Part shown: positions 1-64,000 of the stretch, piece by piece
Layout of the letters: each line of letters begins with the position of its first letter
Position numbering within the stretch: position 1 is the stretch's first letter
NCBI GenBank assembly: GCA_018672315.1
Contig: CP076053.1
Location: forward strand, 3,211,827 to 3,275,826
DNA length: 64,000 nucleotides
Source of the DNA: Nocardioidaceae bacterium
GTDB taxonomy: Bacteria > Actinomycetota > Actinomycetes > Propionibacteriales > Nocardioidaceae
Direction of reading: 5' to 3'
Made by a program: the position numbers and the translations under genes
The notes under the pieces: model-generated
Seen by the model: the letters and a program-made list of their open reading frames with translations, nothing else
Databases searched by the model: none
What the model was told of the DNA's origin: nothing

Positions 1-807
1 TCCGATCTCGTGGTCGACGATCGCCTGCGCCTCCCGCATGCCCCCGGACGAGCGCGACAGCGTCCGGAACAGCGGACTGTCGAGCACCACCGTGCCCGAC
101 ACGAGGTACTGCCGCGCACCCTGGACGCCCTCGCTGACCGCACCACCGAGACCGGCGATGCGGCCGGACAGCGCCGGGACCTCCTGGGGGCCCGCCCAGC
201 CGACCAGCACCGGCTCCTCCAGGTCGCGGCCCGCGTCGAAGAAGTCTCGGGAGTCGCTGGAGCCGACCAGCTGCAGGTCGAGGCCGCTCGCCTCGTTCGT
301 CTTCTGCAACGCCTCCTCGACCATCCGTACGCCGCCCGCTGGTGCCCCGTCGCTGTTGACGAGGACGCGGATCGGTTCGCACGGGCTCCAGCCCACCGGC
401 TCGTCGGAACTGGGCTGGGTCTGGGCGAAGGAGTACCCGCGCCCCTCGCGCGGCGGCGCCGGCTCGCCGGTCAGCCAGGCCTGCACGCGCGCCACGGTCA
501 GACCGACGTCGACGGTGTCGACGACGACGAAGCCGAACATCGTGACGGCCACGACGAACGTGATCAGGGCCGTACGACTCCGCTCGCCCCGCGTACGACG
601 GCGGCTCGTACGACTCGAGCGACCACGGCCGGAGCGACCACGAGCAGGCCGCTCGCGCCTCGTGCGGCTCTCGCCCGGGGATCCCAGGGTCGCCGGGTGC
701 GCCCCGAGGCCGTGACGACGGTCGACCTCGTCGAGCTCGGCCATGAGACGTTCGAGCTCGCGGGCGTTGCGTCGCCGCTCGGGCTCGGACAGCTCCCACT
801 CGCCCAC
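1..807 (-). CDS. Membrane-anchored matrixin-like metalloprotease, C-terminus cut by window edge
   Basis: The window holds the first 269 codons and the frame is still open at base 1. The GTG start is preceded by a purine-rich GGGAGGGGG about 8-10 bases upstream. Residues 1-80 are charged, ending in an Arg-rich stretch (about 48-79). One membrane segment follows (about 80-97), then an exported domain. The last visible residues are DHEIG, which I read as the start of a zinc HExxH motif ending at the window edge; the third zinc ligand is not visible. The exported part resembles the gene at 4125-4940: a (Y/A)(S/F)xxQT block, a P-C-(E/T)-P-(I/V) block and a long stretch before HE. Probably a cell-surface zinc protease of unknown substrate. 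The fold assignment is inferred from these motifs only. Confidence 0.72.
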   Translation of the reverse strand, partial: MGEWELSEPERRRNARELERLMAELDEVDRRHGLGAHPATLGSPGESRTRRERPARGRSGRGRSSRTSRRRTRGERSRTALITFVVAVTMFGFVVVDTVDVGLTVARVQAWLTGEPAPPREGRGYSFAQTQPSSDEPVGWSPCEPIRVLVNSDGAPAGGVRMVEEALQKTNEASGLDLQLVGSSDSRDFFDAGRDLEEPVLVGWAGPQEVPALSGRIAGLGGAVSEGVQGARQYLVSGTVVLDSPLFRTLSRSSGGMREAQAIVDHEIG

Positions 808-908
808 GCCACGCCCCCTCCCGGTGATCGGACCTCGTCACAGCCAGTCTCCCCACGAGGCAGAACGAGCGTGGGCGTCCGCGGATTCCTGGGCACACTG
901 CTCTCGAC

Positions 909-1430
909 ATGGTCAACCTGCTCCCGCCCCTGGTGCCCCCGCCGCCGCGACGCGCCGACGTCGTGTTCTGCGGTGTCGCCGGAGTCGGCGACCACCGGCA
1001 CCGCGACCACTACTTCGAGACGCCCGGGAACGCCTTCTGGGAGCTGCTGCACACCAGCGGCTTCACCGGGCGTCGACTCGCGCCGGACGAGGACGACCTG
1101 CTTCCCGGACTCGGGCTCGGGCTCACCGACATCCCGGCCGAGCGCACCGGTGCCGACGGGAGAGGACGGGCGTACGCGGTCGAGGAGCTGGAGGCGGACC
1201 TGGCTCGGTGGCAGCCCACCTGGCTGGCCCTGAGCAGCAAGACGGTCGGCGGCATCGTGGCCCGCCACCTCGGACTGCAGGCGCCGGGCCTGGGACCCAC
1301 CGGGTGGGACTGGGCAGGTTGCGCGGTGTTCGTGCTGCCGGGATCCAGCGGCGCGAACCGTCGGCACACCTACGACGGACGCCCCGACCGGTTGTCGTGG
1401 TGGCAGGAGCTCCACGCCCTGAGCAGGTGA
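909..1430 (+). CDS. mug: G/U mismatch-specific DNA glycosylase (Mug/TDG family)
   Basis: 173 residues, the usual length for bacterial Mug-type uracil-DNA glycosylases. These remove uracil or related bases mispaired with guanine and leave an abasic site. Family landmarks are the VVFCGVAGVGD loop near residue 20 (position of motif 1, normally GINPG-like), the block PGNAFWELLHTSGFT (about 38-52), GLGLTDIPAERT (about 69-80), and the C-terminal VLPGSSGANRR loop (motif 2, about 142-152). Motif 1 is divergent from the E. coli form, as in many actinobacterial homologues. The ATG has no clear ribosome-binding site. It stands alone, divergent from the protease gene at the left edge. Confidence 0.85.
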   Translation: MVNLLPPLVPPPPRRADVVFCGVAGVGDHRHRDHYFETPGNAFWELLHTSGFTGRRLAPDEDDLLPGLGLGLTDIPAERTGADGRGRAYAVEELEADLARWQPTWLALSSKTVGGIVARHLGLQAPGLGPTGWDWAGCAVFVLPGSSGANRRHTYDGRPDRLSWWQELHALSR

Positions 1431-1467
1431 GGTGCCGGTGAGGTGCCGACCAGGTCCCGCCAGCCGG

Positions 1468-1473
1468 TACCGT
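1468..1473 (+). promoter_or_regulatory. -10 element (TACCGT) for a leaderless uORF upstream of the CNNM pair
   Basis: TACCGT lies exactly six bases before a GTG at 1480, the spacing seen at many leaderless starts in this window. No convincing -35 box. The first GTG opens a tiny reading frame rather than the transporter gene itself. Confidence 0.4.
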
Positions 1474-1479
1474 AGGCCC

Positions 1480-1518
1480 GTGACCCCAGGGGACCATGCT
1501 GTGAGCGCCACCCGATGA
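1480..1518 (+). CDS. Candidate leaderless uORF, 12 codons (uORF1)
   Basis: GTG start six bases after TACCGT; the peptide reads VTPGDHAVSATR and ends in TGA. The stop overlaps an ATG at 1515 by the ATGA arrangement, so ribosomes could pass to a second tiny frame. No homology claim is made. It may be a translated leader controlling the CNNM genes, or a chance frame. Confidence 0.3.
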   Translation: MTPGDHAVSATR

Positions 1519-1550
1519 CCGACCCCGTCCAACCCGGGATCGTCTCGTGA
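1515..1550 (+). CDS. Candidate uORF, 11 codons (uORF2), coupled to the CNNM start
   Basis: ATG overlapping the stop of uORF1; the peptide reads MTDPVQPGIVS and ends in TGA at 1548-1550. That stop overlaps the GTG start of the CNNM gene (GTGA at 1547). The two small frames and the transporter gene occupy three different frames and are joined by two consecutive 4-bp overlaps. The transporter's GTG has only a weak GGGAT as ribosome-binding site, which makes coupling plausible but unproven. Confidence 0.28.
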   Translation: MTDPVQPGIVS

Positions 1551-2947
1551 CCGAGGCGATCGCCCTCATCGCAGCCGTGCTGCTCATCGTGGCCTGCGGC
1601 ATCTTCGTCGCGGCCGAGTTCGCCTTCGTCACCGTCGACCGCAACGCCGTCGACCGTGCCGTGGACGACAACGTCAAGGGCGCCGACGGTGTCCAGACCG
1701 CGCTGCGCCAGCTGTCCACCCAGCTCTCCGGCGCGCAGGTCGGCATCACGATCACGAACCTCGCCATCGGGTTCCTCGCCGAGCCCGCGCTCGCCGGCCT
1801 GCTGTCGGGGCCGCTGACCGCGCTCGGTGTGCCCGACAGCTCGGTGCGCGGCATCGCCCTGCTGGTGGGCCTGGTGCTGGCGACGTTCCTCACCATGATC
1901 TTCGGCGAGCTGGTCCCCAAGAACATCGCGATCGCCGCCCCCCTCGCGACCGCCCGCGCCACCCAGGGGCCCCAGCGCCTCTTCACGGCGGTGATGGCGC
2001 GTCCCATCCGCGTCCTCAACGGCACCGCGAACGCCCTGGTCCGTCGACTCGGGGCCGAGCCCCAGGAGGAGCTGCGCTCGGCCCGCAGCGCCGGTGAGCT
2101 CGCGTCCCTCGTGCGCAGGTCGGCGTCCGAGGGCACCCTCGACGAGGACACCGCGGGCCTCGTCCAGCGATCGGTCGCGTTCGGTGACCGGACCGCCGGC
2201 GAGATCATGACGCCCCGCGTACGCATGGCCTCGGTGACGGTCAAGGACTCCGCCGCCACCGTCATCGACCTCGCCCGCGTCACCGGCTTCTCCCGCTTCC
2301 CGGTCGTCACCGGCGACGCCGATGAGGTCGTGGGCGCGATCCACGTCAAGCACGCGGTCGCCGTCCCGCGGGACCGCCGCCGTGCCACGCGGGTACGAGA
2401 GCTGATGGTCGACATCGCCACGATCCCCGAGTCGCTGCGGCTGGACCCGCTGATGCAGCTGCTGCGCACCGAGGGCTTCCAGGTCGCCGTGGTCGTCGAC
2501 GAGTACGGCGGCACCGCGGGCATCGTCACGCTCGAGGACGTGGTCGAGGAGATCGTCGGCGAGATCACCGACGAGCACGACCGCCGCGAGATCGGCGGCA
2601 GGTCCCGGCGGCGCCGGGACGGCGCGTGGTCGCTCTCGGGTCTCCTGCGCCCCGACGAGGTGGAGGCCGAGACGGGTGTGCCGCTGCCCGAGGACGAGGC
2701 GTACGACACCGTCGCCGGTCTGCTCGTGCGACACCTGGGCCGCATCCCCGAGGCCGGCGACGCCGTCGAGATCGCCCTGCCGGTGCTCGTCGACGAGGAC
2801 GGCGACCCGCTGCCGGCCACGACGGCGGTGCTGACGGTGGAGCGCATGGCCGGTCTGCGGGTGGACCGCCTGACGATGACGACCTTCGAGGCGGCGGTCA
2901 GCGACGAGGACGAGCACGCGAGCGATCGGGAGCGGACCCGTGGGTGA
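1547..2947 (+). CDS. CNNM/CorC-HlyC family transporter protein 1
   Basis: 466 residues with the standard architecture: N-terminal DUF21/CNNM membrane domain (about 1-190, hydrophobic segments near 5-25, 60-80, 95-120), a CBS pair (about 205-335, containing GEIMTPRV and VVVDEYGGTAGIVTLEDVVEEIVGEI), and a C-terminal CorC/HlyC-associated domain (about 350-440). CNNM and CorC proteins are linked to Mg2+ (or Na+/Mg2+) transport; older annotations as hemolysins are misleading. The start is the GTG overlapping the uORF2 stop. The 3' end overlaps the next paralogous gene by 8 bp, so the two are probably one transcript and may form a heterodimer. Specific substrate is inference. Confidence 0.9.
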   Translation: MTEAIALIAAVLLIVACGIFVAAEFAFVTVDRNAVDRAVDDNVKGADGVQTALRQLSTQLSGAQVGITITNLAIGFLAEPALAGLLSGPLTALGVPDSSVRGIALLVGLVLATFLTMIFGELVPKNIAIAAPLATARATQGPQRLFTAVMARPIRVLNGTANALVRRLGAEPQEELRSARSAGELASLVRRSASEGTLDEDTAGLVQRSVAFGDRTAGEIMTPRVRMASVTVKDSAATVIDLARVTGFSRFPVVTGDADEVVGAIHVKHAVAVPRDRRRATRVRELMVDIATIPESLRLDPLMQLLRTEGFQVAVVVDEYGGTAGIVTLEDVVEEIVGEITDEHDRREIGGRSRRRRDGAWSLSGLLRPDEVEAETGVPLPEDEAYDTVAGLLVRHLGRIPEAGDAVEIALPVLVDEDGDPLPATTAVLTVERMAGLRVDRLTMTTFEAAVSDEDEHASDRERTRG

Positions 2948-4067
2948 CTGGTGGGGCGTGGCGCTGGCGGTCCTGCTGCTGGCCCTGAACGCCTTCTTCG
3001 TGGGCGCGGAGTTCGCGCTGATCTCGGCACGGCGTACGCAGATCGAGCCGCGTGTGGCCGAGGGGTCGCGCGCCGCGCGTACGACCCTGAAGGCCATCGA
3101 GAACGTCTCGCTGGTGATGGCCGGCGCCCAGTTCGGCATCACCGCCTGCTCCCTGGGGCTCGGTGCGATCGGCGAACCCGCGATCGCGCACCTGCTCGAG
3201 CCGATCTTCGACGCCGTGGGCGTGCCCGAGGGCATGGTGTACCCGATCTCGTTCGTGATCGCGCTGGGCCTCGTGGTCTACCTGCACGTCGTGCTGGGCG
3301 AGATGGTGCCGAAGAACCTCGCGCTGGCCGGTCCCGAGCGCGCCGCCCTCGTGCTCGGTCCGCCGATGATGGCGATCGTCTACGTGATGAAGCCGATCGT
3401 GGTGACTCTCAACGCGGTCGCCAACATGATCCTGCGCATGGTGCGCATCGAGCCCAAGGACGAGGTCTCCTCGACCTTCACCCGCGACGAGGTCGCGGCG
3501 ATGGTCGACGAGTCCCGCCAGGAGGGCGCGCTCCACGACGGCGAGTACGACCGGCTCGCCGGCGCTCTCGGGTTCACCGAGCGCGACGTACGCACCGTGC
3601 TGCTGCCCCGCGAGACCGTCGTGACGGTCGCCCGGGGCGCCTCCGTCGACGACGTCGAGGAGCTCTGCGCCGACACCGGCTTCTCGCGGTTCCCCGTCAC
3701 CGGCGCGGCCTCCCCGACGGGCGGCGACACCGAGCTCGTCGGTTACCTCCACATCAAGGACGTGCTCGACGCCGAGCGCGACGGCGACCGCGGTCCCATC
3801 GAGGACAAGTGGCTGCGTCCGCTCGCCACCGTGCGTCCCGGCGACAAGCTGCACGAGGCCCTGGCCTCGCTGCGACGCCGGGGTGCCCACCTCGGCCGCG
3901 TCGTGGCCGACGACGGGACGCTGCTGGGGTTGGTGACCCTCGAGGACCTGCTCGAGGAGCTGATCGGCGAGGTGCGCGACGCGGCGCACGCCGCGGCCGA
4001 CGGCGACGGCGACGGCGACGGCGACGATGCGACCCTCGCTCCGTCGGCTGCCCCGCTGCGCGACTGA
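2940..4067 (+). CDS. CNNM/CorC-HlyC family transporter protein 2
   Basis: 375 residues, paralogue of the upstream gene, shorter because it lacks the C-terminal CorC domain. The DUF21/CNNM membrane domain spans about 1-190 (conserved NAFFVGAEFALISARRTQIE near the N-terminus and LGEMVPKNLAL near 120). A CBS pair follows (about 205-340, ending LLGLVTLEDLLEELIGEVRD). The tail is low complexity: (Asp-Gly) repeats encoded by GGCGAC repeats near 4009-4026, then an Ala/Pro-rich end. GTG start overlapping the previous stop. Tandem pairs of one long and one short CNNM protein are common in Actinobacteria. Likely an ion transport subunit in the cell membrane. Confidence 0.9.
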   Translation: MGDWWGVALAVLLLALNAFFVGAEFALISARRTQIEPRVAEGSRAARTTLKAIENVSLVMAGAQFGITACSLGLGAIGEPAIAHLLEPIFDAVGVPEGMVYPISFVIALGLVVYLHVVLGEMVPKNLALAGPERAALVLGPPMMAIVYVMKPIVVTLNAVANMILRMVRIEPKDEVSSTFTRDEVAAMVDESRQEGALHDGEYDRLAGALGFTERDVRTVLLPRETVVTVARGASVDDVEELCADTGFSRFPVTGAASPTGGDTELVGYLHIKDVLDAERDGDRGPIEDKWLRPLATVRPGDKLHEALASLRRRGAHLGRVVADDGTLLGLVTLEDLLEELIGEVRDAAHAAADGDGDGDGDDATLAPSAAPLRD

Positions 4068-4078
4068 CCACCGGACCC

Positions 4079-4111
4079 CACCGGGTCAGCACCGGGTCAG
4101 CACCGGGTCAG
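4079..4111. repeat. Three perfect 11-bp tandem repeats (CACCGGGTCAG)
   Basis: Three head-to-tail identical copies of CACCGGGTCAG lie in the 57-bp gap between two convergent genes. There is no stem-loop with a T-run, so I do not call a terminator. The period is close to one helical turn. Confidence 0.8.
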
Positions 4112-4124
4112 TTCGGCCGCGTCC

Positions 4125-4940
4125 TCAGGCGCAGGGGACGGCGCCGAGCAGGGCGAGCCCGGTGCGGTCCCCGGGGCCGAGCTCCAGCCGGCCGAGGCTG
4201 CGGGCGTTCATCAGCTCGCCGTCGGCGGCCACGTGGTCGAGGCCGAGGGCGTGGGCCAGCTCGTGCATGATCACCGCGGTCACGCGGCGTGCGCCGTCGC
4301 CGCGCAGCAACGCCTCCCGCAGCGGACCGGTGTCCAGCGCCACCGCACCCTGCCGGAAGTAGGGCCTGGCCTCCCCGATCGCGTACGCCGTGGAGCCACC
4401 GACGCCCACGGTGCGCCTGGACAGGGTCGGTGTCTCACGCGGCCGGGACCAGAGCACCACGATCTCCGGCTCCGCCGGCGGTGCCGCGCTCTGCTGACGC
4501 TGCAGCTCGCCGACCTGGCCCAGCAGGGGGCGGGCGTCGGTCTCCTCACCGAGCTCGAGGGCGACACCGGAGGCCTGCGACAGCTGAGAGGCGGCGGACT
4601 CCACGAGCCGCTCGGACCCCCGGGGCGCACGGTCCGGGTTGATGCGGACCGTCACCGGCGTGCAGGGGTCGAAGCCGATCGGCTCGCCCTCGGCCGTCGT
4701 CTGCATGAACGCGTACGCCCCGCTCCGTGTCGGGGGCTCGACCACGGGAAGCGGCCGCTCGGGAGTCACGCCCAGCACCCGGCGTACGCCGTCGACCGGT
4801 CCCTCACCCGGCGCCAGCACGATCACGCCGAGCAGGAAGCCGAGCGTCAGCAGGACCACCGCCGAGGTGCGACCCCGCTGTGCCCGCTGCGCCTGTCGTG
4901 CCTGCGCGCGCGAGGCACCTGGGTCGGGGGACGAGCTCAT
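4125..4940 (-). CDS. Membrane-anchored matrixin-like zinc metalloprotease
   Basis: 271 residues from the ATG at 4940, chosen over an in-frame ATG 30 bases upstream because GGAGGTGTGCC precedes it. Residues 1-30 are Arg/Gln-rich, one membrane segment follows (about 32-50), then an exported domain. The domain contains QTTAEGEPIGFDPCTPVTVRI and the zinc site MHELAHALGLDHV, i.e. HExxHxxGxxH of the metzincin/matrixin type, about 50 residues from the C-terminus. A downstream Met in LMNARSLGR could be the metzincin Met-turn. It is a paralogue of the gene cut by the left edge and converges with the CNNM pair. Substrate unknown. Confidence 0.78.
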   Translation of the reverse strand: MSSSPDPGASRAQARQAQRAQRGRTSAVVLLTLGFLLGVIVLAPGEGPVDGVRRVLGVTPERPLPVVEPPTRSGAYAFMQTTAEGEPIGFDPCTPVTVRINPDRAPRGSERLVESAASQLSQASGVALELGEETDARPLLGQVGELQRQQSAAPPAEPEIVVLWSRPRETPTLSRRTVGVGGSTAYAIGEARPYFRQGAVALDTGPLREALLRGDGARRVTAVIMHELAHALGLDHVAADGELMNARSLGRLELGPGDRTGLALLGAVPCA

Positions 4941-4991
4941 GGCACACCTCCCTCGCGTCGCCGGCCACACTGCCTGCCCACCACGAGGATC

Positions 4992-6401
4992 TCAGGCGAC
5001 GCCGAGGGCCCTCTCCAGGGCGCTGAGCTCGTCGTCGAGGAACCCCAGCAGACGCTGCAGGCTCGGCACCGTGCGGCGGCAGCCGGTCAACCCGAACGCG
5101 AGCTTGTCGACGTAGCTGGTGCAGGTGATGTTCAACGCCATGCCGTGGATCGGGATCGACAGCGGATAGAGGCCGTCGAGCTCGGCGCCGTTGTAGTACA
5201 TCGTCTGCCGAGGGCCCGGCACGTTGGAGATGATGAGGTTGAACGCCGGACGCCCCACCCCGTGGACGCCCAGCAGCGGCGGGAGCACCGCAGGGGCGAT
5301 GCCCAGCGCGCTCATGGCGAGCAGCTGCACCGAGCTCATCGCGCGCATCGCCTCCTTGCCGTCGTCCATCGAGCTGCTGATGGCACTGAGCCGGTCGACC
5401 GGGTCGGCGAGATGGGTGGAGAGCTGCGCCATCACGAGGCCCACGGCGTTGCCGCCGGCCCCCGAGGCCTCCTGCGCCTTGTCGAGCTTGAGGCTGACCG
5501 GGACCATGGCGACCAGTCCGGCGTCGGGCAGGGAGTCCAGCTCGAGGAGGTAGGAGCGGATCGCGCCGGAGCACATCGCCAGCACCACGTCGTTCAACGT
5601 CGCCGAGGCCGCGCGCTGCACCGCGCTCAGGCGTTCCATCGACCAGTCCTGTGCCGCGAATCGGCGGGACCCGGTGATCTTCTCGTTGAAGATCGTGCGG
5701 GGTGCGTACAGCGCGACGGGTGCGTTCTCGTTGCGCATCGAGCGGCTCAGCGTCTTCAGCAGCGCCGCGGGCATGCCGGCCGCTTCGGCCGCCATGCCGT
5801 ACGCCGTGCGGAATGCGCTCAACGGGATCTCGAGAAGCGACGCGTCACGCTCCTCCCGCTCGGACTCGAGGTTGTCCGTCTCGGGTCGGCGCGCCCACGC
5901 CGAGGGCATGCCGCGCTGCGTGGGATCGGTGGAGAGCACCGACTGGGTCAGGCGCATCGCCGCGACACCGTCGACCAGGGCGTGGTGCATCTTCGTGTAC
6001 AGGCCGACGCGCCCGTCGTCGAGCCCCTCGATGATGTGGGCCTCCCACAGGGGCCGCTCGTGCGCCATGCGGGTCGAGTGCAGTCGCGAGCACAGCTCGA
6101 GCAGCTCACGGACGCGACCGGGTCGCGGCAGGGCGCTGTGGCGTACGTGGTGCTCGATGTCGAACTGGTCGTCCTCGGCCCACGTCCACTGCCCGGCGGT
6201 GCCGACGCCCCGCTGCGGACGCTTCCTGAACAGCGGAGCCACGTCGGTGTCGGCGAGCGCCGACTCGTACATCTCACGGACGTACTCCGGACCCGCGCCC
6301 TCCGGCGGCGTGAACAGCTGCAGCCCGCCGACGTGCATCGGCTGCGACCGACTCTCGACAGTGAGGAAGCCGGCTGAGGTCGGGTCGACGATGCGGGCCA
6401 C
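4992..6401 (-). CDS. Wax ester synthase / diacylglycerol acyltransferase (WS/DGAT)
   Basis: 469 residues, typical for bacterial WS/DGAT (Tgs) enzymes. These transfer acyl groups from acyl-CoA to diacylglycerol or fatty alcohols to make storage triacylglycerol or wax esters at the inner membrane. The catalytic HHxxxDG motif is intact as HHALVDG (residues 139-145). The N-terminal PMHVGGLQLF block and the C-terminal SNVPGPRQTMYYNGA and GMALNITCTSY blocks are family hallmarks. GTG start preceded by GGAGGACC. It is divergent from the FUSC-like gene across 158 bp. Confidence 0.93.
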   Translation of the reverse strand: MARIVDPTSAGFLTVESRSQPMHVGGLQLFTPPEGAGPEYVREMYESALADTDVAPLFRKRPQRGVGTAGQWTWAEDDQFDIEHHVRHSALPRPGRVRELLELCSRLHSTRMAHERPLWEAHIIEGLDDGRVGLYTKMHHALVDGVAAMRLTQSVLSTDPTQRGMPSAWARRPETDNLESEREERDASLLEIPLSAFRTAYGMAAEAAGMPAALLKTLSRSMRNENAPVALYAPRTIFNEKITGSRRFAAQDWSMERLSAVQRAASATLNDVVLAMCSGAIRSYLLELDSLPDAGLVAMVPVSLKLDKAQEASGAGGNAVGLVMAQLSTHLADPVDRLSAISSSMDDGKEAMRAMSSVQLLAMSALGIAPAVLPPLLGVHGVGRPAFNLIISNVPGPRQTMYYNGAELDGLYPLSIPIHGMALNITCTSYVDKLAFGLTGCRRTVPSLQRLLGFLDDELSALERALGVA

Positions 6402-6547
6402 GGATGGTCCTCCTGAGGAGTCGGTACGGGAACGTGCGCCCGGGAAGCCTGATGATCGCCGGAGTGACGCTTGTCTCGTCGTTCCTGCCCCTCGCTGCGC
6501 ACGGCCTAACCGGCAGCGACGCAGGACTGAGCTGCGGCCGCGTGCGG

Positions 6548-6553
6548 GAGAAT
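6548..6553 (+). promoter_or_regulatory. -10 element (GAGAAT) for leaderless FUSC-like gene
   Basis: GAGAAT lies six bases before the ATG at 6560, leaving no room for a ribosome-binding site. No clear -35 box in the 158-bp divergent gap, where I see no other element. Confidence 0.5.
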
Positions 6554-6559
6554 CACCTC

Positions 6560-7717
6560 ATGTCCGCCGCACACGACTCCGGGTCGGCGCCCGGCAGCCG
6601 GGTGCCCCGTCTGCGCCACGCGGGTGCGCTGCTGGGTCGGTCGGCGGCCACGAGGCTCGCACCCGCCGCTCGCTGGCAGCGGCTCCGCGAGAAGGGCTTC
6701 GTCGTCGCGCAGTGCGCCCTGGCCGCCGCGGCGGCGTGGTTCATCGCCGCCGACCTGCTCGGGCACCAGAACCCGTTCTTCGCCCCGATCGCGGCGGTGA
6801 TCGGGCTCGGCACCTCCTACGGGCAGCGGCTGCGTCGCGTGCTGGAGGTGACCTTCGGCGTCGCCGTCGGGGTGCTCCTCGCCGACCTGCTCGTGCTGGG
6901 TCTGGGCTCGGGCTGGTGGCAGATCGGCATCGTCGTCGCGCTGGCCATGAGCACGGCGCTGCTCCTGGACGCCGGCACGCTCTTCGTCACGCAGGCGGCG
7001 GTGCAGTCGATCATCATCACCGCCTTCGCCACCACGGCCGAGGCCTCGTTCACCAGATGGCTCGACGCCGTCATCGGGGGGACGGTCGCCATCGTCGCCG
7101 CCGCGGTCGTCCCGGCCTCGGTCGTACGCCGCCCACGCACCCAGGCCGCGGTGGTCACCGCGACGATGGCCGACCTGGTGCGTGCCGCCGCGAGCTGCCT
7201 GCAGGACCGCGACGTCGACAACGCGCTGTCAGTGCTGGCGCGGGCGCGGGCGACCGAGCCGTTGCTGCGCGAGCTCTCCGACGCGGCCTCGGAGGGGCTC
7301 TCGGTCGTCACCTCCTCCCCGTGGGTGCGCCACCGCCACACCGGCGAGGTGCAACGCATGGGCGAGCTCGTCGGCCCGCTGCGCCGGGCGATGGTCAACA
7401 CCCGGGTGCTGACCCGCCGGGTGGCCGTGGCGGCGCACCGGCACGAGCACGTCCCCGAGGAGTACGTCGCGCTGCTGGCCGAGCTCGCCGCGGCCCTCGA
7501 CGAGATCACCGACGAGCTGCGCTCCGGCCAGCCCGTCGTCGGGGCGCGCGTACGCCTGCTCGAGGTCGGTGAGCACACCGGCATCGTCTCCCGGGCCCAC
7601 AGCCTCTCGGGTGAGGTCGTGCTCGCCCAGGTGCGGTCCCTCGTCGCGGACCTGTTGCAGCTCTCGGGCATGGACGTGCTGGAGGCCACCGACGCCCTGC
7701 CGCCCGCGCCGGGCTGA
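6560..7717 (+). CDS. FUSC / aromatic-acid exporter (ArAE)-like membrane protein
   Basis: 385 residues. A 40-residue polar N-terminus is followed by about six hydrophobic segments (about 50-195), including QCALAAAAAWFIAADLLG, PFFAPIAAVIGLGTSYG and TFGVAVGVLLADLLVLG. These carry the FUSC/DUF939-type pattern. The second half (about 200-385) is a soluble helical domain. Family members are proposed efflux pumps for aromatic acids, but many actinobacterial members are uncharacterised, so the substrate is unknown. Start at ATG 6560: it follows a GAGAAT box by six bases, and the longer in-frame extension is not protein-like. Confidence 0.8.
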   Translation: MSAAHDSGSAPGSRVPRLRHAGALLGRSAATRLAPAARWQRLREKGFVVAQCALAAAAAWFIAADLLGHQNPFFAPIAAVIGLGTSYGQRLRRVLEVTFGVAVGVLLADLLVLGLGSGWWQIGIVVALAMSTALLLDAGTLFVTQAAVQSIIITAFATTAEASFTRWLDAVIGGTVAIVAAAVVPASVVRRPRTQAAVVTATMADLVRAAASCLQDRDVDNALSVLARARATEPLLRELSDAASEGLSVVTSSPWVRHRHTGEVQRMGELVGPLRRAMVNTRVLTRRVAVAAHRHEHVPEEYVALLAELAAALDEITDELRSGQPVVGARVRLLEVGEHTGIVSRAHSLSGEVVLAQVRSLVADLLQLSGMDVLEATDALPPAPG

Positions 7718-7743
7718 GGTCAGGTCCCGGGGGTCAAGCCGGC

Positions 7744-8889
7744 TCAGGCCCGGTCGGGCTCGGGCGCGTCCTCGTCGAGCCCGTCGAGCACCGAGTCGAC
7801 GAGGGCCATCAGGTCGCCACCCGTGCGCTCGGCGACGGCCCGCTGCCGCGCGTACGCCGCCCCGGACCGCGGGATGGCGGCCACCAGCGCGAGGTCCTCG
7901 ACGCAGCCGAGACGTCGTGCCACGGGCGCCAGGCGTGCGAGCAGGTCGGGCAGGTCGTCGGCGAGGAGCCGCTCGGTCGCGTGGGAACCGGTGATCACCC
8001 AGGCGTCGAGGCCGTAGCGGGCCGCGCGCCACTTGTTCTCCTGGACGAACCACGGCGGGAGCACGTCGTGCTGCTCACCTGCGTCGGTGCGCTCGCACAG
8101 GTCGACCACCAGGCAGTGGACGAGGGCGACGAGGGCGCGCATCTCCCAGAAGGTCGAGATGCCGTCCATCACCCGCACCTCGATGGTGCCGGTCTTCGGC
8201 GCGGGGCGGATGTCCCAGCGGATCTCGTCGACGGAGTCGATGATGCCGGTGGTGCGGTGGTCCTCGACGAACCGCTCGTACTCGCCCCAGTCGGCCAGCT
8301 GGAAGGGCAACCCGGCGGTCGGCAGCTGCTGGAACATCATCGCCCGGTTCGACGCGTAGCCGGTGTCGGTGCCCGCCCACACCGGGGAGGAGGCCGAGAG
8401 CGCCTGGAGGTGCGGGAACCAGGTCAGCAGCGCCGAGATGACCGGCATCACGTGGTGCTGCTTGACCCCGACGTGCACGTGCACGCCCCAGATCAGCATC
8501 TGCCGTCCCCACCACTGCGTGCGGGTGATCAGCTCCTCGTAACGGGGCGACGGCGTCAGGGACTCCGCGGACCAGGTGGCGAAGGGGTGCGTGCCGGCGC
8601 AGTAGAGCGCGCACCCGTGGTCGGCGGCGACCCCGCGGACCCGGTCGACCATGTCGCGCAGGTCGACCATCACCTCCTCGACGTCCTCCCCGACGCCGCT
8701 GACCACCTCGACGGTGTTGCGCAGGAGCTCACGGTGCAGCCGGGGCGCGTGGTCGGGGTGGGCGCCGTGGAAGGACGAGCGCACCAGCTCGGCGGAGTTG
8801 ACCAGGTCACGGGTGCGACGGTCGACGAGGCCGAACTCCCACTCCACGCCGAGGGTGTGCGCGGGGGAGTCGGCGAACGCCACGCTCAT
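7744..8889 (-). CDS. Carboxylate-amine ligase, glutamate-cysteine ligase GCS2 family
   Basis: 381 residues, the usual length for the GCS2/YbdK-type ATP-dependent carboxylate-amine ligases. Diagnostic blocks are TLGVEWEFGLVD at residues 12-23 (Glu residues that bind Mg-ATP), the GTHPFATW region, the HVHVGV motif around 140, and RPAPKTGTIEVRVMD around 240. The reaction is formation of a gamma-glutamyl amide bond, often Glu plus Cys. In Actinobacteria such enzymes may act in mycothiol- or ergothioneine-related metabolism or be orphan ligases; the substrate cannot be told here. ATG preceded by AGGAGCAAGC. Only 36 bp separate it from the divergent ATPase gene. Confidence 0.87.
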   Translation of the reverse strand: MSVAFADSPAHTLGVEWEFGLVDRRTRDLVNSAELVRSSFHGAHPDHAPRLHRELLRNTVEVVSGVGEDVEEVMVDLRDMVDRVRGVAADHGCALYCAGTHPFATWSAESLTPSPRYEELITRTQWWGRQMLIWGVHVHVGVKQHHVMPVISALLTWFPHLQALSASSPVWAGTDTGYASNRAMMFQQLPTAGLPFQLADWGEYERFVEDHRTTGIIDSVDEIRWDIRPAPKTGTIEVRVMDGISTFWEMRALVALVHCLVVDLCERTDAGEQHDVLPPWFVQENKWRAARYGLDAWVITGSHATERLLADDLPDLLARLAPVARRLGCVEDLALVAAIPRSGAAYARQRAVAERTGGDLMALVDSVLDGLDEDAPEPDRA

Positions 8890-8925
8890 GCTTGCTCCTG
8901 GTTCCCGTGCGGGTCGACGCGGCCC

Positions 8926-10185
8926 GTGATCCACTGGGGCTGCCACGACCGTACGCCCCGAGAGGAGCCGCAGATCAGTCCCCCCGAACGTGACCCGTCG
9001 GTCGCGCGCCTGGAGGCCCTGCTCGACCTCGGCCGGGCCGCCTGCGGCGTCGCAGCGCTCAGCGTCGTCCCGGATCCGACCGATCCGCACGCCGCCGACC
9101 TGGAGGCGTACGTCGGGGTGCCGGGCTCCTGGCAGCGCGAGGAGGTCGAGGTGCGTGACCGCGCCGGGGGCGTGCGAGGCCGGCTCGTGGCGTACGACAC
9201 CCCTGCCCGCGCCCGGACCCCGCTGGGGGCCGGGGCGCACCGGCGCCTCCTGACCACCGCGGACGCCGTCGGTGACCTGCTCAGCGTGCAGGACCTCCTG
9301 CGCACCGAGAAGGAGCTCTCCTCCGCGGTGACGATGACCCAGGGTGCCGTGGAGCGCCGCATGGCGCAGGAGGAGCAGCTGCGCCTCCACGTGGCGGGCA
9401 GCCTGCGGACGCACCTGGGGGAGCTGAGGACGGTGCTGCGCGAGATCGCGGCTACGCAGACGTCAGCCGACCGGGCGCCCCTCGAGCGGGCCCAGGCGCT
9501 CGCGACCGAGCTCCGCGGAGTGCTCGACGACGCCTCGGTGGCTCGCGAGGGTCTCGAGCCGGGCGAGCCGGAGGTGCACAGGCTCGAGGACCTGGTCGAG
9601 GCAGCCCTGGACCACTTCGTCGCGCAGGGCCACGTCACCGCCGGCAGCGGTGTGTCGGTGGTCAGCAGCCGTGACGTGCGGCTGCTGGTCGACGGTGCCG
9701 CCGTGGAGAGGGCGCTGCACCACGTGCTCGCCGGCGCGTTGATCGCCGGCCGTGAGCACGAGCGCGCAGAGCACGTCGAGATCGACGCCCAGGTGCAGGG
9801 CGACCAGGTGGTCGTCAGCCTCGACGACGACGGGCCGCCCGGTCGTGCTCGCCAGCTCCGCGTCGCCCTCGACGGCGGGGCGGGCGGCACGGACGAGGGG
9901 GACCGGGGACTGGGCATGGCCGTCGTCCGCGCCGTGGCGCAGTCCCACGGGGGTCGCTGCTGGGTCGAGCCGAGCGACCTGGGCGGCAGCAGGGTGTGCC
10001 TGCTCCTGCCCGTGGCACTCGACGGTGCGATCACGCCACGGAGCCGCCCCGCTCTCGCCTCGGAGGAACGCGAGGGGCCGATGCATCCCAGCGAGAGGGA
10101 CGAGCGCCCCGAGCACGTCTCGGGCGACGAGCGCAGGGTCGAGGGCACCCCCGACAACGTGCGCGGCCTGTTCGACCGTCGCTAA
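8926..10185 (+). CDS. Histidine-kinase-like ATPase with GAF-like N-terminus
   Basis: Up to 419 residues. The N-terminal 110 residues look like a small GAF-type sensor. A helical region follows with a degenerate H-box (LHVAGSLRTHL). The C-terminal ATPase domain has an N-box-like segment, a G1-like VSLDDDGPPG and a G2-like RGLGMAVVRAVAQSHGG. No response regulator is adjacent and there is no membrane segment. The start is uncertain. GTG 8926 lacks a ribosome-binding site. An in-frame ATC at 8974 sits six bases after a strong AGAGGAG. The last 40 residues are charged and disordered. Probably a cytoplasmic signalling ATPase. Confidence 0.68.
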   Translation: MIHWGCHDRTPREEPQISPPERDPSVARLEALLDLGRAACGVAALSVVPDPTDPHAADLEAYVGVPGSWQREEVEVRDRAGGVRGRLVAYDTPARARTPLGAGAHRRLLTTADAVGDLLSVQDLLRTEKELSSAVTMTQGAVERRMAQEEQLRLHVAGSLRTHLGELRTVLREIAATQTSADRAPLERAQALATELRGVLDDASVAREGLEPGEPEVHRLEDLVEAALDHFVAQGHVTAGSGVSVVSSRDVRLLVDGAAVERALHHVLAGALIAGREHERAEHVEIDAQVQGDQVVVSLDDDGPPGRARQLRVALDGGAGGTDEGDRGLGMAVVRAVAQSHGGRCWVEPSDLGGSRVCLLLPVALDGAITPRSRPALASEEREGPMHPSERDERPEHVSGDERRVEGTPDNVRGLFDRR

Positions 10186-10215
10186 GCGCCGCTGCGAGAG
10201 CCCGAGCCCGGTGGC

Positions 10216-11646
10216 TCAGTCCTGCGGGGCGTCCGGTCGACCCGGGGTCCTGAGCCACTCCTCGAAGAATGCGTCGAGGTCTTCACCGGCCACCTGCGCG
10301 GCGAGCCGCTCGAACTGCGCGGAGGAGGCGTTGCCGTACAGGTGGCGCTCAACCCAGGTGCGCAGCAGCTCGTCGACCGTGTCCGTGCCGATCCGGAGCT
10401 CCAGTGCCGCGAGCGTCATCGCGCCGCGCACGTAGACCTGCGGTGCGAAGACCTGCGAGGTGCGGCGGATCGGGTGGGGCGGCAAGTCCCAGAACTCGTC
10501 GGGGTAGAAGTCGAGCGCGCCGGTCAGCTGGGCGGCGATGCTGGCGCGCTCGGGCGCGTTGCGTGCGCGCCAGCGCCACTCGACGTACGTGGCGAACCCC
10601 TCGTTCAGCCAGATGTCCGGCCACGAGCTGACCGTCACCGCGTTGCCGAACCATTGATGGGCGAGCTCGTGGATCACCAGCGTCTCGGTGACGAGTCCGT
10701 CGTACACGGGGCGGGTCTGGTTCTCCAGGGCGATCTCGCCGCCGCTGTCGTCGAGGGTGAAGCCGCCGACGTCGAAGGGGTACGGGCCGAACCGCTCGAC
10801 CATCCAGCGCAGCCCCTCGGACTGCACCGCCAACGCCTCGGAGGTCACCGCGTCGTCGACGCCGGGCTCGAGGTAGGAGCGCAGCTCGATGCCGCCGACG
10901 CGCTCGACGACCTCCTCGAACTCACCGATCGCGAGGTAGGGCTGGTACGGGGCGGCCGGCTGGGCGAGGCGCCACGTCGTGGTCGTGGTGCCGTCGGCGT
11001 CCACGCGGTCGGCGAGCGTGCCGCCCGCAACGCCGAGGAGGCCCTCGGGTGTGGTGAGGCGCACGGTCCAGGTGGCCTTGTCGGTGACCGCCTCGTTGGC
11101 CGGCGTCCAGGCGGCGGGGGCCGAGGGCTCGCCGTAGGCGAGCAGCCCGTCGTCGGTGGGGAACCAGCCGGGTGCACGCTCCGCGGGTGAGGTCAGCTGC
11201 GCCGGCCGTCCGCGGTAGCGCACCTCGACGACGACCTCTTCCCCGGCGCCCGCACGCCGTCCGAGCCCGACGTGCAGCTTGGTGGCCGTGCGGTCGAAGG
11301 AGGTCATGGCGCCGTCGACACGCACGGCGAGCACGTACGGCCCGCGGTAGTCGAATCGCACGGTGCGCCGGACCTCGGTGGTGCGCAGCGTGATGCGCGC
11401 CGTGGCGTCGATGCCCCGCGTCTGCGGCACCCAGGTCACGTCGACGGCCTGGTCGAGCACGTCGTAGCCCGGGTTGCCGAGCCCGGGGTAGAGCGGCGCG
11501 GGGCCCCCGCTGGGCGCCGGGCCGGACGCCGGACCGGACGCCGGACCAGCGGCCGGGCCCGGGGAGGGGTCTGTCCCGGTGCAGGAGCCGGCGACGCCGA
11601 CCAGCAGCACGGCTGCCAGCAGCGTCGCCGGGCGCCCGCGGCCCAT
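10216..11646 (-). CDS. M1-family metallopeptidase, secreted lipoprotein
   Basis: 476 residues. The N-terminus is a lipoprotein signal peptide with Cys22 (VAGSC), then a Pro/Gly/Ala-rich linker (about 24-52). The catalytic domain follows the M1 plan: an N-terminal beta domain, the GAMEN-like EIALENQ (about 304-310), zinc motif HELAHQWFGN at 326-335 and second-zinc-ligand Glu in LNEGFATY (about 347-354), i.e. HExxH-18-E. It lacks the large C-terminal helical domain of PepN-type enzymes. Predicted extracytoplasmic aminopeptidase. It starts 4 bp after the SDR stop, so it is probably the third gene of the monooxygenase operon. Confidence 0.88.
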   Translation of the reverse strand: MGRGRPATLLAAVLLVGVAGSCTGTDPSPGPAAGPASGPASGPAPSGGPAPLYPGLGNPGYDVLDQAVDVTWVPQTRGIDATARITLRTTEVRRTVRFDYRGPYVLAVRVDGAMTSFDRTATKLHVGLGRRAGAGEEVVVEVRYRGRPAQLTSPAERAPGWFPTDDGLLAYGEPSAPAAWTPANEAVTDKATWTVRLTTPEGLLGVAGGTLADRVDADGTTTTTWRLAQPAAPYQPYLAIGEFEEVVERVGGIELRSYLEPGVDDAVTSEALAVQSEGLRWMVERFGPYPFDVGGFTLDDSGGEIALENQTRPVYDGLVTETLVIHELAHQWFGNAVTVSSWPDIWLNEGFATYVEWRWRARNAPERASIAAQLTGALDFYPDEFWDLPPHPIRRTSQVFAPQVYVRGAMTLAALELRIGTDTVDELLRTWVERHLYGNASSAQFERLAAQVAGEDLDAFFEEWLRTPGRPDAPQD

Positions 11647-11650
11647 CAGC

Positions 11651-12490
11651 TCAGCGCGCGGTGGTGCGGGGGAGCACCTTGCGCGCGGTGCGCGCCACGA
11701 TGTCCTGGTAGCGGGGGCCGACCACCTTCGACAGGGTGAACAGGGCGTGGGCGTCCATGCCGACGATGATGCGGGGCTTGGAGGCCAGCATCCCGTCGAG
11801 GATGATCTGTGCCGCCTTCTCCGGGGTCATCTTCGCGAGCTTCTCGTCGAAGAACTTCGCGGTGCTCGCCTGGTCCTGGCCCTTGGTCACCCGGGAGTTG
11901 CGCGCGATGCCGGTCTTGATGCCGCCGGGGTGCACGACCGAGACGGCCACGGGGTGGCCGGCCACGATCATCTCCTCGCGGATCGCCTCGCTCATGCCGC
12001 GCACGGCGTACTTGGTGGCGTTGTAGGCGCTCTGCCCGGGCATCGAGATGAGACCGAAGAGGCTCGAGACGTTGACCAGGTGGCCGTCGCCGGAGGCGAT
12101 CAGGTGCGGCAGGAACTCCTTCGAGCCGTGCACGACGCCCCAGTAGTTCACCCCGACGATCCACTCGATCTCGGAGTAGTCCATGTCCTCGAAGTCGCCG
12201 TGCAGCGCGACGCCGGCGTTGTTGACGACAGCGTCGACACGGCCGAACTGCTCGACGACGAGCTCGGCGTACGCCCCGAACGCCTCGCGGTCGGAGACGT
12301 CGAGCCGCAGGGACTGCACCTCGGGGGAACCCGCGTCCTTGGCCTGGCGAGCCGTCTCGTCGAGACCCTCGGCGTTCACGTCCGATATCGCCAGCCTGGC
12401 GCCCTGGCCTGCGGCGCGCACGGCCAGCGCACGACCGATGCCGGAGCCGGCCCCGGTGATGACGAGGACCTTGTCGTTGAGCGTCTTCAT
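11651..12490 (-). CDS. Short-chain dehydrogenase/reductase
   Basis: 279 residues with a classical SDR fold: cofactor motif TGAGSGIG near residue 12, NNAG near 90, catalytic Ser in VNVSSLFGL and YNATK (YxxxK) near 155-160. Asp after beta-strand 2 (SDVNAEG) suggests NAD(H) preference. The start ATG overlaps the upstream monooxygenase stop (ATGA). Coupled to a Baeyer-Villiger-type oxygenase, it probably oxidises an alcohol to the ketone substrate, or handles the hydroxy product. That role is inference from context. Confidence 0.88.
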   Translation of the reverse strand: MKTLNDKVLVITGAGSGIGRALAVRAAGQGARLAISDVNAEGLDETARQAKDAGSPEVQSLRLDVSDREAFGAYAELVVEQFGRVDAVVNNAGVALHGDFEDMDYSEIEWIVGVNYWGVVHGSKEFLPHLIASGDGHLVNVSSLFGLISMPGQSAYNATKYAVRGMSEAIREEMIVAGHPVAVSVVHPGGIKTGIARNSRVTKGQDQASTAKFFDEKLAKMTPEKAAQIILDGMLASKPRIIVGMDAHALFTLSKVVGPRYQDIVARTARKVLPRTTAR

Positions 12491-14031
12491 GCGGAGATCG
12501 TCTCCCTCTCGGTGGTGGCGGCGTCTGCTGCGGTTCGGGTCTCGGCCGCGACCGGGACGGTCTCGTACGCGGCCACGTCGAAGTCTCCCAGCAGACGCCT
12601 GAAGGTGAACGTGGCCCTCGGCCACAGGGTGGTGTTGTTGCCGTGCTCGTCGAGGTACCAGCTGGCGCAGCCGCCGGTGTTCCAGACCGTGGGCTCCATG
12701 CGCTCCCGCACCTCCTCGGTCCACGCCTCCTGCGCGGCCGGGGTGGGGGAGAGGGCGGCGATGCCGTCGGCGTCCATCGCGTCGAGCGCGGCGAGGACGT
12801 AGCGGATCTGGCTCTCGATGACGAAGACCATCGAGGAGTGGCCGAGCCCCGTGTTGGGGCCGACGAGCTGGAACAGGTTCGGGAACCCGTTGATGGTCGT
12901 GCCCTTGTAGGCCGCCATGCCGCGGGCCGACCAGACGTCGGCCAGGGTGCGACCGTCGCGGCCGGTGACGTGGTGCGCGATGGGCTGGTCGGTGGTGTGG
13001 AACCCGGTGGCCACCACGATGGCGTCCACCTCGCGCTCGACGCCGTCGCGGTCGACGATGCCGGTGGGGGTGACGCGGGCGATCCCGGTGTCGACGACGT
13101 CGACGTGGTCGCTGCCCAGGGCCGGGTAGTAGGTGTTGGAGATCAGGACCCGCTTGCACCCGAAGGCGAAGTCGGGGGTGACCTTCTCCCGCAGGGCCGG
13201 GTCGTCGATGCCGCGGGCGATGTTGGCCTTCGCCATCAGCTGCGCCGGCCTGGCGATGGCGGGCTTCCAGACGAAGGCGGGCACGTACGCCTCGCGGCCC
13301 CAGTAGATCGCGGTGCGGTAGAGCCGCATCAGACCGGGCACGTGGCGGAAGCCGAAGCGCTCGACCGCGGTGTAGCGGCGGTCGTGGCGCGGCATGACCC
13401 ACGGCGCGGTGCGTTGGTAGACGTCGAGGTGGTCGACGCTCTCGGCGAGCTCGGGGACGATCTGGATCGCCGAGGCGCCGGTGCCGATGACGGCCACGCG
13501 CTTGCCGGTCAGATCGGCGTCGTGGTCCCAGCGAGCCGAGTGGAAGATCGTGCCGCCGAACTCGTCGATGCCCTCGATGTCGGGCATCTTCGGCTCCGAG
13601 AGGCCTCCGGACCCGGTGACGAGCACGTCGGCGGTCATCTCGCCACGGCTGGTGCTGATGCGCCAGCGGGCCGCCTCGTCGTCCCACGTCGCCTCCAGCA
13701 CCTCGGTGTCGAAGGCGAACCGGTCGAGCACACCGGACTCCGCGGCGGTGCGCCGCAGGTAGTCCTGGATCTCCGGCTGCGGGCTGAAGCTGCTCGACCA
13801 CTCGGGGTTGAGGGCGAAGGAGAAGGAGTACAGCTGGCTCGGCACGTCGCACGCGGCGCCGGGGTAGGTGTTGTCGCGCCAGGTGCCACCGACCTCGGAC
13901 GCCTTCTCGAGCACCACGAAGTCCGTACGCCCGTGGCGCTGCAGCTGGATGGCCGTGCCGAGGCCCGCGAAGCCGGACCCGACGACCGCGACCCGGGTGT
14001 GGTCCGGGAGGACCGTGAGGGATGTCGTCAT
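12487..14031 (-). CDS. Flavin monooxygenase, Baeyer-Villiger type
   Basis: 514 residues. The FAD-binding motif GSGFAGLG is near residue 17 and the NADPH-binding motif GTGASAIQ near 185. Between them is FGGTIFHSARWDHD, a full match to the Baeyer-Villiger fingerprint FxGxxxHxxxW(P/D). Such enzymes insert oxygen next to a ketone to make esters or lactones using NADPH and O2. First gene of an operon with an SDR and an M1 peptidase. The promoter has TTGACG and TAGGTT hexamers 17 bp apart and the ATG follows six bases later, so it appears leaderless. The divergent TetR gene and palindromes across its -35 box suggest inducible control. Confidence 0.92.
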   Translation of the reverse strand: MTTSLTVLPDHTRVAVVGSGFAGLGTAIQLQRHGRTDFVVLEKASEVGGTWRDNTYPGAACDVPSQLYSFSFALNPEWSSSFSPQPEIQDYLRRTAAESGVLDRFAFDTEVLEATWDDEAARWRISTSRGEMTADVLVTGSGGLSEPKMPDIEGIDEFGGTIFHSARWDHDADLTGKRVAVIGTGASAIQIVPELAESVDHLDVYQRTAPWVMPRHDRRYTAVERFGFRHVPGLMRLYRTAIYWGREAYVPAFVWKPAIARPAQLMAKANIARGIDDPALREKVTPDFAFGCKRVLISNTYYPALGSDHVDVVDTGIARVTPTGIVDRDGVEREVDAIVVATGFHTTDQPIAHHVTGRDGRTLADVWSARGMAAYKGTTINGFPNLFQLVGPNTGLGHSSMVFVIESQIRYVLAALDAMDADGIAALSPTPAAQEAWTEEVRERMEPTVWNTGGCASWYLDEHGNNTTLWPRATFTFRRLLGDFDVAAYETVPVAAETRTAADAATTERETISA

Positions 14032-14037
14032 GGCAGG

Positions 14038-14066
14038 AACCTAGAGGCTTGTTGAACGACCGTCAA
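14038..14066 (-). promoter_or_regulatory. Promoter of the monooxygenase operon (TTGACG-17-TAGGTT)
   Basis: On the minus strand the -35 TTGACG (14066-14061) and -10 TAGGTT (14043-14038) are 17 bp apart, and the ATG at 14031 follows after six bases. The -35 box lies inside a palindromic operator. Confidence 0.7.
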
Positions 14067-14091
14067 CAGATGTGCTGAACAATGTTCAACA
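14050..14091. promoter_or_regulatory. Nested palindromic operators for the divergent TetR regulator
   Basis: Three overlapping inverted repeats fill 42 bp: TGTTGA-7-TCAACA (14050-14068), TGAACA-1-TGTTCA (14076-14088), and an outer pair TGTTGAAC (14050-14057) with GTTCAACA (14084-14091). They cover the -35 box of the monooxygenase operon and lie upstream of the TetR gene. This is the expected place for a TetR-family operator. Confidence 0.65.
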
Positions 14092-14118
14092 GATCACGCG
14101 CGCCCGCGTCGTCGCGGC

Positions 14119-14124
14119 TAGGCT
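14119..14124 (+). promoter_or_regulatory. -10 element (TAGGCT) of the TetR gene
   Basis: TAGGCT lies six bases before the ATG at 14131, giving a leaderless start. No good -35 box is visible. Confidence 0.55.
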
Positions 14125-14130
14125 GCCGCC

Positions 14131-14748
14131 ATGAGTCAGCCCGCCCGCCGAACCCGGCTGACCCCCCGTGAACGCAAGGAGCAGCTCCTCGACCACGGCG
14201 TCCGGCTGCTCGGCACCCGGCAGCTCGACGAGCTCAGCATCGACCTGCTCGCCGAGGAGGCAGGCATCTCGCGCGGGCTGCTGTACCACTACTTCGGCGG
14301 CAAGCACGACTTCCACGTGGCCGTCGTCGAGCGGGCAGCCCGGGAGATCTTCGAGGCCACCGCGCCCACCGGAGACGGTGACGCGTTGACCCAGATGCTG
14401 GAGTCGATGCGCGTGTACGTGCGGTACGTGCGCGCGAACCACACCGGCTACGCCTCGCTGGTGCGGGCGGCTCGCGGCGGAAGCGACGACCTGCGAGGTG
14501 TCTACGAGCGGGCCCGCGGCGACCTCACCGACCGCATCTTCGCCGCCGCCGGAGCCGGGGCGCTCGCGGAGCTCGGCATCACCGACACCACCGCCAGCCG
14601 CCGGCTCGCGCGCGCCTGGGCGTCGATGGCCGAGGACGCGGTGCTCGACTGGGTCCTCGACGACGCCGGACTGAGCGAGGACCAGCTGATCACCTCGCTG
14701 ACCTCGGCGCTCTGGGCCGGGCTGACCTCCTTGCCCCGACAGGCCTAG
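14131..14748 (+). CDS. TetR/AcrR-family transcriptional regulator
   Basis: 205 residues. The N-terminal helix-turn-helix (about 12-60) contains LDELSIDLLAEEAGISRGLLYHYFGGKHDF, split here as the typical TetR recognition helix GLLYHYFGGK. The C-terminal region (about 70-205) is a helical ligand and dimer domain. Divergent from the Baeyer-Villiger operon with shared palindromes in the 99-bp gap, so it is the likely local repressor; the ligand may be a ketone or sterol-like substrate (inference). Confidence 0.9.
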   Translation: MSQPARRTRLTPRERKEQLLDHGVRLLGTRQLDELSIDLLAEEAGISRGLLYHYFGGKHDFHVAVVERAAREIFEATAPTGDGDALTQMLESMRVYVRYVRANHTGYASLVRAARGGSDDLRGVYERARGDLTDRIFAAAGAGALAELGITDTTASRRLARAWASMAEDAVLDWVLDDAGLSEDQLITSLTSALWAGLTSLPRQA

Positions 14749-14776
14749 TCCCCGGGGTCCCTGCATGATGGGTCCC

Positions 14777-15418
14777 ATGCGTCGTCTCTCCTGTCTCGCC
14801 GTGGTGCTGGCCACCGCCGTGGTGGGGTGCTCCGAGACGGGGGGCGGCTCCCCAGGTCCGACACCGAGCGCGACACAGGGCTCGACTCAGGGCTCGAGTC
14901 AGGGCTCGACTCAGGGCTCGGGTGCCGCGAGCCCCGAGGTGCCCCTGGAGGAGACCGACGTCCCCTTCACCGAGTCCGAGTCGCCGGTCCCCGACACCAG
15001 CGACGTGCCGGCCACGATGTACGCCGTGCTGGCGGACCGCCTCGATCCCCGGCAGGAGCGGCTCGCGGCCTACGACGGCACGAACGAGCCCGCCTCGGGC
15101 GTGGGTGCCGGCACGGTGCGCGGTGGGTGGAGCATGAACGCCGAGTGGAGTCCCCGCGGCCTGGTCGGCCTGGTCGTGGCGGACAGCTGGCCCGACGGGT
15201 GGCTGTGCGTGGACGCCTACCCCGGGTGCCGCAGCGTCCCGGTGCCCGGTGTCGAGGGCGCGACGGCGCAGGCGCTGGCCACGGGGCGTACGCAGATCTC
15301 GGTCGGCTTCGAGCAGCCCGGGGGCCAGAAGGTGATCGTCTCGGCCGTCGACATCGCCGAGCTGAGCGCGGCCGACCTCGCGGCGGCCGCGGCCGACGAG
15401 CGGCTGGACCTGCCCTGA
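14777..15418 (+). CDS. Small secreted lipoprotein of unknown function
   Basis: 213 residues from ATG 14777; two in-frame ATGs lie 9 and 12 bases earlier. The signal peptide runs to the lipobox Cys at residue 18 (TAVVGC). A Thr/Gln/Gly/Ser linker encoded by a 12-bp tandem repeat follows. The remaining domain has no motif I recognise; it contains paired Cys residues (WLCVDAYPGCRSV) and ends in an Ala-rich, Asp-containing tail. The stop overlaps the possible CTG start of hrpA. Confidence 0.7.
   Translation: MRRLSCLAVVLATAVVGCSETGGGSPGPTPSATQGSTQGSSQGSTQGSGAASPEVPLEETDVPFTESESPVPDTSDVPATMYAVLADRLDPRQERLAAYDGTNEPASGVGAGTVRGGWSMNAEWSPRGLVGLVVADSWPDGWLCVDAYPGCRSVPVPGVEGATAQALATGRTQISVGFEQPGGQKVIVSAVDIAELSAADLAAAAADERLDLP
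14876..14923 (+). repeat. Four 12-bp tandem repeats in the lipoprotein linker
   Basis: CAGGGCTCGACT-type units are repeated four times, each encoding a QGST-like tetrapeptide, just after the lipidated Cys. Such in-frame repeats may vary in copy number between strains without breaking the frame. Confidence 0.75.
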
Positions 15419-18400
15419 GCGAGCAGACACGGCGGTCCCGCTCGAGTCGTTCCCGTCGCGGAGGCCGTCGCCGGGGGGACGGCGGCCGCGGCGACGGCGG
15501 GCGGGGCGCGGTCCGTGAGGAGGACCTGCCACAGCGTCCACCGGTGCCGGTGACCTACCCGGCGCAGCTGCCGGTCAGCGCCCGCCGCGAGGACATCGCC
15601 GCGGCGATCCGCGACCACCAGGTCGTCGTGGTCGCCGGCGAGACGGGGTCGGGCAAGACCACCCAGCTGCCGAAGATCTGCCTCGACCTCGGCCGTGGCA
15701 GCAGACGACGCATCGGGCACACCCAACCCCGCCGTATCGCCGCGCGCAGCGTCGCCGAGCGCATCGCGAGCGAGCTCGGCAGCGAGCTGGGCGAGACGGT
15801 CGGCTACCAGGTGCGCTTCACCGACAAGACCTCGGCGGCCTCCAGCGTGAAGGTGATGACCGACGGCATCCTCCTCGCGGAGCTGCAGCACGACCGGGAC
15901 CTGCTGGCGTACGACACCCTGATCATCGACGAGGCGCACGAGCGCAGCCTCAACATCGACTTCATCCTGGGCTACCTCAAGCGACTGCTGCCCCGGCGCC
16001 CGGACCTGAAGGTCGTCATCACCTCCGCGACCATCGACCCCGAGCGGTTCGCGCGACACTTCGCCGACGCGGCGGGCGAGCCGGCGCCGGTCATCGAGGT
16101 GTCGGGGCGTACGTACCCGGTCGAGGTCCGCTACCGGCCACTGATGCTGGAGGTCGACGAGAGCGACGACCCGGACGAGGAGGGCGAGCTCGTCGTCCGC
16201 GACCAGACCGAGGCGGTCGCGGACGCAGTGACGGAGCTGTGCGCCGAGGGGCAGGGCGACATCCTCGTGTTCCTGCCCGGCGAGCGGGAGATCCGCGACA
16301 CCGCCGAGGAGCTGGAGGCACTGGCCGCGCGCACCCGACCCGGGTTCGACGTGCTGCCCCTGTACGCACGGCTCTCCGCCGCGGAGCAGCACCGGGTCTT
16401 CGCACCGCACACCAGACGCCGCGTCGTGCTCGCCACGAACGTCGCGGAGACCTCGCTGACGGTGCCCGGCATCCGGTACGTCATCGACTCCGGCGTCGCG
16501 CGCATCTCGCGCTACTCCACGCGCAGCAAGGTGCAGCGCCTGCCGATCGAGCCGATCAGCCAGGCCTCGGCACGCCAGCGGGCCGGACGGTGCGGCCGGG
16601 TGGAGGCCGGCATCTGCATCCGCCTGTACGCCGAGGAGGACTTCGAGGGACGCCCGGAGTTCACCGATCCCGAGATCCTGCGCACCAACCTCGCGTCCGT
16701 GATCCTCCAGATGGCCTCGCTGCGGCTGGGAGAGGTCGAACGGTTCCCCTTCGTCGAGCCACCGGACCGACGCAACGTACGGGCAGGCGTGGAGCTGCTG
16801 ACCGAGCTGGGGGCCGTCGCCCCCGCCGCCTCCGGGGCATCCGGGGGACAGGTGCGTCTCACGAACACCGGCCGTCGGCTCGCCCGGCTGCCGATCGACC
16901 CGCGCCTGGCCCGCATGATCCTGGAGGCGGACCGTCGGGGGTGCCTGCGTGAGGTGCTGGTCATCGCGGCGGCCCTGTCGGTGCAGGACCCCCGGGAGCG
17001 CCCGGTGGAGAAGCAGGCGCAGGCCGACCAGCTGCACGCCCGCTTCAAGGACCCGAGCAGCGACTTCCTCACCTGGCTCACGCTGTGGCGTCACCTGCGG
17101 GAGCGGCAGCAGGCGCAGGGGTCCTCGGCGTTCCGGCGCGAGGTGCGGGGCGAGTTCCTCAACTACGTACGCATCCGGGAGTGGCAGGACTACGAGTCGC
17201 AGCTGCGTCGCGTGGCCAAGGACATCGGTCTGACCGTGGGGCAGCCGGCCGACGAGCCGGACGCCGACGCCATCCACCAGTCGCTGCTCGCCGGGCTGCT
17301 GTCCCACGTCGGGCTGCGGGACGCCGAGACCCGCGACTACCTCGGTGCGCGGGGCACGCGCTTCTCGATCTTCCCCGGGTCGGGCCTGGCGAAGAAGCAG
17401 CCGCAGCTGGTGATGGCGGCGGAGCTGGTGGAGACCTCGCGCCTGTTCGGACGTACCAACGCCGGCATCAAGGCGGAGTGGGCCGAGCGGCTCGGGGCTC
17501 ACCTCGTCAAGCGGTCGTACGCCGAGCCGCACTGGTCCCGCAAGCGCGCCGCGGTGGTCGCCCGCGAGCGGGTGACGCTCTACGGCGTCCCGCTGGTCGC
17601 CGACCGGCTCGTGCAGTACGGCACGGTCGACCGCGAGCTCTCCCGCGAGCTGTTCATCCGCCACGCGCTCGTCTACGGCGAGTGGTCAACGCGGCAGCGG
17701 TTCTTCCACCACAACCGTGAGCTGCTGGAGGAGGTGGGCGAGCTCGAGCACCGTGCCCGACGCCGCGATCTCGTCGTCGACGAGCACACGATGTTCGACT
17801 TCTACGACGAGCGTGTCGGCGCCGACGTCGTCTCAGGCGCTCACTTCGACTCCTGGTGGAAGCAGGTGCGCCGCGAGCAGCCCGACCTGCTGACCTTCGA
17901 CCCCGCGATGCTCGTCAACGAGGCCGCGGCCGGCATCACCGACGAGCAGTTCCCGACCAGCTGGCGCAGCGAGGACCTCACCCTGCCGATCGACTACCGC
18001 TTCGAGCCGGGGTCGGCCCATGACGGCCTGACGATCGAGGTGCCCGTGGCGGTGCTGAACCGGGTGGGGGCCGACCAGTTCTCCTGGCTGGTCCCGGGAC
18101 TGCGCGAGGAGCTGGTGATCGCCCTGCTCCGGTCGCTGCCGAAGAACCTGCGCACGTCGTTCGTCCCGGCGCCCGACCACGCAGCTCGGTTCCTCGCCGA
18201 GGTGCCGGCGGGGGAGGAGCCCCTGCTCGACGCCCTGGAGCGCTGGTGCCGCGCCACGACCGGCGTGCACGTGCCCCGGGAGGCGTGGGACCTCTCGCGG
18301 CTCCCCGACCATCTCCGTCCGACGTACGCGGTCGTCGATGCCTCGGGCGCGCGTGTCGGGGAGGGCAAGGACCTCGATGCGCTCAAGGCTCCGTTGCGCG

Positions 18401-19317
18401 GCTCCTTCGACGACGCCATCGCCGAGGTCGCCGCCGAGGCGGGGATGCGGCGCAGCGGGATGACGACCTGGGAGGTCGGGACGCTCGAGCGCACTGTGAC
18501 GACGGTCCGGGCGGGCCAGGAGGTGCGGGTGCACCCCGCCCTGGTCGACGAGGGCACCACCGTGGGTCTGCGGGTGTGCGGGTCGACCGCCGAGCAGGAG
18601 GCGGTGCACCGCGAGGGCGTACGCCGTCTCGCCCTGCTCGCCGCCCCCTCGGTGCGTCGGACGCTCAAGGACGCGCTGGACAACACCGCGAAGCTGGAGA
18701 TCGCGGGCACCCCGTACGCCTCGGTCGGCGACCTCCTCGCCGACTGCGGTGCCGCCGTGGTCACCGACCTCGTCGACGAGGCGCTCACCGCCGAGGGCGG
18801 GGTGTGGGACCGGGCCGCGTACGACGCCCTCGTGGCCAGAGTGCGTGCCGAGGTGCCGGCACGTGCGTCGGAGGTGCTCGCCGAGGTGCGCCGCGTGCTC
18901 GCCGCGTGGCGTGAGGCCGACCGGGCCCTGACGGGGCGGGCCGACATCGCCCAGCTGCCGGCGCTGACCGACATGCGGGCCCAGGTGGCCCGGTTGGTGC
19001 ACGACGGGTTCGTCGGTGAGGTCGGGGCGGCACGGCTGCGACACCTCGCGCGCTACCTGCGGGCGGTCGGTCTGCGGCGCGCGCGCCTGGAGCAGGCGCC
19101 GACCGACGACCGGCGCAAGCACGAGGCCGTGGCGCCGCTGCAGCAATCGTGGCTGCACCGGGTCGAGGCGCTGCCCGCAGGGCGGCCGCCCGGAGCGTCG
19201 CTGCGCGAGGCCCGGTGGCTCATCGAGGAGTACCGCGTCTCGCTGTGGGCGCAGCAGCTCGGCACCGCGCAGAAGGTGTCGGACAAGCGCATCCGTACGG
19301 CGCTGGACGGCAGCTGA
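15415..19317 (+). CDS. hrpA: ATP-dependent RNA helicase HrpA (DEAH-box)
   Basis: About 1300 residues, the normal HrpA length. Walker A GETGSGKTT (about 75-83), DEAH box in IIDEAHERS, SAT motif in ITSATIDPERF, and QRAGRCGR motif VI are intact. They are followed by the HA2/OB region and the long DUF3418-type C-terminal domain. Role: 3'-5' RNA helicase in RNA processing or stalled ribosome rescue. No in-frame ATG precedes the helicase core. Candidates are a CTG at 15415 overlapping the lipoprotein stop (CTGA) or a GTG at 15544. I chose CTG because the intervening frame keeps GC-rich third positions and encodes a basic Arg/Gly-rich tail (RRGGRRRGDGGRGDGGRG), plausible for an RNA-binding protein. 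Confidence 0.88.
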   Translation: MSEQTRRSRSSRSRRGGRRRGDGGRGDGGRGAVREEDLPQRPPVPVTYPAQLPVSARREDIAAAIRDHQVVVVAGETGSGKTTQLPKICLDLGRGSRRRIGHTQPRRIAARSVAERIASELGSELGETVGYQVRFTDKTSAASSVKVMTDGILLAELQHDRDLLAYDTLIIDEAHERSLNIDFILGYLKRLLPRRPDLKVVITSATIDPERFARHFADAAGEPAPVIEVSGRTYPVEVRYRPLMLEVDESDDPDEEGELVVRDQTEAVADAVTELCAEGQGDILVFLPGEREIRDTAEELEALAARTRPGFDVLPLYARLSAAEQHRVFAPHTRRRVVLATNVAETSLTVPGIRYVIDSGVARISRYSTRSKVQRLPIEPISQASARQRAGRCGRVEAGICIRLYAEEDFEGRPEFTDPEILRTNLASVILQMASLRLGEVERFPFVEPPDRRNVRAGVELLTELGAVAPAASGASGGQVRLTNTGRRLARLPIDPRLARMILEADRRGCLREVLVIAAALSVQDPRERPVEKQAQADQLHARFKDPSSDFLTWLTLWRHLRERQQAQGSSAFRREVRGEFLNYVRIREWQDYESQLRRVAKDIGLTVGQPADEPDADAIHQSLLAGLLSHVGLRDAETRDYLGARGTRFSIFPGSGLAKKQPQLVMAAELVETSRLFGRTNAGIKAEWAERLGAHLVKRSYAEPHWSRKRAAVVARERVTLYGVPLVADRLVQYGTVDRELSRELFIRHALVYGEWSTRQRFFHHNRELLEEVGELEHRARRRDLVVDEHTMFDFYDERVGADVVSGAHFDSWWKQVRREQPDLLTFDPAMLVNEAAAGITDEQFPTSWRSEDLTLPIDYRFEPGSAHDGLTIEVPVAVLNRVGADQFSWLVPGLREELVIALLRSLPKNLRTSFVPAPDHAARFLAEVPAGEEPLLDALERWCRATTGVHVPREAWDLSRLPDHLRPTYAVVDASGARVGEGKDLDALKAPLRGSFDDAIAEVAAEAGMRRSGMTTWEVGTLERTVTTVRAGQEVRVHPALVDEGTTVGLRVCGSTAEQEAVHREGVRRLALLAAPSVRRTLKDALDNTAKLEIAGTPYASVGDLLADCGAAVVTDLVDEALTAEGGVWDRAAYDALVARVRAEVPARASEVLAEVRRVLAAWREADRALTGRADIAQLPALTDMRAQVARLVHDGFVGEVGAARLRHLARYLRAVGLRRARLEQAPTDDRRKHEAVAPLQQSWLHRVEALPAGRPPGASLREARWLIEEYRVSLWAQQLGTAQKVSDKRIRTALDGS

Positions 19318-19381
19318 GCGCCGCCGACCACCTGCGGGCAATTCCCGCGCGACACGTGCGCCTCGACACCCCGTCGAGGGT

Positions 19382-19536
19382 TTGTCATGAGCCGATCGCC
19401 GTGCACACTGGTGGGCGAGGGCGCCGGGCCGCGGCAGCCCCGGGTCCCAACACAAGCCGCTACGAGCGGCCACGCGCCGTGAGGCGCTCCCGGTCCGGCG
19501 TTCCTCGCTCTTCTTCTCGGTGAGTCCGGGTCGGCC
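19382..19536 (+). other. Convergent intergenic region with promoter-like boxes and two hairpins
   Basis: Between hrpA and a convergent gene lie TTGTCA (19382-19387), a 16-bp spacer and CACACT (19404-19409). Downstream are two perfect stem-loops: GCCGCT-ACG-AGCGGC (19456-19470) and GCGCC-GTGA-GGCGC (19474-19487), then a pyrimidine tract CTCTTCTTCTC. This may be a small RNA, a bidirectional terminator, or neither. I match it to no known RNA family. Confidence 0.35.
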
Positions 19537-20190
19537 TCAGAGCTGACCGGACAGCTCCAGGTGTCCCGCTGCCTCGAGCTGCTCGGCCATCCCGAGCAGA
19601 CGTCCTGCGTCGAGGGGCTCGGCGTCGTCCTCGACCGTGCCGCCGGTCTCACGGCGGCCCGGTGAGAGCACGGCGTGGCCGTGGGCCAGGACGCGGGTGA
19701 AGGCGGCTGCCCGGAACAGCGTGTCGGCGAAGTCGCCCGTGACGATGCCGCGCAGCACCTGGTCGGTGAGGTCGCGGACCGCGTCGGGTCCCGGCGGGTC
19801 GACGACGCCGGCGACGACCTCGGCGACCTCGCTGGCGGAACGACCCGCCGCGAAGTCGCGGGCCACGGTCAGGGGGTTGGCGTGCACGAACTCGCGGATC
19901 ACGTACAGCCGCCACAGACAGCCCGACAGGGAGTCCGCGGGCGAACCGGCCCACACCTCGGCGAGCGCGTCGATGCCCTCGTCGCGCGCCAGCGTCACCA
20001 CGCGGGAGACGGCCGCCTCGTCGAGGTCGGCGCGGGACCCGCGCACGAGCACCTCGGCGGCCCGCTCGGCGGCCGCGGCCCGCAGCGCGTGGTCCTCGCC
20101 ACCCGGCTGGTGCTCGAAGGCGCGGGCACCCGGCAGCGACGGACGGTGGTGGCGGTGTGCGCGCCGACCGGCGTCGTCGCCGTCAGCCAC
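19537..20190 (-). CDS. Conserved-looking hypothetical helical protein
   Basis: 217 residues, no signal peptide or membrane segment. Residues 35-175 are Ala/Val/Arg-rich predicted helices (for example SGCLWRLYVIREFVHANP). I recognise no catalytic motif. GTG start; it overlaps the end of the upstream lipoprotein gene by 8 bp, so the two are co-transcribed. GC-rich third positions argue it is a real gene. Function unknown. Confidence 0.65.
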   Translation of the reverse strand: MADGDDAGRRAHRHHRPSLPGARAFEHQPGGEDHALRAAAAERAAEVLVRGSRADLDEAAVSRVVTLARDEGIDALAEVWAGSPADSLSGCLWRLYVIREFVHANPLTVARDFAAGRSASEVAEVVAGVVDPPGPDAVRDLTDQVLRGIVTGDFADTLFRAAAFTRVLAHGHAVLSPGRRETGGTVEDDAEPLDAGRLLGMAEQLEAAGHLELSGQL

Positions 20191-21055
20191 CGAGCTTGCT
20201 CGCGGTCGGCGTCGCCGTCAGTGCAGCCGGGTCCTGGGCGGCGGGGTACTCGCGCTCGTCACCGAGGAGCTGCGTACGCACCACGGCCAGGCGCGGGCCG
20301 CGCTGCACGACGGTGACCCGCTCGGTGCGGGCCTCCTCGGGGCTGGAGGAGTTGATGCGGGCGGCGTACCAGTAGGCGGTCGCGTCCGGCACCTGCACCT
20401 TCGTCCAGCGGGACACCTCGGCGTCGATGCCGCTCTGGGAGGTCTGGCAGTCCTCCGCCCAGGACTCGAAGACCGACAGTGCCTGACGGGCCTGCTTGGC
20501 GTCGGGGAAGGTCGCCACCGCCTGGCCGGCGGTGTCGCCGTCGGCGCCCGGGACGGCGGCGTCGAAGCGGCGTACGACGACCCCGGTGGCGCCGATGTCG
20601 GAGAAGCTGAAGCGCTGGCACACCGTGAAGGGCCCGCGATCACGAGGGACGGTCTCGAACTCGCTCCAGGCCCAGTCGTCGCCGAAGCCCGGGAGCTCAC
20701 CGGCGTCGAGGAGGCGGCCGTAGCGACCGCCGGTCGGCGTGGGAGCGCCGGGGGCGGGGGCGACCCCTTCCTGACCCTCCTGGCCGGCGGCGGGTTCCTC
20801 GCCGGACCCGGTCCCGGGATCGCTCGCCGGGGACGGGCTCGGGGTGTCCTCGCTCGCAGCGTCGGTGGGCGTGGCCGTCGCGTCGGCCGAGGGCGAGGGG
20901 CTCGGGGTCTCGCTCGCGGAGGAGGTCGGGGAGGCCGTACCCGAGGCGTTCTGCGGCTCCTCGGTGTCGCTCCCGCAGGCCGAGAGCGGCAGCAGGACGG
21001 CGAGGGCGGCGACGGCGGCGCGCGCGGCGGGGGCGCGGTGACGGGTGCGGATCAT
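20183..21055 (-). CDS. Secreted lipoprotein of unknown function
   Basis: 290 residues. The signal peptide ends in lipobox LSAC (Cys at residue 27), then about 75 residues of Ser/Thr/Pro/Ala-rich low-complexity linker. The folded domain (about 105-285) has two Cys (VCQRFSF and EDCQTSQSG regions) that could form a disulfide, and aromatic residues typical of PknH-sensor-like or LppX-like exported domains. That resemblance is weak. TAGCCT sits six bases before the ATG, suggesting a leaderless mRNA. First gene of a two-gene operon. Confidence 0.78.
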   Translation of the reverse strand: MIRTRHRAPAARAAVAALAVLLPLSACGSDTEEPQNASGTASPTSSASETPSPSPSADATATPTDAASEDTPSPSPASDPGTGSGEEPAAGQEGQEGVAPAPGAPTPTGGRYGRLLDAGELPGFGDDWAWSEFETVPRDRGPFTVCQRFSFSDIGATGVVVRRFDAAVPGADGDTAGQAVATFPDAKQARQALSVFESWAEDCQTSQSGIDAEVSRWTKVQVPDATAYWYAARINSSSPEEARTERVTVVQRGPRLAVVRTQLLGDEREYPAAQDPAALTATPTASKLGG

Positions 21056-21061
21056 GGCTCC

Positions 21062-21067
21062 AGGCTA
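21062..21067 (-). promoter_or_regulatory. -10 element (TAGCCT) of the lipoprotein operon
   Basis: On the minus strand TAGCCT is separated by six bases (GGAGCC) from the ATG at 21055. The GGAG could alternatively act as a very close ribosome-binding site. Confidence 0.45.
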
Positions 21068-21118
21068 GGCAGCGCGAGGACGCGGGCGGGTCACGACACG
21101 GCGTCGGGGCCGTTGCGC

Positions 21119-22447
21119 TCAGGTGGCCTCTGCGGGGCCGGGGTTCTCCGCGGTGGCCTCGGTCGCGAGCCGTGTCGCCACGACCTCGGGAGCTCGCAGC
21201 ACGGCGTCGACGAGGGCGTCGACGCACATCTCCACCTGCCAGGTGCGACTGCCGAGCTCGACCAGTCGTGACGTCAGCGCAGCGCGCACGTCGTCCTCGT
21301 CGCGGGTGGCGGGAGGCTGCCACATCGCGCGGCGCAGGTGGTCGGGGGCGAGGAGGTTCTCGACCGGAAGGTCGTGCGCCTCGGCGATCTCGCCGACGGC
21401 GGCGCGGGCGAGGGTGAGCCGCTCGGCGGCCTCGGGGTCGCGCTCGGCCCAGGCGCGCGGAGGCGGAGGTCCGGTGCTCGCGGCCCGGCGGGCCGGCAGG
21501 TCGTCCTCGGCCAGCTCCAGGGCCTCGTTGATCGCCGCGACCCAGGTGCGGGCGTACCGCTGGGCCCCACGACCCCGGAACCCCGGCACCGCGAGCAGGT
21601 CGGGGACTGACGTCGGCGCCGCGGAGGCGGCGGCGACGAGGGCGCTGTCGGGCAGCAGGCGGCCGGGCGTCGTGTCGCGCTGGCGGGCGAGGTCGTCGCG
21701 GGCCTGCCACAGCGACCTGACCAGCGCCAGCCCGCGGCGCCCGCCGCGCACCTTGTGGCTGCCCGACGTACGCCGCCACGGCTCGGCGCGGACGGCCGGG
21801 GTGAAGTCCAGCAGAGAGGCGAACTCCTCACGTGCCCACTCGGTCTTGCCCTGCTCGGCGAGCATCGTCGTCATCGCCTCGCGGAGCTCGATGAGCGCCT
21901 CGACGTCGAGCGCGGCGTACTCCAGCCAGGGCTCGGGCAGCGGACGCTTCGACCAGTCCTGGGCGGAGTGCTCCTTGCGCAGCCGCCGACCCAGGAGCTG
22001 CTCGACCATGGTGCCGAGCGCGACACGCGGGAAGCCGAGCAGGCGACCACCGAGCTCGGTGTCGAAGAGCGCGCGGGGCTGCAGCCCGATCTCGCGCAGG
22101 CAGGCGAGGTCCTGGGTGGCGGCGTGCAGGATCCACTCGGCGTCGCCGATCGCCTCGTCGAGCGCGCTCAGGTCGCCGCCGTCGGCGGTGAGCGGAATGG
22201 GGTCGACCAGGTGGGTGCCGGCACCCTCGCGACGCAGCTGCACCAGGTAGGCGCGTTGGGAGTAGCGGTAGCCGGACGCACGCTCGGCGTCGATCGCCAC
22301 CGGCCCGGTGCCGGCGGCGATGGCCGCGACCGTCTCGGCGTACGCCTCGGGCGTGTCCACCACGGCCGGCAGACCGTCGCGCAGGGTCAGCAGCGGGACC
22401 TCGGGCTGCTCGGGCTGCTCCGGCTGCTCCGGGGGGTCGGAGGTCAT
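21119..22447 (-). CDS. rnd: Ribonuclease D-like 3'-5' exonuclease with HRDC region
   Basis: 442 residues. After a Glu-Gln-Pro repeat at the N-terminus comes the DEDD exonuclease domain: Asp-Glu in VAIDAERASGYRYSQRAYL (about 50), a second Asp in LHAATQDLACLREIGL, and the YAALDVEALIELR motif. A helical HRDC-like region follows (about 210-300), then a second helical repeat and a C-terminal extension. Family members trim tRNA and other RNA 3' ends. The start overlaps the DUF3000 stop by one base (TGATG), so it is co-transcribed. This pairing next to hemE is, to my knowledge, conserved in Actinobacteria. Confidence 0.88.
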   Translation of the reverse strand: MTSDPPEQPEQPEQPEVPLLTLRDGLPAVVDTPEAYAETVAAIAAGTGPVAIDAERASGYRYSQRAYLVQLRREGAGTHLVDPIPLTADGGDLSALDEAIGDAEWILHAATQDLACLREIGLQPRALFDTELGGRLLGFPRVALGTMVEQLLGRRLRKEHSAQDWSKRPLPEPWLEYAALDVEALIELREAMTTMLAEQGKTEWAREEFASLLDFTPAVRAEPWRRTSGSHKVRGGRRGLALVRSLWQARDDLARQRDTTPGRLLPDSALVAAASAAPTSVPDLLAVPGFRGRGAQRYARTWVAAINEALELAEDDLPARRAASTGPPPPRAWAERDPEAAERLTLARAAVGEIAEAHDLPVENLLAPDHLRRAMWQPPATRDEDDVRAALTSRLVELGSRTWQVEMCVDALVDAVLRAPEVVATRLATEATAENPGPAEAT

Positions 22448-23046
22448 CAGACCGAGCCGCGCTGCCCGCGTCGGCTCGGCATCACCGCGACGCCCGCCGG
22501 GACGGGCTCCAGGCCTGCGACCTGGCAGAGCAGCGTGGCCCAGGCCTCGACGTGACCGGCGACGTCGTCGCAGGGTGTCCAGGAGGCGCGGATCTCCAGC
22601 TGCGCGGTGGGGGCCTCCTCGGCCATGCCGCCGAAGCTCTCGGTGGAGACGACCGTGACGGTGCCCGAGGGGTTCGCCGCGGTGGCCCGGTGCTCGGTGA
22701 GGGCCTCGTCGATCCAGGACCAGGCCACCTCGCCGACCAGGGGGTCCTGTGCCTGCTCCCGGTCGATCTCGGCGCGGGCGTACACGACGCACCGGAAGGT
22801 GCCGCCCCACGCGTCGTTGCCGGCGGGGTCGTGCAGCAGCACGATGCGGCCCGTGGCGAGGTCCTCGCCCCTGACGGTGACGTCGGCCGAAAGCGCCGAG
22901 GCGTACGGAGCGATGCGCTGCGGCGCCGGCATCGGCTCGACGAGCACATCGGGCCGCACGGCGGCCGCCTTCATGCGCTCCACGGCCTCGCGGAACTCCT
23001 CGGGCCATGCGGAGGGATCCACGCGGCTGCCCTGACCTGCCGACAT
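22447..23046 (-). CDS. DUF3000 family protein
   Basis: 199 residues. I recognise it as DUF3000 from its sequence character ([47 protein letters not shown]) and from its place between RNase D and hemE in Actinobacteria. Function unknown. No signal peptide or membrane segment. TAACCT seven bases before the ATG suggests a leaderless start, divergent from hemE. Confidence 0.85.
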
Positions 23047-23053
23047 GTTGTGC

Positions 23054-23059
23054 AGGTTA
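23054..23059 (-). promoter_or_regulatory. -10 element (TAACCT) of the DUF3000-rnd operon
   Basis: TAACCT on the minus strand lies seven bases before the ATG at 23046; no ribosome-binding site fits between. Confidence 0.5.
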
Positions 23060-23120
23060 TGCCGCCCGTGCGCCGATCGTCCGCCGGGACACGCCCGGGG
23101 ACGGGTCTCGGGGTGCCTGC

Positions 23121-23126
23121 GAGGAT
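23121..23126 (+). promoter_or_regulatory. -10-like element (GAGGAT) of hemE
   Basis: GAGGAT lies six bases before GTG 23133, which decides that start over an in-frame GTG six bases earlier. It could also be read as a GAGGA ribosome-binding site. Confidence 0.4.
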
Positions 23127-23132
23127 GTGGCC

Positions 23133-24185
23133 GTGCCTGCTGCCGCCTCCGTCGACACCGCCGTCCGCGACTCCGCCTTCCTGCGCGCCGCCCGCGGGGA
23201 GGAGGTGCCGCACACGCCGGTGTGGTTCATGCGCCAGGCGGGGCGGTCGCTGCCGGAGTACCTCGCGATCCGTGAGGGCGTCGCGATGCTGGACGCCTGC
23301 ATGCGGCCCGACATGGTCGTGGAGATCACCATGCAGCCGGTGCGGCGCCACGGCGTCGACGCCGCGATCTTCTTCTCCGACATCGTGCTGCCCCTCAAGG
23401 CGGTCGGGGTCGACCTCGACATCAAGCCCGGTGTGGGTCCGGTGGTCGCGGAGCCGGTGCGGACGCTCGCGGACGTCGAGCGCATCCCCGACCTGAGGCC
23501 CGAGCACGTGCACTTCATCACCGAGTCCGTGCAGGGTCTCGTCGGTGAGCTCGGCTCCACGCCGCTCATCGGGTTCGCCGGAGCACCGTTCACGGTCGCG
23601 TCCTACCTCGTCGAGGGCGGTCCGTCGAAGGAGCACGCCAAGACCAAGGCCATGATGTTCGGCGCGCCCGAGGTGTGGGCGGCGTTGATGGACAAGATCG
23701 CGGGGATCGCCGCGGCGTACCTGCGGGTCCAGGTCGAGGCCGGCGCCTCGGCGGTGCAGCTCTTCGACTCCTGGGCGGGGGCGGTGTCACCGGCCGACTA
23801 CCAGCGCTTCGTGATGCCGAGCTCGGCGCGGGTGCTGGCCGAGGTCGCCGACCTCGGGGTCCCGCGGATCCACTTCGGCGTCGGCACCGGTGAGCTGCTC
23901 GCACTGATGGGGGAGGCGGGCGCCGACGTCGTCGGTGTCGACTGGCGCGTGCCGTTCGAGGAGGGCGTACGCCGTGTCGGCGGTCGCGTGGTGCAGGGCA
24001 ACCTGGACCCGACCCTGGTCTTCGCGCCCACCGAGGTGATGACCGCGCGGGCCGACGAGATCATCGCGGCGGGCCAGGCCGCGCCGGGCCACATCTTCAA
24101 CCTCGGTCACGGCGTGATCCCTTCCACCGACCCCGACCAGCTCACGAAGCTGGTCGACCACGTGCACGAGACCACGCAGGCCTGA
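23133..24185 (+). CDS. hemE: Uroporphyrinogen decarboxylase
   Basis: 350 residues, the normal length. It decarboxylates uroporphyrinogen III to coproporphyrinogen III in heme synthesis, in the cytoplasm. Signature [13 protein letters not shown] lies near residue 30 (substrate-binding Arg) and [17 protein letters not shown] near 150; the [15 protein letters not shown] block is near the C-terminus. HemE is divergent from DUF3000-rnd. HemY and HemQ, the next coproheme steps, lie about 13 kb downstream rather than adjacent. Confidence 0.96.
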
Positions 24186-24196
24186 GGCCGGTCGTC

Positions 24197-24613
24197 GTGG
24201 CCGTCGACGCCGAGCGCGCCCGGAGGGATCTGTTCCCCGACCAACGCTTCCACGTCAACGACGAGCGCGTACGCCATGGCGACGTCGTCTACTACGTACG
24301 CCAGGTGCGCGACGAGACGAGCCTGACGTCGGGGAACGTCGCGTGGTGGTCGGCCGATCCGATCGCGCTCGTCTTCCTCCCGTTCGCGTTCCTGCTCTGG
24401 TCGTGGCGACGGGTACGCCGAGCGAGGGCCGCCCGCGACGATCAGTGGGTCGTGGGGATCGTGGCGCTGCCGGCTGCCGACACGTTCCAAGCCTGGTCGG
24501 GCCCGCGGGTGACGCACACCGAACGCGTCGAGGGCGAAGAAGCCTCACGGCGACGCATCGACGAGCTCGTCGAGCAGATCCGATCCGGGCAGCGGGACTT
24601 CCGTCCGCGGTGA
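24197..24613 (+). CDS. Small membrane protein of unknown function
   Basis: 138 residues, GTG start 11 bp after hemE. One clear membrane segment (IALVFLPFAFLLWSW, about 56-70), flanked by an N-terminal soluble part rich in Asp/Arg and a basic RRVRRARAARDD segment on the presumed cytoplasmic side. No motif recognised. Probably co-transcribed with hemE. Confidence 0.62.
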   Translation: MAVDAERARRDLFPDQRFHVNDERVRHGDVVYYVRQVRDETSLTSGNVAWWSADPIALVFLPFAFLLWSWRRVRRARAARDDQWVVGIVALPAADTFQAWSGPRVTHTERVEGEEASRRRIDELVEQIRSGQRDFRPR

Positions 24614-24638
24614 GGCCACCGGCGGTCGCCGTCGCCGG

Positions 24639-26537
24639 TCAGGTCGACGTCGGCTGCTCGGGCTCCTCGAGGAGAGGCTGGATGGGGACCAGTCCTTGCT
24701 TGCGCAGGTGGCGCAGGGCGAGCGAGGCGGTCGCCAGCTTCGTCCGCGTCTCCCGGACGCTCGGGGCCCGACCGTCGGAGAACCGCTCGAGGTGGGCGAC
24801 CTTGCGCGACAGCGCCATCTCGAGCTCCAGCAGACCGCTGACCGTGCCGGGGTCCTGCTCGATGCCCTGACGGTGCCTCACCAGCGCGGCGGAGAGTGTC
24901 TGCAGCACGACGCCCTCGACCGCCTCCGGGGTGGCGTCGGCTCGGGCCAGTGCCGCGGACGTGGTGCCGGCGCCGGCGCCGGTGAGGGCCATGACGGTCG
25001 CCAGTCCGCCGACCATGCCGCCCGGTCCGAACGCCGCGAGCGCTCCGACGACCGCGGCCCCGCCTGCCAGCCCGGCGGGTGCCGCGACGGCCAGGCCGAT
25101 CGGGCCCAGGGCCAGGATGGCCACCCCGCCCCCGGCGAGGAGCCACCGGGTCGCCGAGGACTTCTTGGTGGTGAGCGCGGCGGCGGCCTCGCGGAGGGAC
25201 TCGTACACGTCGATGCCGACCGAGGTGCCGAGCTCGAGCGCGGCCGTGAGGTCCTGCAGTGCCCCGCGGACGACGGCGCCCTCGACGCGGATCTCGTACG
25301 GGGCGACCAGGTTCGCCGTGCCCAGGGCGACCAGCAGGTCGATCGCGGCGTCGACGGAGAGGTCCGGGGACGGGTCGGGACGCTCACCGGCCTCGAGGCG
25401 CTGCAGCACCAGCGGGGCGTGCCGACCGGAGGCGGCGTACGGGGCCACGGCCTGGTGCGCCGCGTCGCGCTGGACGATCGCGAGCGCGTCGCGCCAGCGC
25501 TCCTGCTTGTCACCGGAGAGACGGTCTCCGATGAGATGTGCCGTCAGCATGCTGAGGAGCAGGGCGCGCTCGGCGTCGGTCGGCACCACGTCCGGGGAGC
25601 TGCCGGCGAGCACCAGCTCGCTGCCGGGGCTCCCGTGGAGCATCCGGCCGAGGGCCTCGCGGGCCGGCGGCGAGGTCAGGTAGGTGGCGGCGGAGTGGCG
25701 TACGCCCAGGTCGACGGGCACGTCGAGCGCCCAGCCGAAGATGCGGGACACCCCGCGTCGGCCGCAGATGACGTCGGCGGGGTTCCACACGTTGACCCAC
25801 ACCTCGACGGGCACGCGTCGCTCGGCCAGGTCGAACCGGTCGCTGCCGACGTGCAGGTCGCGACGCCCGGCGGGGGAGCCGATGGTCAGCAGCCCGTGCA
25901 CGCGCACACCGCGGGGGAGGCGTGCGAGGACGTCGAGGGCGACCGCGCTCCCGAGGCTGTGCGCGACCACCACGAGGTCGCCCTCGGAGGGGATGTGCTC
26001 CAGCACCCGGGCGACGGTCGCTGCGCGGCGGGTGGGCTCGCCGAGGTAGGCGCGCACCTGGGGGAACCAGATGTTCGCGAGGTGGGCGGTGGTGTCGAAG
26101 CGCGGCTGCAGCCTGCCCCGCTGGTGGTGCCCGAGCAGCCTCTCGAACTCGTGGGTGCGCCGCTCCCGGAGCCGTCGGAAGCGCCCCCACTCGGTCGCGC
26201 CGAGCTTGAAGTCGGTGCGCGACGGGAGGGACGGCGCGTCCTCGAGCGGTCCGTCGCCGAGCAGCAGGTCGGCGTAGGAGGGGGCGATCACGGTGACGTC
26301 GTCGAGGCCGGGAAAGCCCGCGGCGCGGAGCCCTTCCTCGATCGCGTCGTGCCAGCCCTCGTAGGCCCCGGTCGGGCTGACGCCGTGCAGCAGCAGGAGG
26401 GTCGGCGGTCTCGCCGGGCCCTCCTCGACGACGCTCTCGACGGCCCTCGACTGCTCCACGTCGGACGAGTCTGGCAGGCCGGCGCGGAGAGGTGGGTCGT
26501 CCGGGCCGTCGCTCAGGCCGTCCGGCGTCGTCGCCAC
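24639..26537 (-). CDS. Alpha/beta-hydrolase (lipase-like) with glycine-rich hydrophobic domain
   Basis: 632 residues. An alpha/beta-hydrolase-like half (about 45-300) begins LLLLHGVSPTGAYEGW (oxyanion strand-loop) and carries the nucleophile elbow VVAHSLGSAVA (Ser near 200). The middle (about 300-430) is helical. Residues about 455-535 are a long Gly/Ala-rich hydrophobic stretch that could form two or three membrane helices. A helical, charged tail follows. No signal peptide. GTG start overlapping the upstream DUF4349 gene by 25 bp, so they are probably one transcript. Possibly a membrane-acting esterase or lipase; no closer family is recognised. Confidence 0.7.
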   Translation of the reverse strand: MATTPDGLSDGPDDPPLRAGLPDSSDVEQSRAVESVVEEGPARPPTLLLLHGVSPTGAYEGWHDAIEEGLRAAGFPGLDDVTVIAPSYADLLLGDGPLEDAPSLPSRTDFKLGATEWGRFRRLRERRTHEFERLLGHHQRGRLQPRFDTTAHLANIWFPQVRAYLGEPTRRAATVARVLEHIPSEGDLVVVAHSLGSAVALDVLARLPRGVRVHGLLTIGSPAGRRDLHVGSDRFDLAERRVPVEVWVNVWNPADVICGRRGVSRIFGWALDVPVDLGVRHSAATYLTSPPAREALGRMLHGSPGSELVLAGSSPDVVPTDAERALLLSMLTAHLIGDRLSGDKQERWRDALAIVQRDAAHQAVAPYAASGRHAPLVLQRLEAGERPDPSPDLSVDAAIDLLVALGTANLVAPYEIRVEGAVVRGALQDLTAALELGTSVGIDVYESLREAAAALTTKKSSATRWLLAGGGVAILALGPIGLAVAAPAGLAGGAAVVGALAAFGPGGMVGGLATVMALTGAGAGTTSAALARADATPEAVEGVVLQTLSAALVRHRQGIEQDPGTVSGLLELEMALSRKVAHLERFSDGRAPSVRETRTKLATASLALRHLRKQGLVPIQPLLEEPEQPTST

Positions 26538-27469
26538 CAGAGCAGGGGCGCACCGAGCAGCGCGGCTGTCACGAGGAACGGCAGGGCGGTCGCGACGAGC
26601 ACCACCAGGGACCGGGTGGCGTCACCGAAGGCGTCCCATCCCGTGACCAGGCCGGCCTGCACGGGGCTGCGGTCGGTCTCCTCCCGCGAGGGCGCCGCTC
26701 GCTGCAGGTCCACGCGGATGGTCGCCGACGACGTCTTCTGCGCCAGCGACTCCTGCCGAGCCTGCAGAGCCTCCAGCGCGGCCTGGCGGCGCACGAGCTG
26801 ATTCTCGACGCGGATCACCTCGCCGATGGTGTCGGCACGGTCGAGCAGGTCCTCCATGCGACGCACCGCCGCGGCCTGGGTGCGGACGCGGGCGGCGACG
26901 TCGACGACCTCCTCGGTGACGTCGGTGGCATCGGAGCTGCGGCTCGTCGTGCGTGCGAGACCGGCGAAGGCGTCCATGGCGTCCGCGAAGGACTCCGTCG
27001 GCACCTCGGCCACCAGCAGCACGCGCCGCAGGCGGCCCTGTCGGTCGCCCTCGGACTCCTCGGAGGCCACCTCGCCGCCGAGCGAGGCGATCTCCGTGAC
27101 CAGGTCGGCCCGGACGCCCGGCACGTCGTCGGCGGTGAGGTCCAGTCTCCCGGTGCGGATGATCGAGCGGCCGTCACTGATGTCGCCCGGCTCGACCGCG
27201 GACGCGCGGTTCACCGGGACACGCGCGGTGCTGTCGTACGCCGTCTCGGCGGTGCCGGCGAGGGACTCGCCGGCACCGAAGGACCGTTGCGAGGAGATGC
27301 CGTCGTCCATCGACGCGGTCGAGGGCGCTCCGGCGACCCCGGCCGGTGTCTCGGCGCCACCGCTGCAGGCACCGAGGGCGAAGGCTCCGGCGGCCACGAG
27401 GGCCGCGTACGCGAGAGCTGGACGGGAGCCCGGACGGCGGCCCGGGCGGGGCGTGGTGGTGGCGGTCAT
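26513..27469 (-). CDS. DUF4349 domain lipoprotein
   Basis: 318 residues from ATG 27469. Longer in-frame starts are rejected because the signal peptide begins here, ending in LGAC (Cys about 34). The DUF4349 domain (about 95-275) contains SIIRTGRLDLTADDV and a coiled-coil-like segment (DLLDRADTIGEVIRVENQLVRRQAALEAL in part). A C-terminal membrane helix and WWRRRRTA tail end the protein. DUF4349 proteins are cell-envelope proteins of unknown function, anchored here at both ends. Followed by the overlapping hydrolase gene. Confidence 0.85.
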   Translation of the reverse strand: MTATTTPRPGRRPGSRPALAYAALVAAGAFALGACSGGAETPAGVAGAPSTASMDDGISSQRSFGAGESLAGTAETAYDSTARVPVNRASAVEPGDISDGRSIIRTGRLDLTADDVPGVRADLVTEIASLGGEVASEESEGDRQGRLRRVLLVAEVPTESFADAMDAFAGLARTTSRSSDATDVTEEVVDVAARVRTQAAAVRRMEDLLDRADTIGEVIRVENQLVRRQAALEALQARQESLAQKTSSATIRVDLQRAAPSREETDRSPVQAGLVTGWDAFGDATRSLVVLVATALPFLVTAALLGAPLLWWRRRRTA

Positions 27470-27545
27470 GGTGCTGGGACGCGCCAGGGCCGGCCGCGGT
27501 TCCCCGACCGTGTGTCGGCCGCACCGTGTTGGCAGAGTGGCACCC

Positions 27546-28436
27546 ATGTCCTCGAGTGATGAGACCCGCTCCCTGCCGGTCCAGCCGCCTGACACCCAGC
27601 TCGAGCCGCCGGCGGACGCCGCACAGGCCGACGTGGCGGTGATCGGGGGCAGCGGCTTCTACTCCTTCCTGGAGGAGCCGCGACACGTCGCGGTGAGCAC
27701 GCCGTACGGGGACCCCAGCGCGGAGATCGCGCTGGGCACGGTGGCGGGACGGCGCGTGGCGTTCCTGCCGAGGCACGGGACGGGTCACGCGTACCCCCCG
27801 ACCCAGATCAACTACCGCGCCAACCTGTGGGCGCTGCGCTCGCTCGGGGTGCGCCAGGTGATCGCACCGTGTGCCGTCGGCGGGCTGCGTGGCGGTGCGG
27901 ACGGTGTCGCACCCGGCGACCTCGTGGTGCCGGACCAGCTGGTCGACCGGACGTACGCCCGGGTGCAGTCCTACGTCGAGCGCGGGGCGGTGCACCTGCC
28001 GTTCGCGGACCCGTACTGTCCCCGGCTCTCGCCCGCCCTCGCCGCCGAGGAGTCCGTGACGCTCGGCGGCACGATGGTGGTGATCGAGGGGCCGCGGTTC
28101 TCCACCAGGGCGGAGTCGCGGTCGTACGCGGCCGCGGGGTGGAACCTCGTCAACATGACCGGGCACCCCGAAGCCGTCCTCGCCCGCGAGATGCGCATGT
28201 GCTACGCCGCGATCGCGCTGGTGACCGACATGGACGCCGGGGTCGAGTCCGGCGAGGGTGTCGGCCAGGAGGAGGTGTTCGCCCTGTTCGCGAAGAACAT
28301 CGACCGGCTGAAGACCTTGATCGCCGGCGTGATCGCGGACCTGCCGGACCCGGCCGGCTGCAGCTGCGCGTCCTGGGCGGACGGGATGGAGCTGACGTAC
28401 GAGATCCCGGGTGCGGCGTCGGGGGCGACACGGTGA
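27546..28436 (+). CDS. mtnP: S-methyl-5'-thioadenosine phosphorylase (MTAP/PNP family)
   Basis: 296 residues. Hallmarks are VAVIGGSGFYSFLEEP (phosphate loop, about 34), FLPRHGTGHAYPPTQINYRANLWAL (in part), and the substrate loop GWNLVNMTGHPEAVLAREMRMCYA, whose NMT(G)xPE block is typical of MTAP-like enzymes. The reaction is phosphorolysis of 5'-methylthioadenosine to adenine and 5-methylthioribose-1-phosphate. CAGAGT lies seven bases upstream of the ATG. Its stop overlaps the epimerase start by 4 bp (GTGA), so the two enzymes are translationally coupled. Confidence 0.9.
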   Translation: MSSSDETRSLPVQPPDTQLEPPADAAQADVAVIGGSGFYSFLEEPRHVAVSTPYGDPSAEIALGTVAGRRVAFLPRHGTGHAYPPTQINYRANLWALRSLGVRQVIAPCAVGGLRGGADGVAPGDLVVPDQLVDRTYARVQSYVERGAVHLPFADPYCPRLSPALAAEESVTLGGTMVVIEGPRFSTRAESRSYAAAGWNLVNMTGHPEAVLAREMRMCYAAIALVTDMDAGVESGEGVGQEEVFALFAKNIDRLKTLIAGVIADLPDPAGCSCASWADGMELTYEIPGAASGATR

Positions 28437-29494
28437 AGGTGCTGCTGACCGGCGCGGCCGGGTTCATCGGCGCCGAGATCGCGCGGCAGCTGACCGAGCG
28501 CGGTGACGAGGTCGTGGCGATCGACCTGATGCTGCCGATGGCGCACGGGTCGGCGGCGCCGCCCGAGGGTGTCAAGCAGCTCGATGTCCGCGACGCCGCC
28601 GAGTCGATGCGGTGGGCCGAGCTGCTCTCCGGCGTCGACGTGGTGTGCCACCAGTCCGCGGTGGTGGGCGCGGGGGTGAAGGTCGCGGACCTGCCGGCGT
28701 ACGCCTCGCACAACGACCTCGGCACCGCCGCCCTGCTGGCGGCGATGCACGAGGCGGACGTCGACCGTCTGGTGCTCGCGTCGTCGATGGTCGTCTACGG
28801 AGAGGGCCGCTACGAGTGTCCTGAGCACGGGGAGCAGCCTGCGCGGCCGCGCGCCGTCCCCGACCTCGACGCCGGACGCTTCGACAACCCCTGCCCGATC
28901 TGTGGTGAGCCGATGGGGTGGGCGCTCGTGGACGAGTCGGCCCGGTTCGACCCTCGGGGTTCGTACGCCGCCTCGAAGGTCGCCCAGGAGCACTACACGA
29001 GCGCGTGGGTCAGGCAGGCCGAGGCCGCGGCGGTCGCCTTGCGGTACCACAACGTGTACGGCCCCGGGATGCCCAAGGACACGCCCTACAGCGGGGTCGC
29101 CGCGATGTTCCGGTCGTCGCTGGAACGGGACGAGCCACCGACCGTGTACGAGGACGGAGCGCAGGTGCGCGACTTCGTGCACGTCTCCGATGTCGCGCGG
29201 GCGAACGTGGTGAGCATCGACGCGGTCGTCGGCATGCCGACGGGCGCGGCGGAGGCGTACGCGGCGTACAACGTCGCCTCGGGCCATCCGATCTCGATCA
29301 AGGAGGTCGCCGAGATGGTCGCAGCCGGGACGGGCCGCGACATCGCTCCGGAGGTGACGGGCGGGTACCGGTCAGCAGACGTGCGGCACGTCGTGGCCTC
29401 ACCGGAGAAGGCGCGTCGCGAGCTGGGATTCTCGGCCGAGGTGCTGCCTGCCGAGGGGCTAGCGGCCTTCGCCACGGCGCCGCTGCGAGCCTGA
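28433..29494 (+). CDS. NAD-dependent epimerase/dehydratase with Cys-rich insertion
   Basis: 353 residues, extended SDR fold: NAD motif TGAAGFIG at 6-13, catalytic Ser in LASSMVVYGEG and YAASK (YxxxK) near 185. An insertion (about 125-165) has CPEH and CPICG, a possible zinc site. I recall the same kind of insertion in some dTDP-rhamnose/GDP-mannose-type epimerases. GTG start overlapping mtnP. The conserved pairing with MTA phosphorylase suggests action on a sugar in an uncharacterised pathway continuing at 31.9-36.8 kb. Confidence 0.87.
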   Translation: MKVLLTGAAGFIGAEIARQLTERGDEVVAIDLMLPMAHGSAAPPEGVKQLDVRDAAESMRWAELLSGVDVVCHQSAVVGAGVKVADLPAYASHNDLGTAALLAAMHEADVDRLVLASSMVVYGEGRYECPEHGEQPARPRAVPDLDAGRFDNPCPICGEPMGWALVDESARFDPRGSYAASKVAQEHYTSAWVRQAEAAAVALRYHNVYGPGMPKDTPYSGVAAMFRSSLERDEPPTVYEDGAQVRDFVHVSDVARANVVSIDAVVGMPTGAAEAYAAYNVASGHPISIKEVAEMVAAGTGRDIAPEVTGGYRSADVRHVVASPEKARRELGFSAEVLPAEGLAAFATAPLRA

Positions 29495-29539
29495 CCCCGG
29501 CAGGGTCCGAGCCGGGGAACGGAACCGGTCGAGAAGCTG

Positions 29540-30109
29540 ATGCGTCCCATGGTCATGACGGGTCGACGCACGGCGCAGGGAATCAGTGCTGTGGTGCTGG
29601 GGGTCGGACTGATGGCCGTTCCCGCCTGGCCCGCGGCGGCTTCGTGCGCAGGCCCGCCGGAGCCCGCTCGCGCCGAGAAGGCATTCGTGGGTCGCGTCGT
29701 CGAGACCGACGGTCCGTACGCCCGCTTCCGGGTGCTCGGTCAGGCGTCGACGGGGCCGGCATTGGCGCCGGAGGTGTGGGTGCTGACGGGGACCCCGACG
29801 GCGGGCTGGCCGTCGAGCCTGCTCGGCGGCGATGTCTCCAGCTCCGTCGACCTGAGCGTGGTGCCAGGCGCCAGATATGCGATCGGGGCGTACGGCTCGC
29901 GCACCCACCTGGCGACAGGCACGTGCTCGAGTTTCCGTCTCGATGATGACGAGAAACCGCCTCCCGCGCTGCTGACACGCCAACCCGTCTCGTCAGGCTT
30001 GGTGGGTCAGGGACCCCCGGTCGATCAGTGGGTCTACACCGCACCGGTGGTGGCACTGCTGGTGCTTCTCGGGTGGGCGGTCGTGAGGACGGCTCGCCGA
30101 CGGCAGTGA
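29540..30109 (+). CDS. Secreted, membrane-anchored protein with TIMP/NTR-like start
   Basis: 189 residues. The signal peptide is followed by AAASCAGPPEP, so the mature N-terminus would begin near Cys36. The segment KAFVGRVVETDGPYARFRVL and a second Cys (TGTCSSFRL, about 133) fit actinobacterial OB-fold proteins that resemble TIMP/netrin domains; this is a pattern impression. A C-terminal membrane helix (about 165-182) ends in RTARRRQ. Start at ATG 29540, though ATG 29549 is also possible. Function unknown. Confidence 0.65.
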   Translation: MRPMVMTGRRTAQGISAVVLGVGLMAVPAWPAAASCAGPPEPARAEKAFVGRVVETDGPYARFRVLGQASTGPALAPEVWVLTGTPTAGWPSSLLGGDVSSSVDLSVVPGARYAIGAYGSRTHLATGTCSSFRLDDDEKPPPALLTRQPVSSGLVGQGPPVDQWVYTAPVVALLVLLGWAVVRTARRRQ

Positions 30110-30131
30110 GAACGGCCGCGTCGGGGCAGCG

Positions 30132-31727
30132 TCAGATCGGTGGCGCGGGTGGCCCGAGGTCGTCGATATCTCCGTCGGGTCCACGGCGGTAGGTGTGTCC
30201 GGTGGGTGAGCGCCACTCGTACGTCGCGGACGTGGGTGGTCCGGTGCGTCGGTAGGTCCAGCCGCTGTGGGTCTTGAGGCGGTGGTGGAAGCGGCAGAGC
30301 GCGGCGAGGTTGTCGGTGCACGTCTGAGGCATGTCGTGCGGGTCGGGGTCCTGGCCGCCGGGGTCCGGTGGTCGCCACCTGTCGATGTGGTCGAGGTCGG
30401 CTGCGCGGGCGGGGCGGTGGCAGTGCGGGAACACACACGTGCGGTCGCGCAGGATCACCTGTTCGCGGAGCCGGGGCCCGGGGGTGTACCCGTTGCTCGT
30501 GCGTTCTTCGGTGAGGTCGAGGACGGGCCGGATGGTCAGGCGGGTCTGTCCGGCGGTGGGGCCGGTGTCGGTCAGGGCGGCGTGGGCCCAGGCCCGGACG
30601 GTGGCTTCGTCGACCAGGCGTACGGGGCCGGACTCGATGGTCGCCAACCCGGCTGCGTGCATGAGCCCATCGGTGCTGCGGGTGAGGGCGGCGGCGGAGA
30701 GGTGGACGTGGAGCACGAGCTCGCGGGTTGCGCGGGTGCGGTGCTCGCGGTCGATGATCCGCTCGGCACCGTCGGTCGACCTCTCCGCGGTATCGGCGTC
30801 GCTGGTGTCGTAGGGGAGGACGAGTTCGCCGCGGGCGAGGACCCCCAGGGCCTAGGCGCGGAGGCACCCGTCGCTCGTGTGAGCGGGTGCGGTGGCTGCG
30901 AGGCGGGTGGCGATGAGGTCCAGGGAGGTGTCGAGGTCGGCGGCGTCGAGGGCATCGATGCGCCCGTCGACCCACGCCAGCCCGGCGAGGTCTTCGGCGG
31001 TGGGTGACCCGGACCGGTTCTGCACCGGAAGCGCGATCCGCACGTGCTGCTGGTTCCGCAGCTTTGCGGCCGCCTCGGACAGTGCGCGGGTCTGTTCGCG
31101 CAGACGCTCGTGCACCGTGGTCGCGTCGGTCAGCGCCAGCGCCTCGAGACCGCCGGCCTCACGGACAAGCTCCGCCTCGGCCTGCTGCACGCGCAGCAGG
31201 CCGGTGAGGGTGCGGTCCAGCGCCGGCACCCCGAGCCGGTGCGCCTTGAGAGCGAGCCACCGGTCCGCGGCACCAGCCCGGTCAAGGTCGAGGACGGTGG
31301 TGCGGGTGGCGATGCGTCGGGCCCGCCACAACGGCAGATCCAATGCCTCCACCCGTGCCCACGTGGCGGGGAGGCGGTGGCGCAGCTCGAGGAGGTCCGA
31401 GGCCAGGATCCGGGCGGAGTCGGTCGTCGTTCCGAGCGCGGCACCGAGGTCGGCCACACAGAACTCGGCGATCATCAGGGTCCCGGGCCCACCGAGGAGC
31501 AGGGCACGGTCGCCGTGGAGCGCGCCACCGGTGTCCGGGCCGTGACCGGCGGCATCATGGATCGACTCCGCCGGGTGAGCGTCGAGCCAGGCCAGCACCG
31601 CCCTGGCGCGGGCCACCTCTCCAGCACGAGCTGCCCGGTCACCGGCGCGCACGGCCGCGAGCAGATCGGCGGGCGTGCCCGATCCGCCTGATCCCTCGGC
31701 GCTGTCGTGGGTGCTGGTCACGAGCAT
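30132..31727 (-). pseudogene. DUF222 / 13E12-type HNH endonuclease gene interrupted by an in-frame amber codon
   Basis: The frame from 31727 (or a leaderless GTG at 31721) encodes a DUF222 domain up to a TAG at 30854-30852, and the same frame then stays open to 30132. Rejoined, it gives about 531 residues: DUF222 (about 20-330), then an HNH domain near the C-terminus with CVFPHCHRPARAADLDHIDRW (in part) and LCRFHHRLKTHSGW. Both halves look well conserved, so a single nonsense change rather than a frameshift breaks the gene. The HNH half could only be made by internal initiation or readthrough. A perfect SOS box precedes it, as known for mycobacterial 13E12 genes. Confidence 0.82.
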
Positions 31728-31755
31728 GAATCTAGGTGCGACCACCGACAGTTCT

Positions 31756-31771
31756 TCGAACGCGTGTTCGA
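31756..31771. promoter_or_regulatory. LexA (SOS) box upstream of the DUF222/HNH gene
   Basis: TCGAAC-GCGT-GTTCGA is a perfect 6-4-6 palindrome matching the actinobacterial LexA box TCGAAC(N4)GTTCGA. It lies about 30-45 bp upstream of the gene start. It would overlap the -35 region of a promoter whose -10 is TAGATT (31734-31729, minus strand). DNA-damage induction is expected from family knowledge. Confidence 0.85.
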
Positions 31772-31920
31772 ATGATGAGACGGTCTGTGGATCGGTTTTA
31801 AAGGGTCATGGGTCACCGGGTCTCGCGGCTCGGCTGGCGCCTCGCACCTCGACCACCGGGTTGCCGGAGTCTCACACCTCGCCATCGGCGTGAGACGGCA
31901 CCACGACGGCCGGCCGCCGG

Positions 31921-33396
31921 CTACCAGTGCGTGTCGAGCAGGTGGTTCAGCAGCAGCGCCACGGTCACCTGCAGCCCCAGCAACCGCGTCCACCACCACC
32001 TCGGCACGTGGGCGGCCGCCAGCAGCATCCACGGCATGAAGGGCAACCAGATGCGTTCGACCTCCGACAGGCTCATCAGCGACAGGTCCGCGACGAGCAC
32101 GCAGGCGAGACCGCCGAGTGGGAGCAGCACGGCGGCCCTCGTACGCACCTGAGCATCGGCCAGCGGACCGCCAACGACGACAGCGAGGTCGGACCCGTCG
32201 TCCAACAGATCCGCCCACCGTCCCCGGGACCGACGTCGCGACCGGAGCACCACGACCAGCACCGCCAGTGCCGCTGCGAGCGCAGGACCGGCCGACAGGA
32301 GCAGCGCGCCGCCGTTGCCCCACACCCAGTACGCGGGCGGGCGCATCCCGGCAATGCCGTTCCAGTAGCGGTCCTCGAGCGCGAAGTACGCGGGGAAGAA
32401 GTGCCATCCGAACGGCGCCAGCACCAGCAGCGTCGGCACGCACGCGGCCAGGGCAGCGAGGGGTAGGGGCCACCACGAGCGCACCGCGAGCAGCACCGCG
32501 AGCGCCACGAGTCCGAGAAGGACGGCCCCGTACGACATCATCACGGCCGACCCGAGCACCAGCCCCGCCGCGAGCGACCACGCGACCGCGCGGAGCCCTC
32601 GCGATGTCGCCGCGTACGCCAGCAGCGCGATGCCCCAGGCCCCGACCGCCGTCACCATCGAGTCCGCGCTCACCCCGATGAAGACCGCCATCGGTGCGAG
32701 CACGAGGAACGGCGCGGCACGCCGCGCGTACGCCTCGCCTGCGAGCCGTCGCGCGGCGACGAGCACCGCGACGGGCGCCGTGGCGGAGACGGTGACCACG
32801 ATCAGCCCGGAGAAGGGGGCGGGATCGAAGCCGAGGCGCTCCATCGCCACGAACAGCAGGAACAGGAAGGGCGGGTGGCCGGCGACGTTGGCGGCGAGCG
32901 TGTCGGGGTGGGCGAAGGGGATGCGATCGACCCACTGCTCGAGCAGCAGACCCACGTCCTCGGTACGCCGTGCCTCGCGGAAGTACTCGAACGGCTCTCC
33001 CAGCACCGATCCCAGCCCGGAGACGCCGTCGACCAGCGCCAGCGACACGATCCACAGCCAGCCCAGCCCGAAGACCGCGAGCAGCAGTCGACGCCAGCCG
33101 AGCTCGGCCGCGAGCCGGGGGCCGTGCAGCACACCGAGCACGGCGAGCACCACGGCCGGCACCGTGCCCGGACCGAGGTGCGGCGACCAGCGCGAGTGCA
33201 GCGGCTCGACGCCGTTCGGCCCGCCGAAGGGGTGGACGAGCCAGCCGAAGATCTCCGGCACCGACATGGTCAGCAGCACCAGCACCACGGCCACCACGAG
33301 CCCGACGCGCACGCCGTGGTCCAGGGACGCCGCCGCAGGACCGGACGCCGACCCGGCCACGGCCCCGCGGTCGGACGCGGAGTCGGTGGTCGGCAC
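31921..33396 (-). CDS. Polytopic membrane glycosyltransferase (GT-C/mannosyltransferase-like)
   Basis: 491 residues with about eleven to twelve hydrophobic helices. A large extracytoplasmic loop (about 135-175) carries FREARRTEDVGLL and then HPPFLFLLFVAMERLG; the HPPF motif is typical of GT-C enzymes using polyprenyl-phosphate sugars. No clear closer family. TAGGGT six bases before the GTG suggests a leaderless start. It is divergent from the GT2 gene across 116 bp, so the membrane enzyme and the GT2 may act in sequence: GT2 makes polyprenyl-P-sugar and this enzyme uses it (inference). Confidence 0.75.
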   Translation of the reverse strand: MPTTDSASDRGAVAGSASGPAAASLDHGVRVGLVVAVVLVLLTMSVPEIFGWLVHPFGGPNGVEPLHSRWSPHLGPGTVPAVVLAVLGVLHGPRLAAELGWRRLLLAVFGLGWLWIVSLALVDGVSGLGSVLGEPFEYFREARRTEDVGLLLEQWVDRIPFAHPDTLAANVAGHPPFLFLLFVAMERLGFDPAPFSGLIVVTVSATAPVAVLVAARRLAGEAYARRAAPFLVLAPMAVFIGVSADSMVTAVGAWGIALLAYAATSRGLRAVAWSLAAGLVLGSAVMMSYGAVLLGLVALAVLLAVRSWWPLPLAALAACVPTLLVLAPFGWHFFPAYFALEDRYWNGIAGMRPPAYWVWGNGGALLLSAGPALAAALAVLVVVLRSRRRSRGRWADLLDDGSDLAVVVGGPLADAQVRTRAAVLLPLGGLACVLVADLSLMSLSEVERIWLPFMPWMLLAAAHVPRWWWTRLLGLQVTVALLLNHLLDTHW

Positions 33397-33402
33397 CCGG
33401 TC

Positions 33403-33408
33403 ACCCTA
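33403..33408 (-). promoter_or_regulatory. -10 element (TAGGGT) of the GT-C gene
   Basis: Minus-strand TAGGGT six bases before GTG 33396. Confidence 0.5.
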
Positions 33409-33500
33409 GGTGTTCGGGTGCGGGCGGTGGCCGAGGCCGCGCGTGACCTGTCGGGGACGCGCCGCGCCGCCATCCGTCCGTGCGGGTCTGGTGCACCCTC

Positions 33501-33506
33501 TACGGT
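33501..33506 (+). promoter_or_regulatory. -10 element (TACGGT) of the GT2-to-hemQ operon
   Basis: TACGGT six bases before ATG 33513, suggesting that the seven-gene transcript begins at or next to the start codon. The intervening GGAGCC could instead be a close ribosome-binding site. Confidence 0.5.
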
Positions 33507-33512
33507 GGAGCC

Positions 33513-34172
33513 ATGCCAGGGCTGTGCGATCTCGTCCTTCCCTGCAAGGACGAGGGTCCCGCCCTGCGCGGCCTCCTGCCGCGGGTCCCGGAGGTCTTCG
33601 ACGTCATCGTGGTGGACAACGGCTCGGTGGACGACACCGCGAGCGTGGCCCTGGCCCACGGCGCCACGGTCGTGACCGAGCAGGTGTCCGGGTACGGCGC
33701 CGCCGTGCACGCAGGAGTGGAGGCCGCCGGGGCGGACTACCTCGCCGTCATGGACGGCGACGGGTCCTTCGACCCCGACGAGCTCCTCCCGATGCTCGAC
33801 GACGTCGTCTCGGGGCGCGCCGACATGGCCGTAGGGCGCCGCCGACCGGTCGGGCGCGGCGTCTGGCCGTGGCACGCCCGCGCGGGCAACCGCCTGGTCG
33901 TCGCCATCCTGCGCCGCCGCAGCGGGTTCGCGGCCCACGACATCGCCCCGATGCGCGTGTGCCGCACCCAGGCACTCCTCGACCTCGGGGTCGAGGACCG
34001 GCGCTTCGGCTACCCCTTGGAGCTGCTCTCCCGCGCCCAGGACGCGGGCTGGCGCCTGGTCGAGCACGACGTCACCTACCACCCGCGGGCGGCCGGCACC
34101 CGGTCGAAGGTCTCCGGCTCGGTGCGTGGCACCGTCCGGGTCGCACGCGACTTCGCGAGGGTCCTGACGTGA
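33513..34172 (+). CDS. Family 2 glycosyltransferase (polyprenyl-phosphate glycosyltransferase-like)
   Basis: 219 residues. GT-A fold: nucleotide-sugar start LVLPCKDEGPALRGLL (about 6-21), VVDNGSVDDTASVA, and the DxD-like MDGDGSFDP (about 80-88). No membrane helices, like small DPM1-type enzymes. Start at ATG 33513, which follows TACGGT by six bases. First gene of a seven-gene chain joined by 4-bp overlaps. Confidence 0.85.
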   Translation: MPGLCDLVLPCKDEGPALRGLLPRVPEVFDVIVVDNGSVDDTASVALAHGATVVTEQVSGYGAAVHAGVEAAGADYLAVMDGDGSFDPDELLPMLDDVVSGRADMAVGRRRPVGRGVWPWHARAGNRLVVAILRRRSGFAAHDIAPMRVCRTQALLDLGVEDRRFGYPLELLSRAQDAGWRLVEHDVTYHPRAAGTRSKVSGSVRGTVRVARDFARVLT

Positions 34173-34894
34173 CCGAGTACCTCGTCATGGCCAAGGCGCC
34201 CGTGCCCGGCCGGGTCAAGACACGTCTCGGCGCGGACATCGGCGCGGAGGCGGCGGCCGACCTCGCCGCCCTCAGCCTGCTCGACGCGTTGGAGGCGGGA
34301 GCCGGCGCCTTCGGACCGCAGCACTGCCATCTCGCCCTCGAAGGCGACCTGCTGGAAGCCGTACGCTCCCGCGAGCTGCGCGAGGCGCTCCTGGACTGGA
34401 CCGTGCGACCCCAGGTCGACGGCCAGCTGGGCGTACGCATCGCCGCGGCCCACCGCGACCTGGCCGAGGCCGGCGTCCGCGGCCCCGTGCTGCAGGTCGG
34501 CATGGACACCCCCCAGGTCGACGTCGACCGTCTGCACGAGCTCGCCCTCGCGCTGCTCGACCCTGCGGGGCCGGACGCTCTGCTCGGCGAGGCCACCGAC
34601 GGCGGCTGGTGGGTGCTCGGCACGCGCGATCCCCGGGTGGCCGACGCGGTCGCGACGGTTCCCATGAGCACCCCCACGACGTACGCGGACACGCTCGCCG
34701 CGCTGGTCGGCAGCGGCGTCATCGTCGGGCCCTGCCGTGTGCTCACCGACGTCGACCACGTCGGCGACGCCGCCCGCGTCGCCGCGCAGGCACCCCACTC
34801 ACGCTTCGGGCGCGCCTGGACGGCCCTCGCGGCGACGACGACCCGCGGCGACGCGGCCGCCGAGCTCCACCCGCCCGCGGAGGAGGCCCCGTGA
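34169..34894 (+). CDS. DUF2064 / TIGR04282 family glycosyltransferase-like protein
   Basis: 241 residues. The N-terminal MAKAPVPGRVKTRLG block (about 7-21), GMDTPQV (about 112-118) and ATDGGWWVLG (about 140-150) are diagnostic of DUF2064, a GT-A/nucleotidyltransferase-like fold related to CofC. Members occur in arsenosugar-related and other cryptic clusters. The reaction is unknown; a sugar-phosphate nucleotidyl or glycosyl transfer is likely. GTG start overlapping the GT2 stop. Confidence 0.87.
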   Translation: MTEYLVMAKAPVPGRVKTRLGADIGAEAAADLAALSLLDALEAGAGAFGPQHCHLALEGDLLEAVRSRELREALLDWTVRPQVDGQLGVRIAAAHRDLAEAGVRGPVLQVGMDTPQVDVDRLHELALALLDPAGPDALLGEATDGGWWVLGTRDPRVADAVATVPMSTPTTYADTLAALVGSGVIVGPCRVLTDVDHVGDAARVAAQAPHSRFGRAWTALAATTTRGDAAAELHPPAEEAP

Positions 34895-35619
34895 CGAGTC
34901 TCCAGGGGAGTACGCCGACCCCGGCGCGCCGCCGGCGCCGCTCCGCCGACCAGCTGCCCGACGACACCCGTACGGTCGAGTTCCACGAGGTCTTCGCCGC
35001 GGCGCTGGCGGGCGCCACCTGCAGCGTCATCGGCGACGCGGTGGGTGAGCAGCAGCTGCCCATGGCCCGGTGGGCCGGCGAGGCCGACGACTCCGACGAC
35101 ACGCTGCTGGCGCTCTGCGAGGGGCCGACGCTCGACGTCGGATGCGGTCCGGGGCGCATGGCCTCGCGGCTGGCCGAGCTCGGGCACGTCGTGCTCGGTG
35201 TCGACATCGTCGCCGCCGCGGTGCGCCGCACGCGCGACCGTGGCGTGTCCGCGATCCAGCGCGACCTCTTCGAGCGCCTCCCGGGCGAGGGTCGCTGGCA
35301 GACGGCGCTGCTGGCGGACGGCAACATCGGAATCGGCGGCGACCCCGTGACGTTGCTGGCACGCATGGTCGAGCTCGTCACCCCCGGCGGCCATGTGATC
35401 GTCGAGGCGGCCCCTCCGGGTGGCGGTCTCCAGGTGCACGAGGTGCGGCTCCAGGCCGGGCAGCTGCAGAGTTCGCCGTTCCCGTGGGCAGTCCTCGCGG
35501 TCGACCACGTCGAACACCTGGTGAGGGATCTCCCGCTCGAGCTGACGGAGATCCACCGGATCGGCCGCGGTGAGAACTCGCGCTGGGTGGCCGCCCTGAC
35601 CAGGGAGGACGAGCAGTGA
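34891..35619 (+). CDS. Class I SAM-dependent methyltransferase
   Basis: 242 residues. After a basic N-terminus the fold shows TLDVGCGPGRMASRLAELG (motif I, about 83-101), VLGVDIVAAAV (acidic residue after strand 2), and LLADGNIGIGGD in place of motif III. Substrate unknown. GTG start overlapping the DUF2064 stop (GTGA), with AGGAGG seven bases upstream. Confidence 0.85.
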   Translation: MTSLQGSTPTPARRRRRSADQLPDDTRTVEFHEVFAAALAGATCSVIGDAVGEQQLPMARWAGEADDSDDTLLALCEGPTLDVGCGPGRMASRLAELGHVVLGVDIVAAAVRRTRDRGVSAIQRDLFERLPGEGRWQTALLADGNIGIGGDPVTLLARMVELVTPGGHVIVEAAPPGGGLQVHEVRLQAGQLQSSPFPWAVLAVDHVEHLVRDLPLELTEIHRIGRGENSRWVAALTREDEQ

Positions 35620-36800
35620 GCCAGATCGCCACACGCATCGACGAACGGGTCCCCACGCCCGAGTCCTTCACCTCCGACGTCCACAGTCCCGCTGTGACCG
35701 CGCGGGTCGGGTCCTGGCTCGGCATCGCCTTCACGATCTGCTTCGTCACCGGACTCGTGAGCCACTGGGCGTACGCGCCGAACCCCTGGATCCCCTTCCC
35801 GACCGCCCCGTCCTGGGGCTACCGCCTGAATCAGGGGCTGCACATCGCGTCCGGCTTCGTCAGCGTGCCGCTTCTCCTGGTCAAGCTCGGTGTCGTCTAT
35901 CCCAAGCTGTTCCGCAGGCCCCCGCCGCTGCGCCGGGTCAAGGCCCTGGCCCTCGAGGTGGCCGAACGCCTCTCCATCGCCGTCCTGGTCGCCGCCGCGG
36001 TCTTCCAGGTCGCCATCGGCGTCCTCAACCAGGCCCAGCAGTACGTCTTCCCGTTCCCCTTCCGGTCCGTGCACTACGCGATGTCCTGGGTGCTCATCGG
36101 GGCACTCGTCGTGCACATCGCGGTGAAGCTTCCGACCATCAGCGCCGCACTCGGGTCACGACTGGAGTCCCGCGACCTCGATCCGGACCACCTGGAGTCC
36201 GGTTCCGGACTGTCGCGGAGAGGACTGCTGACCGTCACGGGCATCGCCGGCCTGGGCGCCCTGCTGACCACCGTCGGGCAGTCGCTGCCGGGCTTCAGGC
36301 AGGTCTCGGTGCTCGCCACGCGGTCCGGCACCGGCCCCCAGGGCGTGCCGATCAACGTCACCGCCGACCAGGCCCGCGTCATCGACGCGGCGCAGGACCC
36401 GTCGTACGCCCTGGAGATCGTCGTCGGAGACCGCACCGAGACCTTCACGCGGCAGCAGCTCCTGGACATGCCGCAGGTCACCGAGACCCTGCCGATCGCC
36501 TGCGTCGAGGGGTGGTCGGCCGACGGCACCTGGACCGGCCCCCGCGTGGCCGCGCTGCTGGACGCGGTCGACGCCCCCCGCGACGCCGACCTGCGCATCA
36601 TCTCCCTGCAGGAGCGGGGCGCGTTCTCCCAGACCGTCATGCCGGCGAACTTCGCCCGCCACCCGAGCACGCTGCTCGCCCTGAAGCTCTACGGCGATGA
36701 CCTCGTGCTCGACCACGGCTACCCCGCCCGTGTCATCGCGCCCAACAGGCCTGGCGTGATGCAGACGAAATGGGTCACCCGCATCGAGGTGATGACGTGA
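35616..36800 (+). CDS. Membrane molybdopterin oxidoreductase with four-helix b-type cytochrome-like domain
   Basis: 394 residues in two parts. Residues 30-172 form four membrane helices with His50, His76, His153 and His167 near their ends, which could bind heme b. Then SRRGLLTVTG (RR at 201-202) precedes a fifth hydrophobic segment, a Tat-like signal inside the protein. Residues 235-394 are a sulfite-oxidase-family domain with the molybdenum-binding Cys296 in IACVEGWSADGTW. Dual Sec/Tat assembly of such proteins is known in Actinobacteria. It resembles a fused version of an MsrPQ-like couple; substrate unknown. GTG start overlapping the methyltransferase. Confidence 0.85.
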   Translation: MSQIATRIDERVPTPESFTSDVHSPAVTARVGSWLGIAFTICFVTGLVSHWAYAPNPWIPFPTAPSWGYRLNQGLHIASGFVSVPLLLVKLGVVYPKLFRRPPPLRRVKALALEVAERLSIAVLVAAAVFQVAIGVLNQAQQYVFPFPFRSVHYAMSWVLIGALVVHIAVKLPTISAALGSRLESRDLDPDHLESGSGLSRRGLLTVTGIAGLGALLTTVGQSLPGFRQVSVLATRSGTGPQGVPINVTADQARVIDAAQDPSYALEIVVGDRTETFTRQQLLDMPQVTETLPIACVEGWSADGTWTGPRVAALLDAVDAPRDADLRIISLQERGAFSQTVMPANFARHPSTLLALKLYGDDLVLDHGYPARVIAPNRPGVMQTKWVTRIEVMT

Positions 36801-37228
36801 GCGCCGGGTTGGCCGTCCGCGGCGCCATCGGCACGATCGGCGTCCTGGTGGGGGTCTACGGCGCCGCCCTGATGCTGCAGCTCGCCGGCTCCACCCTCGT
36901 CGGCGTGGCGAAGTGGCTCGTGGCGGGAGTGATCCTGCACGACTTCGTGCTCGCGCCCCTGACCGTCGGCGCGTGGTGGCTCGCGCGCCGGTACCTGCCG
37001 GCGGTCGTCTCCGGCCCGCTCGCCGGCGGTGTGGTGGTGCTCGGATCGATCACGATCATGGCGATCCCGGTGCTCGTCCAGTGGCGCGTCGTGCCGTCCA
37101 ACCCGTCGCTCCTCGACCGGGACTACTCCATGGGTCTCCTCATCGTCGCCGGCATCGTGGCCACGGGTGTCGTGGCCTGGGCCGCCGAGCTGTTCGTCCG
37201 CCGTCTGGGCAGCGGCACCGAGGAGTGA
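36797..37228 (+). CDS. Small polytopic membrane protein of unknown function
   Basis: 143 residues, about four hydrophobic helices (AIGTIGVLVGVYGAALML, WLVAGVILHDFVLAPLTV, VVVLGSITIMAIPVLVQW, LLIVAGIVATGVVAWAAEL). It sits between the molybdoenzyme and hemY with 4-bp overlaps on both sides, so it may be a partner of the molybdoenzyme. No family recognised. Confidence 0.7.
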   Translation: MSAGLAVRGAIGTIGVLVGVYGAALMLQLAGSTLVGVAKWLVAGVILHDFVLAPLTVGAWWLARRYLPAVVSGPLAGGVVVLGSITIMAIPVLVQWRVVPSNPSLLDRDYSMGLLIVAGIVATGVVAWAAELFVRRLGSGTEE

Positions 37229-38712
37229 CCGACCCCGGACCGGCCTGGCAACCGGCCGTGCGACCGGGCCCGCGACCGGTCGTGGCGGTGGTCGGAGGCG
37301 GCATCGCGGGCCTGTCCGCGGCTCGGCGGCTGCTGCTGGGACGGCCGGACCTGGACGTCGTGGTCCTCGATGCGGCCGACCGGGTCGGCGGCAAGCTCCG
37401 CCTCGCCGAGGTCGGCGGCGTCGAGGTCGACGTGGGCGCCGAGTCCTTGCTCTTCCGCCGACCCGAGGCGGTCGACCTCGCCCGTGAGGTCGGGCTCGGC
37501 GACGACCTCGAGCACCCGGCGACCTACGCCGCCCGCGTGTGGAGCCGCGGCGCCCGGCGCCCGCTGCCACGGTCGGTCATGGGTGTGCCCGGCGACCAGG
37601 CCTCGCTCGAGGAGTCCGGGCTGCTCTCCGCCGAGGGACTGCGCCGTGCCCTCGCCGAACCCGACCTGCCGGAGACCGACGTGGAGCGGCTGATCGCGGC
37701 GGGGGAGGACGTGGGCGTCGGCGAGCTCGTCGCCGCCCGCTTCGGCGACGAGGTGGTCGACCGGCTCCTCGAACCCCTCCTCGGCGGCGTGTACGCCGGT
37801 GAGGCCCGACGTCTCTCGCTGCGCGCCTGCACCCCTCAGGTGCTCGCCCTGACCGACCAGGGGACGTCGCTCACCGCGGCCGCTGCCTCGGTCCTCGCGG
37901 CGCCCGCGAGCCAGGTGCCGGTCTTCGCCGGGCTCCGCGGTGGCGTCGGCCGTCTCCCCGCCGCGCTCGCGGCGGACCTGCAGCGACGCGGCGCCACCGT
38001 GCGCACCGGGGTCACCGTGCGCGAGGTGACGCGGACGCCCAGCGGCTTCCGCCTCACCACGGGCCCCGCGCCCGCGCCGGAGCACCTCGACGTCGACGCC
38101 GTCGTCCTGGCGACGCCCGCGACACCGTCGAGCCGCCTGCTCGCGCACCTGCTGCCGTCCGCCGCGGGTGCCCTCGGCGGCATCGCGTACGCCTCCAGTG
38201 CCGTCGTGACCTTCGCGCTCGAGGCCGGCAGCGACGGCGCGGACGTGCCGCTCGAGGGCTCGGGTTTCCTCGTTCCTCCGGTGGAGGGTCGTCTCGTCAA
38301 GGCCGCGACCTTCTCCCGACGCAAGTGGTCCTGGGTGCACGAGGCCGGGGCCACCGCCGACCGGCCGGTCGCCCTGATCCGGGTCTCGGTGGGCAGGGTG
38401 GGGGAGGAGCATCACCTGCAGGTCGACGACGAGCAGCTCGTACGCCGCTGTCTCGTCGACCTCACCGCAGCTCTGGGCGCACCGCTGCCCGCTGTCGTCG
38501 ACGCCCGCGTGACCCGGTGGGGCGGCGGCCTCCCGCAGTACGCGCCGGGTCACCTCGACCTGGTCGCCTCCGTCCGCGACCAGGTCGCGGGCGTGGCGGG
38601 ACTGGCCGTGTGCGGCGCGGCGTACGACGGCGTGGGGGTGCCCGCCTGCATCGCCTCCGGCACGAGGGCCGCCGAGGCTCTCCTTGCCGACGCGGCACAA
38701 TGGGCGACATGA
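37225..38712 (+). CDS. hemY: Coproporphyrinogen III oxidase (HemY / CgoX type)
   Basis: 495 residues. The FAD-binding N-terminus has [16 protein letters not shown] (about 22-37) and the GG-motif ADRVGGKL; the C-terminal FAD block is [18 protein letters not shown] (in part 470-487). In Actinobacteria this enzyme oxidises coproporphyrinogen III to coproporphyrin III in the coproheme pathway. GTG start overlapping the membrane protein; the stop overlaps hemQ. Confidence 0.93.
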
Positions 38713-39473
38713 GCGAGACCCCCGCCCCGACCTCGTCCGAGACCGCCGCGAGGCCGAGCGGCAAGCGGCCCGGACAGGGCAAGGCGGCCAAGGAGCTCAA
38801 CGAGGTCATCCGCTACACCACCTGGTCGGTGTTCCGCCTCGCCGACCTCTACGGCGACGCCGCGCCCGACCTGCGCGAGGCCGAGGCTGCCGAGGTCACC
38901 GAGCTGGTCGAGAAGCTCGCGACCGAGGACGTCACCGTGCGCGGTGTCTACGACGTCGCCGGCCTGCGCGCGGACGCCGACGTCATGGTCTGGTGGCACT
39001 CCGGCTCCTCGGACGCGTTGCAGGAGGCCTACCACGCGCTGCGTCGCACCGCCTTCGGGCGGCGCCTGGAGCCGGTGTGGTCACAGATGGCGCTGCACCG
39101 CCCGGCGGAGTTCAACAAGTCGCACATCCCCGCCTTCCTCGCCGACGAGGAACCGCGCGCCTACGTCTGCGTCTACCCCTTCGTCCGCTCCTACGAGTGG
39201 TACCTGCTGCCCGACGCCGAGCGCCGGGAGATGCTCAAGGAGCACGGCATGCAGGCGCGGCCGTACCCGGACGTGCGGGCCAACACCGTGGCGTCCTTCG
39301 GGCTCGGCGACTACGAGTGGATGCTGGCCTTCGAGGCCGACGAGCTGCACCGCATCGTCGACCTGATGCGCGACCTGCGAGCCTCCTCCGCCCGTCGACA
39401 CGTGCGCGAGGAGATCCCCTTCTACACGGGCCGACGCATCGAGGTCGGTCCGCTGCTCGCGCAGCTGCCCTGA
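38709..39473 (+). CDS. hemQ: Coproheme decarboxylase (chlorite dismutase family)
   Basis: 254 residues. The disordered N-terminus carries basic residues, then the Cld fold with [45 protein letters not shown] (catalytic Tyr) and MLKEHG; His near [14 protein letters not shown]. It converts coproheme to heme b with H2O2, the last step of the route started by HemE/HemY. ATG overlapping the hemY stop (ATGA). Confidence 0.95.
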
Positions 39474-39498
39474 CGCCCGCGGGGCCTCGGAGAGCAGA

Positions 39499-39924
39499 TC
39501 AACCCTCCACGAACGCCTCGTGGGGCTCGAGGGTCAACGAGATGGAGTTGATGCACCACCGCTGGTCGGTCGGGGTGTCGTACCCCTCGCCCTCGAAGAC
39601 GTGGCCGAGGTGCGATCCGCAGGTCGCGCACAGCACCTCCGTACGCGTCCTCGCGCCGCCCAACGAGGAGTCCTCGCGCAGCTCCACGGCGTCCCCGGCG
39701 AGCGGGGTGAAGAACGACGGCCAGCCGCAGTGCGCGTCGAACTTCGCGGCCGAGGAGAACAGCTCCGCCGCGCACGCACGGCACCGGTAGACACCGCGCG
39801 TACGCGTCTCGACGTACTCGCCGACGAACGGCCGCTCGGTGCCGCCCTGCCGCAGCACGGCGTGCTCCTCGGCCGTCAGCTCGGCCCTCCATTGCGAATC
39901 GGATTTCCGGACGTCATAGGGCAC
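39499..39924 (-). CDS. msrB: Peptide-methionine (R)-S-oxide reductase
   Basis: 141 residues. Two CxxC pairs bind zinc (YRCRACAAEL and VLCATCGSHLGHV), and the catalytic Cys is in RWCINSISL. It reduces methionine-R-sulfoxide with thioredoxin in the cytoplasm. GTG start six bases after TAGCGT, so leaderless. Convergent with hemQ; next to a molybdoenzyme that may itself reduce sulfoxides. Confidence 0.95.
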   Translation of the reverse strand: MPYDVRKSDSQWRAELTAEEHAVLRQGGTERPFVGEYVETRTRGVYRCRACAAELFSSAAKFDAHCGWPSFFTPLAGDAVELREDSSLGGARTRTEVLCATCGSHLGHVFEGEGYDTPTDQRWCINSISLTLEPHEAFVEG

Positions 39925-39930
39925 GTTTCG

Positions 39931-39936
39931 ACGCTA
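39931..39936 (-). promoter_or_regulatory. -10 element (TAGCGT) of msrB
   Basis: Minus-strand TAGCGT six bases before GTG 39924. Confidence 0.5.
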
Positions 39937-39966
39937 CTGTGCGACGGAAGTCACTCAGGACGTCAG

Positions 39967-39978
39967 GCAAACGCTTGA
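39967..39978. promoter_or_regulatory. LacI-type-like imperfect palindrome upstream of the desaturase operon
   Basis: GCAAACGCTTGA, with central CG, resembles LacI/GalR operators and the element GCAAGCGCTTGC at 43923. It lies in the msrB/desaturase divergent gap. No matching regulator is in the window. Confidence 0.35.
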
Positions 39979-40043
39979 CGCATTCTGTGGACGCATGTTC
40001 ACTGAAGTCACGGACAGCCAGTCGCTAAGGAGCAGCCACGCGC

Positions 40044-41117
40044 ATGTCGACCAACGTCTCGTGGGAGAAGGTGCGCCGTCTCGGCCGCCAGCTCACCACC
40101 CCGCTGCTACCCGACGACTACCTGACCCTCATCAACCCGCTGTGGTCCTCGCGCGAGCTCCGCGGCCGCATCGAGAAGGTCGTCCCCGAGACCGACGACG
40201 CGGCGACCGTCGTGATCCGCCCGGGCTGGGGCTGGCGCTACGACCACGAGGCCGGCCAGTACGTCGGCATCGGGCTCGACGTCGACGGCAAGATCCACTG
40301 GCGCTCGTACTCGCTGTCCTCGGCTCCTCGACGCTCCGGCGGCACCATCACGATCACGGTGCGCGCCATGCCCGAAGGCTTCCTCTCCGACCACCTCGTC
40401 AACGGTGTGGAGCCGGGCACGATCGTGCGGCTCGCCACGCCCAAGGGCGACTTCGTGCTGCCGAGCCCGCCTCCGGAGAAGGTGCTGTTCCTGGTCGCCG
40501 GCTCGGGTGTCACCCCGGTGATGTCCATGCTGCGCACCCTCGACCGTCGCCGAGTGATGCCTGATGTCATGGTCATCTACTCCTCGCCGACGAAGGACCG
40601 CATGATCTTCCGCGAGGAGCTCGAGGCGATGCAGGACAAGCACCCGGGCTTCACGCTGCACGAGCAGTTCACCGACGACATGGGCATGCTCGGCATGGAG
40701 GACATCGAGGGCATCTGCCCTGACTACCTCGAGCGCGAGACCTGGGCCTGCGGTCCCGGTCCCATGCTCGACGCGGCCGAGGAGCACTGGGAGGAGCACG
40801 AGGTCGGCGACAGGCTGCACCTCGAGCGGTTCAGCCTCGACCTGGGCGGCGACGGTGCCGAGGGCGGCACGGTGACCTTCCAGAACTCGCAGAAGACGAT
40901 CGAGGCCGACGGTGCCACCACCATCCTGGAAGCCGGCGAGGAGAAGAACATCGGCATGCCGTACGGCTGCCGCATGGGCATCTGCCACACCTGCACACTG
41001 ACGCTCGTGGAGGGCCGCGTACGCGACCTGCGGAACGGTGAGGAGTTCACCGGTCCCAACGAGAAGATCCAGACCTGTGTCACTGCAGCAGCCGGTGACT
41101 GCACGATCGACATCTGA
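40044..41117 (+). CDS. Ferredoxin reductase with C-terminal 2Fe-2S domain (desaturase electron donor)
   Basis: 357 residues. FAD motif WRSYSLSSAPRR (about 91-102), NAD(P)H-binding region with AGSGVTPVMSML (about 152-163), and C-terminal plant-type 2Fe-2S ferredoxin with YGCRMGICHTCTL (about 312-324) and distal Cys in IQTCVTAAAGD. Matches the layout of M. tuberculosis Rv3230c, the reductase for DesA3. AAGGAG precedes the ATG at a long distance. Confidence 0.92.
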   Translation: MSTNVSWEKVRRLGRQLTTPLLPDDYLTLINPLWSSRELRGRIEKVVPETDDAATVVIRPGWGWRYDHEAGQYVGIGLDVDGKIHWRSYSLSSAPRRSGGTITITVRAMPEGFLSDHLVNGVEPGTIVRLATPKGDFVLPSPPPEKVLFLVAGSGVTPVMSMLRTLDRRRVMPDVMVIYSSPTKDRMIFREELEAMQDKHPGFTLHEQFTDDMGMLGMEDIEGICPDYLERETWACGPGPMLDAAEEHWEEHEVGDRLHLERFSLDLGGDGAEGGTVTFQNSQKTIEADGATTILEAGEEKNIGMPYGCRMGICHTCTLTLVEGRVRDLRNGEEFTGPNEKIQTCVTAAAGDCTIDI

Positions 41118-41207
41118 GACACCTGTACACAGAACGAGTGATCCGACCCCGCCGGGGAACAGGACCCACCACCGTCCCGCACATCCACACCACAGAAGGA
41201 GGCGCCC

Positions 41208-42416
41208 GTGGCCATCTCGGACGTCAAGGAGTACGCGCACCTCACTGAGGAGCAGGTTGAGGCCTTCGGGGCCGAGATGGACCAGATCCGCGAGGACATC
41301 GAGAACTCGCGCAACGCCGACGACGCGGCGTACATCCACAAGATGATCACCTTCCAGCGGCGCCTCGCGACCGCCGGCCGCATCACGCTGTTCGCCTCCG
41401 GCTTCAAGCCGGCCTGGGTCGCCGGCACCGCCATGCTCGGCACGGCCAAGATCCTGGAGAACATGGAGATCGGCCACAACGTCATGCACGGCCAGTGGGA
41501 CTGGATGAACGACCCCGAGATCCACTCCTCGACCTGGGAGTGGGACACCGCCCAGCCGGCCGAGCAGTGGAAGCACTCGCACAACTACGTGCACCACCAG
41601 TTCACCAACGTGCTCGGCTACGACAACGACATCGGCTACGGCATCCTCCGGATGGCGCGCGAGCAGAAGTGGAACGTCTTCAACCTCGGCCAGCCGGTCT
41701 ACAACACGCTCCTGGCCCTGCTGTTCCAGTGGGGCGTCGCGCTGCACGACCTCGACATCGAGGCGATCCGCAAGCTCGAGAAGGACCCCGAGGTCATGAA
41801 GAAGCAGCTTCTTCAGATCTGGAAGAAGGGTCGCCGTCAGTTCGTGAAGGACTACGTCGTGTACCCGGCGCTCTCGGGTCCGAACTGGAAGTCCACGATG
41901 ACGGCCAACGTCACGGCCAACCTGATGCGCAACGTGTGGGCGTACGCGATCATCTTCTGCGGACACTTCCCCGACGGGGCGCTGCACTTCACCGAGGACG
42001 AGGTCGAGGAGGAGACCCGCGCGGAGTGGTACCTGCGCCAGGCCCTCGGCTCGGCGAACTTCGAGGGTGGCGAGGTGCTGCACATCATGAGCGGCAACCT
42101 CGGCTACCAGATCGAGCACCACCTGTTCCCCGACCTGCCGTCGAACCGCTACGCCGAGATCGCCGAGCGCGTCCGGCCGCTCTTCGCCGAGTACGGCATC
42201 CCCTACACGACGGGACCGCTGCACAAGCAGTACGGCCAGACGCTCCGCACCATCATGAAGCTGTCGCTGCCGAACAAGTACACGAAGCCCGACCGCGTGT
42301 ACGCCTCGCCCGCCGAGTCGCCCGAGGTGCCGCGGGGTCGCAAGAAGCCCGAGGAGCTGCCCGGCAAGCGCTCGGAGCTCGGCGGCTGGAGCAACAACGG
42401 GAGGCAGACGGCCTGA
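41208..42416 (+). CDS. Acyl-CoA delta-9 fatty acid desaturase (DesA3-like)
   Basis: 402 residues. Three histidine boxes coordinate the di-iron centre: HNVMHGQWDW (HxxxH, about 88-97), HSHNYVHHQF (about 124-133), and QIEHHLFPDLPSNRY (about 303-317). It makes oleoyl/palmitoleoyl chains at the membrane using electrons from the preceding reductase. GTG start preceded by AAGGAGGCGCCC. Counterpart of Rv3229c. Confidence 0.93.
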   Translation: MAISDVKEYAHLTEEQVEAFGAEMDQIREDIENSRNADDAAYIHKMITFQRRLATAGRITLFASGFKPAWVAGTAMLGTAKILENMEIGHNVMHGQWDWMNDPEIHSSTWEWDTAQPAEQWKHSHNYVHHQFTNVLGYDNDIGYGILRMAREQKWNVFNLGQPVYNTLLALLFQWGVALHDLDIEAIRKLEKDPEVMKKQLLQIWKKGRRQFVKDYVVYPALSGPNWKSTMTANVTANLMRNVWAYAIIFCGHFPDGALHFTEDEVEEETRAEWYLRQALGSANFEGGEVLHIMSGNLGYQIEHHLFPDLPSNRYAEIAERVRPLFAEYGIPYTTGPLHKQYGQTLRTIMKLSLPNKYTKPDRVYASPAESPEVPRGRKKPEELPGKRSELGGWSNNGRQTA

Positions 42417-42829
42417 TGGCGCCGCTTCCCCAGCGACCCATGCACGAGGGTCTGCCGTTCGCCGTGGAGCTCACGGCGGACGGCAGCCCTCGGCTGCGTC
42501 GTGCTCGCGTCACGCAGTGCGCGCTCTCCCGCATCTGCGGGGTCTGCGCCGGCTCGCTCGGACGCCCCATCGCGTTCCTCGGTGACGGCGAGGCGGTGCG
42601 GTCCAACGTCTTCGTGCTTCCCCCGATGCACCTGGAGTGCGCCGAGCAGCTGGTCGCCGACCATGGCGACGCGTGGGAGATGCTCGGTCAGGACGGGCCC
42701 GTGCACCAGTGGGAGATCGTCACCACCGGCGGGTTCGAGCACCACCGCGCCGGCAAGGGGGACGCCGACAACCGCCCCCGGCTCAGCCCGAACGCGGTCA
42801 TCGGCCGGATGCCGGTGCTCCACCGCTAG
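42416..42829 (+). CDS. Small Cys-containing hypothetical protein
   Basis: 137 residues. RICGVCAGSLG (CxxC, about 40-50) and MHLECAEQL (about 72-80) could form a zinc site. The start overlaps the desaturase stop by one base (TGATG), so it is the third gene of the operon. No signal peptide. Function unknown. Confidence 0.72.
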   Translation: MAPLPQRPMHEGLPFAVELTADGSPRLRRARVTQCALSRICGVCAGSLGRPIAFLGDGEAVRSNVFVLPPMHLECAEQLVADHGDAWEMLGQDGPVHQWEIVTTGGFEHHRAGKGDADNRPRLSPNAVIGRMPVLHR

Positions 42830-42832
42830 CCT
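42827..42832 (+). promoter_or_regulatory. -10 element (TAGCCT) of the LigD-polymerase gene
   Basis: TAGCCT overlaps the previous stop codon and lies six bases before GTG 42839. Confidence 0.5.
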
Positions 42833-42838
42833 GGTCGG

Positions 42839-43915
42839 GTGCCTGCTCCCGCCGTCGAGATCGACGCCGACGGTCGCGCCGTGCGCGTCACCAGCCCCGA
42901 TCGAGTCATCTTCCCGGAGACGGCGGCGGGCCCGGCGCTCACCAAGCTCGACGTCGTGCAGTACTACGCCGACGTCGCGCCGGGCTTGCTGAACGCCCTC
43001 CGGGACCGTCCGACCGCCATGGAGCGGTGGCCCGCCGGGGTCCAGCCGGGGATGCGCCTCGCGACTGGTCGACCGGGGGAGAAGGCGGACGCGTTCTACC
43101 AGAAGCGCTTGCCGCGAGGGGCCCCTGCGTACGTAAACACCTGCGAGGTCACCTTCCCCTCAGGACGCACCGCGCACGAGATGTGCCCCGACCACGCCTC
43201 GGTGCCGTGCTGGGCGGCGCAGATGGGCACGGTCACCTTCCACCCCTGGCCCTCGCGGCGCGGCAGCGTCGACCATCCCGACGAGCTGCGGATCGATCTC
43301 GACCCCCAGCCGGGCACGGACTTCGCCGACGCACGCCGCGTCGCCGGCGTGGCGCGCGACCTGCTCGCCGACCTCGGCATGACGGGTTGGCCGAAGACGT
43401 CGGGCAACCGCGGCGTTCACGTGTTCGTACGCATCGAGCCGCGGTGGACCTTCACCGAGTGCCGACACGCTGCGATCGCCTTCGGCCGCGCGTTGGAACG
43501 CCGTGACCCCGGCGTCACGACCGCCTGGTGGAAGGAGGAGCGGGGTGAGCGTGTCTTCGTCGACTTCAACCAGATGACACGTGATCGCACCATCGCCTCC
43601 GCGTACTCGCTGCGACCGCTGCCGGGCGCGCCGGTCTCGATGCCGCTCACCTGGGACGGGTTGGCCGAGGTCGAGGATCCGGCCCGGTTCACCGCCAGGA
43701 CGGTGCCGGCGTTGCTGCGTGACCGGGGCGACGCCTGGGCCGCGATGGACGAGGCCGCGTGCTCGCTCGAGCCGCTGCTCGAGCTGTGGGCTGAGGACCC
43801 GCGGGAGATGAATTATCCACCCGATCACCCGAAGATGCCGGGCGAGCCGCCGCGGGTGCAGCCCAGTCGCAAGGTCGACGCCCATTGGGACGCCGACGGC
43901 AACAGGCTGGACTGA
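42839..43915 (+). CDS. LigD-type polymerase domain protein (archaeo-eukaryotic primase fold)
   Basis: 358 residues. Conserved blocks are [36 protein letters not shown], the catalytic [12 protein letters not shown] (DxD metal site, about 140-151), [14 protein letters not shown], and [21 protein letters not shown] (in part). This is the LigD polymerase/primase module without ligase or nuclease parts; stand-alone versions fill gaps in end joining or repair. LigC is nearby at 45490; no Ku gene is in the window. GTG start, leaderless pattern. Confidence 0.93.
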
Positions 43916-43922
43916 TCAACGG

Positions 43923-43934
43923 GCAAGCGCTTGC
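43923..43934. promoter_or_regulatory. Perfect 12-bp palindrome (GCAAGCGCTTGC)
   Basis: Lies 56 bp upstream of the SRPBCC-like gene and shares GCAA-N-CGCTTG with the site at 39967. It may be a LacI-type operator. Confidence 0.4.
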
Positions 43935-43989
43935 GCTCGGATTTGGCGTCTGCGAGACAACATCGTCCGCGGTCGGTTCTCATGGAGAC

Positions 43990-44472
43990 ATGTCCTATCG
44001 TCTGACGTTCGCCAGGACGCTGGCCATCTCCCCGGAGGCGGCGTTCGACGGGGTGCTGCACGGCGATCTGCTGCGCATCTTCGACCGCAGGTACCTCGTC
44101 TTCTCGCACGTGGTCGCGTACGACACGCTTCCGGGTTGGGGTCACCCAGGTGGCCGGAGGCAGCTGCGGACCTCCGACGGCAGCTCGTTCGACGAGACGC
44201 TCCTCGACGTGCACCGACCGGACCGGATCGGCTACACGATGACCTCGATGCGCGGGCCTCTCCGCCTCATCGCCTCACACATCGAGGTCTGTTGGACCTT
44301 CGAGGCCCACCGACACGGCTCCCGAGTGGCCTGGAGCTGGGCGGTCACGCCTCCGAACCGGCTCTCCGGCGCCCTGGAGTCGCTGCTGCGTCCCCAGTGG
44401 AGCCGGTACGCCGGCCGAGCACTGAGCCGGCTGGAGGTCGTCGCACCCGACGTGCCGCGCGAGCTCAGGTGA
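43990..44472 (+). CDS. SRPBCC-like (polyketide cyclase/dehydrase family) protein
   Basis: 160 residues. The START/SRPBCC pattern is seen as FARTLAISPEAAFDGVL at the N-terminus and a C-terminal helix (ALESLLRPQWSRYAGRALSRL). Such proteins bind hydrophobic ligands. ATG 43990 is preceded by GGAGA. The last bases overlap the end of the convergent oxidoreductase gene by 8 bp. Confidence 0.68.
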   Translation: MSYRLTFARTLAISPEAAFDGVLHGDLLRIFDRRYLVFSHVVAYDTLPGWGHPGGRRQLRTSDGSSFDETLLDVHRPDRIGYTMTSMRGPLRLIASHIEVCWTFEAHRHGSRVAWSWAVTPPNRLSGALESLLRPQWSRYAGRALSRLEVVAPDVPRELR

Positions 44473-45403
44473 AGTCCAGGACCATCCGTCCACGGTGACC
44501 GCCTTCGGCCAGCAGCTGCTGCGCCTCGGTCGCCCGCTCCGCGGGGAGCACGCGGTTGACCCGCAGGGTCACGGCGCCCTGCGCGGCGAGGTGGGCCATC
44601 TCGGTGAGCCAGTCGTGGCGGGTGGCGTGGTCGAAGACGAACGTCGTGTGCACCGACACCCCCCGGCCCGGCTCACCCTCGTAGGGACGGATCACCGCCA
44701 TGCGTCCGCCGTCGCGCACCGCATCGGCGACCTCCCCGTGCTGCACCGCGCCGTCGGCCAACGCGTCGACGCCGTCGGGGTGGTTCTCGCGTACGCGACC
44801 TGCGAACTCCGGCCCCCGGGTCAGCACCTCGTCGGCTCCGAGTGAACGGACGAGGTCGACGTCGTCGTCCTTGGCGTCGCCGACGACGTGCAGTCCTCTC
44901 GTCTTCGCCAGTTGCACGACGTAGCCGCCGTAGCACCCCGCGGCACCGGTGACCGCCAGCGTGTCCCCCTCACCCAGCGCCAGGTCGGCCAGGGACACCT
45001 GGGCCGTCAGGCCGTTCATGGGCAGCGTCGACGCGGCGTCGAGGTCCATCCCCGCCGGGACCGGTACCGCGGACATGGCCGGCACCACCACCTGCTCGCT
45101 GTAGGCACCGTGGGCCCCCGTCGGCGTCACGATGGCCATGACCCGGTCGCCGACAGCGAGGTCCGCGACGCCGTCGCCGACCTCGTCGACGATGCCCGCC
45201 ACGTCCATCCCCGGCACCCACGGTCCGACGTCACCCTGCATCTCGGGTCCGTACGCACCCTCGATGAGCTTGGTGTCGGTGGGGTTGACGGTCGCGTAGT
45301 GCACGCGGATCCGCACCTCGCCCGCACCGGGCTCGGGGGTCGGCAGGTCGAGGGCCTGGAGCTTGTCAGGTCCTCCGAACTCGGTCACTCCGATGGCTCG
45401 CAT
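44465..45403 (-). CDS. NADP-dependent quinone oxidoreductase-like (MDR family)
   Basis: 312 residues, medium-chain dehydrogenase fold without the catalytic zinc Cys. N-terminal GGPDKLQALDLPTPEPG, ATVNPTDTKLIEG, GMDVAGIVDEVGDGV, and the Rossmann motif TGAAGCYGGYVVQLA (about 151-165). Probably reduces quinones or enones with NADPH. TAGGCG lies six bases before the ATG. Monocistronic. Confidence 0.9.
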   Translation of the reverse strand: MRAIGVTEFGGPDKLQALDLPTPEPGAGEVRIRVHYATVNPTDTKLIEGAYGPEMQGDVGPWVPGMDVAGIVDEVGDGVADLAVGDRVMAIVTPTGAHGAYSEQVVVPAMSAVPVPAGMDLDAASTLPMNGLTAQVSLADLALGEGDTLAVTGAAGCYGGYVVQLAKTRGLHVVGDAKDDDVDLVRSLGADEVLTRGPEFAGRVRENHPDGVDALADGAVQHGEVADAVRDGGRMAVIRPYEGEPGRGVSVHTTFVFDHATRHDWLTEMAHLAAQGAVTLRVNRVLPAERATEAQQLLAEGGHRGRMVLDFT

Positions 45404-45438
45404 GCAGGTCGCCTACCCGGATGGTTGACCGCGGTAAC

Positions 45439-45472
45439 TGACCCCTCGCGAGAAGTGACCCCTGGCGAGAAG
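45439..45472. repeat. Two 17-bp tandem copies (TGACCCCTCGCGAGAAG type)
   Basis: TGACCCCTCGCGAGAAG and TGACCCCTGGCGAGAAG, one mismatch, head to tail in the gap between the oxidoreductase start and the LigC end, with a degenerate third copy after. No function inferred. Confidence 0.75.
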
Positions 45473-45489
45473 TGGCTTCTGGCGGGTGG

Positions 45490-46614
45490 TCAGGCGCCGA
45501 GGACCTCGGCGAGGTCGTAGGAGACGACCTCCTCGAGCTGGGCGTACGAGCAGGACTCGGGGTCGCGGTCGGGTCGCCACCGCTTGAACTGGCCGGTGTG
45601 GCGCAGCCGCGAGCCCTCCATGTGGTCGTAGCCGATCTCCAGCACCCGCTCGGGGCGCAAGGGCACGAACGAGAGGTCCTTCCCCGCGGACCACCGGCTC
45701 TGGCCGCCGGGCATCCTGTCGCCGTCCGCACCCTCGTGCGCCTCGGGGTCCGCCCAGGCGGCCCACGGGTGCTCAGCCGCCGGGATCTCCAGGGCGCGCA
45801 GCTCCTGCGCCAGCTCGGCGCGGCGGGCGGCGGTGAAGGAGGCGGCGACACCGATGTGTTGCAACCGGCCCCGGTCGTCGTACAGGCCGAGCAGCATCGA
45901 GCCGAGCAGGGGCTCGGCGTCGGTGGAGTTCTTGTGCAGCCGGTATCCCGCGAGCACGACGTCGGCGGTGCGTGCGTGCTTGAGCTTCAGCATCGTGCGT
46001 GCGTTCTGCTCGTACACGGCGTCGAGGGGCTTGGCGATGATGCCGTCCAGACCGGCGCCCTCGAACTGGTGGAACCATCGGGCAGCGGTCTCGGGGTCCG
46101 TCGTCGTGCGCGTGAGGTGACAGGGTCCGGTCGCGTCGAGGTGGGACAGCGCGGCCTCGAGGCGCGCCCGGCGTACGGCGAAGGGCTCGCCCGTCAGGTC
46201 CTCGTCGCCGAGAGCGAGCAGGTCGAAGGCGACGAAGGAGGCCGGCGTCGTCGCGGCGAGCATGTCGACCCGCGAGCTGGCGGGGTGGATCCGCTGCTGG
46301 AGGGTCTCGAAGTCGAGCCTGTCCCCGGCCTGGGGGTCGACGGTGAAGATCTCGCCGTCGAGCACGCAGCGGTCGGGCAGCTGACGCGCCACCGCGGCCA
46401 CCACCTCGGGGAAGTAGCGCGTCATCGGCTTGGTGTTGCGACTGGTCAGCTCGACCTCGTCGCCGTCGCGGAACACCAGGCAGCGGAAGCCGTCCCACTT
46501 GGGCTCGAAGCTGACCCCCGCCGCCCCGGCCGTCGAGCCCACGAGCTTCGCGGGCGTCTTGGCCACCGACTTCGCGAGCATCGGCCGCACGGGAGGCATC
46601 ACAGGCAGGTCCAC
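45490..46614 (-). CDS. ATP-dependent DNA ligase (LigC type)
   Basis: 374 residues. The adenylated Lys is in EPKWDGFRCLVF (about 38), with SRNTKPMTRYFPEV, LDGEIFTV (motif III), DGIIAKPLD (motif IV) and MLKLKHARTADVVLAGY (motif V). An OB-fold C-terminus follows. It seals nicks using ATP and probably acts in back-up repair with the LigD-polymerase gene at 42839. GTG start six bases after TAGGGT; the promoter overlaps the divergent amidohydrolase promoter. Confidence 0.93.
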   Translation of the reverse strand: MDLPVMPPVRPMLAKSVAKTPAKLVGSTAGAAGVSFEPKWDGFRCLVFRDGDEVELTSRNTKPMTRYFPEVVAAVARQLPDRCVLDGEIFTVDPQAGDRLDFETLQQRIHPASSRVDMLAATTPASFVAFDLLALGDEDLTGEPFAVRRARLEAALSHLDATGPCHLTRTTTDPETAARWFHQFEGAGLDGIIAKPLDAVYEQNARTMLKLKHARTADVVLAGYRLHKNSTDAEPLLGSMLLGLYDDRGRLQHIGVAASFTAARRAELAQELRALEIPAAEHPWAAWADPEAHEGADGDRMPGGQSRWSAGKDLSFVPLRPERVLEIGYDHMEGSRLRHTGQFKRWRPDRDPESCSYAQLEEVVSYDLAEVLGA

Positions 46615-46620
46615 GACCGC

Positions 46621-46630
46621 ACCCTACGGT
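46621..46630. promoter_or_regulatory. Overlapping divergent -10 elements (LigC and amidohydrolase)
   Basis: The 10-bp sequence ACCCTACGGT holds TAGGGT read leftward (46626-46621) and TACGGT read rightward (46625-46630), each exactly six bases from a start codon (46614 and 46637). Two leaderless divergent promoters would share two bases of their -10 boxes in a 22-bp gap. Confidence 0.6.
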
Positions 46631-46636
46631 GGCTCC

Positions 46637-47923
46637 ATGACGACCTTGCAGAACGCAACCGACTCTCCCGCGGACGTCCCTGCCGCCACCCGAGGCAGCG
46701 TCGCCGTCGTCGGCGGGCACGTGGTGCCCGTGGACGGCGCCCCGATCGACGACGGCACGGTGCTCGTGCAGGACGGCGTCATCACGGCGGTCGGGCGTAC
46801 GGCCGACGTCGTGGTGCCCGACGGGGTCGAGACGGTGGATGCCGCCGGCCGGTGGGTGCTGCCGGGCTTCATGGACGCCCACGCCCACGTCGGCATCCAC
46901 GAGGAGGGCGAGGGGTGGTCGGGCGAGGACACGAACGAGATGACCGATCCCGTCGGCGCCAGGTTCCGTGCCATCGACGCCATCGACCCGGCGAACGAGG
47001 GCTTCCGCGACGCCCTCGCCGGGGGCGTCACCTCGCTGGTGGTCAAGCCCGGCAGCGGCAACCCGATCGGCGGGCAGGCGGTGGCGCTGAAGAGCTGGGG
47101 CCGCGTCGTCGACGAGATGGTGATGCGGTCGCCCGTGGCGGTCAAGAGCGCGCTGGGGGAGAACCCCAAGCGCATCTACGGCGAGAAGAAGCAGACGCCG
47201 TCGACGCGCCAGGGGGTGGCCGCGGTGATCCGCGGCGCCTTCGTGAAGGCGCAGAACTACCGAGCCAAGCGGGACCACTGTGCAGCCGAGGGCACGCCCT
47301 TCGAGCGTGATCTCACGATGGAGACGCTGGTGCGGGTGCTCGAGCGCGAGATCCCCTGGAACCAGCACTGCCACCGCGCGGACGACATCGCCACCGCTGT
47401 ACGCCTGGCCGAGGAGTTCGGCTACCGGTTGGTCGTGCACCACGCCACTGAGGGCTTCCTGCTCGCCGACTACCTCGCCGAGCGCAGCATCCCGTGCGTC
47501 GTCGGGCCGATGATCGTGACGCGCTCCAAGGCCGAGCTGCGGCAGCGCCAGATGGGCACGCCCGGCCTGCTCGCAGCGGCCGGCGTCGAGGTGGCCATCA
47601 CCACCGATGCCCCGGTCGTGCCGATCGACTTCCTGGTGCACCAGGCCACCTTTGCCGTGAAGGCGGGCATGGACCGCGACGCCGCGCTCCGTGCGATCAC
47701 CGTCAACCCCGCGCGCATCAGCGGCGTCGAGGACCGCGTCGGCGCGCTGAGGGCGGGCCTCGACGGCGACGTCGTCATCTGGAGCGGGGACCCGCTGGAC
47801 GTCATGAGCCGCGTCGAGCGCGTCTTCGTCCGGGGTAGGCAGGCGTACGCGTACGCCGACGGCGTGGGCACGACCACCTCGCCGTACGGGGTCGCGCACG
47901 CAGGCTGGGTGAGTCCTCGGTGA
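46637..47923 (+). CDS. Amidohydrolase-superfamily protein
   Basis: 428 residues. After beta-strands with IDDGTVLVQDGVITAVG comes VLPGFMDAHAHVGIHEEG (HxH metal site, about 73-90), His in WNQHCHRADD and VVHHATEG, and ITTDAPVVP (metal Asp). This is the imidazolonepropionase-like subtype. Cyclic amide or imide hydrolase of unknown substrate, cytoplasmic. Its stop overlaps the PPK2 start by GTGA. Confidence 0.88.
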   Translation: MTTLQNATDSPADVPAATRGSVAVVGGHVVPVDGAPIDDGTVLVQDGVITAVGRTADVVVPDGVETVDAAGRWVLPGFMDAHAHVGIHEEGEGWSGEDTNEMTDPVGARFRAIDAIDPANEGFRDALAGGVTSLVVKPGSGNPIGGQAVALKSWGRVVDEMVMRSPVAVKSALGENPKRIYGEKKQTPSTRQGVAAVIRGAFVKAQNYRAKRDHCAAEGTPFERDLTMETLVRVLEREIPWNQHCHRADDIATAVRLAEEFGYRLVVHHATEGFLLADYLAERSIPCVVGPMIVTRSKAELRQRQMGTPGLLAAAGVEVAITTDAPVVPIDFLVHQATFAVKAGMDRDAALRAITVNPARISGVEDRVGALRAGLDGDVVIWSGDPLDVMSRVERVFVRGRQAYAYADGVGTTTSPYGVAHAGWVSPR

Positions 47924-48780
47924 GCGCGAGCCCCGAGCCCGCGACGCCCTTCACCGACGCCCTGCGGCTGCCCGAGGGCCGCGTCGACCTCGCCGCGATC
48001 GACACCCGGGCCACCCCGGCATGGAGCGAAGGCCGCGACGCGGGTGCGGCAGCGCTCGCCGTACGTACCCGTCGCGTGGGTGAGCTGCAGGAGCGCATGT
48101 GGGCCCACGGCGTCGCCGGGTCGGAGCCACCTCGCGTGCTGCTGGTGCTGCAGGGCATGGACACCAGCGGCAAGGGCGGGGCGCTGACTGCGGCGACCGG
48201 CGCCGTGGCACCGATGGGGCTGCACGTGGCGGCGTTCGGTCGGCCCACGTCCGAGGAGCTCGCGCACGACTTCCTGTGGCGGGTGCGCCGCGAGCTGCCG
48301 GGCGTGGGACAGGTCGGTGTCTTCGACCGTTCGCACTACGAGGACGTGCTCATCGCCGCGGTGCGCGGCCTCGCACCGCCGGAGGAGATCGAGAGGCGGT
48401 ACGGCGCCATCGACGAGTTCGAGGCCGAGCTGACCGAGGCCGGTGTCGTCGTGCTGAAGGTGATGCTGCACGTGTCGAAGGAGCGGCAGGCCGAGCGCCT
48501 GGAGGAGCGTCTCACCGACCCGGGCAAGCGATGGAAGTACGACCCGTCAGACGTGGACGAGCGTGCCTTCTGGGAGGACTACACGGCGGCGTACGAGACG
48601 GTCCTCGCGCGGTGCCGCAGCGATCGGGCGCCGTGGCACGTCGTGCCGGCGCACCGCAAGTGGTACCGCAAGCTGGCCGTGACCTCTCTGCTTTTGGAGA
48701 CCCTCGAGGGCCTCGGCCTCGACTGGCCCGAGCCCGACATCGACGTCGAGGCCGAGCTGGCGCGGCTCCGCGCCTCGTAG
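47920..48780 (+). CDS. Polyphosphate kinase 2 family protein
   Basis: 286 residues. Walker A in LQGMDTSGKGG (about 78-88), Walker B region VFDRSHYEDVLI (about 133-144), and lid residues in GKRWKYDPSDVDERAFW. PPK2 enzymes use polyphosphate to phosphorylate nucleoside mono- or diphosphates, or the reverse. The class cannot be told by eye. GTG start overlapping the amidohydrolase stop. Confidence 0.92.
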   Translation: MSASPEPATPFTDALRLPEGRVDLAAIDTRATPAWSEGRDAGAAALAVRTRRVGELQERMWAHGVAGSEPPRVLLVLQGMDTSGKGGALTAATGAVAPMGLHVAAFGRPTSEELAHDFLWRVRRELPGVGQVGVFDRSHYEDVLIAAVRGLAPPEEIERRYGAIDEFEAELTEAGVVVLKVMLHVSKERQAERLEERLTDPGKRWKYDPSDVDERAFWEDYTAAYETVLARCRSDRAPWHVVPAHRKWYRKLAVTSLLLETLEGLGLDWPEPDIDVEAELARLRAS

Positions 48781-48783
48781 GAT
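48778..48783 (+). promoter_or_regulatory. -10 element (TAGGAT) of the HipA-like/DUF3037 pair
   Basis: TAGGAT overlaps the PPK2 stop codon and lies six bases before GTG 48790, so the pair may have its own leaderless promoter. Confidence 0.5.
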
Positions 48784-48789
48784 CCCGGG

Positions 48790-49566
48790 GTGCTGCCCAC
48801 CGTCCGCGTCACCCGGTACGTGACCCCGCTGCGCGAGGGGGGCTCGCTGCCCGGCCTCGTCGAGGCCGACGACCTCGGCACCTACGTCTGCAAGTTCACC
48901 GGGGCCGGCCAGGGCCCGAAGGTGCTGGTCGCCGAGGTCATCGCGGCGGGCATCGCTCGCCGCCTCGGCTTCGACACGCCCCGTCTCGTGGTGCTCGACC
49001 TGCACCGCGACATCGCCCGCTACGAGGCCGACGAGGAGGTGCAGGACCTCCTCACCGCCTCGCTCGGCCCCAACCTCGGCGTCGACTTCCTGCCGGGCGC
49101 GTTCGGGTTCGACGCCGGCTGCGACCCGGACCCCGTTCTCGCCGCACGCGTGATCTGGCTCGACGCCTTCCTGGCCAACGTCGACCGCTCCTGGCGCAAC
49201 CCCAACCTGCTGCTCTGGCACGGTGACGTGTGGCTCATCGACCACGGCGCCTCGTTGTACTTCCACCACGCCTGGGCGGGAGGGCTGACCCGACCCTCGC
49301 GTTTCGCGGCGCAGCCGTGGAGCGTGGAGGACCACGTGCTGCGTGACTGGCTGCCCGGCGTCCGCGAGGCCGACGCGGCCCTCGCCCCGCAGGTGACGCG
49401 CGCCCTGCTCACCGAGGTCGTCGCGGAGGTGCCCCACGCGTGGCTCCAGCCGGTGCCCGGCGCCGAGGACGCGGAGGCGTTGCGGGCGGCATACGTCGAC
49501 TTCCTCGCCGCGCGCATCGCCGGCGTCGACGGCGTACGCCCCTGGCTGCCCGGGGGCGCGGCGTGA
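48790..49566 (+). CDS. HipA-like kinase family protein, stand-alone
   Basis: 258 residues, about half the size of E. coli HipA. The fold is marked by DLGTYVCKFTGAGQGPK (ATP-loop region), LDAFLANVDRSWRNPNLL (catalytic Asp-x3-Asn-like, about 125-142) and WLIDHGASLYF (DFG-like metal Asp, about 150-160). There is no HipB antitoxin; the overlapping partner is DUF3037. Target unknown: protein, tRNA synthetase or small molecule. Confidence 0.85.
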   Translation: MLPTVRVTRYVTPLREGGSLPGLVEADDLGTYVCKFTGAGQGPKVLVAEVIAAGIARRLGFDTPRLVVLDLHRDIARYEADEEVQDLLTASLGPNLGVDFLPGAFGFDAGCDPDPVLAARVIWLDAFLANVDRSWRNPNLLLWHGDVWLIDHGASLYFHHAWAGGLTRPSRFAAQPWSVEDHVLRDWLPGVREADAALAPQVTRALLTEVVAEVPHAWLQPVPGAEDAEALRAAYVDFLAARIAGVDGVRPWLPGGAA

Positions 49567-49961
49567 ACGGCCCGGACCCCTCGACGCAGCACGCCTACCA
49601 GTACGTCGTGCTGCGCTGCGTGCCCCGGGTGGACCGCGAGGAGTTCGTCAACGTCGGGGTCGTCCTCTACGCGCAGGGGGTTCCGCTGCTGCAGTGCGCC
49701 ACCCACGTCGACGAGGCCCGACTCGCCGCCCTCTGGCCCGCTCTCGACCCGGGCGCGGTGCGGGACGCGCTGGACCGTGTCGACGCCGTGTGCCGCGGGG
49801 ACCGCTCCGTGGGTCTGGTGGCGGAACAGCCCGCCGGAGTGCGGTTCGGGTTCCTCAAGGCACCCCGCTCGACCGTCGTGCAGCCGGGCCCGGTGCACGG
49901 AGGTCTCGCGCAGGACCCGGGGGGCGAGCTGGCCCGGCTGGCGGGAACGCTGCTGCGCTGA
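49563..49961 (+). CDS. DUF3037 family protein
   Basis: 132 residues. YVVLRCVPRVDREEFVNVG and VRFGFLKAPRSTVVQPGPVH are DUF3037 traits. GTG start overlapping the HipA-like stop (GTGA). In many bacteria these two families occur side by side, and DUF3037 is proposed but not shown to be the kinase partner or antitoxin. Confidence 0.85.
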   Translation: MNGPDPSTQHAYQYVVLRCVPRVDREEFVNVGVVLYAQGVPLLQCATHVDEARLAALWPALDPGAVRDALDRVDAVCRGDRSVGLVAEQPAGVRFGFLKAPRSTVVQPGPVHGGLAQDPGGELARLAGTLLR

Positions 49962-49996
49962 CCGGCAGATGCACGTCACAGGGACGACGCAGCCGA

Positions 49997-50029
49997 ATCG
50001 CACCCGGATCGCACTCGGATCGCCACCGG
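49997..50029. repeat. Three 11-bp tandem repeats (ATCGCACCCGG type)
   Basis: ATCGCACCCGG, ATCGCACTCGG and ATCGCCACCGG follow head to tail 18 bp before the small disordered-protein gene. Period is about one helical turn; possibly a regulatory array. Confidence 0.7.
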
Positions 50030-50046
50030 GTGGGTACGAGGGAGCC

Positions 50047-50268
50047 ATGAGCAACGACGAAGGTCAGGTCAGCGAGGTCTCCAAGCTGTCACCGAGCGAG
50101 ACCGGCGCCAACGAGGTCAACGCGGACGGTGTACCGCCGGCCGACCAGGCCCGCAGCGAGCCGGGCGGCGACGGACACGTGGAGTACGGCCAGGACGCGG
50201 AGAACGCCTCAGCGATGCAGCGCATGAACGAGGACGAGGACAAGGAGCGGGGACGCTCCGACGACTGA
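50047..50268 (+). CDS. Small acidic disordered protein
   Basis: 73 residues, rich in Glu/Asp/Ser/Gly/Asn, no hydrophobic core; C-terminal MQRMNEDEDKERGRSDD. Start ATG 50047 with GGGAG upstream. No known family; possibly a stress-linked small protein. Confidence 0.6.
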   Translation: MSNDEGQVSEVSKLSPSETGANEVNADGVPPADQARSEPGGDGHVEYGQDAENASAMQRMNEDEDKERGRSDD

Positions 50269-50292
50269 GCCGGGCGCTCCGGCGGGGCCGCG

Positions 50293-51039
50293 TCAGGCCA
50301 GTGTCAGCGCACCGAGCGCGGCGACCTGGTAGCGGTGCAGCAGCTGCTCGACCAATGCCTCGTGCACGCCGAGCGGCGCCGAGACCGCGACGGCTCCCGC
50401 CTCGAGCGAGAGCTCGGCCGAACGGTCGCTCATGACACCCGGCGCCAGGAAGAACGAGCCGACGGCCACCGCCCGGCGGCCCTCGGCGCGCAGCTGACGG
50501 ACCGCCTCGCCGGGCGAGGGCGGGGCCACGGCGGCATACGCGGTGAGCACCGGCAGCCGGTGCTGCTGGGACCACAGGCGGCCCAGCCGCGCGACGGCCG
50601 CGGTCACCCGGTGGTCCGCCGACCCGGCGCAGGCGAGCACGAGCGCGTCCAGCTCGGCGACGCGGGCGACCCGCAGACTGTCCCGGACCCGCTCGTCGAG
50701 CACCGAGAGCCACGTCGGGCGCAGCCCGAGGCGGGGTGCCGTCGTCACGCGGATGCCCGGTGCGGCCGACCGCGCGGCGTCCACGGCGGCGGGCACGTCG
50801 CGAGACGCATGGCGTCCGCCGGTCAGCAGCAGCGGGACGACGACGACCTCGTCGTGACCGGCTGCCGCGAGACCGGCGACGACGACGTCGAGCGTCGGCG
50901 AGGAGTGTGCGAGGTACGCCGCCGACACCGGCAGGTCGGGACGTCTCGCGCGGAGGCGCGCCGCGTACGCATCGACGACACCGGTGGCGCGGGCGTCGCG
51001 CGAGCCGTACCCGAGCAGCACGAGCGCTGGAGCGCTCAT
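50293..51039 (-). CDS. Sirohydrochlorin chelatase-like protein (CbiX/SirB family)
   Basis: 248 residues, two repeats of the CbiX fold. The first metal-site motif, usually AHGSRD, reads GYGSRD here (Tyr in place of the usual His, about residue 11); the second His survives in LLLTGGRHASRDVP. The C-terminal half has FFLAPGVMSDRS. It would insert Fe2+ (or Co2+) into sirohydrochlorin for siroheme, the cofactor of the sulfite reductase made two genes upstream. It starts 7 bp after the cysH stop. Confidence 0.85.
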   Translation of the reverse strand: MSAPALVLLGYGSRDARATGVVDAYAARLRARRPDLPVSAAYLAHSSPTLDVVVAGLAAAGHDEVVVVPLLLTGGRHASRDVPAAVDAARSAAPGIRVTTAPRLGLRPTWLSVLDERVRDSLRVARVAELDALVLACAGSADHRVTAAVARLGRLWSQQHRLPVLTAYAAVAPPSPGEAVRQLRAEGRRAVAVGSFFLAPGVMSDRSAELSLEAGAVAVSAPLGVHEALVEQLLHRYQVAALGALTLA

Positions 51040-51046
51040 CGCGACC

Positions 51047-51793
51047 TCACAGGTGGATCCCGCACTCGACCTTGCCGGTGCCCGACCAGCGACCCGCGCG
51101 GGCGTCCTCGCCCGGCTCGACCCGACGGGTGCAGGGCTCGCAGCCGATCGAGGGGTAGCCGTCGTAGGTCAACGGGTTCACCAGCACGCCGTGCTCGGTG
51201 GCGTACGCCTCGACGTCCTCGTCCGTCCAGCGCGCGAGCGGTGAGACCTTGACCTTGCCCTTGGACTCGTCCCAGCCGATGACGGGGGCGATCACGCGGT
51301 CGCGCGTCTCCGCGCGACGCAGTCCGGTGGCCCAGGCGTCGTAGCCCGCCAGCATCCGGGAGAGCGGCTCGACCTTGCGCATGCGGCAGCAGGCGTCGGG
51401 GTCGCGGGCGAAGAGGTCCTTGCCGTACGCGGCATCCTGCTCGGCGACGGTGAGCTCGGGACGCGCCGAGACGACGTTGACCGGCATCGTGGCCGCCACG
51501 GCGTCGCGCGTGCCGATCGTCTCGGCGAAGTGGTAGCCGGTGTCGAGGAAGACCACGTCGATGCCGGGCACGACGCGCGAGGCGACGTGGGCGAGCACGC
51601 CGTCGGACATCGACGAGGTCACCGCGAAGCGCGGACCGAAGGTCGCAGCCGCCCACTCGATGATGTCCTCGGCCGGCGCCAGCTCCAGCTCCATGCCGAC
51701 GTGCCGCACGATCTCGCGCAGCTCGTCGCGGGAGCGCCCCTCGGTGTGGCTGCCCCGGTAGGCGTAGGCGGCGCGTGAGCTCGCGGTGGTCAT
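51047..51793 (-). CDS. cysH: Adenylylsulfate (APS) / phosphoadenylylsulfate reductase
   Basis: 248 residues. PP-loop-like ATSSMSDG and FLDTGYHFAET; CCRMRKVEPL and GCEPCTRRV provide the 4Fe-4S cluster Cys (so APS rather than PAPS type). The catalytic Cys is in the terminal ECGIHL. It reduces activated sulfate to sulfite. The start overlaps the zinc-ribbon stop (ATGA). Confidence 0.95.
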   Translation of the reverse strand: MTTASSRAAYAYRGSHTEGRSRDELREIVRHVGMELELAPAEDIIEWAAATFGPRFAVTSSMSDGVLAHVASRVVPGIDVVFLDTGYHFAETIGTRDAVAATMPVNVVSARPELTVAEQDAAYGKDLFARDPDACCRMRKVEPLSRMLAGYDAWATGLRRAETRDRVIAPVIGWDESKGKVKVSPLARWTDEDVEAYATEHGVLVNPLTYDGYPSIGCEPCTRRVEPGEDARAGRWSGTGKVECGIHL

Positions 51794-51981
51794 GACGCAC
51801 CTCCGGTGCCGGTCGTGTCGGCCGCCCGGGAGAGCAGCCCGATGAAGCTGAGCTTGAACGCGCGCTGACAGCTGTGGCATTCCCACTGGCCGTGGCCCTC
51901 GCTGCCGTCGGCGGGCAGGTGGGGCCGCAGGTCCTCGTCGCCGCAGAACGGGCAGTGGAAGGGGACGGCGCGCCCGCTCAT
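51790..51981 (-). CDS. Small zinc-ribbon protein of the sulfite reductase operon
   Basis: 63 residues. FHCPFCGDEDLRPH and WECHSCQRAF are two CxxC knuckles of a rubredoxin/zinc-ribbon size. It lies between sulfite reductase and cysH with 4-bp overlaps on both sides. This small gene is conserved there in Actinobacteria to my recollection; a redox or metal role with the reductases is inferred. Confidence 0.82.
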   Translation of the reverse strand: MSGRAVPFHCPFCGDEDLRPHLPADGSEGHGQWECHSCQRAFKLSFIGLLSRAADTTGTGGAS

Positions 51982-53687
51982 GCGTCGGCCCCCTCGAGCG
52001 CCGTCTCGGCTCGCAGCGTCGGCTCCTCGGCGCGGGCGACCCAGGCGGCGAAGCTCTCGCCCTCGGTGCGCTCCGCGAGGTAGGCCGTGACCAGCGCCGA
52101 GACGTAGTCGTCGAGGCCCGCACTGGTGACCTTGTGTGCGCGGAGCTTGCGTCCCCAGCCGGCCTCGGCGCCGAGGGCGCCGCCCAGGTGCACCTGGAAG
52201 CCCTCGACCTGGTTGCCGTCCGCGTCGGGGACGAGCTGGCCCTTCAGTCCGATGTCGGCCACCTGGATCCGGGCGCAGGAGTTCGGGCAGCCGTTCATGT
52301 TGACGGTGATGGGGCTGTCGAGGTCGGGGAACCGCTTCTCGAGCTCCTCGATGAGCCGGATCGCACGGTTCTTCGTCTCGACGATCGCGAGCTTGCAGAA
52401 CTCGATACCGGTGCAGGCCATGGCGCCCCGGCGGAAGGCCGAGGGCTTCGCGCTGAGTCCGAGCGACTCCAGCTCCGCGACGACGGCGTCCGTGGCCTCC
52501 GCGGGCACACCGATGAGCACCAGCTTCTGGTAGGCCGTGAGGCGTACGCCCGCGACGTCGTGGCGGTCGAGCAGGTCGGCCAGCCCCAGGAGGGTGTGTC
52601 CGTCGATGCGCCCGACCGTGGCGGTGGCACCGATGTAGTTGCGGCCGTCCTTCTGGGCGTGCACCCCGATGTGGTCGCCCGTGACCTGGCTGGACGGCGA
52701 CGCGGGGGAGGGGTTCGAGACGAGCTCGCGACCGAGGTACTCGGTCTCGAGGATCTCCCGGAACCTCTCCACGCCCCAGTCGGCGACGAGGAACTTCAGG
52801 CGCGCGCGGTTGCGCAGGCGCCGGTAGCCGTAGTCGCGGAAGATCTTGATGACGCCCTCCCAGACGTCGGCGACGTCCTCGAGCGGCACCCACACGCCGA
52901 GCTTCTTGGCGAGCATCGGGTTGGTCGAGAGACCGCCGCCGACCCAGAGGTCGAAGCCCGGGCCGTGCTCGGGGTGCTCGACGCCCACGAACGACACGTC
53001 GTTGATCTCCGGCGCGGCGTCCTGCGAGGGATGGCCCGACAGCGAGCTCTTGAACTTGCGCGGGAGGTTGGCGTACTCCGGGTCGCCGAGGTAGCGGCGC
53101 GTGATCTCCTCGACCGCGGGCGTGGCATCGAGCAGCTCGTCGGCGGCGATGCCGGCCACGGGAGAGCCGAGCACGGCGCGGGGCGAGTCGCCGCAGGCCT
53201 CCATGGTGGACAGACCGACGGCCTCGAGCCGGTCCCAGATCTCGGGCACGTCCTCGATGCGGATCCAGTGGTATTGGATGTTCTGCCGGTCGGTGATGTC
53301 GGCGGTGTCGCGGGCGAAGTCGACGCCCACCGAGCCCAGCGCGCGGACGGCATCCGCGCCCAGCAGCTTGCCGTCGGAGCGCACCCGCATCATGAAGTAG
53401 CGGTCGTCGAGCTCCGCAGGGTCGACGGTCGCGGTCTTGCCGCCGTCGAAGCCGGGGGCCCGCTGGGTGTAGAGGCCGAACCACCGCATGCGGCCGCGCA
53501 GGTCCGCGGGGTCGATGGAGTCGAAGCCGCGCTTGGCGTAGACGTGGCGGATGCGCGCCTCGACGTTGAGCGGGGCGTCGTCCTTCTTCTGCTGCTCGTT
53601 CGCGTTGAGCGGCTCGCGGTGGCCCAGGGCCCACTGGCCCTGGCCCTTGGCGCGCGACGGTCGCGGACGGGTGGGGGTCTCGGTCAC
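51978..53687 (-). CDS. sir: Ferredoxin-dependent assimilatory sulfite reductase
   Basis: 569 residues, NirA/SirA type. Two nitrite/sulfite reductase ferredoxin-like half domains and siroheme domains. Cluster ligands in ACTGIEFCKLA and NGCPNSCARIQ; siroheme-binding Arg in RYFMMRVRSDGK. Reduces sulfite to sulfide (a nitrite reductase of this type lacks the linked cysH). GTG start; 3' overlap with the zinc-ribbon gene. Preceded by a leader peptide and hairpins. Confidence 0.94.
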   Translation of the reverse strand: MTETPTRPRPSRAKGQGQWALGHREPLNANEQQKKDDAPLNVEARIRHVYAKRGFDSIDPADLRGRMRWFGLYTQRAPGFDGGKTATVDPAELDDRYFMMRVRSDGKLLGADAVRALGSVGVDFARDTADITDRQNIQYHWIRIEDVPEIWDRLEAVGLSTMEACGDSPRAVLGSPVAGIAADELLDATPAVEEITRRYLGDPEYANLPRKFKSSLSGHPSQDAAPEINDVSFVGVEHPEHGPGFDLWVGGGLSTNPMLAKKLGVWVPLEDVADVWEGVIKIFRDYGYRRLRNRARLKFLVADWGVERFREILETEYLGRELVSNPSPASPSSQVTGDHIGVHAQKDGRNYIGATATVGRIDGHTLLGLADLLDRHDVAGVRLTAYQKLVLIGVPAEATDAVVAELESLGLSAKPSAFRRGAMACTGIEFCKLAIVETKNRAIRLIEELEKRFPDLDSPITVNMNGCPNSCARIQVADIGLKGQLVPDADGNQVEGFQVHLGGALGAEAGWGRKLRAHKVTSAGLDDYVSALVTAYLAERTEGESFAAWVARAEEPTLRAETALEGADA

Positions 53688-53816
53688 GATGAGTCCTCTG
53701 TCAGGCAGGTGTCGTGCAGGCGCACGTCGACCCGCCGGGGCCAGCCCGGGGTGCCGACGGCGCCCGGCACCCGGAGGTGCGATGGATCGACCACGCGGTG
53801 GTCGGGGGCGGCAGCG
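53688..53816 (-). promoter_or_regulatory. Candidate attenuator region between the leader peptide and sir
   Basis: The 129-nt transcript section has two stem-loops: GACCAC-CGC-GTGGTC (53803-53789) and GGGTGCCG with CGGCACCC (arms 53772-53765 and 53756-53749). Placed after a leader peptide with a Cys codon near its end, they may couple leader translation to sir expression. The alternative structure was not computed. Confidence 0.45.
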
Positions 53817-53903
53817 TCAGGCAGGACGACAGATCATGCTCTGGAGGCGACCCAGGTCCACGTGACGACGCGTCACGAGATGGGTGGTCGCGTCACGGTG
53901 CAT
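53817..53903 (-). CDS. Sulfur-operon leader peptide (28 residues, HVDL...CR type)
   Basis: ATG 53903 to TGA 53817; the C-terminal part reads [17 protein letters not shown] with one Cys codon at position 25 just before the stop. I recognise this as the actinobacterial putative leader peptide family (R-x-HVDL-x-R-xx-S-xx-CR), which occurs upstream of sulfur assimilation genes. CAGACT lies six bases before the ATG with TTGGTT 18 bp further upstream, so the mRNA begins at the ATG. Role: sensing cysteine-tRNA supply, by analogy with the mycobacterial cysteine-responsive leader. Confidence 0.82.
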
Positions 53904-53909
53904 GCGGAC

Positions 53910-53939
53910 AGTCTGCTCCGCGCGGCCGCACTCAACCAA
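53910..53939 (-). promoter_or_regulatory. Promoter of the leader-sir operon (TTGGTT-18-CAGACT)
   Basis: -35 TTGGTT (53939-53934), 18-bp spacer, -10 CAGACT (53915-53910), then six bases to the leader ATG. Confidence 0.55.
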
Positions 53940-53942
53940 GCC

Positions 53943-53968
53943 GACATCCTGCTATGCGGGATGACATC
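53943..53968. promoter_or_regulatory. Direct repeats GACATC, possible operator
   Basis: GACATC at 53943 and 53963, 20 bp apart (two helical turns), with a CATCC/GGATG inverted pair between, just upstream of the leader promoter. A candidate site for the sulfur regulator; not matched to a known motif. Confidence 0.35.
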
Positions 53969-54064
53969 TCACGTGTCGAGACGAGGCCCAGTGACTGCGC
54001 CGCAGGGGCGTCCCGTGTGAGCCATTCGCCGCCTGGACCAGCGGGCGACAGCAGCGGGGCGCCG

Positions 54065-54070
54065 TACGAT
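54065..54070 (+). promoter_or_regulatory. -10 element (TACGAT) of glyA
   Basis: TACGAT six bases before ATG 54077. No clear -35 box. Confidence 0.5.
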
Positions 54071-54076
54071 TCGAGC

Positions 54077-55531
54077 ATGACCGCGACCAGCGCCGACCGC
54101 AACGACTCCGCCAGCGCCGCGTACCGCCACGCGCTCGAGGTGATCAGCTCCGTCGAGCCCCGCATCGCCGAGGCGACGCGCCAGGAGCTCGCCGACCAAC
54201 GGGCCTCGCTGAAGCTCATCGCGAGCGAGAACTACGCCTCGCCGGCCGTGCTGCTGACCATGGGCACCTGGTTCTCCGACAAGTACGCCGAGGGCACCGT
54301 CGGGCACCGCTTCTACGCCGCGTGCCAGAACGTCGACACCGTCGAGCAGATCGCCGCCGACCACGCGCGGGAGCTGTTCGGCGCGGAGCACGCCTACGTG
54401 CAGCCGCACTCCGGCATCGACGCGAACCTGGTGGCCTTCTGGTCGATCCTGGCCCACCGCATCGAGCAGCCCGAGCTCGCGGGCCGGGGGATGCGCAACG
54501 TCAACGAGCTGACCGACGAGGACTGGGAGAAGCTGCGCGCCCAGATGGGCAACCAGCGGCTGCTCGGCATGAGCCTCGACGCCGGCGGTCACCTCACCCA
54601 CGGCTTCCGGCCGAACATCTCCGGCAAGATGTTCCACCAGCAGCAGTACGGCACCGACCCCGAGACGGGCCTGCTCGACTACGACCAGGTGGCCGCGAAG
54701 GCGCGGGAGTTCAAGCCGCTCGTGCTGGTCGCGGGCTACTCCGCCTACCCCCGCCGGGTGGACTTCGCGAAGATGCGCGAGATCGCCGACGAGGTCGGCG
54801 CGACCCTCATGGTCGACATGGCCCACTTCGCGGGCCTGGTGGCCGGCAAGGTCTTCACCGGCGACGAGGACCCGGTGCCGCACGCCCACGTCGTCACCTC
54901 CACGACCCACAAGTCGCTGCGCGGTCCTCGCGGGGGCATCGTGCTCGCCACCGAGGAGTACGCCCCCTCGGTCGACCGCGGCTGCCCCATGGTGCTGGGC
55001 GGCCCGCTGTCGCACGTGATGGCGGCCAAGGCCGTGGCCTTCGCCGAGGCGAAGACGCCGGAGTTCCGCACCTATGCCCAGGCGGTCGCCGACAACGCCC
55101 AGTCGCTCGCCGAGGGCCTCTCCTCGCGCGGGGCGAACCTGGTCACCGGCGGCACCGACAACCACCTCGTGCTGCTCGACGTGACCTCCTTCGGGCTCAC
55201 CGGTCGGCAGGCTGAGCAGGCGCTGCTCGAGGCGGGCGTCGTGACCAACCGCAACTCCGTGCCGAACGATCCCAACGGCGCCTGGTACACCTCTGGCATC
55301 CGGTTCGGCACCCCGGCGCTGACCACGCGGGGCTTCGGCCACGACGAGTTCGACCGCGTCGCCGACCTCGTCGTCGACGTGCTGTCCGGCACCACCGCGG
55401 GCACCACCAAGGACGGCCGGACCTCCAAGGCGTCGTACGTGCTGGGCGACGGGGTCTCCGACCGCAGCCACGGCGCGATCGAGGAGATGCTCGACGCCCA
55501 CCCGCTCTACCCCGGTCTCGACCTGGCCTGA
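54077..55531 (+). CDS. glyA: Serine hydroxymethyltransferase
   Basis: 484 residues, longer than the 415-430 of typical bacterial forms. PLP Lys is in [14 protein letters not shown] (about 280-293); [13 protein letters not shown] and [16 protein letters not shown] are family blocks. Converts serine and tetrahydrofolate to glycine and methylene-tetrahydrofolate. The extra length comes partly from an inserted segment around 150-190 ([19 protein letters not shown] in part). Divergent from the leader-sir operon. Confidence 0.96.
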
Positions 55532-55547
55532 CCGGGTCGGCGCCCCC

Positions 55548-56321
55548 GTGGAGGTCGTACGCATCGGGCTCACCCCCGTCAAGGGAGGCAGACACGCCAC
55601 CCCTGCCTCGGTCGAGCTGTCGGCGACCGGCCCAGTGGGCGACCGCGTCTTCTGCCTCGTCGATCCCGCCCGCCGTCGTGTGCTCCGCACCGTGGAGAAC
55701 CCCTCGCTGATGGCGCTCACGTGGCGCTGGGAGCAGGGGATGCTGAGGCTCGCAGGCCCGCCCGGCAGCCACGACGGCACCCCCGGCGACCCGGGGCGCG
55801 GCGGGGAGACCCTCGAGGTCGACTACTGGGGTCGGCCCACCACGGTCGAGGTGGTGCCCGGGCCCTGGAGCGCGGCCTGCTCGCGCCATCTCGGGTACGA
55901 GGTCCTCCTCGTCCGCGCGCCCGCCGGCGGCGTGGTCTACGGCGAGGCGGTGACGGTCCTGACCACCGCCTCGTTGGCGCGTCTGCCCGCGCTCCGCGCA
56001 CTCGGTGGCATGGACGCGGCGGCCGAGCGGTTCCGCTCCACGCTGGTGGTGCGCACCGACGCCGAGCGCGTCCCACCCGAGCAGGCGTGGGTCGGCCGCT
56101 CGCTCGAGGTGGGGTCGGCGGTCCTCGAGGTCCGGGGCACGGTGCCGCGCTGCGCGGTGATCGACCTCGACCCGGCGACCGGCGTACGCGACGTACGGCT
56201 GCTCCGTGCGCTCGCCGCCGCCCAGGACCTCGGACCGGGGGAGGAGCCGTGGTTCGGGGTGCAGGCGCGGGTGAGCCGGGCTGGACGGGTGGCCCTCGGC
56301 GATCCGGTCAGGAGCCGATGA
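55548..56321 (+). CDS. MOSC domain protein (MOSC_N plus MOSC)
   Basis: 257 residues. N-terminal beta-barrel (VVRIGLTPVKGGRHATPASVEL), then MOSC core with FRSTLVVRTD and the conserved Cys in VRGTVPRCAVIDLDP. Such domains move sulfur or bind molybdenum cofactor; stand-alone members may be molybdo-N-hydroxylated compound reductases. GTG start 16 bp after glyA. Possibly linked to the molybdoenzyme at 35616, but not adjacent. Confidence 0.86.
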   Translation: MEVVRIGLTPVKGGRHATPASVELSATGPVGDRVFCLVDPARRRVLRTVENPSLMALTWRWEQGMLRLAGPPGSHDGTPGDPGRGGETLEVDYWGRPTTVEVVPGPWSAACSRHLGYEVLLVRAPAGGVVYGEAVTVLTTASLARLPALRALGGMDAAAERFRSTLVVRTDAERVPPEQAWVGRSLEVGSAVLEVRGTVPRCAVIDLDPATGVRDVRLLRALAAAQDLGPGEEPWFGVQARVSRAGRVALGDPVRSR

Positions 56322-56334
56322 CCGCTCGGATCGC

Positions 56335-56340
56335 TATGTT
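56335..56340 (+). promoter_or_regulatory. -10 element (TATGTT) of glgC
   Basis: TATGTT six bases before ATG 56347, 25 bp after the MOSC gene. Confidence 0.5.
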
Positions 56341-56346
56341 CGGTCC

Positions 56347-57630
56347 ATGAGCTCTCCCGGGACGCGCCGCAACGTGCTCGCCATCGTCCTGGCGGGCGGT
56401 GAGGGCAAGCGCATGATGCCCCTGACGATGGAGCGGGCCAAGGCGGCGGTGCCGTTCGGCGGGATGTACCGACTGATCGACTTCGCGCTCTCCAACGTCG
56501 TCAACTCGGGCTTCCTGAAGGTCGTCGTGCTGACGCAGTACAAGTCGCACAGCCTCGACCGCCACATCACGACGACCTGGCGCATGTCGACGATGCTCGG
56601 CAACCACGTGACTCCGGTGCCCGCGCAGCAGCGCACGGGCAAGCGGTGGTTCGCCGGGTCGGCCGACGCGATCTTCCAGAGCCTGAACCTGCTGGACGAC
56701 GAGCGTCCCGACCTGGTGCTGGTGGTCGGTGCCGACCACGTCTACCGGATGGACTTCGCCGCCATGGTCGAGCACCACGTCTCCTCGGGGCTGCCGTGCA
56801 CGGTCGCCGCCATCAGGCAGCCGGTGGGCAACGTGGGCCGGCTCGGCGTCATCACGCCCGGTGAGGACGGCGTGATCGCGGAGTTCACCGAGAAGCCCAG
56901 CCGGGTGACCGGCCTCCCCGACGCCCGCCACCAGGTGCTCGCCTCGATGGGCAACTACGTCTTCGACGCCGACGTGCTGCGCGAGGCCGTCTGCCGTGAC
57001 GCCGAGGACCACGACTCCTCCCACGAGATGGGTGCCGACGTGCTGCCACGCCTGGTCGCGGAGGGACGGGCCGGCTGGTACTCCTTCTCGGACAACGACG
57101 TGCCCGGAGCCACCGACCGGGACGCGGGCTACTGGGCCGACATGTCCACACTGCGCTCCTACTACGAGTCGCACATGGACCTGGTCGGGCCGGACTCGGT
57201 GCTGAACCTCCACAACCGGGACTGGCCGCTGCACACGAGGTACGGACCGTTGCCGCCCGCCAAGGTGACCACCGGCGAGGACGGCACGGAGTCGCGCGTC
57301 TCCGCCTCGCTCCTCGCGCCGGGCTGCGTGGTCGCCGGCGCCACGGTGCACCACTCGGTGCTCTCGACGGGGGTGGTCGTCGAGTCCGGCGCCGAGGTCA
57401 CCGACGCCGTGCTGCTGCCCGGCGTACGCGTCGGCGCCGGCGCAGTCGTGCGCAGCGCGATCATCGACAAGTCCGTGGCCGTGCCCGCGGGCGTCTCCAT
57501 CGGCCTCTCGCAGGACGCGGACCGCCGTCGCGGCTTCGCCGTCGACGACGGCCTGACGGTGATCGCGAAAGGGCAGCACGTCCCCACGGACGCCGAGCTC
57601 GACGCGGTCGAGGACGACGAGGACTTCTAG
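56347..57630 (+). CDS. glgC: Glucose-1-phosphate adenylyltransferase
   Basis: 427 residues. ADP-glucose pyrophosphorylase motifs: LAGGEGKRMMPLT (about 14-26), AKAAVPFGGMYRLIDF, WFAGSADAIFQ, VVGADHVYRMDF and FTEKPSRV. The C-terminal left-handed beta-helix is seen as hexapeptide repeats (VVAGATVHHSVLSTGVVV). Makes ADP-glucose for glycogen, using glucose-1-phosphate from the phosphoglucomutase encoded nearby. The tail is acidic (VEDDEDF). Confidence 0.95.
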   Translation: MSSPGTRRNVLAIVLAGGEGKRMMPLTMERAKAAVPFGGMYRLIDFALSNVVNSGFLKVVVLTQYKSHSLDRHITTTWRMSTMLGNHVTPVPAQQRTGKRWFAGSADAIFQSLNLLDDERPDLVLVVGADHVYRMDFAAMVEHHVSSGLPCTVAAIRQPVGNVGRLGVITPGEDGVIAEFTEKPSRVTGLPDARHQVLASMGNYVFDADVLREAVCRDAEDHDSSHEMGADVLPRLVAEGRAGWYSFSDNDVPGATDRDAGYWADMSTLRSYYESHMDLVGPDSVLNLHNRDWPLHTRYGPLPPAKVTTGEDGTESRVSASLLAPGCVVAGATVHHSVLSTGVVVESGAEVTDAVLLPGVRVGAGAVVRSAIIDKSVAVPAGVSIGLSQDADRRRGFAVDDGLTVIAKGQHVPTDAELDAVEDDEDF

Positions 57631-57648
57631 GGGACTCCTCAGGGACTC

Positions 57649-58554
57649 CTAGGCCCGCGGGTCCGCGAGGACGTCGCGCCAGGAGTGCTTCGGCTCGTAC
57701 CCGACGAGCTCTCGCGCCTTCTCGATCGAGTAGAAGGTCTCGTCGGCGCCCATCTCGCGTCGCACCTCCACGCCCTCGTAGAACTCCGCGATGATCTCGT
57801 CGGTCTTCGCGGCCACCGACATGTCGGCGTTCGCGACGTTGAACACCTCGTAACCCAGCCCGTCGGTCTCCAGGCACCGCTGGACCATGTGGCCGAGGTC
57901 GCGGGCATCGATGTAGGCGAAGACGTTGCGGCGTCGCAGCGACGGGTCCTCGAGGTAGGCGGGGAAGGACTCGGCGTACTCGTGGGGCTCGATCACGTTG
58001 TTGATCCGCAGGCCGTACACGTCGTGCCCGGTGCGCTGGGCGAACGACCGTGCGGTGACCTCGTTGCAGACCTTGTTCATCGCGTACGTGTCCTCGGGCA
58101 CCGTCGGGTGCTCCTCGTCGACGGGCACGTAGAGCGGCTTGCGCTCACCGGCGGCGAAACAGATGCCGTACGTCGTCTCCGAGGAGGCGAAGACGACCTT
58201 GGGGATCCCGAGCTTGCTGGCCGCCTCGAGCACGTGGAACGTGCTCTCGATGTTGTTGAGGTAGGTCTCGGAGTCCGGTGCGATGAACGGTGCGGGGATC
58301 GCGGCGAAGTGCACCACCGCGTCGTACGCCGGCTCGTAGCCCGGGCCGCCCGGCTCCAGCTCGCCCCCGTGCACGGGTGCCCGGAGAGCGGACCAGACCT
58401 GTCCTCCGTCGGTGAGGTCCACCCTGAGGTCGTGGACACCGGGGTGACCCAGCGGGGTGAGGTCGGCGTTGGTGACCTGGTGCCCGTGCTCGGCGAGCAG
58501 GGGGACGACGTGACGTCCGGCCTTGCCGGACCCTCCGGTGAAGAAGATGCGCAT
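57649..58554 (-). CDS. NAD-dependent epimerase/dehydratase
   Basis: 301 residues. NAD motif TGGSGKAG (about 6-13), [10 protein letters not shown], Ser/Thr in FASSETTYG, and YAMNK (YxxxK, about 154-158). Sugar-nucleotide epimerase-like; substrate unknown. Between glgC and pgm and in the opposite strand. ATG preceded by TAGGGG six bases earlier. Confidence 0.88.
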
Positions 58555-58613
58555 GTCGGTCCCCTACCCGTCCCGACGTTGCACAGGCGTACGCGGACGG
58601 GAAGGGTGGGCGT

Positions 58614-60254
58614 GTGAGCCACGACCGCGCCGGAACCCCTGCCCAGCCCGAGGACCTCGTCGACGTCGCGCACCTGGTGACGTCGTACTACGCGCTGCGT
58701 CCCGACCCCGAGGACGTGGCCCAGCAGGTCTCGTTCGGCACCTCCGGGCACCGGGGGAGCAGCCTCGACGTCGCCTTCAACGAGGACCACATCGTGGCCA
58801 CGACCCAGGCGATCTGCGAGCACCGCGCCGCGCACGGGTACGACGGTCCGCTGTTCCTCGGCCGTGACACCCACGCCCTGTCCGAGCCCGCGTGGGCGAC
58901 GGCGCTGGAGGTGCTGGTCGGCAACGACGTCACGGTGCTCGTGGACGCCGACGACCGCTGGACACCCACCCCCGCGGTCTCGCACGCGATCCTGCGGCAC
59001 AACCGCGGGGACGGGCAGGGACGCGGCACCGCGGACGGCATCGTCGTCACGCCGTCCCACAACCCGCCGCGCGACGGGGGCTTCAAGTACAACCCGCCCC
59101 ACGGCGGACCCGCCGGCGGCGAGGTGACCGCGGCGATCGCGGATCGTGCCAACGACCTGCTGCGCGCCGGACTGGACGGCGTGCGTCGCGTGCCCTTCGC
59201 GCGCGCCCGCGCCGCGGCGGAGGCGTACGACTTCCTCGGCACTTACGTCGACGACCTGCCCGCGGTGGTCGACCTCGACGCCGTGCGCGACGCGGGTCTC
59301 CGCATCGGGGCGGACCCACTGGGCGGAGCAGCCGTGGACTACTGGGGCGCGATCACCGACCGCCACCGCATCGACCTGACCGTCGTGAACCCCCTGGTGG
59401 ACCCGACCTGGCGGTTCATGACGCTCGACAGCGACGGGCAGATCCGGATGGACTGCTCCTCTCCCGACGCCATGGCCTCCCTGGTGCAGCAGCGTGGGGA
59501 GTTCGACCTGGCCACCGGCAACGACGCCGACGCCGACCGCCACGGCATCGTCACCCCGGACGCCGGTCTGATGGCTCCGAACCACTACCTCGCGGTGGCG
59601 ATCGGGTACCTGTTCGGCGGGGCGCGCCCCGACTGGCCGGCGGCCTCGGTCGGCAAGACGCTGGTCAGCTCCTCGATGATCGACCGGGCGGCCCGGGACG
59701 TCGGGGCGGACCTCGTCGAGGTACCGGTCGGCTTCAAGTGGTTCGTCGACGGACTGCTCGGCGGGTCGATCGGGTTCGGCGGCGAGGAGTCCGCGGGGGC
59801 CTCGTTCCTGCGCTTCGACGGGTCGGTGTGGACCACGGACAAGGACGGCATCGTCCTCGGGCTGCTGGCCTCGGAGATCACGGCACGCACCGGGGAGACG
59901 CCGAGCGCGCGGTACGCCTCCCTCGTGGCGGCGCACGGCGAGCCGGCGTACGCACGCCTCGACGCCCCGGCCGACCGCGACCAGAAGGCTCGTCTGAAGG
60001 CGCTGAGCCCCGAGGACGTCACGGCCGAGGAGCTGGCCGGGGAGCCCGTGACCGCGAGGCTCACCCGTGCGCCCGGCAACGACGCGGAGATCGGCGGCCT
60101 GAAGGTGACCACGGAGAGCGCCTGGTTCGCGGCGCGACCCTCGGGCACCGAGGACAAGTACAAGATCTACGCCGAGTCCTTCCGCGGCGCCGACCACCTC
60201 GCGCAGGTGCAGGCAGCCGCGCAGGAGATCGTCGCCGACGTCCTCGGTTCCTGA
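58614..60254 (+). CDS. pgm: Alpha-D-glucose phosphate-specific phosphoglucomutase
   Basis: 546 residues, the same length as E. coli Pgm. Phosphoserine loop [17 protein letters not shown] (about 146-162), metal loop [10 protein letters not shown] (about 302-311), sugar loop GGEESAGAS and phosphate-binding [12 protein letters not shown] at the C-terminus. Interconverts glucose-1- and glucose-6-phosphate. GTG start. Confidence 0.96.
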
Positions 60255-60272
60255 CCTCCCGCAGCCCGGGGC

Positions 60273-61325
60273 TCAGCGGGGCCGGGCGGGCAGCTCGGTG
60301 ACGGGTGACTCGTCGGGCTCGTCGCGCAACGTGGCTGCCTTGACGGCTGCCTTGCCCCTGAGGGTGCGCGCGACCGCGAGACCGTGGACGTCGCCGTGGT
60401 GGGTCGCGAAGCGGTACTTGTAGGACTCGTTGCCCCGGAGGAACCGGAACTCGCGGGCGCCGTCCGCGACGGCCGCCTCCATGCAGTGCGCCATGAGGAC
60501 GTAGCCGAGGGAGTGCTCGTCGTAGGCGGGATCCCGCCCGACCTGGTAGCAGCTCTCGTGGTCGCCGTAGCGGAAGTCGAGCTGCGCGGCGCGCACCGTG
60601 CCGTCCAGCTCGAGGCTGGTCAGCCGCAGCCATCCCCGCTCGCGGGCGACGTCGACGAAGTCGTGCAGAAAGGCCTGGAGCTGCTCGGAGGCGAGCGGGG
60701 TCTCGCCCTCCCACCGGTCCTCGTGCAGCTCGAGCAGGCGGTCCAGGTCGCCGTGGACGGTCGAGACGTCGGCGAGGCGATACGCCACGTCCGCGAACTC
60801 CGACCGCAACCGGTCGGGCTTCTTGCGCAGCTGTCCGCGCGTGTTGCGCGACCGGGATGCGACGAAGCGCTCCCACGCCTCGACACCATCCTTGACCTCG
60901 GCCTCGCCGGGGTCGTTGAAGCGTTCGTCGAAGCAGGTGACAGGGGATGCGGTCAGGCGCAGCCGGGTGCCGTGCAGACGGTCCCAGCACTCGTCCTGCA
61001 CCGGTACGTCCTGGACGAGCACGACGTCCACCTTCTCGCGCGCGGCGACGTCCATGAGCATGTCGATCGCGTGCGGCAGGTGCTCCGGCGCGCACACCGG
61101 GCCCAGCTGGTCGGACTGCCCGCTGCCGATGAAGCGCAGCTGCCTGACGAGACCGCCGGTGACGTGGAGCGGCAGGACCACCCGGTCGTCGTGGACCGAG
61201 ACGATCTCACCGCTGCCGTAGTGCCGCCACCACGTCTCGAGCCACTCGGGGGTCGCGAAGACGTTCTGCGACGCCAGCGCGAGGTCGCTCCACAGGTCGC
61301 GGTCGACGCCCGGCACGAGGTCCAT
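60273..61325 (-). CDS. GNAT-family (BioF2/CelD/FemAB-like) acetyltransferase
   Basis: 350 residues, double GNAT fold. The second half contains [43 protein letters not shown] (in part) and [17 protein letters not shown], typical of Acetyltransf_6 (CelD/BioF2-like) proteins linked to polysaccharide or wall modification. TAGCGT six bases before the ATG suggests a leaderless start. Confidence 0.85.
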
Positions 61326-61331
61326 GCCGCC

Positions 61332-61337
61332 ACGCTA
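61332..61337 (-). promoter_or_regulatory. -10 element (TAGCGT) of the GNAT gene
   Basis: Minus-strand TAGCGT six bases before ATG 61325, in the gap shared with uvrC. No SOS box is present in this 77-bp gap. Confidence 0.5.
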
Positions 61338-61389
61338 GCGAGGACCGGACGCCTGCGGCGCTGCTTGGCCGATCCCGGAGGGCTCTCCG

Positions 61390-61395
61390 TAGGGT
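61390..61395 (+). promoter_or_regulatory. -10 element (TAGGGT) of uvrC
   Basis: TAGGGT seven bases before GTG 61403, which favours that start over the GTG at 61394 lying within the box. A possible -35 TTGGCC lies 19 bp upstream. Confidence 0.5.
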
Positions 61396-61402
61396 GGAGT
61401 CC

Positions 61403-63403
61403 GTGGCCGACCCGTCGACGTACCGCCCGGCCCCGGGCTCCATCCCGACCGATCCCGGCGTCTACCGGTTCCGCGACGACCAGCGTCGCGTGGTGTACGT
61501 CGGCAAGGCGAAGAACCTGCGTGCCCGGCTGTCCTCGTACTTCCAGGACATCACCGCGCTGCACCCGCGCACGGCCACGATGGTGCGTACGGCGTCCTCG
61601 GTCGAGTGGACCGTGGTCGGCACCGAGGTCGAGGCCCTGCAGCTGGAGTACTCCTGGATCAAGGAGTACGACCCGCGCTTCAACGTCAAGTACCGCGACG
61701 ACAAGTCCTACCCCTGGCTCGCGGTGACGACGGGGGAGGAGTTCCCGCGGGTGATGGTCGGGCGGGGTGCCAAGCGCAAGGGCACGCGCTACTTCGGTCC
61801 CTACAGCCACGCCTGGGCGATCCGGGACACCGTCGACACGCTCCTGCGGGTCTTCCCGATGCGTTCGTGCAGCGCCGGGGTGTTCAAGCGGTCCCAGCAG
61901 GTGGGGCGCCCCTGTCTGCTCGGCTACATCGACAAGTGCAGCGCCCCGTGCGTCGGGTCGGTCTCGCCGGCCGAGCACCGCGAGATCGTGGACGACTTCT
62001 GCTCGTTCATGGCCGGGTCCACGGCGCAGTTCACCAAGCGCATCGAGAGGCAGATGTACGCCGCGTCCGCCGAGATGGACTTCGAGCGGGCCGCGCGGCT
62101 GCGCGACGACCTCGGGGCGCTGAACCGGGCTCTCGAGAAGCAGGCCGTGGTGCTCGGCGACGGCACCGACGCGGACGTCATCGCCATGGCCGAGGACCCC
62201 CTCGAGGTCGCGATCCAGATCTTCTACGTCCGCGGCGGGCGCGTCCGAGGTCAACGGGGGTGGGTGGCCGACCGCGTCGAGGAGTCGGACTCCGCGCAGC
62301 TGGTCGAGGACTTCCTGCTGCAGCTGTACGCCGACGACGCCGACGCCCTCCCGCGCGAGGTGCTGGTGCCGGCGCTGCCACCGGACCACGCCGAGCTCGA
62401 GCAGCTCTTCGCCGAGCGCCGGGGGTCGCGGGTGGCGATCCGGGTGCCCCAGCGCGGCGACAAGAAGTCGCTGATGGAGAACGTGGCGAAGAACGCGAAG
62501 CAGGCCCTGGTGCTCCACAAGACCAAGCGCGCCTCGGACCTCACCACCCGCAACCTCGCCCTGGAGGAGATCGCCGAGGCGCTGGACCTGCCCGGCGCAC
62601 CGTTGCGCGTCGAGTGCATCGACATCTCCAACCTGCAGGGCACCGAGGTCGTCGGCTCCCTGGTGGTCTTCGAGGACGGCCTGCCGCGCAAGGGCGAGTA
62701 CCGCAAGTTCGTCGTCCGCGGCGTCGACGGGCAGAACGACGTCGCGTCCGTGCACGAGGTCGTCACCCGGCGCTTCCGCCGCCTCCTCGACGAGCGGGCC
62801 GAGCTCGGCGAGGTGGACGGTCCTCCGTCCGTATCGGAGGACGGCGGACCGATGCTGGTCGACCCGGAGACCGGGCGACCCCGCAAGTTCTCGTACGCCC
62901 CCGGGCTGCTCGTGGTCGACGGCGGACCGCCGCAGGTCGCTGCGGCACAGCGTGCCCTCGACGAGCTCGGTATCGACGACGTGCCCGTCTGCGGACTCGC
63001 GAAGCGCCTGGAGGAGGTCTGGCTGCCCGCCGAGGAGGACCCGGTGATCCTCCCGCGCTCCAGCGAGGGTCTGTACCTGCTGCAGCGCATCCGCGACGAG
63101 GCCCACCGCTTCGCCATCACCCACCATCGATCGCGTCGCTCCAAGACGATGGTGGAGTCCGCGCTCGACGACGTCCCGGGGCTCGGCGAGGTGCGGCGCA
63201 AGACGCTGCTCAAGCACTTCGGGTCGCTCAGGAAGCTGCGGGCCGCGACACCCGAGCAGATCGCCGAGGTGCCGGGCATCGGTCCCCGCACCGCCGAGGC
63301 GATCGCCTCGGCGGTCAGCGTGGGCAAGGATGCACCTGCAGCCGAGGGGACGCAGCCCGGCCTGCGGGTGAACACCGCGACCGGCGAGATCGAGGAGGAC
63401 TGA
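61403..63403 (+). CDS. uvrC: Excinuclease ABC subunit C
   Basis: 666 residues. GIY-YIG nuclease at the N-terminus ([28 protein letters not shown] in part), Cys-rich block [31 protein letters not shown] in part, UVR domain (about 205-240), RNase H-like nuclease ([21 protein letters not shown] in part), and two helix-hairpin-helix motifs at the C-terminus. Makes both incisions in nucleotide excision repair with UvrAB. The stop overlaps the rapZ start (TGATG). Confidence 0.97.
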
Positions 63404-64000
63404 TGGCCGAGGACGACGACGCGTCCGACCCGACCCTGTGCCGTCCGGGCACCGGTCCGGCCCCGGCGGGGGACCCGGGCAGCCTCGTGGTGGTCACAGG
63501 CATGACCGGCGCCGGGCGGAGCACCGCGGCGAAGGCGCTGGAGGACCTCGGCTACTACGTGGTCGACAACCTCCCGAGCGAGCTCGTCGGAGCGGTCGTG
63601 TCCCTGGTCGACAAGTCCTCGGGTCCCACGCTCCCGGTCGGGGTCGTGCTCGACGTGCGATCGGGTGTGTTCTTCGAGTCCCACCTCGACGAGCTGGCGC
63701 AGGACGTGTCGGGACGCGACACGACGCTGGTCTTCCTCGACGCGGACACCGACGTGCTCGTCCGACGTCAGGAGGCCGCCCGCCGGCCGCACCCGATGCA
63801 GGGACGAGGCAGGCTGCTCGACGGCATCGAGGCCGAGCGCAACCTGCTGGCGAGCGTGCGGGGCGTCGCGGACGTCGTGGTAGACACCTCCTCGATCAAC
63901 GTGCACCAGCTGGCGAGCAAGATGGCGGACCTCTTCGGCAGCGACCGTGCGACACGGCTGCGGATCACGGTGGTCTCGTTCGGCTTCAAGTACGGCATCC
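63403..64000 (+). CDS. rapZ: RNase adapter protein RapZ (nucleotide-binding), cut by window edge
   Basis: First 199 codons plus one base. Walker A VVTGMTGAGRSTAAKALEDLG (in part, about 30-49) and YYVVDNLPSEL follow, then LFLDADTDVLVRRQEAARRPHPM around 105-126. A disordered 25-residue N-terminus precedes. The frame is open at the right edge with VVSFGFKYGI, where the C-terminal domain begins. In Actinobacteria this gene normally follows uvrC and precedes the yvcK/whiA genes. Confidence 0.93.
   Translation, partial: MAEDDDASDPTLCRPGTGPAPAGDPGSLVVVTGMTGAGRSTAAKALEDLGYYVVDNLPSELVGAVVSLVDKSSGPTLPVGVVLDVRSGVFFESHLDELAQDVSGRDTTLVFLDADTDVLVRRQEAARRPHPMQGRGRLLDGIEAERNLLASVRGVADVVVDTSSINVHQLASKMADLFGSDRATRLRITVVSFGFKYGI

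Follow-up and report, generated by a model that had tools for sequence, protein, structure and literature searches.

A probable composite LexA-PafBC promoter in front of an interrupted HNH-nuclease gene related to the 13E12/DUF222 superfamily

The interrupted gene and its family

The stretch of DNA that was analysed (the window, 64 kb, positions 3211827-3275826 of a genome scanned as one contig of 3.60 Mb) carries on its minus strand an interrupted gene for an HNH nuclease and, directly in front of that gene, two adjoining putative regulatory elements. The features are the following.

30132..31721, minus strand: HNH-nuclease gene, divergent subfamily of the 13E12/DUF222 superfamily, putative start
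30852..30854, minus strand: in-frame TAG stop, which ends the protein after ~289 residues, ahead of the HNH domain
30267..30437, minus strand: HNH motif segment CVFPHC...LDH...N...CRFHHRLKTH, coordinates counted by hand, columns conserved in the alignments
31729..31750, minus strand: PafBC / RecA-NDp promoter motif TGTCGGTG-N8-TAGATT, exact match to the consensus
31743-31750, minus strand: -26 octamer of the PafBC motif
31729-31734, minus strand: -10 hexamer of the PafBC motif
31756..31771, no strand: LexA (SOS) box TCGAACGCGTGTTCGA, exact motif, kept in the paralogues L042 and L043
31818..31857, minus strand: 40-bp intergenic repeat, exact in the three window-type copies, 1 mismatch at L032

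The reading frame runs from about 31727 or 31721 down to 30132 and is interrupted once, by the TAG at 30852-30854. With the stop located 5' of it, the HNH catalytic domain is not intact in the window copy, and the HNH residues are found complete beyond the stop, in the frame that continues to 30132. The domain is intact in L042 and L043; the alignment of the window copy with an intact paralogue gave 94% identity and a single TAG. The first-pass annotation had described the gene as interrupted, and the one in-frame stop and the presence of two intact paralogues in the genome bear this out. The start is likely a leaderless GTG (31719-31721), given that the start codon lies 6-8 nt past the -10 in most other genes with a PafBC motif; the alternative is an ATG at 31725-31727.

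The gene had been labelled DUF222 from its sequence. A Pfam search at E<=1 gave no match for either gene half or for the intact paralogue, an NCBIfam search at the same cut-off gave none for the gene halves, and the window gene did not reach the cut-off of PF02720 (DUF222 / 13E12 repeat family). A profile of the subfamily (57 proteins) did align in hhalign with a PF02720-type profile of 16 sequences, with a probability of 99.4% and an E-value of 5.6e-22 over 323 columns that included the HNH part. The label therefore holds in the sense of homology to PF02720-type proteins but not in that of a Pfam assignment, and the gene is best viewed as a divergent DUF222/13E12 HNH relative rather than a formal member of PF02720. 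Two structure models were made (pLDDT 55.8 and 76.0, respectively). A Foldseek search against PDB and BFVD returned no match at E<=0.001, and the predicted structure was thus uninformative on function.

Two near copies of the window gene show 97-98% identity over its N-terminal stretch, and two further copies in the genome are about 50% identical to it. PF02720 itself has 11 matches in the genome, which were taken as 10 genes, one of them split. Over all subfamilies the genome holds 15 family copies, three of which are broken: the window copy (one stop), L039 (split, with two matches) and L037 (5' end deleted). In the latter (at ~4948 of the oriented locus) the deletion cuts the LexA box, leaving 12 of its bases and the PafBC octamer; the gene still has an open frame of 950 codons.

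The LexA box and the PafBC-type element

The sequence TCGAACGCGTGTTCGA at 31756-31771 is a perfect palindromic LexA (SOS) box, which the first-pass annotation had reported correctly in both sequence and position. The exact motif TCGAAC-N4-GTTCGA occurs once in the 64-kb window and in none of 100 dinucleotide-preserving shuffles. The distance between the box and the putative start is 29 bp for the ATG and 35 bp for the GTG. With the GTG at 31721 as start, the box would span about -35 to -50, immediately upstream of the PafBC-type element, so that the earlier placement over the likely -35 region is approximately correct. A chance palindrome without operator function is extremely improbable: although the gene behind it is broken, the exact site was absent from all shuffles, both intact paralogues (L042 and L043) carry the identical box at the identical place, and boxes are enriched among the relatives (see below). 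The possibility that the box serves a divergent gene was rejected, as the only ORF nearby on the plus strand (114 aa, at 31808) is antisense to the next gene.

A scan of the genome for other boxes, as proposed in the first-pass annotation, yielded 16 exact sites (0 for the reversed-pattern control) and 31 sites with at most one mismatch (control: 5). Of the 16 perfect boxes, ten stand immediately ahead of family genes (the window gene, L042, L043, L032, L033, L034, L036, L038, L039 and L041), and one-mismatch boxes at two further copies, L035 and L040, bring the number of family copies with a box to 12 out of 15. The strong SOS sites of this genome thus largely belong to one HNH family, a fact that had gone unnoticed. 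The remaining six perfect boxes adjoin lexA, a DUF6504 gene, a gene for a ROS/MUCR-type regulator, two small ORFs and a gene for a pyridine nucleotide-disulphide oxidoreductase. The genome encodes a LexA DNA-binding domain, and lexA is accompanied by one perfect and two one-mismatch boxes, whereas recA and uvrA have a one-mismatch box each. The genome context, in which the same motif is found perfect before lexA and with one mismatch before recA and uvrA, supports the view that the box of the window gene would act as a true SOS operator.

Some of the other sites deserve mention in their own right. The gene of the ROS/MUCR-type regulator (L048:3279-3941) has its perfect box ~10 bp ahead of the start and may represent an SOS-controlled regulator. 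The two small ORFs (L049:4360-4713 and L050:4194-4565) have no Pfam match and are candidate SOS proteins.

Between the box and the start, 5 bp downstream of the box, lies the element TGTCGGTG-GTCGCACC-TAGATT, which satisfies TGTCRGTG-N8-TANNNT exactly at promoter position (31729-31750). The RecA-independent promoter of mycobacteria has been given as tTGTCRgtg-8nt-TannnT (PMC5656591), and promoters of this type are used by PafBC (PMC6789036, PMC11804915). The element shares with the mycobacterial RecA-NDp promoters the -26 octamer, the 8-nt spacing and the TANNNT -10. Beside the LexA box there is thus, judged by sequence, a second and PafBC-type damage promoter, which the first-pass annotation had overlooked.

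Within the window a PafBC motif with at most one mismatch is expected 0.39 times by chance and was present in 34 of the 100 shuffles, and therefore the support for the element comes from the genome and from the relatives. The exact motif occurs 16 times in the genome (reversed control: 0) and in eight of these cases precedes a family gene; it also precedes genes for an RNase_T/GIY-YIG exonuclease, sbcD and DUF6504. Moreover, pafA (PF03136), a WYL protein (pafB) and pafC (HTH_PafC, PF19187) are encoded in one operon. Considering both elements, six of the 15 family copies carry the two together, six (subfamily A) only the LexA box and two (L044 and L045) only the PafBC motif, which amounts to 14 of 15 copies with at least one; the last one, L037, has the octamer and a partial box. 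A further gene with an exact PafBC motif but no family assignment (L098:2-1492) begins shortly after the family copy L043.

These data bear on the question whether LexA could be the sole regulator, with the PafBC-like element an ordinary promoter conserved for other reasons. LexA control is the only published part for this family, five putative HNH endonucleases of Mycobacterium tuberculosis have been described as induced in a RecA-dependent way, and subfamily A has LexA boxes only. We nevertheless consider such a scenario rather improbable, given that the 8-mer and its fixed spacing match the published PafBC consensus (as quoted above) exactly, that L044 and L045 have the motif and lack a LexA box, that it also precedes sbcD and the exonuclease gene, and that pafABC is encoded. 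The organization at the locus is more likely, with good though not complete confidence, a composite promoter, made up of a LexA operator and a PafBC element, of a damage-inducible 13E12/DUF222 HNH gene, the window copy of which would have been disabled recently.

Promoters of the relatives and arrangement of the elements

The promoters of homologues were inventoried for 80 named loci. These come from 37 organisms, almost exclusively Nocardioides, which would place the genome studied here in or near the Nocardioidaceae; as the set includes many paralogues, the loci are not independent. When one mismatch was tolerated, 51 loci had a LexA box, and 34 had an exact PafBC motif, as compared to 0 and 0-1, respectively, in six flank controls of 77-79 sequences each. 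When two mismatches were allowed in the LexA box and the -10 was relaxed to any T-N4-T, 76 of the 80 loci had at least one of the elements (flank controls: 1-5 of 77-79). Similarly, among 30 PF02720 loci taken from the class outside this family, 27 had one or the other (controls: 1-4 of 30); these were the best-scoring loci, mostly from two families.

In four genomes of relatives that were chosen regardless of their promoters, with 16 matches taken from each, either element was found in 16, 12, 15 and 1 of the 16, respectively; reversed-sequence controls gave LexA boxes in 0-2 of 16 and no PafBC motif. The genome with a single positive (G008) might seem a counterexample, but the -26 octamer is retained in 13 out of 13 aligned copies, together with a different -10; the other three of its 16 copies were not aligned. 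In the aligned copies (L299-L311) the octamer is followed by a -10 like CAGAAT and then by AGAAT-ATGTTCT, with a conserved CCCTTGTGGATAAG upstream, a pattern that perhaps represents a changed LexA site or the site of another regulator. Perfect boxes proved a misleading measure in the relatives: another of these genomes (G018) has none among the listed places, yet 13 of 16 loci showed a box once a single mismatch was tolerated (16 of its 25 matches were taken).

Alignment of 13 loci that had been classified as having neither element, from five species (4+3+2+2+2), revealed the -26 octamer in all, with one variant, and at the same spacing a -10 that lacks the TA. The stricter classifier thus undercounts PafBC. 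These loci (L135, L172, L169, L178, L116 and paralogues) stem from five Nocardioides species, and the combination of octamer and TA-less -10 is uniform per species. On a tree of 57 proteins, 50 of which are from the 80 named loci, the promoter type changed at least 13 times, against a mean of 30 after shuffling (the minimum depends on the classifier, in this case the stricter one), which implies that the promoter types are clustered but not fixed.

A particular arrangement emerged for the named loci with both elements (LexA with at most two mismatches, PafBC octamer with at most one). In 34 out of 34 cases the box starts 21 nt past the start of the motif, so that the -10 ends on the first T of the box. 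Furthermore, 48 of the 60 LexA boxes found at these homologues enclose a start codon that is in frame and opens a reading frame. Three arrangements can be discerned:

Type I: the -10 and the box share one base, with which the former ends and the latter begins; seen in Nocardioides and in genomes of other families; pattern found in 24 of 296 genomes of the class
Type II: the box encloses the -10; seen in this genome in subfamilies C and D; pattern found in 14 of 296 genomes at <=1 mismatch
Type III: the box immediately precedes the octamer; seen in the window type; pattern found in 3 of 391 genomes of the order

The window type, with its LexA box upstream of the PafBC element and not over it, is thus a rare arrangement. 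One of the three type III genomes is from another family, and there too the pattern precedes a PF02720-type gene. Family genes follow 22 of the 30 type I loci that were read and 16 of the 23 type II loci (among the latter 23, a nearby contig end left two without a verdict, and three are from the genome studied here). The composite LexA-PafBC promoter is thus not exclusive to the HNH family.

The first-pass annotation had also proposed a DNA-damage role for the family, and it is on this point that the promoters of the relatives (e.g. 76 of 80) lend strong support. Considering that either element is found in 14 of 15 own copies and in 76 of 80 homologues, and that the spacing is fixed in 34 of 34 cases, the family looks to have been selected for expression upon DNA damage via two regulators triggered by single-stranded (ss) DNA. 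Put differently, the promoters suggest a family built for being switched on when DNA is damaged.

How the composite promoter may work can be outlined on basis of the mycobacterial systems, in which RecA filaments on ssDNA bring about LexA cleavage and ssDNA-bound PafBC makes the polymerase use the -26/-10 promoter (PMC6789036, PMC11804915). LexA bound to the palindrome would repress the promoter, and PafBC, as an ssDNA-switched activator, would drive transcription from the adjacent TGTCGGTG-N8-TAGATT, probably yielding a leaderless mRNA. Single-stranded DNA would be sensed by LexA via the RecA filaments and by PafBC via its WYL domains. As the sites overlap or nearly touch, LexA should block the PafBC promoter, and expression would then require release of LexA and activation by PafBC together. 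The dual control is perhaps an AND gate in this sense, but given the LexA-only promoters of subfamily A and the PafBC-only promoters of subfamily E such a gate would not be general.

LexA control of genes of the 13E12 repeat family is known from M. tuberculosis (PMC5005354 and PMC4181829), and the multi-copy HNH genes under LexA boxes described here resemble REP13E12 of that organism. REP13E12 loci show frequent gene conversion (PMC13061034). Unlike REP13E12, the window subfamily falls below the detection limit of Pfam DUF222 and has a PafBC-type promoter beside the operator. Genes with a PafBC-dependent promoter that have LexA sites as well are also known in mycobacteria, recA for instance, which has separate P1 and P2 promoters (PMC6789036, PMC11804915). 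In contrast, here a single promoter has both elements touching or overlapping, and the start codon often lies within the box (48 of 60, see above). In the main texts of the openly accessible papers that were searched, we found no report of PafBC or dual control of the 13E12/DUF222 HNH family. The LexA side of the proposed control has its precedent in M. tuberculosis, and what appears new is the PafBC element joined to the LexA box. The work on PafBC is mainly mycobacterial, and a motif search in Streptomyces venezuelae spoke for a lack of conservation there. A natural promoter with overlapping LexA and PafBC sites would offer a clear example of how one promoter integrates two damage sensors.

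Proposed spread of the copies, possible roles of the nuclease and recency of the break

The copies of subfamily A (L032-L036 and L039) share 90-94% DNA identity. For several pairs the similarity sets in exactly where the LexA box does, and for other pairs no more than a few tens of bases away; it stops at about the stop codon and the flanks are unrelated. The cassettes of promoter plus gene, 15 copies in this genome, would have been spread or homogenised fairly recently. Subfamilies A and E have dN/dS ratios of 0.10-0.23, as compared to 0.29-0.41 for the window type, which indicates that the proteins have been under selection.

The function of 13E12/REP13E12 in M. tuberculosis is still described as undefined (PMC13061034), and for the family studied here two explanations were weighed. 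The more plausible one, although it stays somewhat short of an even chance, is a host nuclease that is produced under heavy damage and serves in the processing of lesions or in killing of the cell. A role in mismatch repair has been proposed for LexA-controlled 13E12 HNH genes. The HNH nuclease MSMEG_1275 of M. smegmatis reportedly cleaves DNA, is lethal when overexpressed and, in the context of programmed cell death, is raised alongside DNA-repair genes. The likeness is one of description, and control of MSMEG_1275 is ascribed to an ArsR regulator. The purifying selection seen in dN/dS fits such a host function as well; the variable copy number and the broken copies do not, and the present data suit repair and killing alike.

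The other explanation, which we regard as unlikely, is that of a selfish cassette: a homing-like unit of promoter and HNH gene that would cut DNA at times of induced recombination proteins and multiply through gene conversion, with pseudogenes such as the window copy as its debris. This would be compatible with regulation by a composite promoter and may add to it. The sharp borders of the 90-94% identical copies are suggestive of such a unit, and so are the grouping of same-species paralogues on the tree and the three broken copies out of 15; REP13E12 loci have moreover been reported as gene-conversion hotspots in M. tuberculosis (PMC13061034), and the 13E12 family has been described as having characteristics of mobile elements. 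However, the same borders are expected from gene conversion between old copies, and the dN/dS of 0.10-0.41 equally suits a host function. Extended to the actinobacteria at large, DUF222/13E12-HNH would be a damage-timed, homing-like element whose promoters were selected for the link to ssDNA and for which the damage response of the host serves as the clock, a generalization that is likewise doubtful. If true, the ssDNA link, via LexA, PafBC or a composite AND gate, would have been switched repeatedly, and a DNA-cutting, self-spreading cassette would be made solely during active RecA recombination. In case both damage pathways do meet on the family promoters with a fixed geometry, the purpose of the nuclease becomes directly testable.

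With respect to the window copy, which would be a lately disabled member of the composite-promoter family with its promoter intact, the first-pass annotation took the kept operator as a sign of recent inactivation. A recent loss is the likely reading, but the operator is weak evidence for it. The dS between the window copy and the two intact paralogues is 0.087 and 0.113, and by our own arithmetic 12 specified bases that are not under selection would remain unchanged around half the time at these values, so that at such divergence the intact operator carries little weight. Better evidence is provided by the single lesion and by the dN/dS of the window copy versus the intact paralogues (0.29-0.36), which is near the 0.41 between the two intact ones. 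The single lesion, the dS values and the complete HNH residues together point to a recent loss, or to a sequencing error.

Finally, the three window-type copies have ~110 further upstream bp in common, and the 40-bp intergenic repeat at 31818..31857 belongs to this upstream homology. Weaker copies of the repeat were observed at L049 and L053, with 6 and 8 mismatches, respectively.

Follow-up and report, generated by a model that had tools for sequence, protein, structure and literature searches.

We assign a 28-codon open reading frame on the minus strand of the window, the 64,000-nucleotide stretch of Nocardioidaceae DNA analyzed here, as a cis-acting, cysteine-responsive ribosome-stalling leader that precedes a sulfite reductase (sir) operon, with a probability of roughly 0.7. 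Judged by sequence comparison, the reading frame is a real and strongly conserved leader peptide, and homology makes cysteine-dependent control of the sir operon likely. Such a leader would probably raise sulfur assimilation when cysteine runs short. The leader type is already known in actinobacteria, and the one in the window is a further case with a single cysteine codon. The assignment is supported by the presence of the leader before sir in 79 of 79 loci together with selection at the protein level, and by its counterpart Ms4527A, attenuation in Mycobacterium smegmatis, a strong bias toward UGU and pairing of the sir Shine-Dalgarno (SD) sequence with the leader. Against the stalling account counts the presence of one Cys codon here, whereas the tested leaders are poly-Cys.

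The leader spans positions 53903-53817 of the minus strand, with an ATG start at 53903-53901, 28 codons and a stop. The sequence-only reading placed the peptide on the correct strand and gave a region that extends to 53939, which is only an upstream in-frame TTG within the putative -35 region (53939-53930, minus strand; TTGGTT at 53939-53934 or TTGAGT at 53935-53930). A -10 box, CAGACT, occupies 53915-53910 of the same strand, 6 nt 5' of the leader ATG. Among 105 related loci, an xAxxxT hexamer could be placed 6-7 nt 5' of the start codon in every case, a figure somewhat inflated since the start codons were partly picked by the -10 spacing rule; conservation of the hexamer is nevertheless plain by eye, the Nocardioidaceae mostly having GAGACT or CAGACT. 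A TTG was found 14-19 nt 5' of the hexamer in 63% of these loci. A transcript beginning at the leader ATG fits the hexamer placement, and the predicted leaderless start is well supported because the hexamer is conserved at this spacing. The CAGACT box proposed earlier is present, and the leaderless start proposed with it stands as a prediction. The only Cys codon, UGU at 53831-53829 (minus strand), encodes Cys25 and is followed by three sense codons and the stop; it is the fourth codon before the stop, as had been noted, and lies 11 residues after the His of HVDL. The longest open reading frame of a divergent serine hydroxymethyltransferase gene (53714-55531, plus strand) overlaps the leader; the likely start of that gene is the ATG at 54077, and automatic annotation may hide the leader.

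The leader stop and the GTG start of sir are separated by an untranslated gap of 129 nt (53816-53688, minus strand). The sir gene (53687-51978, minus strand) encodes a ferredoxin-type nitrite/sulfite reductase (PF01077, 1.9e-61; PF03460, 5.4e-27) and is preceded by the SD GAGGA at 53698-53694 of the same strand; SDs of the AAGGAC/GAGGAC type are frequent among relatives. On the same strand follow a gene for a 63-residue zinc-ribbon-like protein with a CxxC...CxxC pattern (51981-51790), called from its sequence only, a cysH-type PAPS/APS reductase gene starting with the ATG at 51793 (51793-51047; PF01507, 3.6e-41) and a gene for a CbiX/SirB-like sirohydrochlorin chelatase (51039-50293; PF01903, 1.3e-32). 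The gene of the 63-residue protein, between sir and cysH, shares an ATGA overlap with each neighbor, and all four genes are co-directional with overlaps or short gaps. The four-gene sir operon described from the sequence is present, with Pfam matches to sir, cysH and CbiX.

When searched with the peptide, 49 of 58 genomes (that of the window and 57 relatives) had a match, and in nearly all of the 29 relatives' loci viewed in detail a sir-like protein start comes next. To avoid circularity, 80 loci were fetched with the sir protein alone. The pattern search found the leader in 73 of them, and four HVDY and two HVDH variants were added. The leader is thus present in all 79 assessable sir loci, which belong to Nocardioidaceae, Streptomyces and Pseudonocardiales; the remaining one (L092) ends at a contig edge and was left out of the 79. 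An alignment of 51 distinct Nocardioidaceae-like leaders over 17 codons gave a pN/pS of 0.37 in the leader frame, as against 1.40 and 1.56 in the two alternative frames, and since the ratio is low only in the coding frame, the leader core is selected at the protein level. The claim that the 28-residue peptide is real is borne out far beyond chance by its sequence, its conservation and this selection. The distance from the Cys codon to the stop is kept in 84 of 105 loci. What evolution has kept is the peptide core, the UGU, usually the distance from UGU to the stop, and the leaderless promoter; RNA structures differ by group. No other credible HVDL leader was found in the window's own genome.

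Despite selection at the protein level, certain codons are fixed as well, namely AGC for Ser and UGU for Cys. UGU encodes the leader Cys in 102 of 105 loci, whereas it makes up 16 of the 511 Cys codons (3.1%) in the sir reading frames of the same loci. Nearby synonymous sites change freely (pS 0.36-0.46), so the fixed UGU does not reflect shared recency. The same codon stands at +11 from the His or Ala of (H/A)VDL in 154 of 158 distinct leaders, counted without correction for relatedness: 92 of 94 single-Cys, 25 of 27 two-Cys and all 37 poly-Cys leaders. Although the search pattern behind these 158 demanded a Cys at +11, it leaves the choice of codon unbiased. At their other cysteines the codons are mixed or UGC predominates, as at position 4 with 24 of 26. 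The +11 Cys is also UGU in poly-Cys leaders that precede rhodanese-like and DUF4395-like genes (L115-L172), which were called by eye from protein starts. SD pairing alone was rejected as the cause of the UGU, as replacing UGU by UGC weakens pairing in Streptomyces but strengthens it in an eight-locus set ('kita').

The suggested match to an actinobacterial sulfur leader-peptide pattern is supported by matches to two NCBIfam models, both below cut-off, and by a mycobacterial counterpart before sir. The window peptide aligned to NF042936 (Ms4527A) over 19 residues with 24.9 bits (E 1.1e-5), below the 45-bit cut-off. Ms4527A-type leaders likewise precede sir, among them mycobacterial-type peptides such as LVARRHVDFKRVCSCCCLP* (fetched from other genomes), and the window peptide can therefore be regarded as their single-Cys counterpart. 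Both are short reading frames of the leaderless type (a prediction for the window) with the core LVxRRH(V/I)D(L/F)xRxxSxxC and have a UGU-encoded Cys at the same +11 position; they differ in that Ms4527A-type leaders have two to six Cys whereas the window peptide has one and misses the poly-Cys tract. With NF042934 (cis_reg_atten), a leader family found across the actinomycete class (183 of 247 class genomes, 0 of 14 controls), the window peptide scored 21.8 bits, below the 27-bit cut-off, and the four Nocardioidaceae-type peptides scanned also fell below it, whereas single-Cys sir leaders of Streptomyces pass with 33 and 38.9 bits. The NF042934 model thus probably leaves Nocardioidaceae-type leaders unnamed.

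In M. smegmatis, leaderless poly-Cys reading frames have been shown to control translation of the genes behind them through attenuation that depends on Cys (Canestrari 2020, doi 10.1111/mmi.14498, via PMC9031893). As described through that source, these attenuators resemble the window in combining a short leaderless reading frame, Cys codons and a downstream sulfur operon, the leaderless start being a prediction here; they differ in having a run of Cys codons, compared with a single one here. Attenuation is translational there and proposed to be so here, where a weak tendency to SD pairing was computed in relatives. Cys leaders without terminators have been predicted in mycobacteria (Seliverstov 2005, PMC1262725).

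The stem-loops that had been proposed between the leader stop and sir are present as predicted folds, three rather than two (53804-53788, 53780-53767 and 53766-53717, minus strand), and the gap fold does not exceed dinucleotide shuffles in stability (z -1.14, 28/200), nor does the fold from the leader to early sir stand out (z -1.53). No terminator-like site, that is an intrinsic terminator with a U-tract and an alternative stem, was found in the gap, and the window has no Rfam match. When the best complement between leader and gap was sought freely, 3 of 104 loci stood at or below the 5% shuffle level, so that no uniform partner emerged. In one Nocardioides subgroup with short gaps, a striking stem at the stop codon abuts the SD (z 8), a feature that is weak elsewhere; the covariation check on orthologous leaders that had been advised gave, for this stem, no covariation above shuffles. 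Having neither a terminator, nor excess stability, nor covariation, the hairpins are weak support for attenuation.

The SD itself behaved differently. Over the 105 loci, its ensemble partner within the leader and the beginning of the gap mostly consists of the Cys codon plus the 12 nt that follow. In the window, a candidate anti-SD, GUCCU, lies just 3' of the Cys codon (53827-53823, minus strand) and is the complement of AGGAC at 53697-53693. Pairing between SD and tract amounts to 1.36 bp in the real leaders versus 0.28 bp in synonymous recodings (p 0.002), and to 1.21 versus 0.05 bp in the window. Removing the RNA up to Cys+6, the part that a paused ribosome would occupy, makes the SD easier to open by 1.35 kcal/mol, the largest step tested along the leader (Wilcoxon p 6e-12, without correction for relatedness). 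The SD pairs, modestly, with the leader from the Cys codon on, and because this pairing exceeds that of synonymous recodings, it suggests translational rather than transcriptional attenuation. Several results count against a masking of the SD. In the window itself, the opening cost did not fall consistently after removal of the tract; overall SD accessibility was, on average, unchanged in resampled leaders; complementarity fell only slightly when SDs were swapped among loci (z 1.7); and the covariation of the stop-codon stem, given above, was null. The 17 Ms4527A-type loci gained no pairing (0.70 bp versus 1.34 bp in recoded controls), and masking as a trait shared with Ms4527A is not supported.

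The simplest account is a leader that senses Cys-tRNA through a pause at UGU and controls sir by translational attenuation, with Rho as a possible addition. RNA polymerase would start at or beside the leader ATG, as the -10 spacing indicates, and a 70S ribosome would translate the leaderless reading frame. When Cys-tRNA is scarce, the ribosome would pause with UGU in its A site, a step suggested by homology and by the conserved state of this one codon. The paused ribosome would cover the end of the leader from the Cys codon up to and including the stop; left uncovered, this tract pairs weakly with the sir SD. The freed SD would then allow higher expression of sir, the zinc-ribbon gene, cysH and cbiX, a mechanism we infer from the tendency computed in relatives. 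With plentiful cysteine the ribosome would finish the leader and the tract could pair with the SD. The C-rich gap would then stay free of ribosomes translating it, and this could also allow transcription to be ended by Rho.

Termination by Rho could also be the main event, which we consider a possible but doubtful alternative. If no ribosome is paused, Rho would load on the C-rich gap and transcription would stop before sir, and a pause at Cys would prevent this by altering folding or coupling. C exceeds G in all 105 gaps (0.45 versus 0.27), beyond sir (0.37/0.32) or the DNA upstream of the promoter (0.34/0.34), the gap holds no intrinsic terminator, and Rho has been proposed for actinobacterial cys operons (Seliverstov 2005, PMC1262725). 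Composition alone, however, cannot identify rut sites, and the leader tract also tends to pair with the SD. The conservation pattern can be read differently again, in that the peptide core is kept across genera and RNA structure is not. The nascent chain may thus assist arrest, RRHVDLxRxxSxxC acting in the exit tunnel with one UGU sufficient as sensor, and the readout (SD masking or Rho) varying by species. A single Cys suffices in 94 of the 158 leaders, and the distance from motif to Cys is 11 residues in the distinct leaders compared, as the search pattern required. In the TnaC arrest peptide, key residues lie 8-12 positions before the stall site, W12, D16 and P24 acting in the tunnel. The leader resembles such peptides in being short and conserved with a motif at similar spacing upstream of the proposed stall site, and differs in having no sequence relation to them and in that arrest here is only proposed. 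Since the poly-Cys relatives work through cysteine codons, and conservation could instead serve a function of the free peptide, we take nascent-chain arrest to be rather unlikely. A wider version is likewise tentative: (H/A)VDL and the UGU 11 residues on could form one stall module shared by single- and poly-Cys sulfur leaders of actinomycetes, requiring UGU rather than UGC and leaving the RNA readout free to change.

Strong amino acid conservation would also be expected of a peptide that acts in trans, or of an upstream reading frame that is simply translated, supplies sir with ribosomes and does not sense cysteine. The invariant UGU is a constraint at the nucleotide level that a trans-acting peptide would not need, and the leader stands before sir, its family also before other sulfur genes, which makes this explanation very improbable. 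That a chance reading frame and chance hairpins in GC-rich sequence account for the arrangement is next to impossible: the hairpins indeed do not exceed shuffles, but a chance origin of the peptide is ruled out by the leader in 79 of 79 sir loci and the pN/pS of 0.37.

With the cysteine-sensing leader as the preferred reading, control of sulfite reduction by cysteine leaders would reach beyond mycobacteria into Nocardioidaceae, whose leaders the present NCBIfam models appear to miss, and one Cys codon is the common state among the leaders compared. The fixed UGU offers a handle on whether codon identity or the nascent peptide sets the sensitivity of the leader. Finally, NF042934 leaders occur in many copies per genome in some actinomycete families, one genome (G244) having 15 matches, which suggests a large set of co-regulated operons.
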